DNA of 64,000 bases, taken from Craspedostauros australis (lineage: Eukaryota; Bacillariophyta; Bacillariophyceae; Mastogloiales; Achnanthaceae). Under the pieces are notes generated by a model. The model ran no database searches. It worked only from the letters and a program-made list of their open reading frames with translations, and had not been told where the DNA came from. Below, one piece after another: positions 1 to 64,000 of the stretch; the stretch's first letter is position 1; each line of letters opens with the position of its first letter. Where the stretch lies: NCBI GenBank assembly GCA_026770025.1, contig JAMXDE010000004.1, positions 3,335,501 through 3,399,500 on the forward strand, read 5' to 3'. Both the position numbers and the translations under genes were made by a program.

Positions 1-690
1 TCCATTCATGGACGGTTGGACTCCTCGACGAGCCAATCCAACGACCTTCCATCCATCAAAGCGATCCAAAGCCAATTCTTTCCAACGCAAACGCTCCATG
101 ATGCTGACAGCCATTCTTGCATTGCGCCATCCTCCATGTTCCAGATCGAATCGCGGCTTGGGTTGCTGGAGGAACTGTTCGCGGATGACCCGTGGAGGCT
201 GCTGATATCCACCATTTTTCTCAATCGAACACGACGTACGCAAGTCGATCACATCCTCCATCAATTCTTTCAGCTGTGGCCAACGTCTTCCTCCGTGATC
301 CATGACCATAATGCTTCCGGCGATATGAGCAAGCTGGAGCAACTCATCCAGCCTCTCGGAATGCACCAGCGACGAGCGCGAGGTATTGTTCGTTTTTGTC
401 ATGAATTCGTCGCTCTGCTGCAATCGAAACAAAGGCAACCGATGGAGGAGAAGAGGGCAGATGACAACTCCCTCGTCCCAACATTCACCCGCGATGAGAT
501 TCGGAATCTGTACTACTGCGGTGAGTACGCGGCTGATGCGTACGAGATCTTCATCCTTGGGCGTATGGATTTGGCACCACCAGATCATGCGTTGGAGGCG
601 TACCTGAGGCTCAAGCATGGTGAAAGGCGCACGCGCTGTCGATCCCAATGTTCCGGTCGAAGAATGCACGCAGCGAAGGTGGAGCATTGA
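1..690 (+). CDS. MBD4-like HhH-GPD DNA glycosylase, 5'-partial
   Basis: The reading frame is open from the first base, so the gene starts outside the window; the first in-frame ATG (136) falls just before the domain. From about residue 50 the protein matches the C-terminal glycosylase domain of MBD4, which removes T or U opposite G, typically at deaminated 5-methylcytosine. Visible hallmarks are DPWRLLISTIFLNRT, LIQPLGMHQRRA, the helix-hairpin-helix segment YYCGEYAADAYEIF and PPDH, whose Asp sits where the MBD4 catalytic aspartate lies. No iron-sulfur cysteine cluster follows, which separates it from the EndoIII/MutY/DEMETER types. No MBD domain is seen, but the N-terminus is missing. The last 25 or so residues are basic and not recognised. 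Nuclear base-excision repair is inferred from the family. Confidence 0.85.
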   Translation, partial: SIHGRLDSSTSQSNDLPSIKAIQSQFFPTQTLHDADSHSCIAPSSMFQIESRLGLLEELFADDPWRLLISTIFLNRTRRTQVDHILHQFFQLWPTSSSVIHDHNASGDMSKLEQLIQPLGMHQRRARGIVRFCHEFVALLQSKQRQPMEEKRADDNSLVPTFTRDEIRNLYYCGEYAADAYEIFILGRMDLAPPDHALEAYLRLKHGERRTRCRSQCSGRRMHAAKVEH

Positions 691-1240
691 TTCACAGAGC
701 AGAGTAGAGCATGGTAGATCGTATTGATAGATAGCTCTCCAGATGTCCTTGCACGTTGATACAAACGAAAGATATTTTTGTTTTGGCAACCCACGAAGTC
801 TGCGGTCACGATCCCAGAGAACATCACTTCCGTCCGCGGTCATCCTGGTTGGAACGCTTTGCTTCTGTGCCTTGTTTGTCGGAGGCGAGGGTCCCATGCC
901 TGTTTTGTGCGGTACTGGTGGAAGACATAACCGCAGGTCTCCCTTTGTGATGGAAATTAGACGGCAAAAAACTGTGCGTGCGTGACCCGAGACTTCATCT
1001 CCTTCGGACGTTTTCGGTCGGTCGAACAGTCAAACCATGAGAGTCACACAACGACAACAAGGGCCTTGTCCTCGGGTGTGCTTTGGATCCACCATTCTAC
1101 TTCGCGGCGCTCCCTGTCGATGTGCTGGTTGCGCAGGAAGACCGATTAATTGTTGCTCTGTCTCTAGTATAATTTCTCTATCAAAATTGTATGAATGCGC
1201 GCAGTCGCAGCGGTGACAGTCACCTCTGAATGCAAGAAGT
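691..1240. other. Intergenic, no gene recognised
   Basis: Separates the 3' ends of two convergent genes. Short open frames at 743-985 have no recognisable motif or homology. I see no RNA gene or repeat. Confidence 0.5.
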
Positions 1241-2632
1241 CTACTGCATCATCATGGCGGGCAAGACCTTGTGCAACACAGGGTTGAACCACTGATGCAC
1301 GATCTCCTTCGAACCGTACCAGCATGATGCCGATGCCGCCGAGCCATGCTGTTGGTGTTGCTGATGCAACATGGATGTGTGGAACACGTTTTGCAGTGTG
1401 ATTTGGAGGTTGGAGCCTTCCAGGTGCGCGAGAGGGAGAGGGACGATGCCATCGCCGTCCTGATGGCCTTGACCGGAAAGCAGCTTGTAGGACTGGTATG
1501 CCAGCATGCGATCGGCCTCTGATTGCATCGAGGAGTCGGCGGAGGAAGGCATGGCAATTTGCTCATCTTCGACGTTCAATGCAGATCCAGCAGCAGAGAC
1601 GTAGAAGAGGCGATCGTTGAGGAAGGCGCCTGGGAACTCGTCGTGGACGATGCGGAGTGCGCCGCCGGTGATGTCCACGCAGCCCTCGGGGCATGGGACA
1701 TGAGGAGATCCGAGGGTCACGATACCCAGGATGCTGTCGATGTCGATCTGCAGATCGTTGCCGCGTGACTTGTCCATGCCATAGCCGACGGCAGCTCTGT
1801 ATCATGATGAAGCGATGGAAGAGGGAGAATAGAGTAGGGTCGGACAATGATTGGAGTTGAAGGTGTGAGTACGTTGTGTGCGATATCAGTCGTATTGCCT
1901 GCCTGTTTTCTGCAGTGCTTGCGGCGACCATGTGGATGGGAGAGAAGACAAAGCACAACAAGGGACGAGCGCAGAAGTAGAGCAAAGCGAAGACAGTGAC
2001 CGCAGTCGTACGAATACTCACCTTGCAAGCCAGCCACCAGCAGAATGCCCCACCAGGATGATCTTTGCCGTGGTGCCTTGCTCCTTGGCGAGGTCCTGGA
2101 TTCTCTTGACTTCCTTTGCGACCTTCTGGAGGTACCATCGGTACGGCCACTTGGTCGGCGGGGCCTTGAAGGCCATGAAGTCCAGATCGAACATGCCGAA
2201 GGCAATCGTTTTTGCCCAATCGTGTCGCTGAAGTGGCAAAACGTGAATGTGATCCATGGCTTCTGCCATGTCGATGCCGTTGCTCCACCACCCAGCTTCG
2301 ACAGCTTGCTGGGCAATATTGGGAACGAGGTCATCGACGTAGTCGCTGGCTGCTGTGGCAAAGCCTGGGAGGACGAGGACGTGTGTCTGTTCTGGACTGA
2401 TGCGAGCCGCCGTGGTGGCTGGAGGAGGGCCCTGGCGCATGTGGGCTGTTGACATGCTCGCTGTCGTCCATGCTTGAGATGTTGTGATGAGAATGGAAAC
2501 GGTCATGAGCATGAGCGCAATCGACATCACCTTGCTGCGCGATGCCAGTCGACACCGGTTCTGCCGCTGTCTCTTGCGAGCCAATGCCATCGTAGGCATC
2601 ATTGCCGTGGTCGTTGGTGTTGATGTTGTCAT
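1241..2632 (-). CDS. Alpha/beta hydrolase (lipase/PGAP1-like), possibly plastid-targeted, two exons
   Basis: Exon 1 runs 2632-2022 and exon 2 1796-1241. The 225-nt intron has donor GTGAGT and an acceptor ending ACAG, giving 388 aa. The splice joins GHSAGGWLAR to AAVGYGMDK, restoring an uninterrupted alpha/beta-hydrolase fold. The nucleophile elbow GHSAGG is at about residues 195-200 (Ser197); the acid and His are probably in DGDGIVPL and NVFHTSM near the C-terminus. The N-terminus is Thr-rich, then basic, then a hydrophobic run ending TSQA followed by WTT. An aromatic residue directly after a signal-peptide site resembles the diatom plastid ASAFAP motif, so plastid targeting is inferred. The first ATG is 2632; ATGs at 2590 and 2527 are alternatives. 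The frame extends further upstream but only from a TTG. The substrate is unknown; the closest known types act on acyl esters. Confidence 0.8.
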
Positions 2633-5600
2633 TGTTGTGTGTGTTGTTGTGATGTTGTGTGATGATGATACGAATCCTGTTGCTGCTGCCTTTGGTGTTC
2701 GCAAGGGGCTCGCAACGATGGAGATGATGCTGTTGGTTTTTGGGAAAGAACTTGTGTCGGAATTTGTTTTTTGTGACAAAAAGAGAGGACAAGAGGACCG
2801 GTGGTGAGTGAGAATTGTTGGTGTTCGTGTGGATGAAAATACGCAGACGTTCTATCGCGCTGTTGTCACCCCCTGTTGACCAGAGTGTGGCAATGCGGTG
2901 CGACAGCGGTGTTGATTGTGCTGTGATGATGGCTGACACGCGACGCTATCATCCACCCGAACAGTTTCGGCCGAACTTTGCGTGGTGATGGGTTTGGACC
3001 ATAGATGTTCCGCAAGTGACAGTGTGGCAAGGTTGTCCCGAACCGTGAAGAGCGACAGCCCGCAGGTTTGGTTGTTCACAAGAACGTCGACGTCTGTCAA
3101 TTTGTCCCTCACCTTTGCCCTTGGTGCGAATAAAATGATTCTATGGCGCGGGTGTTAATTTGTGAGATGAAGGTGAGGTTGGTCTTGGGGCGCCTTTCCT
3201 TCCGCTCTCTCTGCTCCCTCTCCTCGCGATGTTGTGTTCTCTTCGCATTGCTTTGCTTTGCATCGGCACCATGTACTTACCGAGTCGCTCCTCTGCGATG
3301 CCTTGTGATGATGCTACTCCTCCTGGCTTGTTCTGTTTCTTCTGTTTCTTCTCTGCCCTCTTTCGGTCTTGGTCTTGATCGTGCTTCAGTTGTCGACGTG
3401 TTGCGAGACTCCTTGGTATCGTATGTGTAGTAGTATGTTCTGTTGATCAGAACAAAGGAGAGCGTAGATAGACAACGACACGTCCCCAGTTTGCGTTTCT
3501 ATTCTGAATGAAGGGAGCCGGCTCTGCGCAAACGAGGTGAAGTTTGGCATTGCTCAACAAATGCCCCACATGCTCAAAACCGTGTACTTCGCAGTCACAA
3601 CTTCTTTTCGCGGGGGCCCGAAATGCACGTCCCACACTTAAGCACCGGCGATCGGCCCCCGACAGTTCTCTTACACTTTGTTGACTCTGCAGCTTCCACA
3701 AGACATAGACGGTGCCAGTCGTGGCGATCATGGAACAAATAGACTGTTGGGAGCGGTCGTTATTTTGTCCAAACGTGACATTTCGGCAACGGTAGCGTGC
3801 CACGCACGATTCTATGGAACAGTTCGTCCATGGGTCATTCACCAAACAACAATCGAGCCGCAGTTGGCCACATTTTAGAGGTCGTTATGGTCATGACTGC
3901 TGAAACAACTAATGTCGTCGAGTGTCGACCAGTGCAATGCCAGCCCAGTGTCTTGCCATTCGCTCGCAGAGTGATGGTGTCATCACCGCCATTGTACTAT
4001 GCAAACTTGTTGCAACTTCGCAAAGACACCGCCACTTCTCCATTTCAATTTCAAATCATCTCCATTTCCACCCCTTCCTTCTTCATCGCCCCTTCCTTCT
4101 CATGAGCGTCTCCAACCACCACCCTGGACGACAGTGTACATGCCTGACAGCTGCCAATGAGCGCCGTTGCGTCCCACAGCTGTGTGGAAGACAATAACCA
4201 AGCCACCCTGGTAAGACCATAGCAAATCCTGAACGAAACTCAGGCCAATCGATCCATGCTAAATCATACCGGACTATTGTCAGTTAAAGTCTCAATGTGC
4301 ATCGATCCAAGACGAAGACAAAAAGTGGTTGGCGCGTATCCTTGGCGATGCAGGTCTGCGATGAAAAACGGAAGAGAACAGCGACCATACATGTAGCATA
4401 GTATTCGGGTTGATGAGCAGAGAGAAGTTTGCAGATCTCTCGTCTTTGCAACTCTCACTAGCCAATGCACTCTGCACATGGCACTGCGGTTGCTTTGTTT
4501 CGAAGTGCCGAGTCTCTGCCGGATCCATGGCAATGCAATGCACGAGTTTGGCACGCGCATGCTCGTGTTGTGCTTGTGTTTGTAGCTCGTGTTTGTAGGT
4601 ATTCAATCGATGACGAAGAGAGAGAGAGAGAGAGAGCACGCATTCAGGTGATGGAGGAGAGGGAGGTGCGACCTGAAGTACGTGGGAGTTCCTCCGCAGA
4701 GCCAAACATCACAAGGAGACGGGATCATGCATGACCATCAATCGCGCCATCGCCAATCTATTCGTGGAAGAAAAGAACAGCGAGCACTCCGCTCGAAGAT
4801 GTGGCAGTCTTACGAACGATTTGTCGCTTTTGGTGTAGAGGGTGTCAGAATACTGGTGCGAAGGATACTCGTACGCAGTACTCTGATTGACGTCGTTATT
4901 AATAGTCTCTTGTTGACTCGGAACTCTCCAAGGGCTGCGGTGATGCGGCAGAACTTTCAATGTTTGTTCTTGTTGACGTCGCATGGTCGCAGAACAAATT
5001 GTTTCGCGCGACAATCATGCGCCCTCAGAGACGACATCACGACCACGAAGGACGCCGAACCAAAGGAGTCGATGTTCTGGGGAAAGAGCAGAAGGCTCAC
5101 AAAATGATTCTGGATCCATCATCATCGCCATTTGACAACCAACAAATTCCGACTCCTCACACAAAACGCGATTCTGCACCAATGCACAACACGGATTGAT
5201 TTTCAAAAATTGAAATCGGAACGAGATCTGATACGGATACGATTGCCATCAGAACCAATCGGCGCCGCATCAACCTGTAGTCAGCAAGAAGTCGGCAAGT
5301 TGTCAGCAAGTTGTCAGCATCCATCAGTCATAATCTCGCAGCAGCAATCAAAGGGCAACAAAGCAGCAGATCTCCTGCCTCTCTGCTCTCCTCGTCACCG
5401 ACCATCGCCGTGATTCCACAAAAATCGCCGGTGCCGCGCTGCCCTGCCATCATCGTCATTGTCACGAGAGCCGCTTCAGCCAAGAATCAGGACAAAACAA
5501 ACCAAATCGCACAAACGCAAAGCCAAGACAAAGGCAAGGAACATACAAGCCTATCCACCAGCGTAGGATAAGAGTTGCAGATCTAACCTCGACGCAGACA

Positions 5601-6558
5601 GACAAACCAGTAAGTGAGTTGGATTCGAAGCAATGACAGATTTGGGCCATGAAAGCTGCTGCATAAATGGTGACCCGCCACGATCGGTTCCTTCGCAACC
5701 TCGCGTTTTCAGGTGCAAGCCACACACAACGGTGCACTTTCCGAACGCAGCCCCGCCTCAGTTCGCGCTGGTGCAATGCCAGTAGCGCACTGGTCGAGTT
5801 CAAGAGGCAGGGGAGGGGTGTTGTGAGACGGCGACGTGGTGGGGTGGGGTGTCTTGCCAAACTCGTGCTCTGCAGACCTTCACGGGAAGGTGATGTTCGT
5901 GCGGCATGTTTGGGTGAGTGTCCAAGGTCGCCCAAGTTGAACGGAAGAACAGTTCGCCATGGTCATTGTCGCAAAGAGCGATGTTCGCCCGTTGTTTTTC
6001 TTCCCGTGACTGGTGGAGCCTTTCTGCTTAATGACTTGACTGTACTCGTACTTTTCGCAGTACCTGTTGTCACATTCTTCCGCCAACACCAACCGAAAAT
6101 TCTGATGTGACGGTGCCAATCCACTTCTCGCAGATTCTTGCTGTTGTTTGCGCGCAAGACGGCAGAGCATGGCAAACGAGTCCATGACATAACATCAAAC
6201 AACACCCGACCAAGCTCTCACCAGTGCCCACACCTCTTCACCCAACCATTCCGCTGCACATATCCCCTTACGATCATTGCGCATCCGCTCGTATTTGCAT
6301 GTCTCGGTCAAACTTCCACTTTCCAACCGAATCGATTTCAAAAGCAGTACACGCATTGCCTGTCCAGCTGCCTGCCTGCTGATCAGTACTCGCGAGACAT
6401 CACATCTTGTCATCTTACATTGCATCACGCCGCAGACGACGCATACACATCATACCATACCATTCCACACCATACTGTCCAACGAGGAATACACATTACA
6501 CTTGTATTGCACTTCGATCACAACTTCAGAAGTTCTGAACCTCACAAGCGATTCTGCA
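2633..6558. other. Long intergenic stretch, no supported gene
   Basis: Nearly 4 kb between divergent genes. It holds many short open frames on both strands (for example 3447-3845, 4292-4705 and 5667-6110), none with recognisable domains, and several overlap in opposite frames. Apart from an (AG)n tract at 4617-4636 I see no repeat, tRNA or TIR. It probably contains the promoters and 5' UTRs of both flanking genes. Confidence 0.45.
4617..4636. repeat. (AG)n microsatellite
   Basis: Ten uninterrupted AG dinucleotides in non-coding sequence. Confidence 0.9.
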
Positions 6559-7560
6559 ATGGTACGAATAGGAAACAGCAAGCCGTCTTCACCGACCATG
6601 AAGCTCCTCTGCACTCTCGGATTTGTCGTCCTTGCAACAGCATGGTACGACAGCCGAGCAGACGCACTTGTTGCAAAGCTGCCGACAATGATGCCCTCAA
6701 CCACCAGAGCGGCGGATGGCAGGAACGGGAAGCTATTCGTGAGCACATTGGAGTCCGACGCTCCGTCAACGTCTCGACTGGCGATGTTCCGCGAGGCCAG
6801 GACCGCCATCCAAGCTGTCAGCGAACAGCGCTCCATCTCGCCGAGCACAGCTCAGGAGCGAGCAGAAGCAGGCGCGGCATCCCTGGACCCCCTCTGGTGC
6901 TCGCGGACCAAGCAGCTCGGACAATACCAGCAGCAGCAACGGAAGCACACCCAAGACGCTGCCTTCCGCAAGATGGTGGACGTCGAGAAGAGCCTCCCGT
7001 CAACGTCCACGTCGCGTCGCGCGTGGTTGCATTCCATGATCGTGGTGGCTGTTGCGACCAACAACGGGGAGAAGAAACAGTACAACCTCCCCGACGAGCA
7101 GCTCGCCAAGATCATCGTCAACGACATCATCGAGAAGAAGGCCCTTGTCACGGCGGACATCACCAGATCGATCTACGACGAGTACGCCACCTTCAAGGAT
7201 GGCTCCGATCTGGATGGACGGTACTTCCGCGATCAATGGGTGCGCGGCTGCCGCATGCTCTTCCGTGCGTCCGAATGCCAAGCGCGCCTCATCCCGGGCA
7301 CTTTGCAGGTGACACGGCACGACGTGACCTTCCGGTACGAAGAAGATCTGACCTTCCGCGGCCCCTTCTCGCCGAAGTGCTTCCTCAGTGGAACCGTCAT
7401 CATGAAGCGATGTCCCAAGACCGGGCTGATCAAGTCCTACGAAGAGATCTGGGACAAGGGCGTCTCCGACATCGTCAAATCGGCCAAGCTGCAAGGCAGC
7501 AACCGCCTGACCGACCTCTTCATGGCTCGCATCCGTGCTGCTGGAGAAGATTGCATTTAG
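6559..7560 (+). CDS. DUF2358/NTF2-like protein, possibly plastid-targeted
   Basis: A 333-aa protein from ATG 6559; the frame upstream is open but has no ATG. An internal ATG (6598) begins a clean hydrophobic signal sequence (MKLLCTLGFVVLATAW, followed by RADALVA). This may be a bipartite plastid pre-sequence, since DUF2358 proteins of plants and cyanobacteria are mostly plastid or photosynthetic-lineage proteins. Residues 180-325 resemble the DUF2358 NTF2-like fold: DITRSIYDEYATFKD, then YFRDQWVRGCRMLF, RHDVTFRYEEDLTFRG, a SGTVIMK strand and LIKSYEEIWDKG. The middle region (60-175) is low in conserved features. No catalytic residues are established for the family, so only the fold assignment is supported. 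Confidence 0.7.
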   Translation: MVRIGNSKPSSPTMKLLCTLGFVVLATAWYDSRADALVAKLPTMMPSTTRAADGRNGKLFVSTLESDAPSTSRLAMFREARTAIQAVSEQRSISPSTAQERAEAGAASLDPLWCSRTKQLGQYQQQQRKHTQDAAFRKMVDVEKSLPSTSTSRRAWLHSMIVVAVATNNGEKKQYNLPDEQLAKIIVNDIIEKKALVTADITRSIYDEYATFKDGSDLDGRYFRDQWVRGCRMLFRASECQARLIPGTLQVTRHDVTFRYEEDLTFRGPFSPKCFLSGTVIMKRCPKTGLIKSYEEIWDKGVSDIVKSAKLQGSNRLTDLFMARIRAAGEDCI

Positions 7561-8051
7561 CGAGGGTGGTGTCACATGTTGGACATGCGCCGCGGCGCTT
7601 TTTGTAGATCCACACCATCTGTATGGATGCTTCCTGCGCAGGATTCGAGGCTTCCCCCGTGACCGGTTGGCGATCGTGCGCCACCAGTAGATCAATGAAC
7701 ATAGAATAAATCTGTAGAGCACTCTAAACAACGTAAACTAAAGTAATATAACACCATTGACTACACCACTCCACGAGTGCAATGCATGGTGAGGCTTTCT
7801 TCGCACTCATCGGATGCGACAGCAGCTGTGTACTACTCGTAATACGAGTACGTGCCCATGGAGCGCGCTATGCTTTGTGTTACGGATAGTACAGGATTCG
7901 TCGCAATTAAACTTCAGGGCGTTATGCTGTTGTGCCCGTTGGAAGATCATGGATCGACAGAGACGAAACGCAACGATTGTGTGGTCGCTTCACCGCACGT
8001 TGCCCCGTTCCATCACCATAGTGGTAGCGCTATAGCATCGGCGTATAGTAA
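7561..8051. other. Intergenic between convergent genes
   Basis: Contains the 3' regions of two convergent genes. I see no gene, RNA or repeat. Confidence 0.5.
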
Positions 8052-9014
8052 TCAGGCCAAGTTCTTGTACTTGGATCGCTTTGCCTTGGAAGATGATTTC
8101 TTTTTGGATTTCCGTTTGCCCGCCGCTTTCGTAGTTGGCTTGGCTGGTTCCTTGCTTCCCACAGGCTCGCCCAGCAAATCGTCAATTCCCAACTCCGGTA
8201 CCTCGAAGCCAAAATCTTCCCCGTCACCGTCGTCGTTGCCATCATTGTTGCCGCTCTTATCGTTGCTATGTTCGTTCGATCCGGAATTTTGCTGTTGCTG
8301 GATGTATTTGTGCGAATTCTTGGAGGCGTTGGATTCGGGAAGGTCCAACTTTTGCCGGGTTGCCAACGTCAGCGGACGTCCCTGATAACCTCGTTTGCCT
8401 GGAATCAGATGCCTCGGCTTTTCCTCCAGCGATCGATTGTCCTTGTAGATGTTCTTTTGTCTGCTGCGAACCTTGCGACGCCTTCGTTTGTACTTTTGTG
8501 CGTCCTCCGCATACCCGTCATACTCATCAGCAGCAGCGTCATTACCAGGCTGATGCTGTGCCGTGTCTGATTGCCCGTTCTTTGCATTCGCATTTGTATT
8601 GGCCGTCGCAGATTCCGCAGCATTGGCTTTCGCTTTCGTTCGCCTCTCGTGACTTTTCGTCTGATGGCTGCGCAGATCTGCTTTCTTTTTGGACCGTGAC
8701 GAAGTCGCAGCGATTCCCGTGCGTCCTTCGTCTTCGTCATCATTGTGCTGTTTGTTGCGGCGTGGCACGGCATCATCGTCATCGTTCTCATGCCGCTTGG
8801 ATCCGACCTTCAGAAGCTTCTTCATTTCATTTTGCGTGGTCGACGTCGTTGCCGCAGCAGCGGAATAACCCACGCCGCTTCTGGAACGGCCCTTCGTTCC
8901 GGTAGCTGGCTGCTTGGATGGGACGCTGTGGATCTCCGCGGCAGTTGCGTCGCCTTCCGATGTGCCGAAGAAGCTGCCGACGGCATCAAATCCAGTTGCA
9001 TTGAAGTCCACCAT
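8052..9014 (-). CDS. Basic KR-rich protein, probably nuclear/nucleolar
   Basis: A 320-aa protein starting [17 protein letters not shown] at an ATG in good context (GCCATGG on the minus strand). The frame upstream is open but lacks similar composition, and the ATG fits the start of conserved-looking sequence. The protein is disordered with long Lys/Arg and Asp/Asn runs. One block stands out at about residues 185-235: [20 protein letters not shown], soon followed by [18 protein letters not shown] basic 'RRKKxRSRQKNxxKD' block of this kind recurs in small uncharacterised nucleolar proteins across eukaryotes. The C-terminus is another basic cluster ([19 protein letters not shown]). Ribosome biogenesis or another nucleolar role is a guess from composition; I do not recognise a named family. 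Confidence 0.65.
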
Positions 9015-9911
9015 GGCGAATTGTCTTGGATGTTTGTCCCAAAGCAGCGGAATGAGAGAAACGGTGATGGAGATGGAGATGAAGACGGAGTCGAGGATTG
9101 CGACGACCCTGGAGACGAATCGGACGTAGTTACGGTGCGCTTCCTTGTTGATTGCACGCACAGGGATCAAGATGGAAGAGACACAGATGGAGATGCAGCA
9201 TGTGTCTGAGGGATGCTGTCGCCTGAATGAAGGTAAGTCGTACTGCGCACGAAGAAGAATGATGACGAACATCGCAATTTGCGCCGAATCAACTTTTCTC
9301 TTGTTGGTTGTGGATGTACCCGGTTGCATGCCAGACGTATGTGTGAACATGGAGTTGGTGTTCACACGAATCGAAGATACCCATGTTTAATCATGCGAGT
9401 CAAATGTGCGACACGTTAACTCCTGGACACGCGCTTTTCCCTCCATCGTCATCATCGTGCATGCGGCTTTTTCGCCTTTTTTGCCTGTTCGCACGCTGGA
9501 AACAGAACTTCGTCAAACCCACATTCTCTGCCCAAAAACTGCTTCCGTCATCGTGGTCACAGAGCGAATCTGCCCGGTCTGCAAATTACTGCGAGGATGT
9601 CCCAGGACAGAGCATTTCCACTGATTCCAACCTGACCTGGCGCTGGTCCCGAAAGCAACGCAACAGGCACAATCGCACTCCTGCTGCTCATGCTCAAGCT
9701 CGGGTCATACTCATGCGAGCTACTCGCACAATAGTTCTGTGCTAACCAGTAGTTCCAAATAGCGGCCGAAGACAGAGAGAAAGAATCGATTCATGCCATA
9801 ATACATCGACCACATCAGCTGCATCAACTCCGTATCCGCACCCTCCCCCATCACAACAGCAAAGGCATCAGCAGCGGCGGCGGCAATAACAGCAGCTTCA
9901 ACAACATCACC
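9015..9911. other. Divergent intergenic region
   Basis: Lies between divergently transcribed genes, so it should hold two promoters. Short open frames at 9145-9390 and 9383-9745 show no motifs. Just before the downstream start there is a CAGCAGCGGCGG-type trinucleotide-rich stretch in the probable 5' UTR. Confidence 0.45.
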
Positions 9912-12751
9912 ATGGCGAAGAGTCCGAATCAAGCCGCGACCGCAGGTACAAAGGCAAGGGCAGATCCAAGCACTGCTTCCACCACTGATGCTGCCACACC
10001 AAACAGCATCAACATGGAGGAACGCGACGAGGACCTGTACGAGCAGTTCATGCTGCAGTACTGCGTTCCCCAACCCGATGACGTGAATGGACTGGAGTCC
10101 GTACCATCCGAGGATCATGCTGGCTGGATTTGCAACTTCCCGACCACGCACAACATGCAGCAACGCCGACACTTGCAAGGAAGCGGTCGATCGGATCGCG
10201 ATGCCGAAGCATTCCCGATCATCTTTTCCATCTCCGTGCTGTGTGCGTCGTTGCTCTTCTCCATCTTTGTGATTGCGGACACCTGCCGCAAGTCGTCGTC
10301 GCCACCACCGACAAAAGCATCGGAGGATCAAGCTGCGGCAGATTCCAACGAAGATGACCAGACGCCGCAGCCTCGCAATTCATGGATCTCGGAGATGCCA
10401 GCGGAGGGCCGGCCTGCTCCGCTCATTTCGGAAGACTTCACCGAGGGCAATGATGATGGCAACAATGATAATGATGGCAATGCTGATCCAAATGACAACG
10501 ACAACGACAATGAAGAGACGCCTGCACCGCCAACGCTTCTCGCCTGGTCCGGCGTTTCCTGCTGTTACGAAGTCCCACACAAGTCATCTTCCGGACCAAC
10601 GTCAGAGGTGGTCCAGACGCTGCACAACGGACACGGCGAGCTGCGTTCCACCGAGCTGCTTGCCATCATGGGCCCATCCGGCGGAGGCAAGAGCACATTG
10701 CTCGACATCCTCAGCGGCCGCAAGTCGCTGGGTACAGTCACGGGACACGTCAGCATCATGGGCAACCGCGTCGATGCTTCCGACATGATGAAGAACGACA
10801 ACATCCTCAAGGCCGTCTCCGCCTACGTGCCGCAGCAGGAGAAGTTCTTCCCCAACCAAACACCCGAAGAAGCCGTCGCGTTCTTTGCCAACCTCAAGCT
10901 GGGACCCGACCCGAGAGGCAAGCACGTCCGAGATCAGCGCATTGCTGGATTGTTGGATCTCGTGGGTCTATCCGAGGAGGTGCGTCGTCGACCCATCGGG
11001 GGTGCGTTGGCGGGTGGGATTACCATCCGCGGTCTGTCCGGTGGGGAACGCAAACGTCTGGCGTTGGCTTGCGGTGTGGCCATGAAACCCAAGGTCCTGT
11101 TTTTGGATGAAATCACGAGGTGAGTCGAGTTGAGTGCTATTGCATCAGGCTATCCTATTGCTGGTTGTTGCTTCGTTCCGATACGGTCTTGAGATACTCT
11201 ACGGCGTCATGACTATTTACTTTGCCGAGGTGCAGGGAAACGATTCCACTATTCTGCTCTATTCCTTTTTCTGTAGCAAGTACGAGTATGACTCCCGACG
11301 AAGCATCGCAACTAACCTGATCGTCCGTCCACTCACGCCGCCGCTCACATCGATCATACACATGCTCGCACGATGCTCTCCAAACCGACCTGCAATCACC
11401 TCCTCCTGTCTTTTTATGCCACAGTGGATTGGATTCGGAGAATGCGCTCATCGTCATGAAGCTGCTCAAGAAGATGTGCGTGTCCCTGCGAGTCGCAGCC
11501 GCCGTCGTCATCCATCAGCCATCCATGGAGGTCTTCGAGCGGTTCGACCGCCTCGTGCTCCTTTCCAGAGGTCGCAGCATCTACTCCGACAAGCTGTCCG
11601 GCCTTCCCACTTTTTACGATGATGTGCTACAACACAAGATGCCGGAGACGCATCACATTCCAACTGATCTGCTGAGACATGCCTCCAACTGGGAGTGTCA
11701 ACTGAGCAACAGCGCTCCGTCTGATTCCGTTCCAATCGTCAACGACAGACATGCAGGCCGGGATGCGAAGCAGGACAGCAGCGCTGGCGTCGGCGAAGAA
11801 ACCATGAGCACAAATGGATCAAAGTCGCAGCCCCCGTCACAGCATGGCACCAGCGATCTACCAGAAACATCTCCAGAGCTATTCACATCATCACGTGAAT
11901 TGCAGGCCTTCACAGCTCCGCAGGTATCCATGTTCTGGAAATTCAGAACCGTCTTCTCGCGCAATCTCCAAAATCACTACGTTCGGAACCTGACCAATCT
12001 CGCGGCGCGGTTGGTGATCTACGGCTCAACATCCCTGTCGGTGAGCTTGATCTTCTGGGACATCGGCAATATAGATGACGATCCGTCCACGATGAACGAG
12101 CAGGCGAGGTATGTGGTGGGAGCTGGTTTGTTCCTGTCGCAATGCAGCTTCCTGCTCCCATTCTCTCAGATCTCCACGTTCTTTTTCGACAAGAGTGTCT
12201 TCGCATCCGAATCTGCTCTGGCCCTGTACCCATCCTGGATGTACTCGGTCTCGCAGTTCTTGCTGGAAGCCTGGGTGTTGGCTCTGGCCTCGTTGGTGCA
12301 GACAACCATCGCCAAGCCCATGATGTCGCTCTCGAACCCAGCCTGGAGCGAAAGCGAATCCTTCTTCACGCTTCTCGCATTCTTCATCATTAGCGGATTG
12401 ACGGGCAACGCCCTCATTCTCCTCACGTGCATGGTGGCATTTTCTCAGGATCTGGGATTCCTGCTGGGATGCACAGTCGTCACCATCTCGCTGGCCGCAT
12501 CCGGCGGGTTCGTCCCATTCGCCATCATCCCCGAATCGATCCGCTGGTTGCAGTGGATCTCCCCCGTCAAGTACTCCCTCCAGATCTTCATCATGGCTCT
12601 CTTCGATGGCACGGACACGACGATCGTGCAGGCTCTGGATCTGGATGTACCATCGGACATCACCCATAACATCCTTGTCCTCATCTTCATGTTTGCCCTC
12701 TGCGCAGTCACGACCATCGTGACCATGTCATTCCAACGTGAGGTGCGATGA
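9912..12751 (+). CDS. ABCG-type half-transporter, two exons
   Basis: Exon 1 is 9912-11119 and exon 2 11425-12751; the 305-nt intron has donor GTGAGT and acceptor ACAG, giving 844 aa. The splice falls inside the Walker B/D-loop and restores FLDEITSGLDSENAL. The N-terminal 210 residues hold one hydrophobic segment (about 102-122) and an Asn/Asp-rich linker, unusual before an ABCG nucleotide-binding domain. Walker A GPSGGGKST is at about 254-262, the Q-loop in VPQQEKFF, the signature LSGGERKR at 375-382, Walker B KVLFLDE and the H-loop VVIHQPS. The exon 2 C-terminal half has about six membrane segments of ABC2 type with the usual FFFDKSVFASESALALY region. NBD-then-TMD order and size fit ABCG half-transporters, which dimerise to export lipids or hydrophobic compounds; the substrate is unknown. 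The D-loop Pro (LDEPTSGLDS) is replaced by Ile. Confidence 0.92.
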
Positions 12752-14051
12752 GGGAGGTGGTAGTGACAAAACTGCACCCATGTGGTATGTATGCGCACGA
12801 GTTAATCTGCGTGTCAACAGATGACAAGACAACCAAGGGAGCAATCAAGCGAGTAACCGACCCTGTCTGGACAAGAAAATAGAGCAGATTGAGTAATGAT
12901 TGTGTGCCCGTACTCAAATCGATGACGATACTATACATAGTGGAACGACTGCCGAAATTCCCCGTAGCCCCAAAAGCAACGTGCTCCTGTCATGCCCAGG
13001 AGTGATCGATCCTACACTTGACGGTGAGGGGGAATTGGTAATTCAACGATGTCATTGTTTGATCTATTCGAACACATTTTCTTAGCGAATAACTGTTATT
13101 ACACGTTATAATACACGTTCAAATCTTCACTCTGGTCACGTGTGGCGACTCTCCACATTTCGGCACCAAATCAACCTTTGCTTCTCTTCGGTGGTGTTCT
13201 GTGCTTGTTGCATGTTCATGCAGTGTTTGTATCATCACCTGCTTGCCCTCCTCCTGTTCAGTTCACTTCGATCAATACTAGTCTTCTCCATCCACCCTTC
13301 AGTATCAAGCAGCATCATGCTCGTCTCAACCACGAAAGCTGCCTCCAACACTGCCAATCATTCCCTCTCCAGAAGCAAGGTTTGTCATCCTCTCCATCCG
13401 TGCACCCCTTTCCATCGGATCCAATTGATTGCAAGGAACTCTTTGTGCCATCATCTGCTGAGAAGCTGTTTCCTCCATTGGACATGGATGGAAAACAGCA
13501 CGTTCCACCACCTGCAACAGACAAGCTCTTGCCTCCTGTGCTCAAAGGCACGACCTTCGACAACAAGTGTGACGTTGAAATCCCAACTAACAATGAACAG
13601 AATTGCACACTCCAGCAAGAATGCAACCAACACAATGAACACAACAATTACCCAATCACTAACAAACACAGACATCACTGATGCAGGAATCGTGCTTCCG
13701 CAACAGACAACAGAGGAGGAGGAACTCGTGCTGCAACAAGAAGAAACAAACCATTGGAGCGAATTGCATGTGAGACGCAAACGATGAAGGACATTCGGAA
13801 TCTCCTGAGATGGTGGGACAAAATGTGAGGACACAATTGCAGCAAAGAGCCAGAGCCGCAATGGAGGGACTAAAACATAAAATAGCATAGAAGTTGACAT
13901 CGACAATCCTGCTTTTGGCGATACCAGCGAAGGCACCAAGACACCGAATCTGGCCTTTGCACGCTAGCTGTATCTAGATGAGTTTCAACATCGAGGGGTC
14001 GAAAATAAAATAGAATAAGACCGTAAATAAAATCGGCGTCTACAATGGATC
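12752..14051. other. Intergenic, possible degraded coding remnant
   Basis: Two overlapping frames at 13142-13681 and 13140-13787 show coding-like stretches that switch frame: a Pro-rich run containing KLFPPL and KLLPPVL in one frame, then TEEEELVLQQEET in the other. The first frame lacks an upstream ATG; the second has one at 13317. This could be a frameshifted remnant or chance. No family is recognised, and I do not call a gene. Confidence 0.3.
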
Positions 14052-14060
14052 TTTTAGATC
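14052..14060 (+). other. Left 9-bp target-site duplication
   Basis: TTTTAGATC directly abuts the outer end of the left terminal inverted repeat and is repeated exactly at 16335-16343. Confidence 0.85.
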
Positions 14061-14460
14061 GAGGAAATTCACTAACCAGCCTTTTTGAAGTGCCGATTTG
14101 CACTAACCAGCCTGTTTTCCCACACTTAGTGGCACAAAACGTCCAAATGTCTGTGCGACATCTCATGGACACGGAGATTTCGCATCGACCTCCAAGGTAA
14201 GTATTTCAATGTAGACCACCTGTATCACACAGGAAAGTACAAGCCACATCATACATGTTTGTCATAATAGCCATAGATTGCATGTAAATAGTCCATACGA
14301 ATATATAGCTTCCAATGAAGGGATAATGACTACATTAGTTGTAGATATGTCCATCATCCATTTGTTTGCTCCAACTCTTTGCGTTGTGGATCGTATTCTG
14401 ATGAAACCGTCACTGGAAAGGATAAACATACTACATTTTTTAACAAGATCGGCGCATAGA
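14061..14460 (+). repeat. Left terminal inverted repeat
   Basis: Reverse-complement match to about 15940-16334. The outermost 57 bp are essentially identical; similarity decays inward, with small indels, to around 400 bp. The inner limit is approximate. Confidence 0.8.
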
Positions 14461-14639
14461 GGGCATTAAAATGGGCATATACCAGCTGGCGAGTGACTGG
14501 ATCCACCTAGAAGGTGTTGCAGATTTTTCGATCAAATCACGTGATACCGCACGGTGGCTGTGTGCGGTGTGCAGGTTTTGACCAAACCTTCATATGAAAG
14601 ATCCAACAACTGCAATTCTACCAATGTCATCATAGTGAC

Positions 14640-15450
14640 AGAGCTCCAATGGGTATGGGGGTGGCTTGCGAAGATCTGGATCCTTCTGGAAGAAGTGCCG
14701 GTATCCAAATCGATGAACCTCGTCATACTCTGCGGTACGCTCGACGCTGTACTGTATTCCGCATATCTATGCATTTGGCAGGCCGTTTTGAAATATCTGA
14801 CCAACTGCGTAGCTCCAAACACGCTCCAAAGAGTACAGCCATGGAGTTTGAAGTCTTCGATCCCTTTGGAAGGGATCTAATTCAACGGATGCTGATATCA
14901 CGCAGTACTAAACGGTACGCATCGCATTGGAGAGTGATTTGGATACGTGCGCGTAGGAATTGTCAATCGTATTCCAATCCAACGCTACGACCACTCCAAT
15001 CACACGTCACAGAGTACGGCTATGAAGTTTGAAGTGCAAGATCCATCTGAAAGGGATCCAATTTCATGGATGCTGATATCCCGTGGTATTGAACGATACG
15101 CCTCGCGTTGTACAACGTTCTGCGCATATGTGCATAGAAAACGTCGATCATATTCCAACTGAACAATTCGGCCACTCTGAATGCACTCCAAGGAGTGCGC
15201 AACTGGCGGTTGAAATGCAAGATCTGTCTGGAAGGGATCCAGTCTTAGTAGTACAGATGCTGATGTCATGCAGTACTGCGTGGGAAGCGTCTGTAAGGTA
15301 GGCATCGCTCTGATCAGTATTTCGCACATGTATGCCTTCGGCCGTCCATCTTGAGAGATGCGATCAACCACATCACTCAAGGCATGCTCCAAAGGCTACG
15401 GCCATGGAGTTTTAAGTCCTTGATCCATTTGGAAGGGATTTGATTGTACA
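14640..15450 (+). repeat. Degenerate 180-200-bp tandem modules inside the TIR element
   Basis: A recurring module carries ATGGAGTTTGAAGT, then a variant of GATCCATTTGGAAGGGATC, then GGATGCTGATATC and a CGCATC-rich stretch. Copies of the GTTTGAAGT anchor occur near 14843, 15028, 15210 and 15410, giving pitches of about 185, 182 and 200 bp. At least one inverted copy lies around 15680-15790 in the right arm. The modules are diverged and contain no long reading frame. Confidence 0.65.
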
Positions 15451-15939
15451 GATGATGATGCCAAGTGGCAGTTAGGGACGTCATGACGTGAGGATCACCA
15501 GGGCACATGTCAATACACCTTGCTGACGGATAGACGGCTTCAAACTTCATGCACGCCTCCTATGGGGTGCGTTCGGAGTCGATGAAATGTCAGATTGGAA
15601 TATGATCGACATTTTCTGTGCACGTATGCTCAGAACGATGTGCAGGATGATGCGCACCCTTCAGTAGCGTGTGATATCAGCATCCGTACAATTAGATTCC
15701 TTCCAAACAGATCAAGGACTTCAAACTCCATGGCCTCAACCTTTGGAGTATGCCTGGAGTGATGCGGTTGATTGCATCTCTCAAGGCCGCCAGGCAAACG
15801 GATAGATGTACAGAAGATTGTGCAGCGTCAAACGTACCACACAGTATCACGAGTTTCATAGATTTGGATATCAGCATCTCTTCCAGACAGATACAGACAC
15901 TCGCTAGCTGGTAGTATCCCCATTGAAATGCTTGGAATG

Positions 15940-16334
15940 CGCTGATATGGTTTAGATGGAATATGTTTATCCTTTCCTATGAAGGTTTGGTCAGAATACG
16001 ATCTACAACGTACAGAATTGGAGCAAATAGATGGATGATGCACATATCTACAACTAAAGTGGGCATTCATTCCATTCATTAGATGATGTATGTTCGGATG
16101 GACTGATTAATGGCAGAATGATACGAGTATGACAAACATGTATGATGTGGTTTGTACTTTTCCTGTGTGATACAGGTGGTCTACATTGATACACTAACCT
16201 TGGAGGTCGATGCGAAATCTCCATGTCCATGGGACGTCGCATGGACATTTCGACGTTTTGAGTCGCTAAGAAACACAAAACAGGCTGGTTAGTGCAAATC
16301 GGCACTTCAAAAAGGCTGGTTAGTGAATTTCCTC
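15940..16334 (-). repeat. Right terminal inverted repeat
   Basis: Reverse complement of the left arm, ending GGTTAGTGAATTTCCTC exactly at the target-site duplication. The inner boundary is approximate. Confidence 0.8.
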
Positions 16335-16343
16335 TTTTAGATC
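16335..16343 (+). other. Right 9-bp target-site duplication
   Basis: TTTTAGATC, identical to the 9 bp at the left end of the element. Confidence 0.85.
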
Positions 16344-17424
16344 TATCTAGTTAATGAGTATGTGAGTGATTTGGTTGAAGTCCTTGTATGTTGCCACAAC
16401 TCCAGGACCGACTGCAGGTCCTGTCACTCAAGTGGGTCCTACCCACGAAGCTCGCATCAACACACATGATCACCACGAACAGAAAGGAGACCAATCGAAC
16501 GAAGATATGATACCAAGATAAAGGTATCTCAATGTCCAATTCGAACAGATGACGTCACTAGATGACGTACCAATGCGACACCATTCAGACAAGAATGCGG
16601 TTCTGGATGACGTGCTTGCGAGCCTGCAACACTTGCGAAGAAGGATTGGGAGTAACAAGCAAGTATTTTACCGCAGCTCTCAATATAACCCTTCTCCGTT
16701 AAATACCGTCCCAACCCATGTCGCACACAAATCTCGACCGATCGGAGTAGTATGGAATTGTTGTTCCAGTTTTGAACGCTTGTGGGAGACCGGTCATAAT
16801 TTCATAACGAGTTCTGTGCAACCTGCATTTAGTCAGTAGCTCCACGGGACTCATTTCCGCTGAGTCCACAGGATTCGTAATCGCCACTTGGGATCAGGAT
16901 GAGCGAGGCTCGTCAGTTGCGAAATTATGTACCTTGCGACTACCAACACTCACAAAGTGTACGTCTTTGGAGACACAAGGCAATCCGTAGCCGTACTTCT
17001 CCCAGATTCGGAGGTGCTCGATGCAGGCGTGAAATTACAGAAGAGATAGGCAAGATCATTTCCCTCCATCCCACCAAGAATGAAGAGAAAGAACCAACCG
17101 ATGGCCAACGCATGTATGCCAACAATCTCAACAGTGCCAACACCGCGTCGCTACCAAACATGAAGGGAAGAAGACGACACAACAAGAGGAAGCACCTTGC
17201 GGCAATGATTGTTTCGGACCAGCAAGAGGAGGGTTGGACGCAGCAAAGAAGAGCACAGAAGGACTGTTGTGGTGGGTGATACTGATTGCGACGAGCAGGC
17301 GCAAGTATCCTTGGAAGTGGAAGCGCAGGTGTAAGCGTAGGTGTAAGCGTAAGGAGACACTCGACTCTAATCGTATCAGAAGCGATATCGGCGCCACCAA
17401 GATCACGAGGCTCATCATCCCATC
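16344..17424. other. Intergenic, no gene recognised
   Basis: Between the TIR element and the seipin-like frame. An ATG-started frame at 16899-17279 encodes a basic sequence with no recognisable domain. I see nothing else. Confidence 0.45.
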
Positions 17425-18858
17425 ATGGCCGACACCTCCCAAAACCAACACATTGTCCACCGCCTTGCTTCGACTGCGTCTGATGTACTGTTGCTCTCGT
17501 CTGCGTACGGGTTGCCCGTGCCATCATGGACAACGACAGCCATCGCGATGAGCAATGGAAACTCCAGCATCTTGCATCGCTCATCTTCCGTGCACAATGC
17601 AACAGACGAAGATGGCAACCACGGTGCAAACGACAATGGCAACAATAATGACAGCAGAACCAGCGCAGATGGAGTCATGGGCTTCATTCCCTTGTTGGAA
17701 AAGCTCGTCATCTGCTGGAGCATAGTCATGGTGATCCTCTCCACATCCGTGTTGTCCTACGGACTGTTCTATATCGTTGTGATGCCATCCCACGACATCA
17801 CGATGTCGCTCAACTTCGATTACACTGAGATGTCCATCCATCCAACTGAACATCATCTCGTGCAACAATGGTGGCTGGAGCAGTAGCAGAAACAGATGCA
17901 GATTCAGATACAGGAGGATGGGAAGCATCAAACGGAGAAAGAGGGGTTACAAGAATGCAAACAATATGAGACGAATATAGCCATCAATAATGACAGCAGC
18001 AGCAGCAGCAGCGAGAGCAGTCATGAAGCTGGCGCCGAGTCGCAATAGGAGACAGTCTCCCACTCATCACCACCACCATCGCATGGGCAAGCTCAAGCTC
18101 AAGCCCAAGCACAACCTCAGATGCCACCGCAGAACCAAATACCCAATCTCTCAGTCGATCAGCGGCGTGCCTTGCAACGATCGCCTTGAGCAACTGCCGA
18201 TCTTTTCACCAAGCACACGCAATGGGAACCATACCTTGCCGGCCATCACTCCAAACCACGATCTCGCTCCGTGTTGAAGGCAAACCAACCATACGCCTTC
18301 GAAATCGCGCTGGAACTTCCAGAATCGCTGACCAACCAAGAGTTGGGCATCCTCGGCGTGCACGTGACATTGCAATCCGCAAATGGAACGGCCCTGGCAA
18401 CATCTGTACGATCCACGCAACACCCGCACGAAAGTGACTGGATATCGCTGATTCGAAAATGGACACTGCTGGTGCCGTTTCTCGTCGGTGCTATCCCAGA
18501 AACTCGCACCATCGTGATCCCGTCGTATCATTACGTCATGGAACGAAATCAGCATCCGTTACGGTCCATCACTGTTCGGTTAGTGAGCAGAACTAAAAGG
18601 CGGCGGCGAACACAGCGCGCGAGCTCTCCAGAAGCGTCGATAGAATGGACACCGTTGCATGATGACGCTCTCTACAATGACGATGGGCAAGTCAGCGCAG
18701 CGCACGTCTGTATTGGAAGAGAGCTAAAGCCATACCACTACGTTCTGAAGCGCTGGTTCTTCACGTGTGCGATGAATAGCATCAGCACCATCTTCGTATC
18801 CCAATCCGCCTCTGTAATCCTGCTGATGTATGTGGGAACGCCGACGGCAAGGTCTTGA
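17425..18858 (+). pseudogene. Seipin-like gene with three in-frame stop codons
   Basis: One continuous reading frame encodes a seipin-like protein. A cytosolic Ser/Asn-rich N-terminus is followed by a membrane segment at about 91-119 ending YIVVMPSHD, then LNFDYTEM. The lipid-droplet beta-sandwich core contains ANQPYAFEIALELPES, LTNQELGILGV and, later, KPYHYVLKRWFFTC leading into a second membrane segment (TIFVSQSASVILLMY). Seipins are ER proteins that organise lipid-droplet formation. The frame is cut by TAG 17884-17886, TAG 18046-18048 and TGA 18187-18189, yet the sequence between the stops stays coding-like (Gln/Ser/Pro-rich). An intron of 3n length could cover all three (for example donor GTGCAA at 17860 to an acceptor before 18214), but no donor matches the GTNNGT seen in the other introns here. 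A disabled gene, an atypical intron or stop readthrough all remain possible. The start is ATG 17425. Confidence 0.7.
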
Positions 18859-19721
18859 AGAAAGAACCAGCGATGCTTCGCTCCAACTGGAACAGGATGG
18901 ATCGTTGGGAAGACTTCGCTGTGGGCAGCGACGGGAGATGCATGGTTCGAAATTCTCCATCGGAGAACATCAAGCTTCGTGCTCGCACCATGAGTCGCCC
19001 ACCCGACCATGCTCTGCCGCGTGCAAACTCTACTCTGGCCCACTTGAGCGTGCACTATCCCATCCTCCTGCTGAATCAAGGTGAGAACACGCGTTTCATC
19101 GATGACTCACTTTTGTCGGAATGCCAACGGATCTTTCGCAGTTGGGGCACGGTCAGAGACATGAGGAACATGGAAAGCGTTGCCTGTGGTGCATGAACAG
19201 CAGAACAACCTCCGCAACTTGGGACAAGAACGGCAATTTCAGTGGCGATGGCTTGATCATCTCCACAACAAGCAAGATCGCCTCGCACTGGGGAAGCGTC
19301 ACGTGTACATACCACATGGTACGATACCGTCGAGATATCGATATCTTTTGGCGCACGCCCCAAAGCAGTCGAAGACGCGCTTGTACTCCTGCTATTTCGG
19401 TACGTACACACGTTCCGCTACAGATAGATATCGCGAAGTTGATGATACGAGACCATGGATCTGGCGTCCAACCATACAAAAGCGCGAGCATCACCCAAAG
19501 ATGAAAACGTGGGATCTGTTTTCCGTCTATCTCTTCTGCTCATGCGTGCAGATGAATGGTTGATGAGTGACGATTGCGCTTGACTTCTCTATTGCGGTAT
19601 GTGGATATGCAACGCGATGACTAACATTAGTGATTCCGTTTCCATCTGACCAACGGGCCAAGTCTCTGGTCCTCTATTCCACATGCAATAGATATTATAC
19701 GTACTAACTCATGCACCTGCA
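18859..19721. other. Intergenic with open but unassigned frames
   Basis: All three forward frames stay open for long stretches here, including one from about 18810 to a possible donor GTGAGA at 19081. None gives a recognisable domain, and they contradict each other. No gene is called. Confidence 0.35.
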
Positions 19722-21904
19722 TCAAAAATGCCTCTTTTGAGAGATGGGCTTGGTTGGTTTGCTTGATTTCGATGGTGCTCGCCTCCTCCGTTTCTTGGTT
19801 GTGGGTGGCAGTTTCTCATCTCTTCTTGCCTGGACGAGATCCATCTCGCGCTTCTTGCGGAAGCCATGCGCGGCCTTGTCCCGTGCTTCCGCGAAGGTGA
19901 CCTCGATCCAACAGCCTGTCTCCTTGCACTTCTTGAGGAAGCGGCCCTTTCGCTCCTGCATCTTGTGCACCAGCTTCTCAGCGACGTTCAGCTTGGCCCA
20001 CCTTGGCGCTTTGTCGTACTCGTCGAACATATCAGCAATGACTGCCTTCATGTACTGATTGCCGGGGTGCTCTTGAAATGGCCTTCCACGTCCCATCAGA
20101 ACGTCAACTTCAGTTGGACTGCAACCTGGACGAATGCTGTTGCTTTCAATGGGATCAGCCGCCGCGAGTGGCAGTGATGAAGAAAGCTGTTGTGATGATG
20201 GTGGCATTGACCTCTGTTTTGGTGGGAGTGGCAGAGTTGGCGACCTGCCATTTCGCACGACTGCAGCTGCTGGGGTGTCTGCGCATCGGTCTGCCAGTTG
20301 GAGATCCACATCGGCATTCTTGTCTTCCTCTTCTTCAGCGTCTTGGACGACTCGCATCGATGACACATGGCTGGCATCGTTGCGCTCAGGATGATCGTGA
20401 GCGCCAGAGGTGCCATTCCCGTTTCTCATCTGCGTGGTCATTGCGGTTCGGTAAACTTCCAGCGCTCTGCGATGCATGATCCAAGCGCTGGCCCCCGCTA
20501 TTTTGACCATCCCCCTGTCATCGAATGGCAGGACCTGAGGTGACACGCCGTGCGAAGAGAGGCTCTTGATGTTATCAGCCAGCGTACCGAAGAATGGCTT
20601 GAATCGGTGGCGAGTATGATGGGCCAGCGAGAGCTGAAAAATGTTTACCATGGCCCGCATGTCCTTCGTATCGTCTGATAGGAAGTACATCCTCTTCACG
20701 TTCACCGGCGTGATCGCGGTGGTCTGCTCGCAAATGTACATGTTCAGCCGCTGTTTCGGTGTTACATTCGGCATCATCTTGTCCAGGGCATGCACCATAA
20801 CTACTCCGTTCTTCTGTGCCTCGACGTCTTCCACAACCGTCATGGCTGCGTAAAACAGGGCCCGGGCATTCGCCAAGGTGTCGAACATGCTCGGGACGAA
20901 CTCTGTCGCTACGATTATGCGACTTCCATGCGCATCCTCGCAAGGAAGCGGTTGTACATTCCCAGCTTCCAGCAGAGCGACCGCTCCTGGGCACAGATCG
21001 GACAGCAGCACGTCTCTACCGAGCACATGCGGACCGAACAAGTGCAGCTTGGCATCGCACCAGGCGATCAATCGCATCGCGGCTTTGTACGAGTCGAAGG
21101 AGGTGCAGCGCAGGAACTTGAGGCGCAGGTCCTTGTCTTCGATGTAGGCTTGATTCGTCTGCTTGGCGATGTCGTATGCAGTCCTGTTGCTGGTCGTCAT
21201 GACCAGCTCCATCTCCATGTCGTCGAGCTTGGCGCTCACGAACGCGGGGATCTCCTCGCAGGGAACGGAGCTCCCGGTGATGTCCTCATATATGTGCTTG
21301 CGTTCTTCGGGTGACATCGCGTGCAGCTCTTGCGCGATGATATCGGGGACCTTAAATGTGTTCAAGATGTCGTCGTTGGTCAACGGTGTGGTTTGCTGCG
21401 CATCTGTTCCTATCACGGCGTTCGCAAATGCGGCCGCGCAAGCAGGATTGCAGTGGTCAGTATCCTCGTTCGGTTTCCCGATCTGAGCATGACGAGAGAG
21501 ACGACGATGGATTGTGAGCTATATCAACATGCGGTTTGGTTCACTGTTGGCGTTCCGGATGCAACTTCATTCGAACTATTATAGTAGGTATGGTATCTCC
21601 GCGGTCGTAGTCGTCATCATGGGCTACGGAGAATCATCGCCATTGCGCAAGTACTCACCTTGCCATCGTCGTCACGGAGAGTGCTGCCGCTGAAGTCACA
21701 GTTGCAGCCGTTGCCAGTGTCTGAGCCGAGGTCTGATCTGGCTTCAACAATCTCATTGTCAAGCGTGCGAATATTTTGCTCGCCATGACATGGAAAGCAG
21801 GATTCTAACAAAGAACAGCTCGCCGCGAGGAACTCATCGTCATCCGCGCAGAGTGTTGAATACTCATCCAGTTGCTGCCACTCGTCGGCGGAGAAGATAC
21901 TCAT
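19722..21904 (-). CDS. CRAL-TRIO-like/DUF6824 fusion protein A, two exons
   Basis: Exon 1 is 21904-21659 and exon 2 21482-19722; the 176-nt intron has donor GTGAGT and acceptor CTCAG and is phase 0, giving 668 aa. Exon 2 alone has no ATG, so the upstream exon is required; its ATG at 21904 has a good ACCATG context. After an acidic N-terminus comes a CRAL-TRIO_N-like helix (DLRLKFLRCTSFDSYKAAM, about residues 200-220). A CRAL-TRIO-type lipid-binding region to about 425 includes NVKRMYFLSDD and HRFKPFFGTLADNI. A disordered linker leads to DUF6824 at about 542-632 (DVLMGRGRPFQEHPGN, then FLKKCKETGCWIEV and AHGFRKKRE). The C-terminus is strongly basic. DUF6824 is thought to be nuclear or DNA-binding in diatoms, so a lipid-responsive nuclear factor is a tempting but untested reading. 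It is a paralogue of the gene at 45752-48096. Confidence 0.85.
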
Positions 21905-24740
21905 GGTGGGAGTGCCGGTCACGGTATCTGCAGTAGTAATGGTTGTTTCGCGCAAGATTGATGTCTGTGCTCGTGGCTTGAAGTGATTCTGTGAGCACGC
22001 TGCGCTGATCTGGGGTGGGCTGGAGGAAGAGGGGCTGGAGGAAATTGAGTTCACAGCGTCTCACGGCATCTTTGTCTGATGTCGGAACTGCCGTTGCTGT
22101 TGAGAATTCGTTGTGTGGATGCAGGTGGACACCGGAGTGGCCCATGTGGTGCCACAGCTCAGGCTTCAAACTTGTTCTGATCGAAATCACGGTTGGCACA
22201 ACACACAACAGGGACAGCCGCTCTCCCCCTTGTTGTGCTTTGTCATGATGCTGAGAGCCACTTGGCTTGCCTTTTGGCTTCAGGTAGTATGTTTTCTCAC
22301 AATGGCGCGGTGTCCCCTTGGGTACGCAAGCGAATTTGAGAGGCAGACCAGACAGAGAGCAGCTGGTTGTTGACATACAGGGAATAGGCCACATCCTCAC
22401 CGAGATTTTTCGCACCCTGCAACCCATTGCCCAGGAGGATCGTGCCTCAACACACATGGCCCCATTCTCCACGTATTGTGATCCATTTGTGTGGTCCAAA
22501 CCACGGGAGCGGACGAGAACACCGCCGCAATTATTGGGTTCCTTCTTCGTTTCTCGTCCCCCCCCTTTCTCCGCCCCCTGTTCATCTGTGAATGTTTGTC
22601 GCGCTTCTTTCATCGAACGTCATCTTCCTCGGTCTCTTGATTTCGAGACGTAAGTTTAGGAAACCGCCACAAACAGCAACGTTGTACATACAATGATGCA
22701 CTATAATACGATGCAGTTGCGTTGATGGAAATGTAAGCTACTATTTCATAGATCCGTGATGTATAGTAAAATAGTTGCATACTGTGTGAAGGATCCTATT
22801 TGATCCCAGCAGCAGAAAGCACAGGAAACAACCTCAGAAGAACAACAGGCAGAGAAGGGATGGAGAAACGAGGAAGGAACCCAGATCCCGGTGGGGTCCA
22901 CGCGTCTCGGGGCACGGTTCCTCGGCCATGCGTCCTGAGACGCGAAAATCTCACCAGGGATATCTTTTCTCTTCCTGTGCTGGAATGTGTGGTCACACAG
23001 CGAGCACGTGTGCATCGAGGTGTTGCGTTTTATGGCGCCTCTGTGTGTCGGTGTCGCTCTTGGGTGTTGTGGCCGAGGAAGAAGGCACCCTCAATTTTGC
23101 GACACAGTCCTGCCGCGTGTTTTGGGGGCACCAAAACATGATCACTTGGGGTATGTTTGGAGACATGGTCGCCCAACGAACTTTGGTCCTCCCCCGTTCC
23201 CACACACGCACCAACACAATCCGAACTTGTCAATGACCAAGGGTAGGAGAAGCCGGAACATGGAGTTCCTGACACGTTACCATACCATGCATCACAAAGA
23301 CAAACAGCTTCCGACACAGAAGTGCTCCTTCTCGTACCTGGAGATAGATGCGTCTGGTAGAGAGCTGATCCTCCTGTGACATTCCCTCAACAAGACGAGA
23401 TGACGCAACACGAGCAGAGGTCGAGAAAAGTCACATGCTTCATGGCGTTTTGCACACCACTGCTCCACAGTATTGTAACTTTGCGCTCGAGACAGTATTG
23501 CCTATTGTATTTACTCTATGGAGCGGTCGGAGACGCATGAGAGGAAGCTTGTGAGTACTGTCTGGCTGTTCTGTGCAGCATTGGCTGCCAAAGATACCTG
23601 CTTGATGGGATAAGGGTCAAACTTGACAGTGTGGCAGTGGCGGCACGTCAATCATGCACGCGCGCGTCGGAAAATCTCGGGTTGAGGCCGACTCTGTTCG
23701 TACGCACTCGTCTGCCTGGGCGCCTTTGGCATGATTGCGATTTTGCCCATGCAGGGGATGAGGTAGCAAGGCAGCACTGGGTAGGGCTCAGAGAGTGATC
23801 GTACTTTCCAAGTGTGTCTCGATCTGCAGTGGATATTTGAGTGAACACCGATTCAGGGTACGATCGGCGTGGCTCGAGCTCCTCTGTGTGCTCGTGGGTC
23901 CAAGGAGGTGCGTGTCAGGCGATCATTTCTGTGGGAGCGCTTTCGCTTCTGTACGACCTCAGAGTGGGAAATGAAGCAGTGATGGACGTCCATTAGGGCT
24001 GGCTGCCTGCAGAGTCTTCGGTGCCTTTCCAGGGTGAGGTCCTGGCGAAGCTGTCCATCAATGGATGGTATTCGTATTTACTAGTACGCATATGCACCGC
24101 ATCTCGCCACTGCAAGGGGATCGATTGGTCACATGCTTGGGGGCTGACGCTGATGCTGAGCGCTATTGCGTGCTTGGTGGCAGCTAACGCATGTATTATA
24201 ATACGTATCGCTTGGTAACATACGTCCTGCACATCGCAGAAAATGCCTAACAGTAACAATAGTTGTGTCTTCTCCCCAACGAGCAACAGTTCGTACTCGT
24301 ATCTCTCTTGGCTCGATCACTGCGACCACGCTGTGCGAATGCTATGGAAGAACGAACACCCCTTCATGGCGCATGGCGCAACGCCTCCTCAAAGAGGAGG
24401 CGTGCTGTCATTCATGCCGAACAGCAGCACTGCTCTTGCTCGCGCCATGCATGCCATACCTATCCACATCCACACCCACACCATTCCCAATACTCTCTGT
24501 GTTCATCTCTGCCATACTCAACTTATGCTCCACTGGAGTACGTACAGAATGTGCCAACCATCATCCACAAACGACGTTCAAAGCCATTGCTCAAAGATCA
24601 TTCACTGTCTTTCGCACCCACCACTCCACAGAACACTGCCATCGCTCCCATCATCCCGATCATCATCACAAGCATCATCACTTGCAGGAACCAACACTGC
24701 AACGACAAGGGGCGAGGCCAGCAGCAAGAACCGAAACCGC
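21905..24740. other. Long intergenic stretch, no supported gene
   Basis: A 249-codon ATG-started frame at 22613-21864 (-) overlaps exon 1 of the neighbouring gene in another frame and has no domains. Other frames here are short. A frame upstream of the next gene (from ATG 24243) is continuous with it but of UTR-like composition. I see no repeat or RNA gene. Confidence 0.4.
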
Positions 24741-25334
24741 ATGCTGATGAAGAAGTTGACGATGGCGATGCGAAGATTTGCCTGCACAATCGCCGTGATC
24801 GCGGTGATGTTGCTCACGGATGAGGAGCCACGTGCTCCGCATCGACACAGTTCGTGGCCATTTGCGCAAGCAGTGGACGTTGAGGCATCCACCACGAAGC
24901 AAGTACCCACGAGAATATCATCTGCGAACGATTACAAGTGCTCCATCTACAGCTTCATGTTGTTCACCATGATCAACACCAACAACAACACAAAGATGGC
25001 AGCAAGGCCATTCTTCAATGCACAAGGTGAAGACAACCTGGGCCGCAACCAGCTGGTGTCGTCAGTTATTGCCACTCGCGCCTTCAACAAGAGGGACTCC
25101 AGCTTGGTGCTGGAGCTCATCGTGTACCACGACGGTCCATTCAAGTTTGACACGAACAGCAGCTGTGCAATTGACACCAGAACTGTGGGGCACACTGTGG
25201 CGCAAGCACTATTTTCCAGTGGCCAAGACCTTCCATGTGCTTTGGCTATTCCCAACAATGATGGGGCTTCCTTGGAGCTGCAGTTGGTGATGTTGGCAAG
25301 CTCTGCTCATGGATATTCCTTGCACTGTAGATAA
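24741..25334 (+). CDS. Small secreted or membrane-anchored protein, unknown family
   Basis: From ATG 24741 the frame encodes 197 aa beginning with a basic n-region and a hydrophobic stretch (MRRFACTIAVIAVMLL), a likely signal peptide. The mature part is Asn/Thr-rich, then more structured: NQLVSSVIATRAFNK, SLVLELIVYHDGPFKF and LELQLVMLASSAHGYSL. The alternating hydrophobic pattern suggests a small beta-rich domain, and the few cysteines could pair. The frame is open back to ATG 24243, but that portion reads as low-complexity His/Ser/Pro sequence with other frames also open, so I prefer the downstream start. I do not recognise the family. Confidence 0.45.
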   Translation: MLMKKLTMAMRRFACTIAVIAVMLLTDEEPRAPHRHSSWPFAQAVDVEASTTKQVPTRISSANDYKCSIYSFMLFTMINTNNNTKMAARPFFNAQGEDNLGRNQLVSSVIATRAFNKRDSSLVLELIVYHDGPFKFDTNSSCAIDTRTVGHTVAQALFSSGQDLPCALAIPNNDGASLELQLVMLASSAHGYSLHCR

Positions 25335-27659
25335 TGGTGGAGGTGGTTTCGATTCTGTTTGCTATTTCATTTTTTTTGTTCCAATGGTTTTGGGGGTCTC
25401 CTGTTGGCCTGATGTCTCCTGACTATGAGTTGGTACACAAGATGCTCTCTCACTGTTTCTCTCTCTCTCTCTCTCTCTCTCTTGTCCATGTAAATGTTAT
25501 GCAATACTCCATATGCAATACATTTTTTATTGTCTTGTCTTCCACTGTCCCACTCCTCTGCATGCAGTCTCCAATGTCTCCTCCAAACTCCTCTTTGCAT
25601 CTCCACAATCTTGATGATGCTATGGTCATAGAATCTTTGGATTCTTGTTCTGATGTGGAGTTGACTGTCAATGGGGTGACACGATTACATTGTGTCAATG
25701 CCAGCTGTTGCTTCCTTCCATGCTCCTTCAGATTCCATATTCCGTTGATGAAGTAGATGGGAGGCAAAGGTATTGTCAATTTGGGTTTATGTCAGGAATC
25801 GAGGGTGCGACTATGTCAGAATATCCTAGATTTCCGCACCTCCCAGAATACCAAAAATAGACTGACCGATCTACCAAAGTTGGACACACTCCCAAGTCGA
25901 TTGTGAACCTTCCTCCTCTGTGTGTCAAGAGTATGGCAGACGACGAACAGACTAAAGGTGTGACATGTTTGAGATGATTGACGAACCAACATGGCAAACA
26001 ATGGATGTGAAAGGGAGACTGGAACACCAGAGTGTTCCAAGCATGAAGGTTGATCAGTTGAACCAAACATCTATGCAAAAACGCTATCAGTGTTGTGTCA
26101 CTCAGAACCCAGAACATGATTATGTGATTGAGAGAGAGCAGCGAAGGAGAATATAGCATGGACTGGAACATCATCGAAGGATTGGCTTGATCGTGTCAGA
26201 ACACCATGTTCTGATCCAAGCGTGACCGCCAGTGAACATGTGAGAAGAGTGAGTGAACAACACGGAAGAGTGCACTGAGTGAGTGATGGATGCCTCATCG
26301 GAAGAGCGTGAAACTCGACATCGGCATGCATGTACTGCAGGAGTGTAGGAGGGAAACTCAATGGATAAGCATGATGAAATGCACCTGTCATGAACAATGA
26401 GATGTGAATGATGGAGGAGGATTGCAATGATGAATGCAGGGGCAACTACAGGGTGTTACTGGCATCATCATGAGCAAACGACTTGAGGAAATGAGAAATG
26501 AAGATGTTGTTCTCACAGTTCTAAAACGGTACAGTTTAGTAAAGGTTAAACTACAGTACTAGTAACCTGGATTTCCAACAGGTTTAGTTGTGACATACAT
26601 CAATCTGGATTCAACAGCACTCATTCTTGTTGAATGGACGGACAGACTGAGTTCCTGATGCTCTCAGAAAACATGGTTCACACATTTCCTGTCGAGATGT
26701 ACATGTGAGTATATGTCAAGATGTACGTGTACATGTGCATCGTTCACCCGTTATTCTCTTATACATGCACGGACGGTAAAACTACACTCGTGTGGTTAGT
26801 ATGCTGTGATTTGTCAGAATCACAGTGGAAATGGAACACACAAAAATGAGCAGAATTTCTGGAGGAAATTTGCAATCAACGATTTCTGAGAGAATCAGGA
26901 ATATCGTCCGTCCATCCATCAATGGAAACGTATGGTATCGAGCGAAGCTCGATGTACCTCCCAACTAAACCCCAGATGACAATATCATCTGACAGACCAT
27001 CGCATCATCAATGGAATGTGACATCTGGAGAGCAGAAAGACGACAGCTGATGTTGACAGGATGTCATCATGTCACCACGTTGACATCTGTCTCCATGTCA
27101 GAAGCAGAAGGTAAAGATTCGATGACCCAAGGGCATAGAGATCATGGATACATGAAGAGGAGTTCAAGTGGTAAGTACTCATGCAGTAGAAGCCAGTAAT
27201 AAATGAACGAAGTGTCGAATGCAGAGTACGCATCGAACACGGAGTGTCATGTAGCACGAACATGCTACATTGAGAAGAGAGAGAATACGAATAATAGCAA
27301 GAGAGCATCTCACGTACCGACTCATAGTCGGAGACTCAATCTACAAAACAGAGAAACGCGCTGAGAGCATCAGGCAAGAGAACGGTGACACCGAGAGGAT
27401 TGGAGTACCAACGTAATGAAATAGCAATCAGAATCGTAACAACCATCACCGTCTTCCACGATTGCAAGGTACCCATCTACGGAACTCGCCAACAATTTCC
27501 TTCCAAAATCGAGAACAATTTGGTGCACGTAAACTCAGAATGTGATCTCACTCAGTCACGCTTCATTCATGGCACCAACGTGTGCGCTGTTTGAGCATAG
27601 AGTAAGAGAACAATGGGTGAGCGATGCACATACACATATGCACATTCCAACAAGTGTGA
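25335..27659. other. Intergenic, AT-richer, no supported gene
   Basis: Contains a (CT)n tract and many short frames without domains (for example 25776-26174 and 26098-26445 on the minus strand). The composition differs from the gene-dense parts and resembles the TIR-element region. It may hold old repeat fragments, but I cannot delimit any apart from the one beginning at 27660. Confidence 0.4.
25459..25482. repeat. (CT)n microsatellite
   Basis: Uninterrupted TC/CT dinucleotide tract downstream of the small secreted protein gene. Confidence 0.9.
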
Positions 27660-28239
27660 TTGGAGTGATGCGGTTGGTTGAATCTCTCAAAACGACCTGC
27701 CAGATGCATGGATATGGGGGATACAGTCCAGCATCAAGTGTACCACACAGTGTCACGAGATTCATAGATTTGGATACCAGCATCTCTTTCAAACAGATAT
27801 TGACACCCACAAGTTGGTATTATATCCATGGGAATGCTCTCGATGCACTGATCTTGTTAATATGTAATATTCTATCCTTTCCAATGACGGATCCGACAGA
27901 ATACGATCCACAACGCAGAGAATTGGAGCAAACAGATGGATGATGCGCATATCTATGACTATAACAGGCATGTATTCCCTTCTTTGGTGTCTATACGTTC
28001 GTATGGACTATTTACTTGCGTTCTATGGCGATTATGACAAATACGTATGATGTGGCTTGTACTTTTTCTGTGTGGCACAGGTAATCTACAGATATCTACT
28101 AACCTTGGAAGATGAGGTGAAGTCTCTGTGTCCATGAGATGTCGCCTGGACATTCGGACGTTTTGAGTTGCTAAGTATCACAAAACAGACTGGTTGACGC
28201 AAATCGCCACTTCAAGAGGGCTGGTTAATGAACTTCGTT
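27660..28239 (+). mobile_element. Truncated copy: right arm of the TIR element
   Basis: Aligns over its full 580 bp with 15755-16334 without net length change. Shared landmarks are GGAGTGATGCGGTTG at the left edge, ATAGATTTGGATA(T/C)CAGCATCTCTT, GAATTGGAGCAAA(T/C)AGATGGATGATG and the terminal GGCTGGTTAATGAACTTCG. The outer terminus is diverged, and no facing left arm or target-site duplication is visible. It is an old, one-armed remnant of the same family. Confidence 0.8.
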
Positions 28240-30032
28240 GTAGATGAGTCCTACGGACTCAATGAAACCAAATGAGATAGTCTACAGGTGGAATGCAGGT
28301 GGATCTGTTGGATGATGCGGTAATATTACCATAACATATTTTATATTGTGTGTCAGTCGTATCGTGAGTCTCGATCCAGTTCAATGACCGTGGGCCTGTA
28401 ACATGAATGGATTGTTCCAATTCAAACGGTCTTGAGATGACCGTCGATGTTCGTGTTCTTTCCCGTCCGGTTGTCGTCCGCCTCGTTGTTTTGTCGAATC
28501 GTGATTCGACATTTCCAATAGTTTCACAACATCAAGCAGCCTCTGTCTTGTGAGTGCCAAACAAGATCGTCATGTTCTGCCATCTCAGACAGACACTCTG
28601 ACGAGTTTTTGCGTTGATGGGTTTCTTTACTGCGAAAGCCCTTCCAGGAAGAATATCACGTCACGATTGGGAAGCAGGAAGGCCACATCTTGGGGGCACT
28701 CCCGCACGGGATTAGTATTTACTCTTGCTCTCGTTGAAGCCCAAAACGGGTGCAAGTCTGCGTTCTCTTGTAGTGCCCGGAGATCGCGGAGGATTAGGGG
28801 GGAACATGGCGCAGCGAGACCAAAAATGAACCTTTTCAGGGAGGCAGTTGATGTCATCCAATTTTGTCAAGATGAAACGAGAGACGAGAAAAACGGGGGA
28901 GAGGCGTCGCGCTGCCACCGCGAGCAAGTTTACTCATAGCTCATGCGTCGCCGCACGATGGCACTTGCCGCATGGGCTCTCGCGAGATGAGAAAGACTTG
29001 GCGGCGAACTGATCTTGTTCCACCATGCCGTTTGGCGTCCTCGGTTGATACAAGCGGAGCAGGGAAAAGTGGGGCACGAGCTGCAGCACTCGTGGATTGT
29101 TGGCCGAGAGACAGGTCCACCGCCGAAAAGTAGCACTCTTTGATCGTGAAGTATGATCGTGACATTCCTGTCCTGTCGAGAGGCTCCACCAGCATTGGCC
29201 GTACCTGTGCGAGGTGCTGAGCCAAGAGAAAGAGGAGGAGGAAGAATAGGCGCAGATGCGCGGACGGACGGATGCACAGGCCGCAGCTCGTAACTTGGTG
29301 CATGACGCACAAAAGCATGAAGCACGAAGCGCCACCTGCTGATCGACCTAGTTACCACTACTGAGAACGGTCCCACTACCTTTGTCTATCTTTGGTGAGG
29401 GGAGTGGTGCATGGCGTTACTCTGATCCCTCGTCTCGATTCCCGAACAACCCAAGCCCCCTAATGAATGGGCGGAAGCTTCTCTCAAGTTCTGGCTCGAT
29501 TCGTCAGGCGTTCTGCGTATGCTATGTCGCCAGGCGGAAGGGGGGGACGAGAATGTGCAAACTGTACTCAGCACAAATAAGCTGCATTGACAATTTCAGG
29601 AGCACCGACCCATTCTATGCGATCGGGGACCATCAACCAAGGCTTTTGTGTACTTCAACGGTGGCCAAAATATCCATCAACCTGGCGGCCCCGAGACGGC
29701 GACGGAGTTCCCACATCACCGACTCTGGTTGACTCCACACAGAACGGGAAATCTCAGACAGATGCGAACAAGTGTCAGCACCTGCCATCCTGTTGGATAC
29801 ACGAGTATGATGGGACAGTTCGTACTCTGAGTACTGAGACGGGAAGGAACACCACCCCAGAAGCGCAGCAACAGCATGAGTGCGCACGCGTGTCGTTGCT
29901 CTGCGCATGTTGGTTCTATTCCCTGTCCTCGCCAAACCTTCTCACAAATCTCCGAGCTCCTTGACGAAGCCTCACAAAACACATCCAAGCAACACAGCAT
30001 TACATAAATTCAGCAATATCAATATACCCACG
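28240..30032. other. Intergenic, no gene recognised
   Basis: Three minus-strand frames overlap at 28930-29376, and several plus-strand frames lie nearby. None has a recognisable domain, and their mutual overlap argues against coding. The last 150 bp are probably the 5' UTR of the U-box gene. Confidence 0.4.
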
Positions 30033-31394
30033 ATGAGCCCCACCAAAGAGCAACAACACCATCAAGATCATGAGCAGCAGCCACCACCGCCGCTCGAAGC
30101 ACCTGATGCGGACATTGCTTCCCCAAAAGCTCATCCCAAGATCCCTGCAGACTTCCTCTGCGCCATGACGCACCAGATCATGTCAGACCCCATGATGAGC
30201 CGCTACGGAACCCACTACGAAAAGCTGGCCATCCTGGGCTGGCTCAACAAAGGTTACACCTACTGTCCCATCACTCACAAGCCTCTGCGTCCTTCCAACC
30301 TCATTTCCGACAAGAACCTGCAGGTGAGGATCGTTGCCTGGAAGCGTTCCAACATGCCAAACGCTGAACAAGACAACGAAAGCGAAGAGCTTGGCTCCCA
30401 AAGCTTCCACAACGACATGGGCGATGTCACCCCCGTGCAGAAAGAGCACAACTTCGAGCTGACGTGCCCATTGACCCCAAGCCGCAACGGCAGGGCCTCC
30501 GCCTCGGCTTCGCTCGACCTCGTGGAGGCCGCTAAGGAGACGCCCGTGCAGCGCACGCCATCTTCGCGCATGCGCAGGGTGGATGTGGATCAGTACGACA
30601 ACATATCATCGCTGATGCTGTCCCCGGGATACATCTCCTTGTTCCCAGATCATTTCCGCTGCCCGCTATCCAAGCGATGCATGAAGGACCCTGTCATGAC
30701 GCGAACGGGCATCAACTACGAGCGCAATGAGATCCTCGAGCATCTCCAAAAACACGGGTACACATGCCCCATCACGAACCACGAGCTCAAGCCATCAGGC
30801 ATCGTGGCAAACTACAAGCTGCAATGGGAGATCGAGAAGTGGCACGATAACTTTGGATCCGCCAGCCTCCACGGCAGGTCTGCAACACGCTCCACTCCGA
30901 GACCAAAGCCGCTCAAGAACAAGCAACGGGCTCGGTCCACCAACGACGCAGCAATCCAGTCGCCTGCTTTCACAGCCCTGAAGGTGCTCACACTCCCAAC
31001 CGAGGCCCCGTCCAGGCAGAACGCGAACCCGCAAGAGCACGACAATACCCAGATGCCCAGTTCATCTCATGACACCAAACCTCGCACCGAGAAGCCACAT
31101 ACACAGCCCAAAACGATCAAGAAGCTCGTGGCTCCGACGTCCGCTCCTGTTAACAGCAGCCATCGCAAGCCGGGCTTGAAGAAGGGTGGTGGAGGATTGT
31201 CCTCGTTGCGACTGCCGCTGGCCAACCTGCTCAAGTCACCTCGCGGAAGGCGCAGCAAGAATTCTTCCTCGGTCAACCTCGTGTACGGTCCAAGCCCACA
31301 ACGATCATCGTCGGTGGGACCCAGAGATGAAACGTTGGACGCCGAACAGCTGGCGTCTGTTCTGGACGACGTGTTGGAGACAATCAGGGCGTGA
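30033..31394 (+). CDS. Protein with two U-box domains (putative E3 ubiquitin ligase)
   Basis: A 453-aa protein from ATG 30033. The first U-box is at about residues 38-104 (FLCAMTHQIMSDPMMSRYG, GWLNKGYTYCPITHKPL, LISDKNLQVRIVAW). The second is at about 207-270 (FRCPLSKRCMKDPVMTRTG, HGYTCPITNHELKP, IVANYKLQWEIEKW). Both keep the hydrophobic core and E2-facing Pro-Ile/Pro-Leu pattern of U-boxes, which recruit ubiquitin-conjugating enzymes without zinc. The remaining half is disordered and Ser/Arg/Lys-rich, with no ARM or WD repeats to suggest a substrate. The usual first-motif 'CPI' is CAM in box 1 and CPL in box 2, so one box may have changed partner specificity. Action in cytosol or nucleus is inferred from the lack of a signal peptide. 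An upstream in-frame stretch to 29880 is non-conserved and probably UTR. Confidence 0.88.
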   Translation: MSPTKEQQHHQDHEQQPPPPLEAPDADIASPKAHPKIPADFLCAMTHQIMSDPMMSRYGTHYEKLAILGWLNKGYTYCPITHKPLRPSNLISDKNLQVRIVAWKRSNMPNAEQDNESEELGSQSFHNDMGDVTPVQKEHNFELTCPLTPSRNGRASASASLDLVEAAKETPVQRTPSSRMRRVDVDQYDNISSLMLSPGYISLFPDHFRCPLSKRCMKDPVMTRTGINYERNEILEHLQKHGYTCPITNHELKPSGIVANYKLQWEIEKWHDNFGSASLHGRSATRSTPRPKPLKNKQRARSTNDAAIQSPAFTALKVLTLPTEAPSRQNANPQEHDNTQMPSSSHDTKPRTEKPHTQPKTIKKLVAPTSAPVNSSHRKPGLKKGGGGLSSLRLPLANLLKSPRGRRSKNSSSVNLVYGPSPQRSSSVGPRDETLDAEQLASVLDDVLETIRA

Positions 31395-31875
31395 TCGGGG
31401 GAAGAACGGAATGAAGGTTGTGAACAATTTTGACAGGACACGCGCCTACTCCATACAAATACATACTGTGAGCCATTGACGGAAAGTCGCCATTCTAAAC
31501 AATAATATTATAGTCGACAGCGAATCCATCTCTTGGCGCTCCCAAGTACCAACACTTCACGATGAATCACCTCTCATCGACGAAGCTGCAAACATGAGAT
31601 TGGTTAAGAGTTTCAGCACAAGATTTCGTTACTATTGCTGATCCGGACGCCAGGTTCATCCTCATCTCCACTTGTGTGTGGTGCATCTGGGGAGAATGGC
31701 CCATCAGCGCCGATTGCGGAAGAGACATCACCATTACCGATGTTGTGGCGGTTCCTGCTGTTGCCATTGCTGCTTGGAAGTAGCAAAATGAAGCCTGGAT
31801 CGAGCAGAACCAGAGAAATGGGACGAAAAGATGGGCAAAAAGGACTGATTCCTGCTCTTTTGGTGTAAAAAGAAT
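31395..31875. other. Intergenic; includes conserved tail of the tRNA-Cys copy
   Basis: Bases about 31809-31875 form the downstream tail of the minus-strand permuted tRNA gene and match the tail of the other copy. A TATTATAG run lies at about 31505-31512. Nothing else is recognised. Confidence 0.5.
31867..31871 (-). terminator. Pol III terminator (T5) of permuted tRNA-Cys copy 2
   Basis: Five T residues on the minus strand, 4 nt after the end of the 5' half, as expected for RNA polymerase III termination. Confidence 0.7.
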
Positions 31876-31953
31876 CTGCAATCGAACGCTCTACCACTGA
31901 GCTATATTGACCCGTGGAGTCAACAACGTGAGTCGAACACGTGACCATTCGAA
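31876..31953 (-). tRNA. Circularly permuted tRNA-Cys(GCA), copy 2
   Basis: On the minus strand the 3' half comes first. It consists of T, the anticodon 3' strand TCGAA, variable TGGTC, T arm ACGTG/TTCGACT/CACGT, acceptor 3' strand TGTTGAC and discriminator T73. A 6-nt spacer CCACGG follows. The 5' half is then acceptor GTCAATA, TA, D arm GCTC/AGTGGTA/GAGC, G26, anticodon 5' strand TTCGA and loop TTGCAG. All four stems pair, with one G-T. Anticodon GCA and U73 are the tRNA-Cys identity elements. The spacer begins CCA, so a 3' CCA may be encoded. Relative to copy 1 the acceptor has A5 instead of G5, facing T68, so pairing is kept. No conventional fold is possible because nothing after the loop pairs with TTCGA. 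Confidence 0.85.
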
Positions 31954-32340
31954 TACTGCTGTGCTACCCACATAACGCAGAATACGGTCTAAATACTGTC
32001 ATGTATGGTGCACTAGGAAAAAGTTGACCTCTCTGCCCACGAAACAGTCACAGACAAACTTGAAGATGGTTTCGCGCAAAAGAGAGAAAGAGAAGATCAC
32101 GCCAACAAGACAACAAGACAACAACACACACCACTCAACCCCATACTCGCACACATCAACAACAGACATCGAATTGCCACTCATAGTACTATTCATCACA
32201 CAGTGTGTGGCACTCATACTAATACAAGATAGGGCAGATACGCGATCAATACATCTGCCATAGGGAGCTCAGACTTCACACATTTCTACGAGAGCCAACC
32301 CAAGACCAATCATCCAACGTCAATCGTCCATCCTCTCGAA
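31954..32340. other. Divergent intergenic region
   Basis: Lies between the tRNA copy (-) and the ankyrin gene (+). It probably holds the ankyrin promoter and an A/C-rich 5' UTR. No other feature is seen. Confidence 0.5.
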
Positions 32341-33486
32341 ATGCCGAATGTTACGAATGAACAACTCATTGCTGCTGCCAATGCAGGTGACTTGTCGGTG
32401 TTGAAGGAATGGAAGAAGCAGAACAAGACGCAGACTGAGAGAGTTGATGTCAACAAGGTTACAGACTGGGTTGGTCGCACTCCCCTTCGTCTGGCATGCC
32501 ACAACGGCCACCTGGAGTGTGTCAAGTACCTCATCGAATCATGTGAGGCGAACATCAACTACCAAAACAACCATGGTGACACTCCCCTTCATCTGGCATG
32601 CGACAACGGCCACCTGGAGTGTGTCAAGTACCTCATCGAATCATGTGAGGCGAACATCAACTGCCAAAACTACTATGGTGATGCCCCCCTTCAGACGGCA
32701 TGCCACCATGACCACCTGGATTGTGCGAAGTACCTCATCGAATCCTGTGGGGCGAATATCAACTGTGAAGATAACAATGGAAACACTCCCCTTCATCGGG
32801 CATGCATGGAAGGCTGCCTGGAGTGTGTGAAGTACCTCATCAAATCATGTGGGGCAAACATCAACTGCCAAAACAACGACGGTTGCACTCCCCTTCATCA
32901 CACATGCTGGAACGGCCGCCTGGAGTGTGTGAAGTACCTCATCGAATTATGTGGGGCGGACATCAACTGCAAAGACAACTCTGGTGACACTCCCCTTCAT
33001 CACACATGCTTGTGTGGCCAGCTGAGGAGTGTGGAGTACCTCATCGATTCATGTGAGGCGAAAGTGAACTGTCAAAACAACAATGGTTCCACTCCCCTTC
33101 ATTGTGCATGCAACAACAACACGCTGGAGTGTGTCGAGTACCTCATTGCATCAGCCAATGCTAATATCGACATCAAAAACAACGACAACAAAACGCCCCT
33201 CGATTTGGTCGATGCAACATTTAATATCAAGATGATAAACCGTCTCGATGATCTGAGTTATCGCAACTCACAACTGCGGCAGCAGTTGAAACAGAAGGAA
33301 CAAGAGAATGAACAACTGAAACAACAGTTGGGACAGCAGTTGAAGCTGAAGGAACAAGAGATTGAACATTTGCAACAACAGTCGAGACACCAGTTGAAGC
33401 GAAAGAGCCAAGAGAATGAACACAAACACAGCAGCCACAAGAGGACCAACGCCAGCATTGGAGAAGACCGACTCAAATCCTTCTAA
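32341..33486 (+). CDS. Ankyrin-repeat protein with coiled-coil tail
   Basis: A 381-aa frame from ATG 32341. About eight ankyrin repeats at residues 40-290 share a TPLHLAC-NGHLECVKYLI core; repeats 2-7 are very similar at DNA level, pointing to recent internal duplication. A Gln/Glu/Lys-rich coiled coil follows at about 300-365 (LRQQLKQKEQENEQLKQQL, repeated as QLKLKEQEIEHLQQQ). The frame stops at TAA 33484-33486, but the same frame immediately continues into a BTB domain (next feature) that has no ATG of its own before its first strand. The intact protein was therefore probably ankyrin, coiled coil, BTB, a known arrangement for Cullin-3 adaptors or scaffolds. Whether the stop is read through, polymorphic or disabling cannot be told here. 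No intron donor of the GTNNGT type lies near the stop. Confidence 0.85.
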   Translation: MPNVTNEQLIAAANAGDLSVLKEWKKQNKTQTERVDVNKVTDWVGRTPLRLACHNGHLECVKYLIESCEANINYQNNHGDTPLHLACDNGHLECVKYLIESCEANINCQNYYGDAPLQTACHHDHLDCAKYLIESCGANINCEDNNGNTPLHRACMEGCLECVKYLIKSCGANINCQNNDGCTPLHHTCWNGRLECVKYLIELCGADINCKDNSGDTPLHHTCLCGQLRSVEYLIDSCEAKVNCQNNNGSTPLHCACNNNTLECVEYLIASANANIDIKNNDNKTPLDLVDATFNIKMINRLDDLSYRNSQLRQQLKQKEQENEQLKQQLGQQLKLKEQEIEHLQQQSRHQLKRKSQENEHKHSSHKRTNASIGEDRLKSF

Positions 33487-34323
33487 ACTGGGAACAGGAC
33501 AGACACCATCTTCTTGTGTGGACAGGACGACGAACAGCAACCAATCAAGGCAAACTCCGGAGTCCTCATGATCACCGTCCCATCCATTGAGACGCTGATC
33601 GACAAAGGAATCCAACATCAATGCGCTCACGATGGCGCTCAAGATAGAACTGAACCCATCCAAACAACCATCCCTCTTCCCAACCTTCAACCAAAACACG
33701 TCCGATACGTCCCCCAATGCATCTACACAGGTGAGATATCATTTGATGACAGCGCTCGTGACAACACTGCTGCTCACATCGGCGCTATTGTCGACGCTCA
33801 CCGCGATGCAGATGCCTCTCACCAGCCAACTCCCGCCCTCAATAGACGGCACGATCTGCAACAGCTGATCCTTGTGGCCAACGAATTCGGCTTCTGGCGG
33901 CTCAAGCTTGTTCTTGAAGCAGAGTTGGCCCGCAAGCATCTCACAGAGGACATCATGATAGATGCATTGATATTCGCCCATCAACACAACTGCGTGGTGT
34001 TGAAGGATGCAGCAATGAGAATGGCAGCTGAAAGTGAGAAAGATATGTTCGCTCATCCAGATTTCAGCAAGCTGATTCTACAACCCCAACTGATGGGAGG
34101 CATTCATGTCCTCCGCAGTGGGGGAGCGGAGAGTGATGGTATTGATGATGAGTACAGTCACATGTCCATGATGAAGCTGCACAAGGTTAAAGATGAGGAT
34201 GAGAGTACAGCAAACGTGGATTCATACATGGATTGGGCGACATTGGTGGACTTCGTCCGCTCAATGAGTACCAAATCATCCAAAGCGATTGAGACGGACA
34301 GCTCTGCTGAAGAAGAGGAGTGA
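33487..34323 (+). pseudogene. BTB/BACK-domain continuation of the ankyrin gene, after an in-frame stop
   Basis: Same frame as the upstream ankyrin protein. Directly after TAA the translation reads TGNRTDTIFLCGQDDEQQP, the first beta strand of a BTB/POZ domain. KANSGVL (in place of the usual AH-VLAA), PNLQPKHVRYVPQCIYTGEI, then LQQLILVANEFGFWRLKLVL and HLTEDIMIDALIFAHQHNC complete BTB and the start of a BACK-like helical region. The first ATG in frame (33568) would remove strand 1, so an independent gene is unlikely. The tail is acidic (DSSAEEEE). BTB domains dimerise and bind Cullin-3. The body is otherwise undamaged for 279 codons, which argues for a recent stop or for readthrough. Confidence 0.7.
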
Positions 34324-34826
34324 AGTTCCAGATTATACCATGCCATACCATAGATCGTATCCATTTACATTGTATCCATTTACATTGTATCACATGTGTG
34401 CTATTGCCTTCTTCACAGACATTCTACGATGAAATGCCGAGACCGTGTACCTGATTGCTGGCCCATCATAGTTTGGGTTTCAATGAATGCACGGTGCTCC
34501 TCACGGGCTCGAGGAACTCCCAGGTGCGATCGAGTGGTTGCCACATGCCATCTAACTTGATTGGATTGTCCAACTTGATTGTAAGCGTCGCAAGAACATG
34601 CATACTAATATCGCGGTACTCATTCTTTTCGCAGTTGACGTGCTTGCTGAACGCAGACGAGGGTGATTGAGGTCATTTGGAAGCCATCAGCCATCGGGGT
34701 CGGCACCACGAATTTCAATGTGATGCGCGGAGCGTTGGATGGTCCTCATGTCTCCTGGACTTTGTGGCCGGGCTGAGCACATGGGCAGGGATCCCTCAAG
34801 CCAAGTTGATTGACGCCAGCCTGTGC
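34324..34826. other. Intergenic between convergent genes
   Basis: An imperfect repeat of CCATTTACATTGTATC occurs at about 34360-34391. No gene or RNA is recognised. Confidence 0.5.
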
Positions 34827-36000
34827 TTATTGCTCACACTGGACGTTCTCACTTGAGCCAAGCTCACGTATCCCAGTTGGCGAGCGCGCAAATTCGGAGA
34901 ATACACCGCAATACTCATGAATGTGCATACGAGTCCTAGTCAATTGATCGTCGCATATGTATTTCATCAAAGCAACAGAGCGATCGTAGAGGAGAATACT
35001 CGTTGAGCACACCAGCTGCTCGATGGTCGCCGTGCTACAGGCAACCATCGGTCAGGATGCGAATCTTTGATCGAATGGTGCCACTTCCTGTCGTCATGAG
35101 AGGGGCCCTTTCGAGACAAACTCACAAAGGGTTTGGATAGCGCATGCAATCCCGGTCACCTTTCCAGAAGTCAGGCTTCGTGGACACGAAGAAGTGGCCC
35201 ACTAACCCTCGCTCTAACAACTTGCATTGTTCGAGGCACATGTTTTTGCTGCTTGTGTCGCTTATTCCGAAGCTTCCGTCAACCGAAGCTCGCAGCGCAT
35301 CTGTCGCTTCATGGTCGAACCAAGCGAAGGAAAATCCATCGCAAGATGAAAGCGTCGGTGGTGGGATTGGAGGAGTCCACACATCGCCATTGTTCGAATT
35401 ACTGAACGAAAACCTGTCGTGAGGAGGCTCTTCATAGTCCAATATCATCATCGTCGAAAAGGTGGTCAGAGCCACCATGACGATGAACACGCCGAATGTT
35501 GCCTCCCAGTTGGCCTTGGTCGTTCTCACGCTCCTCGTTGAAATATCGGCATCTCCAATCGCCTCCTGGATTGCGATGGGGGAGCCATCGGGATTCACGT
35601 TGTTGCTGTTGCCTCAAACAGCTAGATCGGCCCCAGGGATCACCGTGATGGTGCCACGACCTGGTGCATTCTCGTTCTCCGCAGAATCTGTAGAATCCAT
35701 TCCCTCTTCATCGTACGGTCTGACAGATGCATTCGGAATGCGTCGTAGGGATGCGACCCCGTGCGTCTGTTGCACCATTCTGCAGCTGGCGGTCTCGAAC
35801 CGTTTGCTGTTGTTCATGTGTCTCACGTCGGCCATCTCAGCGTCATCGTTGCTATCATCGATCACTGCAGTTGCATTGGCCACAGGAAAGTTGTTGCTCA
35901 TGCAATCTTTGTTGCTTTCATCATGGATGCTATTGGATGCTGCTGTTGAGTTCCCTCGCGCTCTCTTTGTGAAGTGTGCTGGCTGCCACTGAATGAGCAT
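34827..36000 (-). CDS. Single-pass membrane protein with Cys-containing ectodomain, in-frame TGA, two exons
   Basis: The main exon runs from ATG 36000 to 35126 and the last exon 35034-34827; the 91-nt intron has donor GTGAGT and acceptor TGTAG and restores NPFTATIEQLVC. The first 128 codons are hydrophilic and Asn/Asp/Ser-rich. TGA (35616-35614) then interrupts, and the same frame resumes GNSNNVNPDGSPIAI, leading to a membrane segment (FGVFIVMVALTTFSTMMIL). The ectodomain contains FSFAWFDHEATDALR, CLEQCKLLERGLVGHFF, KGDRDCMRYPNP and further cysteines. Coding-like sequence on both sides of the stop suggests one protein of about 360 aa. Without the first part no ATG precedes the membrane segment. 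A GTGAGA at 35826 could be a donor, but I find no acceptor that restores the frame. The family is not recognised. Confidence 0.5.
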
Positions 36001-36135
36001 GTGTGGTGGGTGGATGGGTGGATCGGGAATGCCTGTTGGGTTGGGGCAGAACAAATGAAGATTTGTTGTTGTGCAGCAGCACCAATTCAAGAGTTCATAA
36101 ATATGTTTTTCGCTCAGCACGTCAGCGAAGCAGTA

Positions 36136-36213
36136 TTCGAATGGTCACGTGTTCGACTCACGTTGTTGACTCTCTAGGTCAGTATAGCTCAGTGGTAGAG
36201 CGTTCGATTGCAG
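36136..36213 (+). tRNA. Circularly permuted tRNA-Cys(GCA), copy 1
   Basis: The order on the DNA is 3' half then 5' half. 3' half: T36136, anticodon 3' strand TCGAA 36137-36141, variable TGGTC, T stem ACGTG 36147-36151, loop TTCGACT, T stem CACGT 36159-36163, acceptor TGTTGAC 36164-36170, discriminator T36171. The spacer is CTCTAG 36172-36177. 5' half: acceptor GTCAGTA 36178-36184, TA, D stem GCTC, loop AGTGGTA, stem GAGC, G26, anticodon stem TTCGA 36203-36207, loop TTGCAG to 36213. The T and anticodon stems are perfect, and the acceptor pairs throughout with two G-T wobbles. U8, A14, G18-G19, U54-U55-C56 and A58 are all present. Anticodon GCA with U73 identifies tRNA-Cys. The B box lies upstream of the A box, as in other permuted tRNA genes. 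Mature length is 72 nt before CCA. Confidence 0.88.
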
Positions 36214-36551
36214 ACTCTTTTTACTCCAAAAGAGCAGGAATCAGCCCTTTTTGCTCATCTTTTCGTCCCATTTCTCTGTTTTTGCCCAATTCTGGTTTCC
36301 TCTTGATGCTGGCGCTTCCGCAGGCCCAGCTTCAGGCGAGGGACCTATCGCCACCACACTCTTTGAGCAACATAGAGTAAATCGGCTTGCCGCAAGGATT
36401 AAGTGGTCGTCGTTCGTTATGAACTGTGTCTACTCACGCATGAACACTGCTCTTCTCTTTCGTACTGTGCTGTGCTGTGCTGTACTTTAATTATTCTCCC
36501 AACACCAGCTTCTGTTTCCGCTCCCTGCAGAAACAATCATCGAACATCATG
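36214..36551. other. Intergenic; conserved tRNA tail then no gene
   Basis: Bases 36214 to about 36280 match the tail of tRNA copy 2 with few substitutions (AAAAGAGCAGGAATCAG and CATCTTTTCGTCCCATTTCT are shared). The rest holds a short TGTGCTGTGCTGTGCTGT run and the 3' flank of the peptidase gene. Confidence 0.5.
36218..36222 (+). terminator. Pol III terminator (T5) of permuted tRNA-Cys copy 1
   Basis: TTTTT starts 5 nt after the 5' half ends, consistent with a transcript that begins upstream of the 3' half and stops here. Confidence 0.7.
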
Positions 36552-38559
36552 CTACACACTGCGTTCTGCCATCGCCACGCGCACGAGATCGAGTAAATGT
36601 CGCGCAATCTGAGTGTACGCCCCCTGCATGTCCAATGTGTCATTCTCGAACGGCCCCGTTTGTGACAATTCGCTATGATGCGCGCCGCTTGGGATGTTGA
36701 CCACGCGCAAATCAACCTGCGTTTCCAACTGCGACGCCATGGACCACCCATCGTTCATGCCATTGACGACAAGCATCCTGGTTGTGCTGAGCTGCGCCAA
36801 GTCATCTACGCCGATGTCATGCATCAGATCTTGGATGTGCGATGCAGAGTCAGATCGGGAATGGCAGTGCTGGTCCAGCCACTCGTCGCTGTATTCTTGC
36901 ACAGGGAACATGGAAGCGTCTGTCACCGTCGCTGGATTCGTGAGCAGGTCGCATATCTTCGCGGGGCAAACAGCAGAATGCGAGAGCATAGTGGCATTGA
37001 GCAGCACGTAGATAAGGGGAGTCGTGACAGGTTCAAGAAAAAACAAAGAGGAAATCAAGTGTGAGAATGACGGAGATCGTTGCCATGTAAGTGGGGCAGA
37101 CAAGAGCCGAATGACCCATCGATCAACGTACCTGCAAGTCCCAAATGTCTTGGGAAAGACCGCGCCCGATCTCTTCATGGTTGTCTGCGGACAAGGTGGA
37201 ATGCGGTCTAGATCGCACGAACGATGACAAATCGAAGCACTGACTCTCATCGCCGTTCGGGGCCATGAGGTAGGACGCGATCTTGCCTTCCGCCGACATC
37301 GTAGAATCTTGAAAGATATTGCACGCTGCCACAAGAGACGTCTCTGGACCTGGTGGGTAGTACTCCATGTTGCATTTTGCAAACCTATTTGCGATATTCA
37401 TGACCAACTCTTGCTGGAACACGACGGATGATTGGATATGTGATGGCATGGTGTCAGCGCAGATGCCCAACCTCGAAGAGAGATCGACATAGTTTGGCTC
37501 TTGGTCGTCGTTGACGCGAAGCGCACCCGAGATGTCCAGCAGCGTCTGATGGACGGCATTGGAGCATCCGGACGACGCCGATTCTGCCACTTGCGTGATC
37601 TTTTCAAAGTACGCATGCGTGTTTACATAATGTGTATGTAGTTTTAACGGTGCGGATGACGCGTAAGCGATGTCCACAACGTTCGGATACGTCAACCGCA
37701 TCATGGTAGCAAGCACTCCCGACATGCCACCGCCCACGGCAATGACGGGGCAGTAGTCTTTGCTGGATGGATCGAGGCTGCAGCCATGCTCTTCCTGCAT
37801 GTGCTGAACGATCTGAGCAAGGTCCGCCATTGTCTGATGAGGGCTTTGAAGCTGCCTTAGCCGATCCGAAGACGGAAAATCATTACTGCCATCGCTGTCA
37901 ATGTCTTTGTTGATGTCGCTGGAGTGGACGTCTTGCTGTGACACATGCTGGACCGGCCAGGATTTTCCATAGAACCGATGCTCTGGTTGCAGAACGTAGG
38001 CGTTGAGGATGCTGGCCAGATATTCCGCCACGAAGGGAATGCTCAGCCCTTTGTCATTGGAATGCTGTCCACCAACAATGACGAGGAATGGATGCCCAGG
38101 ACCTTGGAAGAAACGCTCGGATTCGTAGTACCGTTGCGAAAACACGGCGGTGTGCTCAGTCTGGTCTGCAGCAAAATGGTCCACAAGCTGATGTTCGTAG
38201 TGCTTTTCAACTGAATCTGCTCGTGGCATGGCCTCTCGCAGCAACGGCGTCCATATGGGGAGCAGATCCGGTTGGTCCACATTCGTAACATCACCGTTGC
38301 TGCTGTTATGCTGCACGAAGCCCAGCACGAGCAGCAGGAAGACGAGGAGCGCACCGACTGTGGATGCTGTTCGCAGGTCGTGCTGGATGCGCAGACTCGA
38401 AGGGTACCCGAAACGACTCAGCGACACGCTTCTGCCGACGGACGGCACGTCGTCGTCGCCATAAGTCTCCATGCTGGAGCTGGCGTGGAACAGATAGTCG
38501 CGATCCGAATGCGCAGGGCTGTCATCGTTGGGCGCGTTGGTGCTGCCGTAGCTGTGCAT
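36552..38559 (-). CDS. Peptidase S28-family (Pro-X carboxypeptidase/DPP7-like) homologue, nucleophile position altered, two exons
   Basis: Exon 1 is 38559-37132 and exon 2 36956-36552; the 175-nt intron has donor GTACGT and acceptor CGAAG, giving 610 aa. The splice restores IWDLQICDLL, matching the W-x-Q-C-T/D segment of S28 peptidases. A signal-anchor helix (GALLVFLLLVLGF) at about 68-80 predicts a lysosome-like or secretory location. Family motifs include YYESERFFQGPGHPFLVIVGG, LQPEHRFYGKSWP and RLTYPNVVDIAYASSAPL. The nucleophile motif GGSYGG reads GGGMSG: the serine position is Gly (codon 37728-37726) and a Ser occurs two residues later. The acid (VNGMNDGWS) and His (GAHHSEL) remain. It may be a pseudoenzyme or use the shifted Ser. 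The start at 38559 follows a GTATTATAC motif; ATG 38676 is an in-frame alternative. Confidence 0.8.
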
Positions 38560-39345
38560 GATGTTTGTATTCGTTGAGTACGAGCTATGGCTAATAGCTG
38601 TCCCAGTAACTTCGTATAATACTCTCTCCTCGACTCGTTTGTGCTCGTATGTGCGGGTGGACAGGAGCGTTGTCATCACATGTGACACGGTGCTCTTGTA
38701 TCTTGACGCCTCTTCATCCCATCAAGTTGTCATTGTGAGTGTGAGCGGAGCACACGCAGAAGCGCAATTCCTGAGCGACGAAACAGAAACGCCGGAGATT
38801 GTCATCTCCATTGATGCCATCGCCTCTCAACCAGCACTCGATCGCCTTTGTTGGGCATCTGCATCAAAGCACTATCCCATCAAAAGGAGAGGAACCTAAC
38901 AGCCATCTTCCTTCTCTTGTGTTGTGTCTGGACACTGCAACCTGTTGCAATTCCTCTGGCTCCTCCGGAATCTGCAACACCGTTCCGGAGGAGCCGTTGT
39001 TCGCGTTGATGTGGATCGTGATTGAGAGTGCGTTTACGGGACTCAAAGGATCCCTCGTACCTATCGTGACTTGTTGAAACACGAATCAATCTGCCCAAGC
39101 CTCAATTCCGCTTCTGGGCTCTTTCTGCATGGACGACCTGTTACCAACACTTCCTCTCTGGAGAGTACCATTATTGGATAGAAAGCAAGAATTTAGTTTA
39201 TATTGTTCCATTGCATGATGCGTTATTACACTAGAATTGTGCGAATGTATGCGTAATCACCTCGCTCTAATCTGGATGCGTTTGCTCTCAACCTTACACA
39301 CTCGCGACCATCCTGACACTGCCTAACTGCTCGACCAACATGCCC
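38560..39345. other. Intergenic, no gene recognised
   Basis: Promoter region of the peptidase gene plus the 3' flank of the SET gene. No RNA gene or repeat is seen. Confidence 0.5.
38614..38622 (-). promoter_or_regulatory. TATTATA-like core promoter candidate
   Basis: GTATTATAC on the minus strand about 55 nt upstream of the preferred peptidase ATG. Similar runs precede the starts at 45752 and 62239. This is positional evidence only. Confidence 0.3.
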
Positions 39346-41178
39346 TCACGGCACTCTGTTCCTCCAGATATCTGGAAGCATCTCATCGGGAATCATCATG
39401 GGATGCCGGAAGGACCACAGCTGCACATGATCCCTCGTGCAGGCCTGGACGTCGTAAAAGAAGAATGCCTGACGCGGGAGCTCGAACAGAATATGGCCGC
39501 CCTTATCCCACACATCGATCACGCATTGCTCTTCGTTGGTCAACGGATAGGTCAGCTGCACCATGTACGTGTCCCTGTCCTTGTTGTGATGCAGCACATC
39601 GCAGTCGTAATCCTCGTTGGTATCGAATCCTTGCGCGCCGTTGAATTCAACGTAATGTCCGATGACCGTCACGCGCACGTCGTCCAAATCGTAAGGCCGA
39701 TCAGTGACCAACCGTATGGGAATGTCCATGCGCGTGTTACGATCCGCCGCCTGCATGAAGTGCGGGCGCGGTGGTTGGCCGTCGACGTAGTAGTCGGCGA
39801 CGTGATCTTGCCATGCCGCCTCCCAGGCATCGCCGTAGTCGATAAAGATCTCTTCGTCCTCCTCAATGTCGCGCGTGGCGACATAGTCGAAGGACAGACC
39901 GCTTTGGGGCTGGCTGCCCCACACCTCGATGGGCGTCTCCCTCCATTCCGGATTCCGGTTGTTGGCGCTCCACACGATCTTGGTGTTGGCCTTCTCCTGG
40001 TGATGGTTGATCAACGCCGTGAGGATTCCGTAGGGACACATGAGGAGCGTGGATTCGTGATGCGCGAAGCAGTAGTTGACGAGCAGCTGGTGGTGCTTAG
40101 GGTTGTTGGGATCCCGTTGTATCTTATCACGGGCCTTTTCGTCAAAATGGGCCTTCTCGAAGTTTTCGTCATGCAACGGATAGTACATGTTGAGGATGGA
40201 ACCGTCAGGGATATGGATCAACGGTGCCGGCGCCACGAGAGTCCCCGCGGCGATGAAACGATTCGCGAAGGCACCGCGACCCGCATGCGGCAACGTCGAC
40301 TTTTGAGGCTTGATGTTGTCCATGCACTGCCCATGCTGCTCCAGCCATTCCATGCTGCGGATGCTGCGATTGAAATCCTGCATGTCCGTGCCACCTTGAT
40401 GCATGACGGGCTCGATCTGCGTCCTGTTGCTGGGCAGCGCCGACAGCGTGCGCGAGAAGATCTCGCCCTTGAGCTGGATCATGGCGTCGTACAGATCCTC
40501 GACCACGGCTTGCTCGATCTGCAGCGATGATTCCAACTCCAAAAAGTTCTTCAGCAATTCATCCGCTTGCACGTAATCATCCTCAAAGGGGATCGGGCCG
40601 TAAGTGCGAGTACGCGCTAGAAAGTAGCCGTACCCGTAATCCGAAAAGAGCTCCATCCCGGCCGGGATCTCGGTGATGGCATGGAAGGCACGCCCATGGT
40701 ACGGCGTGAATGCGCCCAGCCCTGGACTGTCCATCGGCACATCGCCCTGATCCATTTGGATCTTTGTGTCGTGAACATTGTGTAAGGATATATGACAGTT
40801 GGTGGCCGCCCCCATCCCGCCGGATGCCGCACTCAGGGCTTCGAAGCCATCCTCGGAATCCAATTCCATGTCATGAAAGTTGGATCCGGACCAGACGTAG
40901 TCCTTCCATAGGAATTCGTACTTCGTGTAGTTGTTGTGCCAATCCAGTTCAATGACAGGGATGACGACGTCGGGCAACGTGACTCTGTCGCCTGTCTTGT
41001 AGCTCTTGCTGCCTGCGAACACCCCGAGGCCGGCGCCAGGGATCGTGGATGGAGCCAAGTAGGTGTGGCATTCCGCTGCGACTGTCATTGTTGTGCCCTT
41101 GTTGTCCACTAGTAGCAGCAGTAACTGAAACCATGGAAGAATCAGTGGGGGTGTGTGCCGACTCATTGTTGCCGTCAT
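39346..41178 (-). CDS. Secretory-pathway SET-domain protein with two SET-like regions
   Basis: A single exon of 610 aa from ATG 41178 (ATG 41166 is also possible); the frame extends upstream but only from TTG. A signal peptide is clear (LILPWFQLLLLLV). The first SET-like region, about residues 45-200, has STIPGAGLGVFAG, NCHISLHN and ELFSDYGYGYF but lacks a good NHSCxPN motif. The second, about 300-490, is closer to SET: STLPHAGRGAFANRF, ALINHHQEKANTKIVW and DIEEDEEIFIDYGDAW, that is, a degenerate N-H plus the terminal D-Y-G. The last third is non-SET, with YPLTNEEQCVIDVWDKGG. SET domains methylate lysines, but a signal peptide and altered motif make histone methylation doubtful. Diatoms carry many such secretory SET-like proteins of unknown role. 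Confidence 0.82.
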   Translation of the reverse strand: MTATMSRHTPPLILPWFQLLLLLVDNKGTTMTVAAECHTYLAPSTIPGAGLGVFAGSKSYKTGDRVTLPDVVIPVIELDWHNNYTKYEFLWKDYVWSGSNFHDMELDSEDGFEALSAASGGMGAATNCHISLHNVHDTKIQMDQGDVPMDSPGLGAFTPYHGRAFHAITEIPAGMELFSDYGYGYFLARTRTYGPIPFEDDYVQADELLKNFLELESSLQIEQAVVEDLYDAMIQLKGEIFSRTLSALPSNRTQIEPVMHQGGTDMQDFNRSIRSMEWLEQHGQCMDNIKPQKSTLPHAGRGAFANRFIAAGTLVAPAPLIHIPDGSILNMYYPLHDENFEKAHFDEKARDKIQRDPNNPKHHQLLVNYCFAHHESTLLMCPYGILTALINHHQEKANTKIVWSANNRNPEWRETPIEVWGSQPQSGLSFDYVATRDIEEDEEIFIDYGDAWEAAWQDHVADYYVDGQPPRPHFMQAADRNTRMDIPIRLVTDRPYDLDDVRVTVIGHYVEFNGAQGFDTNEDYDCDVLHHNKDRDTYMVQLTYPLTNEEQCVIDVWDKGGHILFELPRQAFFFYDVQACTRDHVQLWSFRHPMMIPDEMLPDIWRNRVP

Positions 41179-41833
41179 TGTTGCAGTCGCTACTGTTGTC
41201 AGTGTTACCCTTGGTCGATCGGTTGATCGACTTGTTCCGTATGATGCCAATGCTGGTGCTGGTGCTGGTGCTGATGTGAATGATGCTGATGATGCCAACC
41301 ACCAGCGAACGAGCTACTCGTACGGACGCTCTCTATTGGTAGAGAGTACAGCAGAAGTGGTGCGACGGCGATCGGTTAACACGGAGATGTTGCGAGAGAG
41401 ACAGAGAGAGAGTGTGTAGCAATGGTCTCAATCAGCTTTGGGTCCGTTGCGTTCTGAAGGGTTGTGACGATGGCCCAGAAAGCATTTTTGACCGTTGGGT
41501 GATGACAACGAAAACGTGAAGGAAATCTTCTGTTCCTCTCTTCGTTGGCACGACTCTGCTGGCATCAAGTCGGCACGCGACCTGATCACCGAGTCCCACC
41601 AAGCTCATGTTGTGCCGAACTGCTCTACTCCATCATACTCTAACACGCTCACATTGTGATGAGATGGTAGCTTGGAAGAAGCATCCATCAATGGAAGTGC
41701 TACTCAATGTACCATATTACATATTATTATATGTATGAGTACTATGTGCATATTCTATATTTCTGCACCTGCTTCACTGCGAACACTATTTGTTCCTCTA
41801 CACCGACATAGTTCTGCCATCGTCTCAGTCGCA
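41179..41833. other. Intergenic, no gene recognised
   Basis: Upstream region of the SET gene and 3' flank of the next gene. A TATTATTATATG run lies at about 41723-41735. No other feature is seen. Confidence 0.5.
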
Positions 41834-43612
41834 TTAGGAGCATCTCTCTCGTTTGTGGACATTCAATCGGCATACCTGGTACGCGTCGATTCTCTCATTC
41901 CCCGTACCTGCAACGTGGGCGAAACTTTCGTGCTGGCGGAACAACACCACCTTCGACGAAGACGAGGTTTGTGATCCTTCTGTCGATTCAGGATCGATGG
42001 GTTCCAATGAGACCTCTTTGCGCGTCGGGCACGTTGCTGGGAAGCAGCAGCTCGCCGCCATGATATCGGGCACATTTACGACGTGCAATGATGATGTCAC
42101 ATCCAGATGATGGCGATAACGTTCCTCGACTTGCTTTGATCGTTCCGCGATCAGGAGGTCTTTGTCAAGACCACCACGCTCGCCGTTCTCCGCTTCATTG
42201 CAATCGCGCTCCACTTCCAAAGCAACCGCGGTGGCACCTTCCTTCTGCAACCACGACAGCGACCGTGCCGGGCGTTCCAGATCATCGTACGTCGCGTACG
42301 GTTTGCCACGATGCGGCACAACCACCGTCCCCATCTCCAGCGCCCCTGCCAGCACCGCATCCACATCGCGCAAGTGCGGCATCTGATCGGTCTCGCTGTA
42401 ATAGACGAAATCGAACTGGTCGCGATCGTACGTGCCCTTGCGCAACAATCGTTTTGTGTGCACGGATGCCGCGTAAGGTAGGTGCTGGGGGTCGCGCAGA
42501 TCGCGGATCCATTGGATGTCGTAGATGTACTCGCTGTGCTGCAGCGCGTAATCGTAGTCAGATTTGGTGGCCACGTACACGACGACGTTGGGGAAGACGT
42601 TGGCCACCGTCAGGAGTGTCAAACGGAAGAACGCTCGTCGTTGTTCAATGCTGGTGCCCAATATGTGGTGGTCGTCGTTGTTGTCAGTCGTGGCGTAGAA
42701 CGGGAGGATTGCGAGGACGTGGCCATTGCGAATGCCCGTCGGGTTGTTGTGCCCACGTTGTCGGTAGCCCTCCATCATTTCGGTTGTCCGTCTTTGGATT
42801 GTTGCGGATAGCGTCGGATACTGGATCCGTCCATTGAACTTGGATTCCGTCTTTTCGTAGGATGACAGGTGATGGACGTAGAAATCGAACATGTCGACAG
42901 AGCGGTAGATGGGAGTGTTGACGTTGCGTATGGCTGCGTAGTACCCTCGTTCCAGGTTGAGCGGCGCCTTGGGATTGTACAATTCTGACAATGTGACGCG
43001 GTTGTTCTTCAGCAAGGATGGTGTGGAGGTGATCCATGCCGCCGCGTACGATTCGCCGCGTTTGACATTGCACCAGCCAGAAGGCAGCGATGAAGGAGGT
43101 TGCGTTTGATTCGATGCTTGCCTGGTCGTCATCAACGTGATGTTCACCATGCTAGCATGTCCATACTTCTCCACGATCTGTTGGAACGAAGAACCCGCAG
43201 CGTACGGCTGGGATCGAGGTCCCTTCGAGAAGTCATGTTCCTCATTGAATGTTGGTGGAATTGCCTCCTTCTGTTGTTGTTGCGCTCTCTTCGAGTGCTG
43301 TTCATCGTGCTGCTCGTCATGTCCTCTTTTCTTGTCTTCATCTTCATCTTCGTCTTCTTCGCCATTGTCGCCTGTCGTCTGATGCAAGGGAAGCCGTGCA
43401 GTTGCTGCAGCTTCACCTGCATGCGATGCGTTGGCTGGCAACTGAAAGGAATCGAGCCTCGTAGCTATCAGCGACGATGGTGATGATACCGACGGGGATG
43501 CAGCGAGGTTGGAATGGTTCAGGACGAAGACATTGATCTGAGAGAGGCACGTCGTGACGGCAAGACCCACCATCACCAATCTGTGGTGGCTGAATGGTCC
43601 ATTGTATGGCAT
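41834..43612 (-). CDS. Type II membrane protein, glycosyltransferase-like
   Basis: 592 aa, one exon, start AAACATGCC at 43612. A signal-anchor (LVMVGLAVTTCLSQINVFVL, residues 13-32) precedes an acidic, Gln-rich stem region and a luminal domain from about 170. Features of a Golgi glycosyltransferase are present: a type II topology, a stem, HVLAILPFYAT as a first beta strand, FPNVVVYVATKSDYDYAL as a Rossmann-like strand and helix, and FDFVYYSETDQMPHLRD at about 400, where E-T-D could serve as the DxD-like metal site. Several N-glycosylation sequons (NHS, NAS, NIT, NQT) fit a secretory location. I cannot assign a CAZy family; a general sugar-transfer role is inferred only from these features. 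Confidence 0.6.
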   Translation of the reverse strand: MPYNGPFSHHRLVMVGLAVTTCLSQINVFVLNHSNLAASPSVSSPSSLIATRLDSFQLPANASHAGEAAATARLPLHQTTGDNGEEDEDEDEDKKRGHDEQHDEQHSKRAQQQQKEAIPPTFNEEHDFSKGPRSQPYAAGSSFQQIVEKYGHASMVNITLMTTRQASNQTQPPSSLPSGWCNVKRGESYAAAWITSTPSLLKNNRVTLSELYNPKAPLNLERGYYAAIRNVNTPIYRSVDMFDFYVHHLSSYEKTESKFNGRIQYPTLSATIQRRTTEMMEGYRQRGHNNPTGIRNGHVLAILPFYATTDNNDDHHILGTSIEQRRAFFRLTLLTVANVFPNVVVYVATKSDYDYALQHSEYIYDIQWIRDLRDPQHLPYAASVHTKRLLRKGTYDRDQFDFVYYSETDQMPHLRDVDAVLAGALEMGTVVVPHRGKPYATYDDLERPARSLSWLQKEGATAVALEVERDCNEAENGERGGLDKDLLIAERSKQVEERYRHHLDVTSSLHVVNVPDIMAASCCFPATCPTRKEVSLEPIDPESTEGSQTSSSSKVVLFRQHESFAHVAGTGNERIDAYQVCRLNVHKRERCS

Positions 43613-45450
43613 GTTTGTGTCCTCGTAGAGTCTATGTGTGTCTGTGTACGTGAATGCGGGTGCAAGTGAATCTGTGGTGTGCGTCGTCGAAGAAATGGAG
43701 CGGCGAGAAATGTTGCGTTGGATGATGCAACGCAGGATGCGTTGAACCCAGTCCGCTCGCGCCTACCGTGATCATCACCATCATCATCACCACGACTTGC
43801 ACCATTGTTGTCATCATCTCACTTTCATCGGCGTTACTGTTACTGTTGCTGTTGCTGCTGATGCATTGTGCGAATTGAAATGAAACCGGAAAGGTGCGCA
43901 CTTTGTGACAACATCCACCAGCAGATCATAGTGAAAACCGACGCGCGTTAACGGTTATTAACCGCCTTGACGGTTAAGCTAGCGCCAAAATGGTTGACGG
44001 AGGTAGAGTTGTTGTTCGACTTCTTTCGTGTTCTCCCAACAAAGAACTCTCTGTATCGTTGACGGTTCCAACTCGGTACTCACAGGAACAAGGTTGCGAT
44101 GTGATTGCGGTACCCATGGACGCAGGCTCCTTCGTTCATGCCAGCAACTTCCGAACGAAGACACCACACCAGCATTTGCAGAGAGCACCCTCGCTCATTG
44201 GAGACTTCTGCGAACAAAGCCCCCTGTCGCTCCAATTCATGATGCTACCGTCTCGTCGCTGGTATTCGTGTTGATCTTTGTGGTCATCTTCTGCTGGAAC
44301 GAACCTGCAACGTTGACCCGTTTCGAGCAAGCGGTTGCTGTGCGCGGCATTGTTGTTGTGGACGTAGGCGTGTGCAATTGCGAGCGTCGACACGGACAGA
44401 GGATCGTCACGAGTACTTACTCCACTTTTCCAGTGTCACAAGGCCATGTGTGTCTTGCTTACTCACAGGTGTGGAGTTCTTTGTTCCTGTGACTGATGTT
44501 GGATGCGGCAACTGAGGAACTCCACGGAAAGAAAGAGATAGGGATGGAGAACAGGTGCGGAGCATTGTGTTGGGATGTCTGATCCGCTCGTGTTCATGAT
44601 TGATATCGCATCAATGGGGCTACTTCTCATTTGCAAGACATGGTGCGATCCTTATGTGCAGCGGTACCTCCGATAATAATAGATGTGGCCAAGAGCTTGG
44701 ACGAAACTTGCCGAAGACATGGATTTTTTTTACATTGATAGGTTTGTTGCCATGCGGAGTACAATGCCTCTCTCTCTGCAAGAAGACGATCAAGGACGAA
44801 GGAAGCGACTGTTGTTGCGCTCCGAAACGAGCGAAGAGAACGAATGTGGAAATGCGGTACTTCAGGGGAAGCGAAGGTATCATTATCGAACGCGACGCAT
44901 TTTCGAACTGATCTCGGTACCCGTAGCCACGACCCACCTTGGCTGTATTCCTACCTTCTCTGTGTTGTGTTTGCGTGCGATAAAAAGTTCCGGCTGGGGG
45001 GCGCTTGTCGTGGGCCAAGTATTCGCAAATATTACCCGCGCGGTTGTTCCGATTCTCCATTTTGGCGCTATTGGTGTGGTACCAGGGGAGCACCCACGTC
45101 GAAGCACGACAATGGAATAGAAGGTGGGAGAAGGGCTTGTTTGTTTGTGCGAGAAAAGAAAGGTCATGTGCTCATGTGCTCATGGTGACAAAGCCATCAA
45201 GTTGGGGACACGACGACCGTTTCCACAAACTCACATCACATCACATCACGCCGCTGCCCCTCTCGCGACATCTTTCATCTGCTCTTTGGTTGTGCCTCTC
45301 CGCCAATACAGGCGTCCCAACGTCTAATCCGTACAGCCAACGGCATTAACTTGAGAAGAATAGGAGGTTTGCTCTCGTCATCACGTGATAGGTCCACAAA
45401 GTGCACGAGGAGATTAGCCTCAAGAAGATCAGTAGAATAGATCTGCAGAG

Positions 45451-45515
45451 CAGTGGAGCAGAGCAGTGGAGCAGAGCAGTGGAGCAGAGCAGTGGAGCAG
45501 AGCAGTGGAGCAGAG
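45451..45515 (+). repeat. 13-bp minisatellite, five perfect copies
   Basis: CAGTGGAGCAGAG repeated five times head to tail, about 240 bp upstream of the start of the second CRAL-TRIO/DUF6824 gene. Confidence 0.95.
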
Positions 45516-45701
45516 CAGAGCAACTCGAGAGCAGGAACTTGGGCAACCGGCAAACAACTGGCAAGAATCCAACAAGCGCACGCTAATACAGCATTGACAG
45601 GACATCAGACATCGTGCGAGTGAAGGACAAGCGCTACCCCAATACTCCACGAACACGCTGAGTTCATCACGCTGAAGTCAACAGCTGCGAAGTATTCTAT
45701 T

Positions 45702-45711
45702 CTATTATATA
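45702..45711 (+). promoter_or_regulatory. TATTATATA core promoter candidate
   Basis: CTATTATATA 41 nt upstream of the ATG of the downstream gene. Positional evidence only. Confidence 0.3.
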
Positions 45712-45751
45712 ATTCGAGTAGTCAGCACTCATCACGCTGCGCACTGCCACC

Positions 45752-48096
45752 ATGGGCAAACGCAAGGACAGAGACGCGGACCAACGCAGCGTGTTCAGCA
45801 CTGACAGCTCAGGTTGCAACACGACAGGCAGCGCAACGCTTCTGAGCCACGCCTCCAGTCAACAGCACAACGAGCATGGAGACGATGAGCTCATGGGAAT
45901 GGCCGAGCAAATCTCCGGTGTGGAGATGGAAGGTGATGGTGCAACCGCCGACGGGATGGGCATGGTGGCTATGGCGAGGATGATGAACAACTCGGATGAA
46001 TGTCACCATGATCGACATCGCGCATCGCCGTTCGGGAGCGATCACCAGGTGCAAGCGGATCCGGTGTTGTCGGTCAGCGCAGTCGCACCATCACTAACGG
46101 GGTCTCTCTCATCTCCTCCACAATCCATGCAGCAGCAGGACGATATTCATCCGACGGCACCATCATCGAGCACGCCTAGTGCATCTGTACCACAGCTTCC
46201 ACTTTCATCATCATCACCACCTATTCCATTTCCTCCAACGTCTCCAACATCTGCTCCTACGAGCACAGAGACAAAGCCATGCTTTGGGTCCTGGTTTTGC
46301 ACAGGTGACACCCGATCTAACGACCCCATCACCGAAAGCAGCAAACTGAGCCGGCAGCCTAACCGACAGCACCGCAACGCCAACGCGGCGGGTGACACGC
46401 CCTTCACATCAGCGCAAGGCGAAGCTATGTCGTCGCAAAGCGAATCACTTCTGGTGAAGGAGCTCAACGCGTTGTCCATACATGAGCGTCAGCAGGTTTA
46501 CGAAGACATTCATGGCGTTGCGGTGCCCATCGAGGAATCGCCGGACATGATCGCGAACGCGTTGGAGAAACTCGATCAACGTATCAAGCGCATCAAGCAT
46601 CGTTCCAGCTACGATCGCGCCTTCTTCCTGTCGCCGGCCCAGGTCATGGACGCCAAATTCCGCCTGGACTTTCTGCGGGCCGAGAACTTTGAAATCAACA
46701 AAGCGGCCAAGCGGCTGGTCAATTACTTCGAGTTGCGCCTGGAATTGTTCGGCGTGGAGTGTCTGGCACGTCCGGTCACCTACGACGATCTGCAGCCTGA
46801 AGATCATGCGTATTTGCGATCTGGGAGCACGCAGATCATTGGGGCGGATCAGGTGGGGCGTCCGGTCATACTGGCAGTCCCTAAGCAACGTCGCAGCCGC
46901 ACCGAATGGATCTCCATGTCACGCTCGTTGCTCTATTTGAGCGCCCTCGCGTTGCGAGAATTCTCGGAGTCGTCCCAGAAGGGGGTGATACTGCTTGTGT
47001 ACGACTCCAGCATGATCCAAGGCGTCTGCGCCAACGAGCTGTGCCAAGATCGGCGGTTCCGCGACGCATCCTATCTGCAAGGCTCGAACAAGCTGCTGAA
47101 TGCCGTGCCCGCCAAGCTGTCGGCCGTGCATTTTTGCTACGACAACCCGCAGCTCGCTGTGCCCATGCATGCGCTGCAATTGATGATCGGACACCAAGGA
47201 CGAGTGCGATTTCGTGCTCATTTTGGTAAGTGTCTATCATATCTTGTGGCGGGTTCTGTCCTCGGATGTGGTGTTGCGGCCTTCAACAGGGTGCATTTGA
47301 TTGCGCCATTTCTGAACCACTCTGTGATGTGTAGGTGTTCTGCACGCTGTCTGCCATGAAGGTGGCGCGGTGATCGACTTGTCATCCCCTCACTCATTCA
47401 ATCTCTCGCTCGCCACCCACGATCATGGCCGGTGCCAAATTCATGAACTCCACTTCACTTCACTCCGCCGCGCTCTCCACTCCTCCCCTCTCCTCGGCCG
47501 TATCAGGATCGCACCTGGAAAACTTATACAAGCTCATGACGTTCGGCATCCCCACTCAGAAATTGCCGATCCAACCGGATGGCAAGGTATCTACTCAGCA
47601 GTTCCACGCGTGGCTCGATGGCATCGCTGAGAAGGAACGTCAGCAACTGCAACAGCAACGCAAGCTTGAGGCTATTCACAATCGTATCGCCTTCCCCGAA
47701 CGCGACGACATCTTGTGCGGGCGCGGACGACCCTTCCAGGATTTTCCCGGAAACATCTCGCTGGGCGTGTTTGTGGATTCGTACTACGATCAGTACCAGC
47801 TCAATAAGAAGTCGGAAAAGACGCAGCTCTCCATGAAGCTCGTGAAGTTGCTGCGGAAGCGAGGTGTGCGGGTGCTGAAGCGCCGTGCAGATGAAGGCGC
47901 AGTGGACGAGCACGGTCTGCGAGGCGTATGGGAGATGGTCGACAACGAGCGCGCACGCGAGAAGGTGAGCCATACCTTCCGCAACACCACCTTGCATCGC
48001 AATGCCCTGAACAAACAGCAGCAAAAGCAACAGCAGCAGCAGAAGAAGGAGAAGAAGAAGAAAGATCAACAGCGACAGCCGAAAACTCATCAATAA
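45752..48096 (+). CDS. CRAL-TRIO-like/DUF6824 fusion protein B, two exons
   Basis: Exon 1 is 45752-47225 and exon 2 47507-48096; the 281-nt intron has donor GTAAGT and acceptor ATCAG, giving 687 aa. The start is in an ideal context (GCCACCATGGG). A disordered Ser/Pro-rich N-terminus (1-230) precedes a CRAL-TRIO_N-like helix (KFRLDFLRAENFEINKAAK, about 302-320) and a CRAL-TRIO-type core including RPVILAVPKQRRS, GVILLVYDSSMIQGV and AVHFCYDNPQLAVPM. The splice restores RFRAHFGSHLENLYKLMTFG, aligning with RFKPFFGTLADNIKSLSSHG of paralogue A. DUF6824 follows at about 558-655 (DDILCGRGRPFQDFPGN, then VRVLKRRADEG and VSHTFRNTT), ending in Gln/Lys runs. Lipid-binding plus a probable nuclear domain suggests a sensor or regulator; this is inference. 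The two paralogues have introns at different places. Confidence 0.86.
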
Positions 48097-48895
48097 TCCA
48101 ATGCCGGTGAGACACTTAGCACGAATCTTGGACGCTGGCTGAATCTACAATTACTATGGTCTACTGTATTTTGCTGTTGGATGAACTGAATGGAGGGAAG
48201 CAAGATGTTGAAGCGAAGCGGAGCAAAGCAGTGGGCATACTGTCGTCGTCTTGGTTGCTGTTTTCGTTTTGACAGTGGTCATGGTGGTCGGCGGTCGCTA
48301 CAGATACGTTATAACCGCCGGATTGTCGTTGGCGCAGATACCCACCAATGCCGCAGGCACATCGTTCGGAACGAATATTCGTAATAGGAGCAGAGGGCTC
48401 GTAATTCACCATTTGGGAAGATGAATCCGTTTCCATCCATCCTTCCATCCATCCATCCATCCATCCCGGCAACCACGCTTTCAATGCGTTGACCACGGCT
48501 GCGGTCGCTGATGCTGACGGAGCGCCATGCATAACGCGGGCACGGATCCAACCAAGAGATATCTCACTCGATACTTTTCAGCCTCAGTGTCGTCGTCTCC
48601 GCGTGCTGCATCCGAAAAGAGTCTCCCTGTTCGAGCTCCTGCAGCAACCCGCTAGCACCCAGGCACGCCCATGGATCTACTCTCCAGTGTATCTATGATA
48701 CGGAGGTGTGAAAGTTGGCGCCTTGATGCGTTGGTCGATCGGTTGTTTGGCTCCCGTCATCACGACAATAATCGTCGTCATTGTGGTCGTACTTGTGTGC
48801 ATGTGCATGCTCATGACCACCATCACCTTCGCCGCTGCTGTCAAATCCATCGCTTCCATTCATCATAACGCTATCATACCATATTGTACTCGTTG
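48097..48895. other. Intergenic between convergent genes
   Basis: Contains a CCAT-rich tract and no gene-like frame. Confidence 0.5.
48432..48467 (+). repeat. (CCAT)n microsatellite
   Basis: Imperfect CCAT/TCCA tetranucleotide run interrupted once by CCTT. Confidence 0.85.
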
Positions 48896-50095
48896 TCATC
48901 TCATCATCGAGTCAACCATGGACATGACAAGGTCCCTTCCAACGTCCACCGTTTTTTCCGATGCCCAAGTCAAGGTGTTTTCAAATAGATGCAACAAGGT
49001 CGGCGTCATCTGGTCTATCTGATGCAGCTGCCGCACAACTCTGCGGTACATTTCCTGCGATGCCTCGTCGCCCTCGAGCTCGTCGAGTTCCGCCAGGACG
49101 TTCTCGTTTTCGGTGCCGTTGCGAGACAGACCTTCGGCCATGATGAATATTCGGAATTGCACGTCCTCGTGGATGGGCGTATTGTACAGTACATTGAAAG
49201 TGAGGAAGGAGTAGAGAGATAACGCCGCGGCCCAGTAATCCCGCTGGATGCCGTTGTAGGTCTGGCTGCCGTATCGAGACAGGGCGACAACCTCGGGACT
49301 CCAGTAGGGCAGCTTTCCGCAGAGCTGGCGGCCGTCGTTGATGATGGTCCCGTCCGGCCCCATTTCGGTCGCCATGGCGGGATCGATGAAGAGCATCCGT
49401 CCGTTGAAGATCATGCAGTTGTCGGGCGATATATCCCTGTGACAAATCCTGAGATTCTTGAGGTAGACGAGGTTCTCGAGCATATGCCGGAAGAGGACCT
49501 TGCCCTGGTCCTCCGTGAGCGGTCCATCCAGCAGCGATTCGCACATGGGCATGATGATGTAAAGGTACTGGTCATTTCTGAGGCATTCGACGTATCTGAG
49601 CATGTGCACGTTGTCTCCCAGCGTCCGCATGCGGTATATTTCTCGGAAGGGATTCTCGTTGTTGTTCTGCTCCAGCGCCTTGGCCACCAGCTGGATCTGT
49701 AACCGCTTGATGGCCACCCTCTGGCAGGAGGCGTCGTCGTTGGGTTGCTGGTAGATGCCCTCCGTCGCGTTGACGAGCAGCGATTGATGGCCGGCGGGTA
49801 TTATGGCGGCCGCCTGCTGCGGTGGCATCCTCGGGTAGACGACGGCGAAGTAGAGCTCCCCCCACACCCCCTCGTGCGACAGCTCCTTGCGCGGCATGCT
49901 GGGTATGACCTCGTAAGTGCGTTCGGCAAGTCCATCGCAGCGCACGACGTCGACGGGCATGTACACTGGCAGACCGCCCTCTGCGGGGATGACCCATCTG
50001 TGGACGTTGCTGGCGCACGGTGGCGTGCTCTGTATTTCCGCCTCCAGCGCGACGTCGTCGAATGGCGGCAGCACCGGCGGTTGAATGTGGTTCAT
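48896..50095 (-). CDS. Protein kinase with DFG-to-DPA change
   Basis: 399 aa from ATG 50095, the first ATG downstream of a TATTATA motif; the frame is open farther upstream but begins only at TTG. Kinase subdomains are recognisable: VAIKRL with the ATP-anchoring Lys (about 130), the alpha-C Glu in FREIYRMRTL, hinge YIIMPMCESLLDG, catalytic loop ICHRDISPDNCMIF (Asp about 220), FIDPAMATE in place of DFG (Asp about 237 kept), GKLPYWSPEV in place of APE, and DYWAAALSLYSFL for subdomain IX. All catalytic polar residues are retained, so activity is plausible. The phenylalanine change should affect the DFG switch. The glycine-rich loop is not obvious (GVWGELYFAVV is a candidate). No signal peptide or accessory domain. 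The substrate is unknown. Confidence 0.85.
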   Translation of the reverse strand: MNHIQPPVLPPFDDVALEAEIQSTPPCASNVHRWVIPAEGGLPVYMPVDVVRCDGLAERTYEVIPSMPRKELSHEGVWGELYFAVVYPRMPPQQAAAIIPAGHQSLLVNATEGIYQQPNDDASCQRVAIKRLQIQLVAKALEQNNNENPFREIYRMRTLGDNVHMLRYVECLRNDQYLYIIMPMCESLLDGPLTEDQGKVLFRHMLENLVYLKNLRICHRDISPDNCMIFNGRMLFIDPAMATEMGPDGTIINDGRQLCGKLPYWSPEVVALSRYGSQTYNGIQRDYWAAALSLYSFLTFNVLYNTPIHEDVQFRIFIMAEGLSRNGTENENVLAELDELEGDEASQEMYRRVVRQLHQIDQMTPTLLHLFENTLTWASEKTVDVGRDLVMSMVDSMMR

Positions 50096-50257
50096 GCTAT
50101 TGTCGTCGCTGTTGCTGCTATTGCTATTGTTGTTGCTTTTGCTATTGTTGTGGGCAATGGACGAAGGATTGAGTTGGTACCGTGCCGTCAGGCCTTGCCT
50201 TGCTGCTTGGTTTCGCCTGAATGTCTGCGTTCCAAACCTCCTGTCACAATCGTAACC

Positions 50258-50298
50258 GATCAATGGGTCAATGGATCAATGGGTCAATGGATCAACTG
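50258..50298 (+). repeat. 16-bp tandem repeat, about 2.5 copies
   Basis: GATCAATGGGTCAATG repeated, in the presumed 5' UTR of the kinase gene. Confidence 0.85.
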
Positions 50299-50529
50299 TC
50301 GAAAACAGTATAATAGTATGTATGGCACAGCCTCAAGTCGAGTGCCAACACCAGAGAGATGGATGGAAGATGCAGAACGGGGATCGCCTCTTGTGTGGTC
50401 TGCTGCGGTCTGGTCGTGTTGGCCTCTATTTGTAGCTGCAATTATAATAGCTGCAATTGTAATTGCGGCTGTATCTGTATCCTTGGTCGTCGATTGAAAG
50501 GATCAACGTACGATCGCGACGAAGCTCTG

Positions 50530-50557
<28 letters not shown>
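50530..50557. repeat. (CT)n microsatellite
   Basis: Uninterrupted CT dinucleotides. Confidence 0.9.
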
Positions 50558-50563
<6 letters not shown>

Positions 50564-50770
50564 TAATCGTGCTATAATAGCGTAATACGAGTTGTGATGA
50601 CGATGGAAGAGGAGGGGAAGAGAGGGAAGGGAATGGAAGAATGCGGTATGCGGTAATGTGCCCGCGTTTGCTCGTCGTATGCCTGTTATCGATACTATTA
50701 TACTATTACACGTTCCACCACCTGCTATTGCTAATTGCTATGGTCGTGGGACGAATACGAGTGGAGGATG

Positions 50771-50818
50771 TGTATGAGTATCTGTATGAGTATCTGTATG
50801 AGTATCTGTATGAGTATG
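50771..50818 (+). repeat. 12-bp minisatellite, four copies
   Basis: TGTATGAGTATC repeated four times, the last copy ending in G. Confidence 0.95.
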
Positions 50819-51946
50819 TGGTATCGCGGTGTGGTGGATCCTACTCGCGGGTGCACAGAACTCCTCCCAACAGACAGCGAAGCAAAGTTGGGCTCTGCGT
50901 GGTTGGGCCTTGTCGGGCGTTGTTGGCTTTGCTGGGTGTCGTTGGGAATTGTGCCCAAATGGTGGAAGGGTGCTGGTTGGGTGGAATTTGTCGCTCCTTT
51001 TGTTCGTCTCGTTGTTCCCCTTCTTCGCCTTTGATCCTTCGTTCTTCCGCGCTGCGATCATGTGCTCTGTGTGTTGTCCTTCGTGTTTTTGCGTCATCCT
51101 TGCTGCTGGTTCTGCCTCTTCCTTGTCCAACCACGGAGCCTTTTTCCACACTCGGCCCGACTCGATTTCATTTGGTCACGCTCTCCCTGGTTTCACTGCG
51201 TCTGGACATCGATCTCGTCTCGACTACCTCGTCAAGGCCACAAACCACCAACTCGTGCGGGAGAAGGGAGGAGTGTAGAATCTGCAGATAACAGACGCAG
51301 AGAAGCGAAAGGAAGTCGTTGTCTGTATTCGAGTTCCTGGAGCGTATTGGTATTGTGTGATAACCTCCCTCTATAGAGACACATACTCTCCCGGATAGCA
51401 GCGTGGACAAATCAGTTTCTCTTCCCGTGCCAATACTTCGCCGACATGTACTCCAACTCCACAAGGACAAGACTGATCTCGACAGATTGCGAGGGACTCT
51501 TGAACGTGTTGGACACATGCAGCTCTTCACTGCCGCCACCACCAACTACACTCGCAAACCAAATAACAACGCAAAGTTCTTCGTTTGCCACTCTACTTTA
51601 CCAAAGGTTGGTCGACTCACTGACCTGGGGTCGTATGAGTGGAACGAACAAGCGGAGCAAGATGGTTTCGTGGTCTTCTCCCAGTGCGTTCTACGACTTG
51701 TTCGATCACATCACTAGGAGAAGATCCTGATTGAACAGTCTACGTATACGACTCACCGGAACACATCACAACAACTCGAACCAGAAACGCGAATTGACCA
51801 CGACAACGACGCGAACGGAACGAACAAGGCTTCTCTTGTGATGCAATCGTTGTGTTGGTCTCATCTGCGTGGGTGGGCATCTGCAGTTCCACACAACACA
51901 TCGCAACATCTTCAAATCAGTTGGGTGAACCTCTTCATTGATCAAG

Positions 51947-52002
51947 CAACGATACGCAAGCAACGATACGCAAGCAACGATACGCAAGCAACGACACGCA
52001 AG
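51947..52002 (+). repeat. 14-bp minisatellite, four copies
   Basis: CAACGATACGCAAG repeated four times (the last with one T-to-C change), about 100 bp before the COX19 start and probably in its 5' UTR. Confidence 0.95.
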
Positions 52003-52100
52003 CGAGAAGGGAATCAACCTTGAGCAATCAGAACAGCAACACCCCACGAAGTCCGGCTCGACGACCACCAATCAACAGCAACAGCAACACTGCCGACACC

Positions 52101-52654
52101 ATGTCTTCCATGAACTTCAGCACCTCGAAACAATTCGTGCGCCCGCCGCAACGAGGCATCTTCCCTTTGGATCACGATGCGGAATGCAAGGCGGTCATGA
52201 CGAATTATCTGGAATGCATGCAAGCATCCAAGGACACGCATCACAAATGCCGCGACTTGTCGAGGGAGTACCTGCAATGTCGGATGGATCATAAGCTCAT
52301 GTCGAGTGAGAATTTGGATCATGTGAGTGTGGAGATTGGAATGGGACGCAAGGTTTCTGTTGCTTCACGAAGTATCCATGATGGTGTTCATCTGTACTCA
52401 CTTCTCCTTGCTTTGCATTGTATTGCATCAATTCATCTTCACGTTGTATTGCATTGCATTGCATTCAACTGGAACAGCTCGGATACGCGGACGACAAGAA
52501 GGTGCATGGCGCCAAGGAGTACGACAAGGCCAAGGAGAAGGCAGGATTCGTGGCAGGCAAGCACATTGATCGCAGACTGAACACGTGGTGGTTCCTGCGA
52601 CCATGGAAGAAGAATTGGTCGGAAAACGAGGATTCCAAGGATGGCTCCAAATAG
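52101..52654 (+). CDS. COX19: COX19, twin CX9C cytochrome c oxidase assembly factor, two exons
   Basis: Exon 1 is 52101-52322 and exon 2 52478-52654; the 155-nt intron has donor GTGAGT and acceptor AACAG and is phase 0, giving 132 aa. The protein starts MSSMNFSTSKQF and continues PPQRGIFPLDHDAECK, the typical COX19 beginning. Two CX9C motifs (CKAVMTNYLEC and CRDLSREYLQC) form the helical hairpin imported by the Mia40 relay into the mitochondrial intermembrane space. YLQCRMDHKLM and the spliced LDHLGYADD also match COX19. The C-terminal tail (HIDRRLNTWWFLRPWKKNW) is longer than in human COX19. COX19 acts with COX11 in copper delivery to cytochrome c oxidase. An upstream in-frame stretch to 52020 lacks a better start. 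Confidence 0.93.
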
Positions 52655-53998
52655 AACGTGGAACGGAGTGGAGTGACGTAGATAGCGGGCGAGATACGAA
52701 GCATGCAGCATCATGGGAACGCAGATAGCATGGCGCGCCGTGATGGGATGTCATGGAGTTGCATGAATCGCGACATGAGTGGATCGGATCCAATTTTGGA
52801 ATTGCGCTTTTGCGGAGTATTATACAGCAATGCAACGCAAAGTCTCAGCGTACCAAGTGCAGCGGAGAGCAAGCGATGGAGATCGAAGAGAGCGAACACC
52901 AGAAGAGAGGGTGCGAAATGGAAGGATGCGAGCAGTGCGAATGCGAAGCCAATTCAATTGCCTCCGCTGTGCCATCTCGTTTCATCCAACACAAATGAGC
53001 CGCTGCTGTTGCAATAGAGGAGACTGCCGTACCATTATCATCAACGCAATAGCATCTGTCGCGTGTGATCCATAATAGAATTATGAGGCTGTCGTTGGTC
53101 TCTCTCTCTCTCTCTCTTCGTGGAGCAACAAAGGAGACTGACCTCTCGACGCAATCTCTGTACCGAGTGCCTCTTGCTGAAACGAAGAAATGGAGAACAA
53201 AAATGGCAACCAATTTTGTGTCTTTTGTATCCAAGAAGCGCCAAATTTGTGTTCTTCAGACACAGACGCAACGCGAGATCGATCACAACGAGAAGCACAA
53301 TCAGAAACAGGACCAGAAATAGAAGCAAAAATGGAAGCAAAAGGGCGAAGGCGCGGCTTCTTGTGCAGCGACGAGCCTCCATACCCAAGAGTGCCACGAC
53401 GACAGCAACTGCCACGGCTTGTTGTTGCCAATCATACATTACATTCCTTCCATCCAGGCAGCAGGCAGTACAAGCGCTCGCACACATGATATTATAATAC
53501 TATTATAATACCAACACTCTGAGGACATCTACCCTACGTCGACGGCGAAGCATTGAGGCAAGAAGGCACACCCACCTATCGATTCATCAATCCGCATTCA
53601 GCTATACTAATACGCCAATACAGGGCTGCAGCATCTGTGCTCCACTCTGTTCGACTGTTGCATACCATAGCAGAGTAGACCACAATATTCCGTCACTACT
53701 CGACGATCCCTTCATATAGCACCACAGACCAAGTCAAAGGCAGTTGATGCAACCAGAGCCATCAACCACACAACTCAGGACAACTCAGGACGGCTCAACC
53801 AACTTAATCCGAGTCTATCCAACTTGATCCAATCCAATTCCGGTTGATTCCAGCGGATTGAAGCCAAGCCGAGAGAGCCATCCGCCTTGCTCTCCGCACC
53901 TCCATCTCGATTTCCCTCTCCGACTGCCACCACGGACGCACACTGCGGAGACCGCAGCAGCGTTCATCGTGGCCGCAAGCCCAAGTCTTTCGTCGGTG
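52655..53998. other. Intergenic, no supported gene
   Basis: Short frames on both strands at 52703-53489 conflict with each other and have no domains. A (CT)n run lies at about 53099-53119. A TATTATAATACTATTATAAT stretch at about 53490-53510 is a promoter candidate for the BTB gene, which would then have a long 5' UTR. Confidence 0.45.
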
Positions 53999-56365
53999 AT
54001 GCCATGCTGCACTTTGGGTTGCAGATTGTTTCTATTCTCCTGCCAATTCATCTGTGACGAGCACCGCAAGGTAGAGCGAACGAAGCAACGATCGCAACGA
54101 GCAACCGACGTACAACAACAGCAAGCGCAACAGCAAGCCAAGCCTCTCAAGAGCTGCCTCAAGAAGACGACCGCGGGTTCCTTCCGAATCACGGAAATTC
54201 ATATCCCGGATATCCCGGACGACGGCCATCTGCAGTTCGAGGGGTTAGGTGACGACGAGTTCCCCGACGAAGAAGGCGACGCTGATTACACGTGGGGCAA
54301 GCAACACGAGACCGATAGCAACGGCGGCAGACCCAACGGCGAGACCTTGAACAGCACGGGTCGTGGCATACTGGGACTCTCAGCTCCAAATACAAGTGCA
54401 GTTACAAGTACAGTTACAAACGCAGATACAAACACAGACGGAGACCTGTACAAGTATCATCAGACAGATCGAGCGATGGCTTCCGTCGAGGATGATTCGC
54501 GCAGCGACGGCAGCAGCCGCAGTCGCAATAATCATGGCAGGAATGGCAGGCACAGTCCGAAGAACGATTCCGATAAACCCCCATTGTCCGCGTCATCGTC
54601 CAACCACAGCGCCGGACGTCAGCGATCCAACCTCCCGCTCGCGCCACCGCGGGCCGAGGAGATGCAGCGCGAGTACACCCTCAACCGCTCCATGCACGAC
54701 CCGCCCACCGGTGGCGGATACTCGCCAATGTACTCACCAGCAGCCAAACCGGATGGCAAGAGCAGAAAGCTCGATGCCTCCAAGATCGTCATGTCCGCGA
54801 CCGTCATACCCACCGGCGACGTGGAATCCTCTAATCTCACCATGGAAGACATCGCGACGGCAACGCAGGCGCTCAGCATCAACCTCGATTCCACGCACGA
54901 CTCCAGTCCCCAGCCTCAGCACAAATCGCGCGAATTTCGTACCGATGAACGACAATCGCCCAGCAAGCACTCCAAATCGCGCCGTAGGCGATCGTCACGC
55001 AATGGCAGCTCTACGACATCGTCTCCCGCTGCTCAATCCTCGTCTTCCAATTCACGGAGTCGCGTCGGAACTTCCACAACCACGACGTCCACCAACAGCG
55101 GAAGTAGCAGCAGCACGAACGATACGGACGGGATCGGCAGTACAGGCAGCGCGCACGGCAACACCAACGGCAACTCCATGCTCCATCCCTCCAAAACGAA
55201 ACGGCGTGTCCGATCCAGTGCCTCCGCTTCGTCGGTCGGCACCTCGGCCAGCGGCCCGGGACGCGGAGCCAGACTCAGCTGGAAATCGGATCCCTCCGCC
55301 AGTTTCAGCGATTGGACCGTCATTGTGATCCGCGAGGAGATGAGCACCGCCAGCATGGCCAGCGAAAGCACCACGGATACGGCATCGGCGTTGCCGGAAG
55401 ATGTCTACCATCTGCACCGCAATGTCCTGGGCTTCGGTGTGCGCAAAAGCAAGTATTTCTGCCAGCAGTTCCAACAGCGCAACACCAACAACGGCGTCAC
55501 GACCTTGCGATTCATCCCCGCCAAGGCCGACGTCTTTCCCATGGTCCTGGACTTTCTGTACTACACAAAGGAGGCCAAGCAGACGCTGAGCGCCGAACGC
55601 GCCTGCGCTGTCTTCACCGTGGCCGACTTCTTGCAGATCATCCCGCTGCAAAAGGCCATCATAGAATTCTACCGCAAGAATCTGTCCCTCACCAACATGG
55701 GCGAATTCTTGGCCTACGCATCGCAGTACAACGCCAAGCAGCTGCTCACGGTCAGCAAGGCCAAGATCGGCTCCCTTCTCACGGAGAAGCCACAATTGGC
55801 AGGACTCGTGCCACCGCATTTCCTGGCCAGCATCCTCGAAACCTCGCAACAGCACATGCAGGATTTGCACCGCAAGGATCCCTCCACGTTCTCGAAGGAA
55901 TGGATGGCAATCCAATCCAAGAACTGGTCCAAGGCCGCCACCATCTGCATCGTGCACAACGACATGGAGGCGTCCCTGTTCGACAAGCTCACGGACGAGC
56001 AGACTTTGCCCGCCATCGATACGTCGGTGGCCCACGAGCTCCTCATGGCCGATGCCAAATTGCACGAGACGACGTCCATCAGCAATCTGCAGCGCAGATG
56101 CATACGCAGCATCACGCAGAATTGGGATGAGTTCCAATCGGGTTACAAATCGTCGGACGACGTGTCGGAGGCGTTGGGCAATCTGCCATCGCACGTGCTG
56201 GCGGATATCCTGGTCAAGAGCATGGCGCAGCCGAAACGTAACGGTGCAGCGGCAAAGGCGGAAGCTTCTGCGGATGATGACAGCAAACGAATGGGCGATG
56301 CGAACGACGTGCGTGGTGCAGAATCGGATGATCAAGATTCCCACTTGGACGACGATGATGAATGA
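53999..56365 (+). CDS. BTB/POZ-domain protein with long disordered N-terminus
   Basis: 788 aa from the first in-frame ATG, 53999; the frame is open upstream without ATG, and the N-terminal 40 residues (Cys/Phe-rich) look unlike the rest, so an unseen upstream exon is possible. Residues 60-430 are disordered, rich in Ser, Asn, Thr and Arg, with an acidic patch (DDEFPDEEGD). The BTB domain is at about 435-560: FSDWTVIVIREE, VYHLHRNVLGFGVRKSKYF, TTLRFIPAKADVFPMVLDFLYY and ERACAVFTVADFLQIIPLQKA. The usual DVxFxV strand and alpha-1 are recognisable, although the loop before HLHRNVLG is extended. A helical C-terminal region of BACK type follows (NMGEFLAYASQYNAKQLLT). The end is acidic (DSHLDDDDE). 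BTB proteins are commonly Cullin-3 substrate adaptors; the partner is unknown. Confidence 0.82.
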   Translation: MPCCTLGCRLFLFSCQFICDEHRKVERTKQRSQRATDVQQQQAQQQAKPLKSCLKKTTAGSFRITEIHIPDIPDDGHLQFEGLGDDEFPDEEGDADYTWGKQHETDSNGGRPNGETLNSTGRGILGLSAPNTSAVTSTVTNADTNTDGDLYKYHQTDRAMASVEDDSRSDGSSRSRNNHGRNGRHSPKNDSDKPPLSASSSNHSAGRQRSNLPLAPPRAEEMQREYTLNRSMHDPPTGGGYSPMYSPAAKPDGKSRKLDASKIVMSATVIPTGDVESSNLTMEDIATATQALSINLDSTHDSSPQPQHKSREFRTDERQSPSKHSKSRRRRSSRNGSSTTSSPAAQSSSSNSRSRVGTSTTTTSTNSGSSSSTNDTDGIGSTGSAHGNTNGNSMLHPSKTKRRVRSSASASSVGTSASGPGRGARLSWKSDPSASFSDWTVIVIREEMSTASMASESTTDTASALPEDVYHLHRNVLGFGVRKSKYFCQQFQQRNTNNGVTTLRFIPAKADVFPMVLDFLYYTKEAKQTLSAERACAVFTVADFLQIIPLQKAIIEFYRKNLSLTNMGEFLAYASQYNAKQLLTVSKAKIGSLLTEKPQLAGLVPPHFLASILETSQQHMQDLHRKDPSTFSKEWMAIQSKNWSKAATICIVHNDMEASLFDKLTDEQTLPAIDTSVAHELLMADAKLHETTSISNLQRRCIRSITQNWDEFQSGYKSSDDVSEALGNLPSHVLADILVKSMAQPKRNGAAAKAEASADDDSKRMGDANDVRGAESDDQDSHLDDDDE

Positions 56366-56817
56366 TTAATGGATGGATGGATCAATGGCTGAAGGGATGG
56401 ACAGATGCGATAGCGATGATGCCCACCACATGAATCCCAAGCGATACAGGACTCATAGCAGAATGATGCAAACGTGCAATAGCGGTGGACGTGGACATAG
56501 AACAGTGCACATTACCAGTATCTTACACGATGTTGCTATCCCTCAAAGAGTACGGACGATTACTGTTACGCAACTCTTTCCCACAAACCACAAATTACTG
56601 CTGTTTTATCCTAAAGCTGAATGGAACACTTGTGCATATGTACCATATACTATACCCTTCGAAACGAGGCTGACCGCGCTGTCGAATGCATTTCTCCCGC
56701 TGTGAACGTCGCCGCATGGCATCCCATGATGCAACGAGCAAGACTGGAGGAGGGGTGTGCGATGCATGTTGCCATACCACACGACACCCCACTCCAGTCC
56801 GTCTAGTTCACTGTTCT
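56366..56817. other. Intergenic between convergent genes
   Basis: No gene, RNA or marked repeat beyond a GATGGATGGAT run just after the BTB stop codon. Confidence 0.5.
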
Positions 56818-58130
56818 CTACTTCGTTCGCAACATTTTGTACGCCTTCGCCTCATCACCGTTCGTCTCCTGGAGGTTGCCGATGAACGCTCGAACGTTGG
56901 CCAGGCTACGCAGCTTGTAGCGTCTCACGGGCGTGTACCAGTACGGATCATGCTTTCCGGGGGTCTTGCGTGCTTCTATGGTCTTGATCCAACCATTTGG
57001 CCAGCCTCCGAGCAAGGCATCCGAGGGCGGTCCTCTGTAAACCTCTCGACTGTTGGGCTGGAATCGGCGTTCGAGGATCGTCATTTTTGCCTGGGGGGTT
57101 CTTGCCTTGACTGGTTTCGGTTTGGGTGATGTCTTGGACCTCGTCGTGCGTGCCGACGCGGCGGTTTGTTTTGGAGGAGTTGCCGTCAGCGACCTCCGAG
57201 TTTGTCTCGTGACGACAGGCTTTGCCGGTGCTTTTGCAGCTGCCGGAGACCTGGTTTGTCTCTTCGTTGGCTTTGATGCCTTTGCCGCGGAAGTAGGCGT
57301 CAGAGGCTTCTTCTGGGCTCTCGTCTTCATCGGCTTTGTCGATGCTGTTGCCTGCACTGCCTTGCGGGGAGGTTTGACTCGAGTGATGGATTTGCGTGCT
57401 GGCAACTTGGACCGAGGACGCAGTTGCCGTGCGGTTGGCTCACTTGACTCGTCAGACGTTTTTTTGGATGACGCCTTTGGTGAAGGCTTGCGTGAAGCCT
57501 TGGGCCGAGTTTTGGGTGAAGCTTTGGACGATGCCTTGGGTGATGCCTTGGGGGTGGGCTCCGCTGCTGGATCGAACAGCTGTCTCGCCTGTGGAGATCT
57601 AGAGGTTCTTCGTTTTGGTCGACGCACTGGCGTCTTGCGAGAGACTGCGAGACCCAGAGGACGACAATGGCATCCCACGGTGTGATGCGGTACGGATGTG
57701 ATACGGCAGGAACAGAAAGGATTCGATGAGGAGACCAGCACCAATGGGGTGGATGAGATTTTTGAAACAGGTGACTCCCATTGTCGTTGCTGTTTTTCTA
57801 GATTCGCAGCAACACGCAGTCGTGACCCAAGCTCCATTCAACATGACACAGTGCAGACCATACTTCCATTCTGCTACACACTGACGACATTATCAACGCA
57901 CCTCTCGGGGAAACGATTATCTTTGGTTCCTTCACGTCGGCCTCAGCCTTCGTCTCAGGTTTAGCCTCCGGTTTAGCCTCAGGTTTGGTCTCAACGCCCT
58001 CCGTTTTGGCGCCATCTGGTTTGTCGCTTTGACGCGCAAGAGCCGAGGCGATCGCATCCGCCAGCGATCCCGCTTGCTCAGCCGTGTCACCCGGGGTGCT
58101 TGTCATCATCGGGGTTGCAGTGTCGTTCAT
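56818..58130 (-). CDS. MBD-like (methyl-CpG-binding) protein with H1-like basic region, two exons
   Basis: Exon 1 is 58130-57902 and exon 2 57644-56818; the 257-nt intron has donor GTGCGT and acceptor CGCAG, giving 351 aa. Residues 1-75 are Ala/Glu/Lys-rich with KPEAKPEAKPETK repeats. Residues 80-270 form a very basic Lys/Pro/Ser/Ala tract with repeated SPKASSKASPK units, like the C-terminal tail of linker histone H1. Residues about 282-340 resemble an MBD fold: GGWPNGWIKTIEARKTPG, then DPYWYTPVRRYKLRSLANV and RAFIGNL, corresponding to the W-P-x-G-W start, the K-x-D-x-Y-Y strand and the R-S-x-x-x-x-x-F helix. MBD domains bind methylated CpG, though many do not discriminate. A nuclear DNA-compacting or methyl-reading role is inferred. 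A plain DNA-binding protein with only structural similarity to MBD is the alternative. Confidence 0.7.
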
Positions 58131-58695
58131 TGTGGTAATGATAGGCAATACAATGCTTTGTGGAAGGGAGAATGTGCGTTCTCATTCAGCATGCGTTGTG
58201 TTTGTTTGTTTCCATTTGCGCTGCTTCTTGTTTTGTGTTGCGTTGCTGTCAGCTCCTCTTGCGCCGTACCTTTTGCGTTTTTATTTCTGGCGCGGAACAC
58301 TTGAAGTCTACTAGATATAGCTAGATATGTCGCATTCCAGTTTGTCAAATCAGAATCATGTGTGTCGCATGAGTACATCTACAAGAGTAGAGCAATGGAT
58401 TTCACGACCAGCGCTGTTTGCAATGTCGGAGTCGATTGAGGAATGATGCAACACTTCCGTGTCTTTATGAAGAGCGTAATTCTTGATCTGTTATCATCTA
58501 CTGAATTGATTTGTTTACTGCATATAACGTGCGGATATTACTGATGTTGCTTAGAGTGACATATAGTGGGAGTAGCGCTGTGGCTCCTTCTTTCCATCGC
58601 TGCGTTCCTTGATCCGTTGGCGGACTCTTTGATTGCGAGCGTACTGCAGGATGGTGCATTTCGTGTCCCAAGGAAGCTTCCAAAACTTTTGATTC
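58131..58695. other. Intergenic, no gene recognised
   Basis: Promoter of the MBD gene and 3' flank of the polyQ gene. Nothing distinct is seen. Confidence 0.5.
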
Positions 58696-59607
58696 CTATG
58701 CCAGGCATCCTTTGGCACGACTGAGGCGTGTTTGTCGCTTTGATCGCATGGGGGATGCGACCTTCTTCCAGAACGCGTTCTTCTTGGGACGCCGCTGGTG
58801 ATGATGATCGCCGTCAATGGCGATGGGCGAAGAGGCTGCGGACTTCTTGCTGCGGCTGTGCAGGAAGGAGTCGGAAGCCAGCGACGCGGAGTCCGATCCC
58901 ATCGTGGAGGCTGTCTGCAGGGAGCCCACCGAGTTCTCCACCGTGATCGATAGCCGCTGTGGCACGGAAGGCTGGGGCGTCGCATCCTTCCTGGGAGTTA
59001 CGACATTGCTGCCGGCTAGTCGTATCTGCGATAATGGGCGCTGCAGCCGGGGCAGCTTGTTTCGTGACTGCGGAGTTCCGCTGGGGTTCCAGCTGGCAGA
59101 GCGGCGATACAGCATGTGCGTGGGTGAGATGATCGCAGGCGGGCTGCGTTCTGCCAGCCATCCATGCGAGGTTGGCGATGCCGTGGGTGTGTGCATCTGG
59201 GCATGTCCATTGTGCTGCTGCTGCTGCTGCTGTCTCTTGTCTGTGGAACTGGCTGGGGAGACGCACGCTGTGGCGGGCTTCAAGTTCGAGTTAGTGTTGG
59301 CGCTGCTGCTGCTGGTGATGATGCTGGTGGAGACTCGGATGGTGATGAAGATGAACTTCGGAGGCACCATGGGAGCTGGTTCCTGGTTGGGGTTGGCGGG
59401 TGGCCTCCAGTGCGGGTTGAACTTGCAGGTGCCGCATCCCAACGATGACACTTCGGACGCTGCGTCCCCTCTCCTCTGCTGTTGCTGCAATTGTTGCTGC
59501 TGCAGTTGTTGCTGTTGTTGCTGATAGTACTGCTGTTGCTGGTATCGATGTTGGCCGACTGTCTGCTGCTGAAGATGGAGTGGATGTGCGTGCTGGGAGA
59601 CGTTCAT
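58696..59607 (-). CDS. PolyQ-rich protein of unknown function
   Basis: 303 aa from ATG 59607 in a good context. The N-terminus has long Gln runs broken by Tyr and Leu between residues 14 and 45, followed by SEVSSLGCGTCKFNPHW, an intriguing C-x-x-C pair with His and Trp. The rest is Ser/Thr/Pro-rich and disordered, with short basic blocks (RRPKKNAFWKKVASPMRSKR) near the C-terminus that could be a nuclear signal. No globular domain is recognised. Codon use and an uninterrupted frame support coding, although the opposite strand is also open for most of its length because of the CAG/CTG repeats. Confidence 0.55.
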   Translation of the reverse strand: MNVSQHAHPLHLQQQTVGQHRYQQQQYYQQQQQQLQQQQLQQQQRRGDAASEVSSLGCGTCKFNPHWRPPANPNQEPAPMVPPKFIFITIRVSTSIITSSSSANTNSNLKPATACVSPASSTDKRQQQQQQHNGHAQMHTPTASPTSHGWLAERSPPAIISPTHMLYRRSASWNPSGTPQSRNKLPRLQRPLSQIRLAGSNVVTPRKDATPQPSVPQRLSITVENSVGSLQTASTMGSDSASLASDSFLHSRSKKSAASSPIAIDGDHHHQRRPKKNAFWKKVASPMRSKRQTRLSRAKGCLA

Positions 59608-60371
59608 GGTTGCGTAGAATGTTGTGGTTGATGTTGTGGTTGTTGGATTGCCGTGATGCGAAGTGAAGCTGATGGATGGCGAGGATATGTGTTGTGAGAA
59701 GGAAGATCGGAGTGAAGTTGTTCAATTTATGGCTCTTCAGAGGAGGGAAGGAAGAATTGATGGGAGGCTTTGTTCGTTTGAGTTGAGCTGAGTTGCGCTT
59801 TCGTTTTCGTTTTGTGAGGAGTGGTCTGATCTGCGAGTGTTCTATTCTATGATCTTAACGAGAACCTGGCGATGCCTTCCTTCCCTGGCGTGCGCAATCG
59901 TCTCCGAGAGAGAGAGAAGTCAGGAATGGCGATCGCTGCTTTGTGTTTTACGGAGAATTCCTCGCTTTTCCTGTCTTGATTGTTTGTTGGGGTGCGCGAA
60001 CGATTCCTTCTTTGGTCGTGCAACTCTTCACGGTTTTTGCTACGAATGCTTTGTGAGTATGGGAGGGATTGGCAGAGTGTTGTTGGGTGTGATGTTCTTC
60101 CGATTGGAGAGGAGTCAAGTCTTTGTTGTTGATGTTGTCAATGGTGTTGCCAACCAAGATGTAGGAAGAGTCGATGCTGTTGGCACTGTTTGTGCTGTTC
60201 GTACTGTCAATGCTCAGGAAATCGAAATGTGGGAACCAGCGCAGTGCACATTTGAAGCCGATGGGAACATCAACCGGTTCCGTCTTGTTCGTGCTTCTTG
60301 TTGTTCACAAGGGAGCGTGTTCCTCCTCCGCTTCGTTCCGCTCTCCTTGTTTGCCAATGTGCATGTCACCA

Positions 60372-60431
60372 CCATGTCTGCATGCCATGTCTGCATGCCA
60401 TGTCTGCATGCCATGTCTGCATGCCATGTCT
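60372..60431 (+). repeat. 13-bp minisatellite, 4.6 copies
   Basis: CCATGTCTGCATG repeated four times perfectly plus a partial copy. Confidence 0.95.
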
Positions 60432-62212
60432 CTTCCCATTTTCGCTCCCCTTGTTGTTGATGGGGTCGCCTCAGGCATGTCGTGGATGAGGATCTTCGCG
60501 TGGAAACCACGATGACCGCGAAGACGTGGTAAACTTTCGTCGAGCGCGGCTGTTGTCGCGTTACCGCAACGAGAATTAGCCATGCGGGGGCCTCACACGC
60601 GCTCAAGCCGGTAACGGTCTTTTTTCGTCTTCACCGAAAAAGTTAACCGCAACGTTTAAGCCAGGCATGCATGTGTGTCACACTATTTTTCGCGGCGCCG
60701 CATGGCCCGTTCGTAAGAGTCCGCACGATATTGAACGTTATCTTAACGTTACGAATGGTCTATCACGCCTGAGTCGTTCCGAGTCAAACTCGGGATCGAG
60801 GGGTATCTTGGTTTGTGTCGTGCTTCCGCCATGATTCAAATCTGTTTGCGCACCAAGAGCGAAAGTGAAAAGGAAGCACAGGCACCACCCAGATGGCGTC
60901 TTGCTTCCACTCCTGTCTGTGAGGGTGGCAACGGCGGTGACGGCGATGTCATGTGGCGCCACGCGGTGTGATGTGGTGGGAGGAGCCGAAGAGGATTGCT
61001 CAGGCAATCTAGATTCCATTTGACAGTCGTACGATCGTGCCCGTATCAGATTCTTGCCTGATGAGAGCACAAACAGCCTTGTGCGAAAGTGGTATCATGG
61101 ACGGCTGCGATGCTCACGTACGACCTACTAGTACGCACGAGCTACACATCGGGAGGAGGATAGTGTTCTTGGCCATTTGCTCTCCTTGCCTACTTGTCTC
61201 ATATCTCGTACACGTACACGTACACGTACTCAACTTGTAAAAGCGTTCATGCACGGCAACATGATCGTTCCAAAAGCTCACAAGATTGGCGTGAGGACGA
61301 GTAGAACACTCAACATGAATGCTCTCTACGTATGTGGTGCGAACGCAGGTATGGCTGCTGACTTGCCTGCCATTGTACTCGACAGAGCACTCTCCTCTGC
61401 TTTCGCATGCCTGAGTCCTTGCAGGAGACAATCTCCTCGTCTGCGCATGCTCCATCCCAATCTCTGCTTCGGCATGCACATCAAAGGCTACTCTACCACG
61501 CGCAAGACCGCCATACTCGTACCCTGCATAGAATTCAAGCAATCATCACGCGCTTACTCGGAGAGTGTTTGTGCGATGCCGTGCTCTCTTGCGTATGCTA
61601 CTAGCGTGAGCAGCAAGCAAGAACGCTGAAGCTTTGGCAGCTTCCGTATGACTCTTCCCAGTCACAGTGACACCACGTCCACCATGAAGGAGAAGGTCAT
61701 GCATGGATGTTGCTCAGGTCAGTTCAATCCAATCCAACTCATCTTGCTCTCCTCATCTCCCTGGTCTCCACGTGCGTGCATGTCCTAATCACTCGGATGC
61801 TGAATACGACTGCGCGCAGCTGTGTCTGCATCCGATGGCTTCGCGGGTCATGAATACCACCGACATCGCGCAAAAGGAGACTTCGTGTGAGCAATGGCGA
61901 ATTTACGCGCCGATCGCTGAAAATGATTGATGTGCAAACCCGTCTCTACACTCAATCGCAGCCTTCCTTCCGACGTACGAGAACAGACCACGGCAACACA
62001 ACCAACAATTCCGCAACAACAACAAAGAACAAAAACGCTTCGACCATGACGTTCCATCCGCGCTCTGCATCAAACCGACTGCCGCCGATCTTCATTGACA
62101 ACAACAATAACAATAACACCAACAACACCAAAGCCAGGAAGGCAGCGTCCCATTGAACCATTCCAACACTCCAGAGTAGTCCAATACAGGAGAGTATTAA
62201 ATACAGCAGTAG

Positions 62213-62234
62213 TATTATATAATATATAATAATA
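62213..62234 (+). promoter_or_regulatory. TATTATATAATATATAATA stretch before a start codon
   Basis: A 22-bp purely A/T run ending 4 nt before the ATG at 62239. It could be a core promoter with a very short leader or an AT-rich 5' UTR. Confidence 0.25.
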
Positions 62235-62238
62235 GAAG

Positions 62239-63156
62239 ATGTCGATGATTGCGAAAGAACACAAGGACCTGCCGCTGGTGCCGGAATCCGTGCTGAAGCG
62301 ACGCCATGATCTGGATGAGCTGCGGCGCAAGAAGGCAGCCCAGCTGGATGCCACCGGCAAGCTGCAGGTGCAGCCCAAGGGCAGCGGCAAGAAGAAGCTC
62401 AACAAGTACGGCAAGCAGCGCAAGGGACAGTACGTCATCAAGCCCGCCAAGCTGCTGTCGATGGCCAAATCGCGCCGAAACCACGAGATTCGGTACAAGC
62501 GCGTCAAGAAGAAGGGCATGCAAAAGCGGGGATCGGACAGCAAGGAGACCATCGTCAAGGAGATCCCGCTGGGCGACGACAGCCCCAAGAAGCGCAGGCG
62601 TTCCAAGCACCTGGCCAAACCAGCCTCGGAGGCGGTCACGTACCAAACCAACTCCGTCGATGCCTCCATGGTCTTCGTCGTGCGCATCCGCGAGGATCAG
62701 GGCAAGGCGCCGCCCAAGATCGTCACTGTCTTGCACGGATTCCGTCTGCGCAAGCCATTTCAGGGCGTCTTTCTCAAGTACACGCCCGCGACACGCCGTC
62801 TGCTGCACATGATCGAACCCTGGGTGCTGTACGGCACGCCGTCCGAGGCCATGATTCAGGATCTCATGGTGCGTCGCAGTTTCGGCTGCATCGGGAAGGA
62901 GCGCGTTCCGCTGTCCGATAATACCATTCTGGAGGACCATCTCGGCGAGGAGCATGGCATCATCTGCATGGAGGATATGATACACGAACTCGTCACGGTC
63001 GGGGATGCATTCGAGGCGGCGTCCAAATTCCTGTACCCCTTCCAGCTCACGTGTCCGCGCAGTAAGTTCGAAAAGGAAAAGCTAGGCGCGCATCAAGGCA
63101 AGGACTATGGTGACAAGGGCGAGCAGATGGATGAGTACATCAAGCAGATGCTGTAA
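62239..63156 (+). CDS. RPL7L1/Rlp7-type ribosome biogenesis protein (uL30 superfamily)
   Basis: 305 aa, one exon. The N-terminus (LPLVPESVLKRR and the following Lys/Arg-rich helix) and the C-terminal uL30 domain match the RPL7 superfamily. Within it, RVPLSDNTILEDHLGEEHG and IICMEDMIHELVTVG fit the RPL7L1/Rlp7 branch ('DNTxIExHLG') better than the true ribosomal protein L7. Other family segments are ASMVFVVRIRED, KPFQGVFLKYTPATRRLLHMIEPW and the final KGEQMDEYIKQML. Yeast Rlp7 works in the nucleolus in early 60S maturation (27S pre-rRNA processing), so that role is inferred here. The protein is about 50 residues longer than RPL7L1, mainly from a basic insert at about 45-115. Canonical RPL7 is the alternative. 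Confidence 0.85.
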   Translation: MSMIAKEHKDLPLVPESVLKRRHDLDELRRKKAAQLDATGKLQVQPKGSGKKKLNKYGKQRKGQYVIKPAKLLSMAKSRRNHEIRYKRVKKKGMQKRGSDSKETIVKEIPLGDDSPKKRRRSKHLAKPASEAVTYQTNSVDASMVFVVRIREDQGKAPPKIVTVLHGFRLRKPFQGVFLKYTPATRRLLHMIEPWVLYGTPSEAMIQDLMVRRSFGCIGKERVPLSDNTILEDHLGEEHGIICMEDMIHELVTVGDAFEAASKFLYPFQLTCPRSKFEKEKLGAHQGKDYGDKGEQMDEYIKQML

Positions 63157-63540
63157 TTATGACTGCAACTGTGACGAGGTGTTGTGCGATCCATTCCTTT
63201 TTGGACACCTGGAGCCTATCGTTCTGTAACATAAACGATCTCTGTAGTACTCAACGATGTATTGGATTTGTATGCACTCATAGTCTGAATTCGTGTGTGT
63301 GAAGTGACATGGACATTGCTTGCGGATGTCTTGCCCGGAAACGTAAACTCGCTGAGACACCATCAAGCCATTAATTGCAGGCGCTGTGGCATACCTCAAA
63401 AGTGCATGTCTACTGTTACCTGCTGTATCCTCCAACGAGGATTCCTAAAGACGTAGCCCATCAGTCAGAACGTTATCTGCAAGCTACCTAGTAGATGTGA
63501 TAAACTCCCGTGGCACGAGTACTCCGGCTCAGCCATTCAA
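63157..63540. other. Intergenic between convergent genes
   Basis: Only 3' flanks; no gene, RNA or repeat is seen. Confidence 0.5.
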
Positions 63541-64000
63541 TCATTTCTGTCCTCCGTCTCCGCCTGCTGCTGTCGGTCCCGCCAGAGCGATATTCTCCTT
63601 GTCATGCACTGCGGACACCGCCGACGCTTCTGGTGCAGTCGATCTCATCGTCTGCGCATGCTTCTCGCGGGCCCGCTGCACCATCTCTTGCACGAGCTCC
63701 TCGCCGCGATTCTCCCACTCGCGTTTGTTCTCGCGTGCGTACGTCAGGCAATCCGACGACGACGAACCAAACACGCCGCAGGTCCGCAGCTTCTGCGCGA
63801 TGGGAATCACGAAGTTGTCGAAGAACCACAGCTCACTCTGGAACCAGCCGATGCTGGGATCGCGCGGCGATCGTCCGGCCTGGTGGGCGTTGTACATTTC
63901 CTGAAACAACCGTTCGTTCCATTTCTTGTAGATCGACCAGCTCTGCATCGTGGGGCTGATGTCGGCGGCCTGCAGCAAGCAGATCAGCACCATGGTGGCC
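63541..64000 (-). CDS. Class I cyclic-nucleotide phosphodiesterase, C-terminal part (5' truncated by window end)
   Basis: The frame is open to the right edge, so the N-terminal portion and most of the catalytic domain lie outside. The visible part begins ATMVLICLLQAADIS, matching the metal-binding 'K/H-x-ADIS' segment of class I PDEs (its Asp coordinates the catalytic metal). SWSIYKKWNERLFQEMYNAH and IGWFQSELWFFDNFVIPIA follow, corresponding to the 'W---W--E' helix and the 'Q--F----v-Pl' segment that carries the purine-clamp Gln. The family hydrolyses cAMP or cGMP; substrate choice cannot be judged here. The final 40 residues are an Ala/Glu-rich tail. The ATG at 63993 is internal, not the start. 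Confidence 0.85.
   Translation of the reverse strand, partial: ATMVLICLLQAADISPTMQSWSIYKKWNERLFQEMYNAHQAGRSPRDPSIGWFQSELWFFDNFVIPIAQKLRTCGVFGSSSSDCLTYARENKREWENRGEELVQEMVQRAREKHAQTMRSTAPEASAVSAVHDKENIALAGPTAAGGDGGQK

Follow-up and report, generated by a model that had tools for sequence, protein, structure and literature searches.

A putative circularly permuted nuclear tRNA-Cys(GCA) gene, present at three loci, in a diatom genome

We found that a short locus in the nuclear genome of this diatom is very probably a working circularly permuted gene for tRNA-Cys(GCA), in which the 3' half of the tRNA lies upstream of the 5' half. Judged from its sequence, this putative gene is of type II, i.e., interrupted between nucleotides 37 and 38, and it is one of three such loci that together probably constitute the sole nuclear source of the tRNA. 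The window, by which we mean the whole 64,000-nt stretch of DNA analyzed here, corresponds to C2:3335501-3399500 of a genome of 74.8 Mb in 90 contigs. Two of the three loci (copies a and b) lie in the window, and the third (copy c) on another contig.

In copy a (window positions 36136-36213, plus strand) the 3' half, which represents tRNA-Cys nucleotides 38-73 (36136..36171), comes first and comprises half of the anticodon stem, the variable loop, the T arm with the B box, the 3' acceptor strand and U73. It is followed by the spacer CTCTAG (36172..36177), which would link U73 to G1 in the precursor, and then by the 5' half (nucleotides 1-37; 36178..36213), which carries the 5' acceptor strand, the D arm with the A box and half of the anticodon stem. 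The anticodon GCA occupies positions 36210-36212 and G37 position 36213. On the upstream side, the 3' half is directly preceded by a leader, AGCAGTA (36129..36135), whose GCAG (36130-36133) may pair with nucleotides 32-35 of the tRNA, and further out by a TATA-like word, ATAAAT (36097..36102), which begins 39 nt ahead of the 3' half and belongs to a word list drawn up post hoc. Downstream, the 5' half is followed by TCTTTTT (36216..36222), a likely RNA polymerase III terminator.

Once the halves are rotated into the conventional order, the sequence assumes a tRNA-Cys cloverleaf bearing the features usual in eukaryotes (U8, G18G19, U33 and TTC at 54-56). In each of the three copies all 21 stem pairs are formed (four in the D, five in the anticodon, five in the T and seven in the acceptor stem), two of the seven acceptor pairs of copy a being wobble pairs. 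After this rotation, ARAGORN reads all three copies as tRNA-Cys(gca), with or without flanks or CCA, compared with none of the three in their unswapped form; the window as it stands yields no match by ARAGORN and none by Rfam at the gathering threshold. An earlier note on this DNA had described the same layout of 3' half, 6-nt spacer and 5' half, and its coordinates prove correct to the base. It had further stated that every stem pairs around a GCA anticodon with U73 as discriminator, as borne out by the pair count and by the ARAGORN call on the rotated copy, and that a T run follows the 5' half, which is the TCTTTTT described above.

Independent recognition of the permuted structure came from a covariance model, R2, which was built from 11 different conventional nuclear tRNAs of the same genome, none of them tRNA-Cys, artificially permuted at 37/38 and joined by an N spacer. 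Up to an E-value of 10, R2 gave two matches in the window, 36136-36213 (copy a; 67.4 bits, E 1.3e-18) and 31876-31953 on the minus strand (copy b; 67.1 bits, E 1.6e-18), and copy c scored 67.5 bits. Another model, R1, in whose construction the Cys copies were included, assigned 85.2 bits to each of the window copies. Pair counts made on artificially permuted real tRNAs are given no weight, because covariation is built into such sequences. Outside the window, R2 was run over 61 of 91 loci of the genome (124,749 bases), the others being organelle, overlapping, in-window and looser-pattern loci (see below) and half-matches of the conventional-order query, while three looser-pattern loci and two further loci were scanned separately. 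Among the 117 matches up to E 10 obtained in the 61 loci, copy c was the best. The runner-up (44.8 bits) was a mitochondrial tRNA-Met/tRNA-Val tandem, an expected false positive, since the T arm of one gene there precedes the D arm of the next, and the matches below it were single conventional genes recognized by one half (31.7 bits and less). That the locus is a chance resemblance or an assembly artefact is an idea to which we give practically no credence: the one point in its favor is the unremarkable folding energy, and against it stand the E-values of about 1e-18 reached in the window by a Cys-blind model, the occurrence of three loci that differ in spacer and flanks and are distributed over two contigs, and a reversed-pattern control that returned nothing. 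The minimum free energy was indeed no better than that of shuffled sequences for the rotated tRNA (z = -0.32) or the precursor (z = +0.26), and the structure finds no support in free energy alone.

Using window positions 36100-36235 as a query against the whole genome, we retrieved three places, namely copy a itself, copy b (C2:3367354-3367460, minus strand, 93%) and copy c (C32:63119-63225, minus strand, 89%), the last with a conventional tRNA-Lys(CTT) gene 0.6 kb away. Copy b, the second copy within the window, was absent from the earlier note. On the minus strand it consists of the 3' half (nucleotides 38-73; 31918..31953), the spacer CCACGG (31912..31917) and the 5' half (nucleotides 1-37; 31876..31911), preceded by a leader identical to that of copy a (AGCAGTA; 31954..31960) and by the TATA-like word TATTTA (31990..31995; start 42 nt upstream of the 3' half), and followed by TCTTTTT, again a likely polymerase III terminator (31867..31873). 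At all three loci the 3' half is found upstream of the 5' half, on one strand, with 6 nt between nucleotides 73 and 1.

Comparison of the three loci revealed a sharp difference between the mature tRNA and its surroundings. In the mature sequence, 71 of 72 positions are identical, none of the 36 columns of the 3' half and one of the 36 of the 5' half being variable, and the sole change, G to A at position 5 opposite U68, converts a G-U into an A-U pair and thus keeps the pairing. The spacer, in turn, varies in all six columns (CTCTAG, CCACGG, GCCCAA); of the flanking columns, 56 of 72 vary on the upstream side (with gaps counted) and 40 of 68 on the downstream side. Outside the tRNA, the terminator TCTTTTT (0/7 columns variable) and the AGCA of the leader at -7 to -4 (0/4) are invariant as well. 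Fisher tests of the mature sequence against the spacer (p 2.7e-8) and against the upstream flank (9e-24) serve as guides only, as columns of related loci are non-independent. Sequence that is kept where a tRNA needs it and free to change elsewhere argues for function. Together with the recurrence at three loci and the matches to the Cys-blind model, this pattern upholds the earlier note's reading of the locus as a permuted tRNA-Cys gene.

Copies a and b are located in the arms of an inverted repeat. The arm with copy b (31779..31965, 187 nt) is 88% complementary to the arm with copy a (36124..36310, 187 nt), and the two are 4,158 nt apart. The repeat probably marks the duplication that produced both copies, and since this duplication is fairly recent by appearance, the two should not be regarded as independent. 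Such a setting could be expected of genomic debris, e.g., an unexpressed pseudogene left by a head-to-tail duplication of a tRNA-Cys gene that subsequently lost its outer halves. We consider this origin very unlikely, because the mature sequence has been retained at three loci while the spacer and upstream flanks diverged, the only substitution preserves pairing, the terminator is invariant, and the pattern and BLAST-type searches found no other nuclear tRNA-Cys in a cell that needs one.

The interval between the inverted copies a and b contains an ankyrin-repeat gene (window 32341-33486, plus strand) with a 102-nt (34-residue) internal repeat in six overlapping copies. Elsewhere in the window, DUF6824, a domain of unknown function that is common in diatoms, occurs in two proteins (19722-21416, minus strand; 47425-48096, plus strand). 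Like copies a and b, several nuclear tRNA genes of this genome form inverted pairs of like genes separated by a few hundred bases to several kilobases (loci L075/L076, L084/L085, L056/L057, L013 and L060/L061), and in the tRNA-Met pair L075/L076 the printed flanks are also common to both genes.

As for a conventional nuclear tRNA-Cys(GCA) gene, whose existence the earlier note had raised as a question and had made one half of what would refute its reading, none was detected, within the sensitivity of the methods, with either of two patterns that allow mismatches or with a BLAST-type search. A strict pattern composed of the A box, D arm and GCA anticodon (up to three mismatches) found only the three permuted loci in the whole genome, and its reversed control found nothing. 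A looser pattern, likewise with up to three mismatches, occurred at nine places in the genome and at three in the control. Here the permuted loci matched with zero, zero and one mismatches, and each of the six others with three; the latter were two copies of a mitochondrial tRNA-Asn, the conventional tRNA-Cys(gca) that the plastid possesses as its own, and three nuclear places, near which ARAGORN recognized no tRNA and the permuted model gave nothing up to E 1. Finally, a 72-nt query with the tRNA in conventional order produced six matches in the BLAST-type search, all of which were single halves of the three loci; one of them continued past position 36 for two bases of its own trailer, and the halves were joined in none. 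A gene set in which tRNA-Cys is encoded in permuted form only would explain why finders that read the ordinary order, such as ARAGORN, report no nuclear tRNA-Cys.

Regarding other tRNAs, ARAGORN recognized 55 nuclear genes at 53 loci, representing 16 isotype-anticodon pairs, all conventional and none of them Cys. This inventory is incomplete and the underlying genome-wide tRNA family search a lower bound, as 63 of 1,610 first-look candidates were scored, the 63 including the plastid contig C90 and the mitochondrial contigs C83 and C89. The last two carry the same organellar tRNA matches in pairs, with mitochondrial proteins read on C83 only, and possibly represent one mitochondrial genome assembled twice. 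The count of 55 cannot exclude further permuted genes, because ARAGORN reads the conventional order and most of the loci were found with a conventional model. Two samplings were used in which the order of the halves plays no part. A 5' half of the initiator-Met type (up to three mismatches) was present at three places, each a conventional gene. An exact A-box pattern, which by its form excludes the Cys A box, was present at 34 places, 27 of them nuclear; ten of these were in the family-search list and the other 17 were, without exception, conventional or intron-containing genes. The isotypes outside these samples are Leu, Pro, His, Gln, Glu, Asp, Val, other Ser and others. One exact pattern of this tRNA-Cys was found nowhere in a viral contig collection.

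The signals expected for transcription are in place at the permuted loci. The A and B boxes are both intact, in reversed order. At the three loci the 3' half is preceded by TATA-like words that start 39, 42 and 45 nt away from it and come from a word list chosen after the loci had been viewed; with the same post hoc list, such a word is present at -60 to -18 in 22 of 55 conventional nuclear genes versus 3.5% of random window stretches. In the 55 conventional genes the A+T content peaks 35-45 nt upstream, and the TATA-like words of the permuted loci lie near that zone. At each of the three loci the T run is found behind the 5' half only, with none in the spacer, and TTTT is found within 40 nt of 52 of 55 conventional nuclear tRNA genes. 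The arrangement of these signals also bears on whether the locus might encode a split tRNA, whose halves would be transcribed separately and joined in trans, being neighbors merely by chance. Each half is complete, and the junction 37/38 is a site used by archaeal split tRNAs. Yet a spacer of 6 nt at all three loci leaves no room for a terminator and a promoter, the halves stay together in the same order three times, and a T run follows just one of them, which leaves the split arrangement an exceedingly slim chance.

We placed the junction by the usual intron site and not by RNA ends; around it, both trailer positions +1 and +2 and two of the three leader positions -3 to -1 vary among the loci, and positions 27-37 and 38-43 are invariant. 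Where a tRNA has an ordinary intron at 37/38, nucleotides 32-35 of the anticodon loop can pair with nucleotides -3 to -6 of the intron and so form the central helix of a bulge-helix-bulge. In the permuted precursor the leader would stand in for the 3' end of the intron. The leader GCAG of copies a and b can form four of four pairs with UUGC, and the GCAC of copy c three of four. The corresponding helix of the genome's own introns has three pairs in tRNA-Met and also three in both tRNA-Tyr introns that were scored. As background, four pairs are reached by 3.5% of the 6-mers in the window and three or four by 22%, and because of the latter figure the pairing by itself is a weak argument; a better one is that AGCA does not vary in leaders that have diverged elsewhere. 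When the cloverleaf is forced, the junction helix contributes 3.1, 3.1 and 1.5 kcal/mol in the three copies. The forced folds have energies of -17.6, -20.6 and -19.0 kcal/mol versus -28.3, -31.5 and -26.9 kcal/mol for the unconstrained minimum free energy folds of the three precursors, in which the junction helix is absent and the leader is paired differently. We therefore regard a bulge-helix-bulge of the relaxed form at the junction as probable rather than proven.

Ordinary tRNA splicing should operate in this genome, as the anticodon loop is interrupted at 37/38 by an intron of 16 nt in genes for elongator tRNA-Met (four of four seen) and of 19-20 nt in those for tRNA-Tyr (three of three seen; loci L075, L076, L084, L085, L087, L090 and L091 for both tRNAs). 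The tRNA-splicing endonuclease domain PF01974 was detected at C12:988390 with 43.7 bits, over the cut-off, and at a second locus, C14:1262852, with 25.2 bits, below the curated cut-off. A gene for Tpt1 (PF01885) is also present (E 1.8e-56); this enzyme takes off the 2'-phosphate left by the ligase pathway of the plant and fungus type. An RtcB-type RNA ligase had no match in the genome, compared with matches in 9 of 14 control genomes. Tpt1 present in a genome with no RtcB match fits the fungal and plant ligation pathway. For the ligase family PF09511 there was no match in the genome, and as no control matched either, this search is uninformative.

Taken together, the loci offer sequence signals that could serve each known step of maturation, with some reserve as to the junction motif. 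RNA polymerase III would start at the upstream AT-rich element, copy the leader, the 3' half, the spacer and the 5' half, and stop at the T run. The precursor would fold into a cloverleaf whose acceptor end is closed by the spacer and in whose anticodon loop leader and trailer face each other; the tRNA-splicing endonuclease would cleave at this point in the way it cleaves conventional 37/38 introns, and a ligase would close the RNA into a circle by linking G37 with U38. The 6-nt spacer would then be excised by RNase P and RNase Z, after which CCA would be added. Transcription, circularization, maturation and charging of the permuted tRNA-Cys are thus steps that we infer from the sequence. They correspond to the algal pathway as outlined in a 2014 review, in which splicing-type cuts at leader and trailer are followed by ligation to a circle with the spacer still in it; RNase P and tRNase Z later cut the spacer out, and CCA is added (PMC3978253). 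As permuted precursors of other algae pass through a circle according to the same source (PMC3978253), such a circle could conceivably be kept, and the product could be a stable circular RNA or tRNA halves with a regulatory role instead of a decoding tRNA. Features of tRNA identity (GCA, U73 and the cloverleaf) are, however, complete and conserved, and no other nuclear gene for tRNA-Cys was found, so that we see only a very slim chance for a regulatory product. If the permuted genes, read as genes for a decoding tRNA, are the sole nuclear source of tRNA-Cys, as it seems, circularization would be obligatory for translation.

The assignment of the genome to a diatom is supported by the rbcL sequence carried by the 133-kb plastid-like contig C90. 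The five best solved relatives of the encoded protein are 7yk5, 5mz2, 5n9z, 5oya and 6ftl (1049-1072 bits), the next one scoring 926. Of these, 5mz2, 5n9z, 5oya and 6ftl belong to the diatoms Thalassiosira antarctica, T. hyalina, Chaetoceros socialis and Skeletonema marinoi (PMC9833100), and 7yk5 was deposited with a paper on a diatom pyrenoid (PMC10288592).

Permuted tRNA genes are known from other lineages, and the review of 2014 counts 34 of them in six algae and one archaeon (PMC3978253). The cases named in the earlier note, i.e., Cyanidioschyzon, prasinophytes and the Bigelowiella nucleomorph, are all covered there. Among the closest counterparts are the prasinophytes Ostreococcus lucimarinus, O. 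tauri and Micromonas pusilla, for which the table lists a tRNA-Cys(GCA) interrupted at 37/38 with spacers of 26, 38 and 12 nt, respectively (Maruyama et al., 2010, in PMC3978253 Table 1). As compared via this table and not by sequence, they agree with the genes described here in amino acid, anticodon, type II junction at 37/38 and lack of an extra intron, and differ from them in belonging to green algae, in their longer spacers (6 nt here) and in having one gene tabulated for each species versus three here. With Cys permuted at the same junction in both groups, the choice between convergence and gene transfer is directly testable in other diatom genomes. One could go further and suppose that the diatom and prasinophyte 37/38 tRNA-Cys are one gene by descent, passed between the lineages by a route of which the green-derived genes proposed for diatoms are an example, and that diatoms as a group depend on a circle for every cytosolic cysteine codon; we regard this as a rather unlikely extension.

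In the red alga Cyanidioschyzon merolae the 3' half is likewise first and a T run stands behind the 5' half; a bulge-helix-bulge is described there for the junction (Soma et al., 2007, in PMC3978253). According to the review, six of its 11 permuted genes have the junction at 37/38, and both most of the permuted and the non-permuted tRNA genes are preceded, at no more than 50 bp, by a TATA-like sequence and end in a T run (PMC3978253); in contrast to the diatom loci, several junction sites are used there, spacers are 7-74 nt long and none of the 11 genes is listed for tRNA-Cys (PMC3978253). The tRNA-Ser gene of the Bigelowiella natans nucleomorph is tabulated with a junction at 37/38 and a spacer of 5 nt (PMC3978253 Table 1), and a permuted tRNA was later recorded for the Amorphochlora nucleomorph as well (PMC4494063). 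Unlike the present genes, which reside in the main nucleus and encode tRNA-Cys, those of the chlorarachniophytes are carried, as described in these sources, by a relict green-algal nucleus and encode tRNA-Ser (PMC3978253, PMC4494063). Auxenochlorella UTEX 250-A, a green alga and therefore distinct from the organism studied here, resembles it in possessing permuted nuclear tRNA genes, which were noticed through an incomplete tRNAscan-SE set (PMC12636532). Thermofilum pendens shares the swapped halves and short spacers (1 and 7 nt), and differs as an archaeon with the junction at 59/60 and an additional 37/38 intron (PMC3978253 Table 1). In the open literature searched we encountered no permuted tRNA from a diatom or another stramenopile, in keeping with the remark in the earlier note that no diatom case was known to its author, and an earlier report in the subscription literature is possible. 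The papers searched place such genes in a small number of red and green algae, in nucleomorphs of green origin and in a single archaeon. Belonging to one of the major groups of photosynthetic algae, the loci described here appear to be a known kind of gene in a new major lineage, which adds a stramenopile nucleus to this range.
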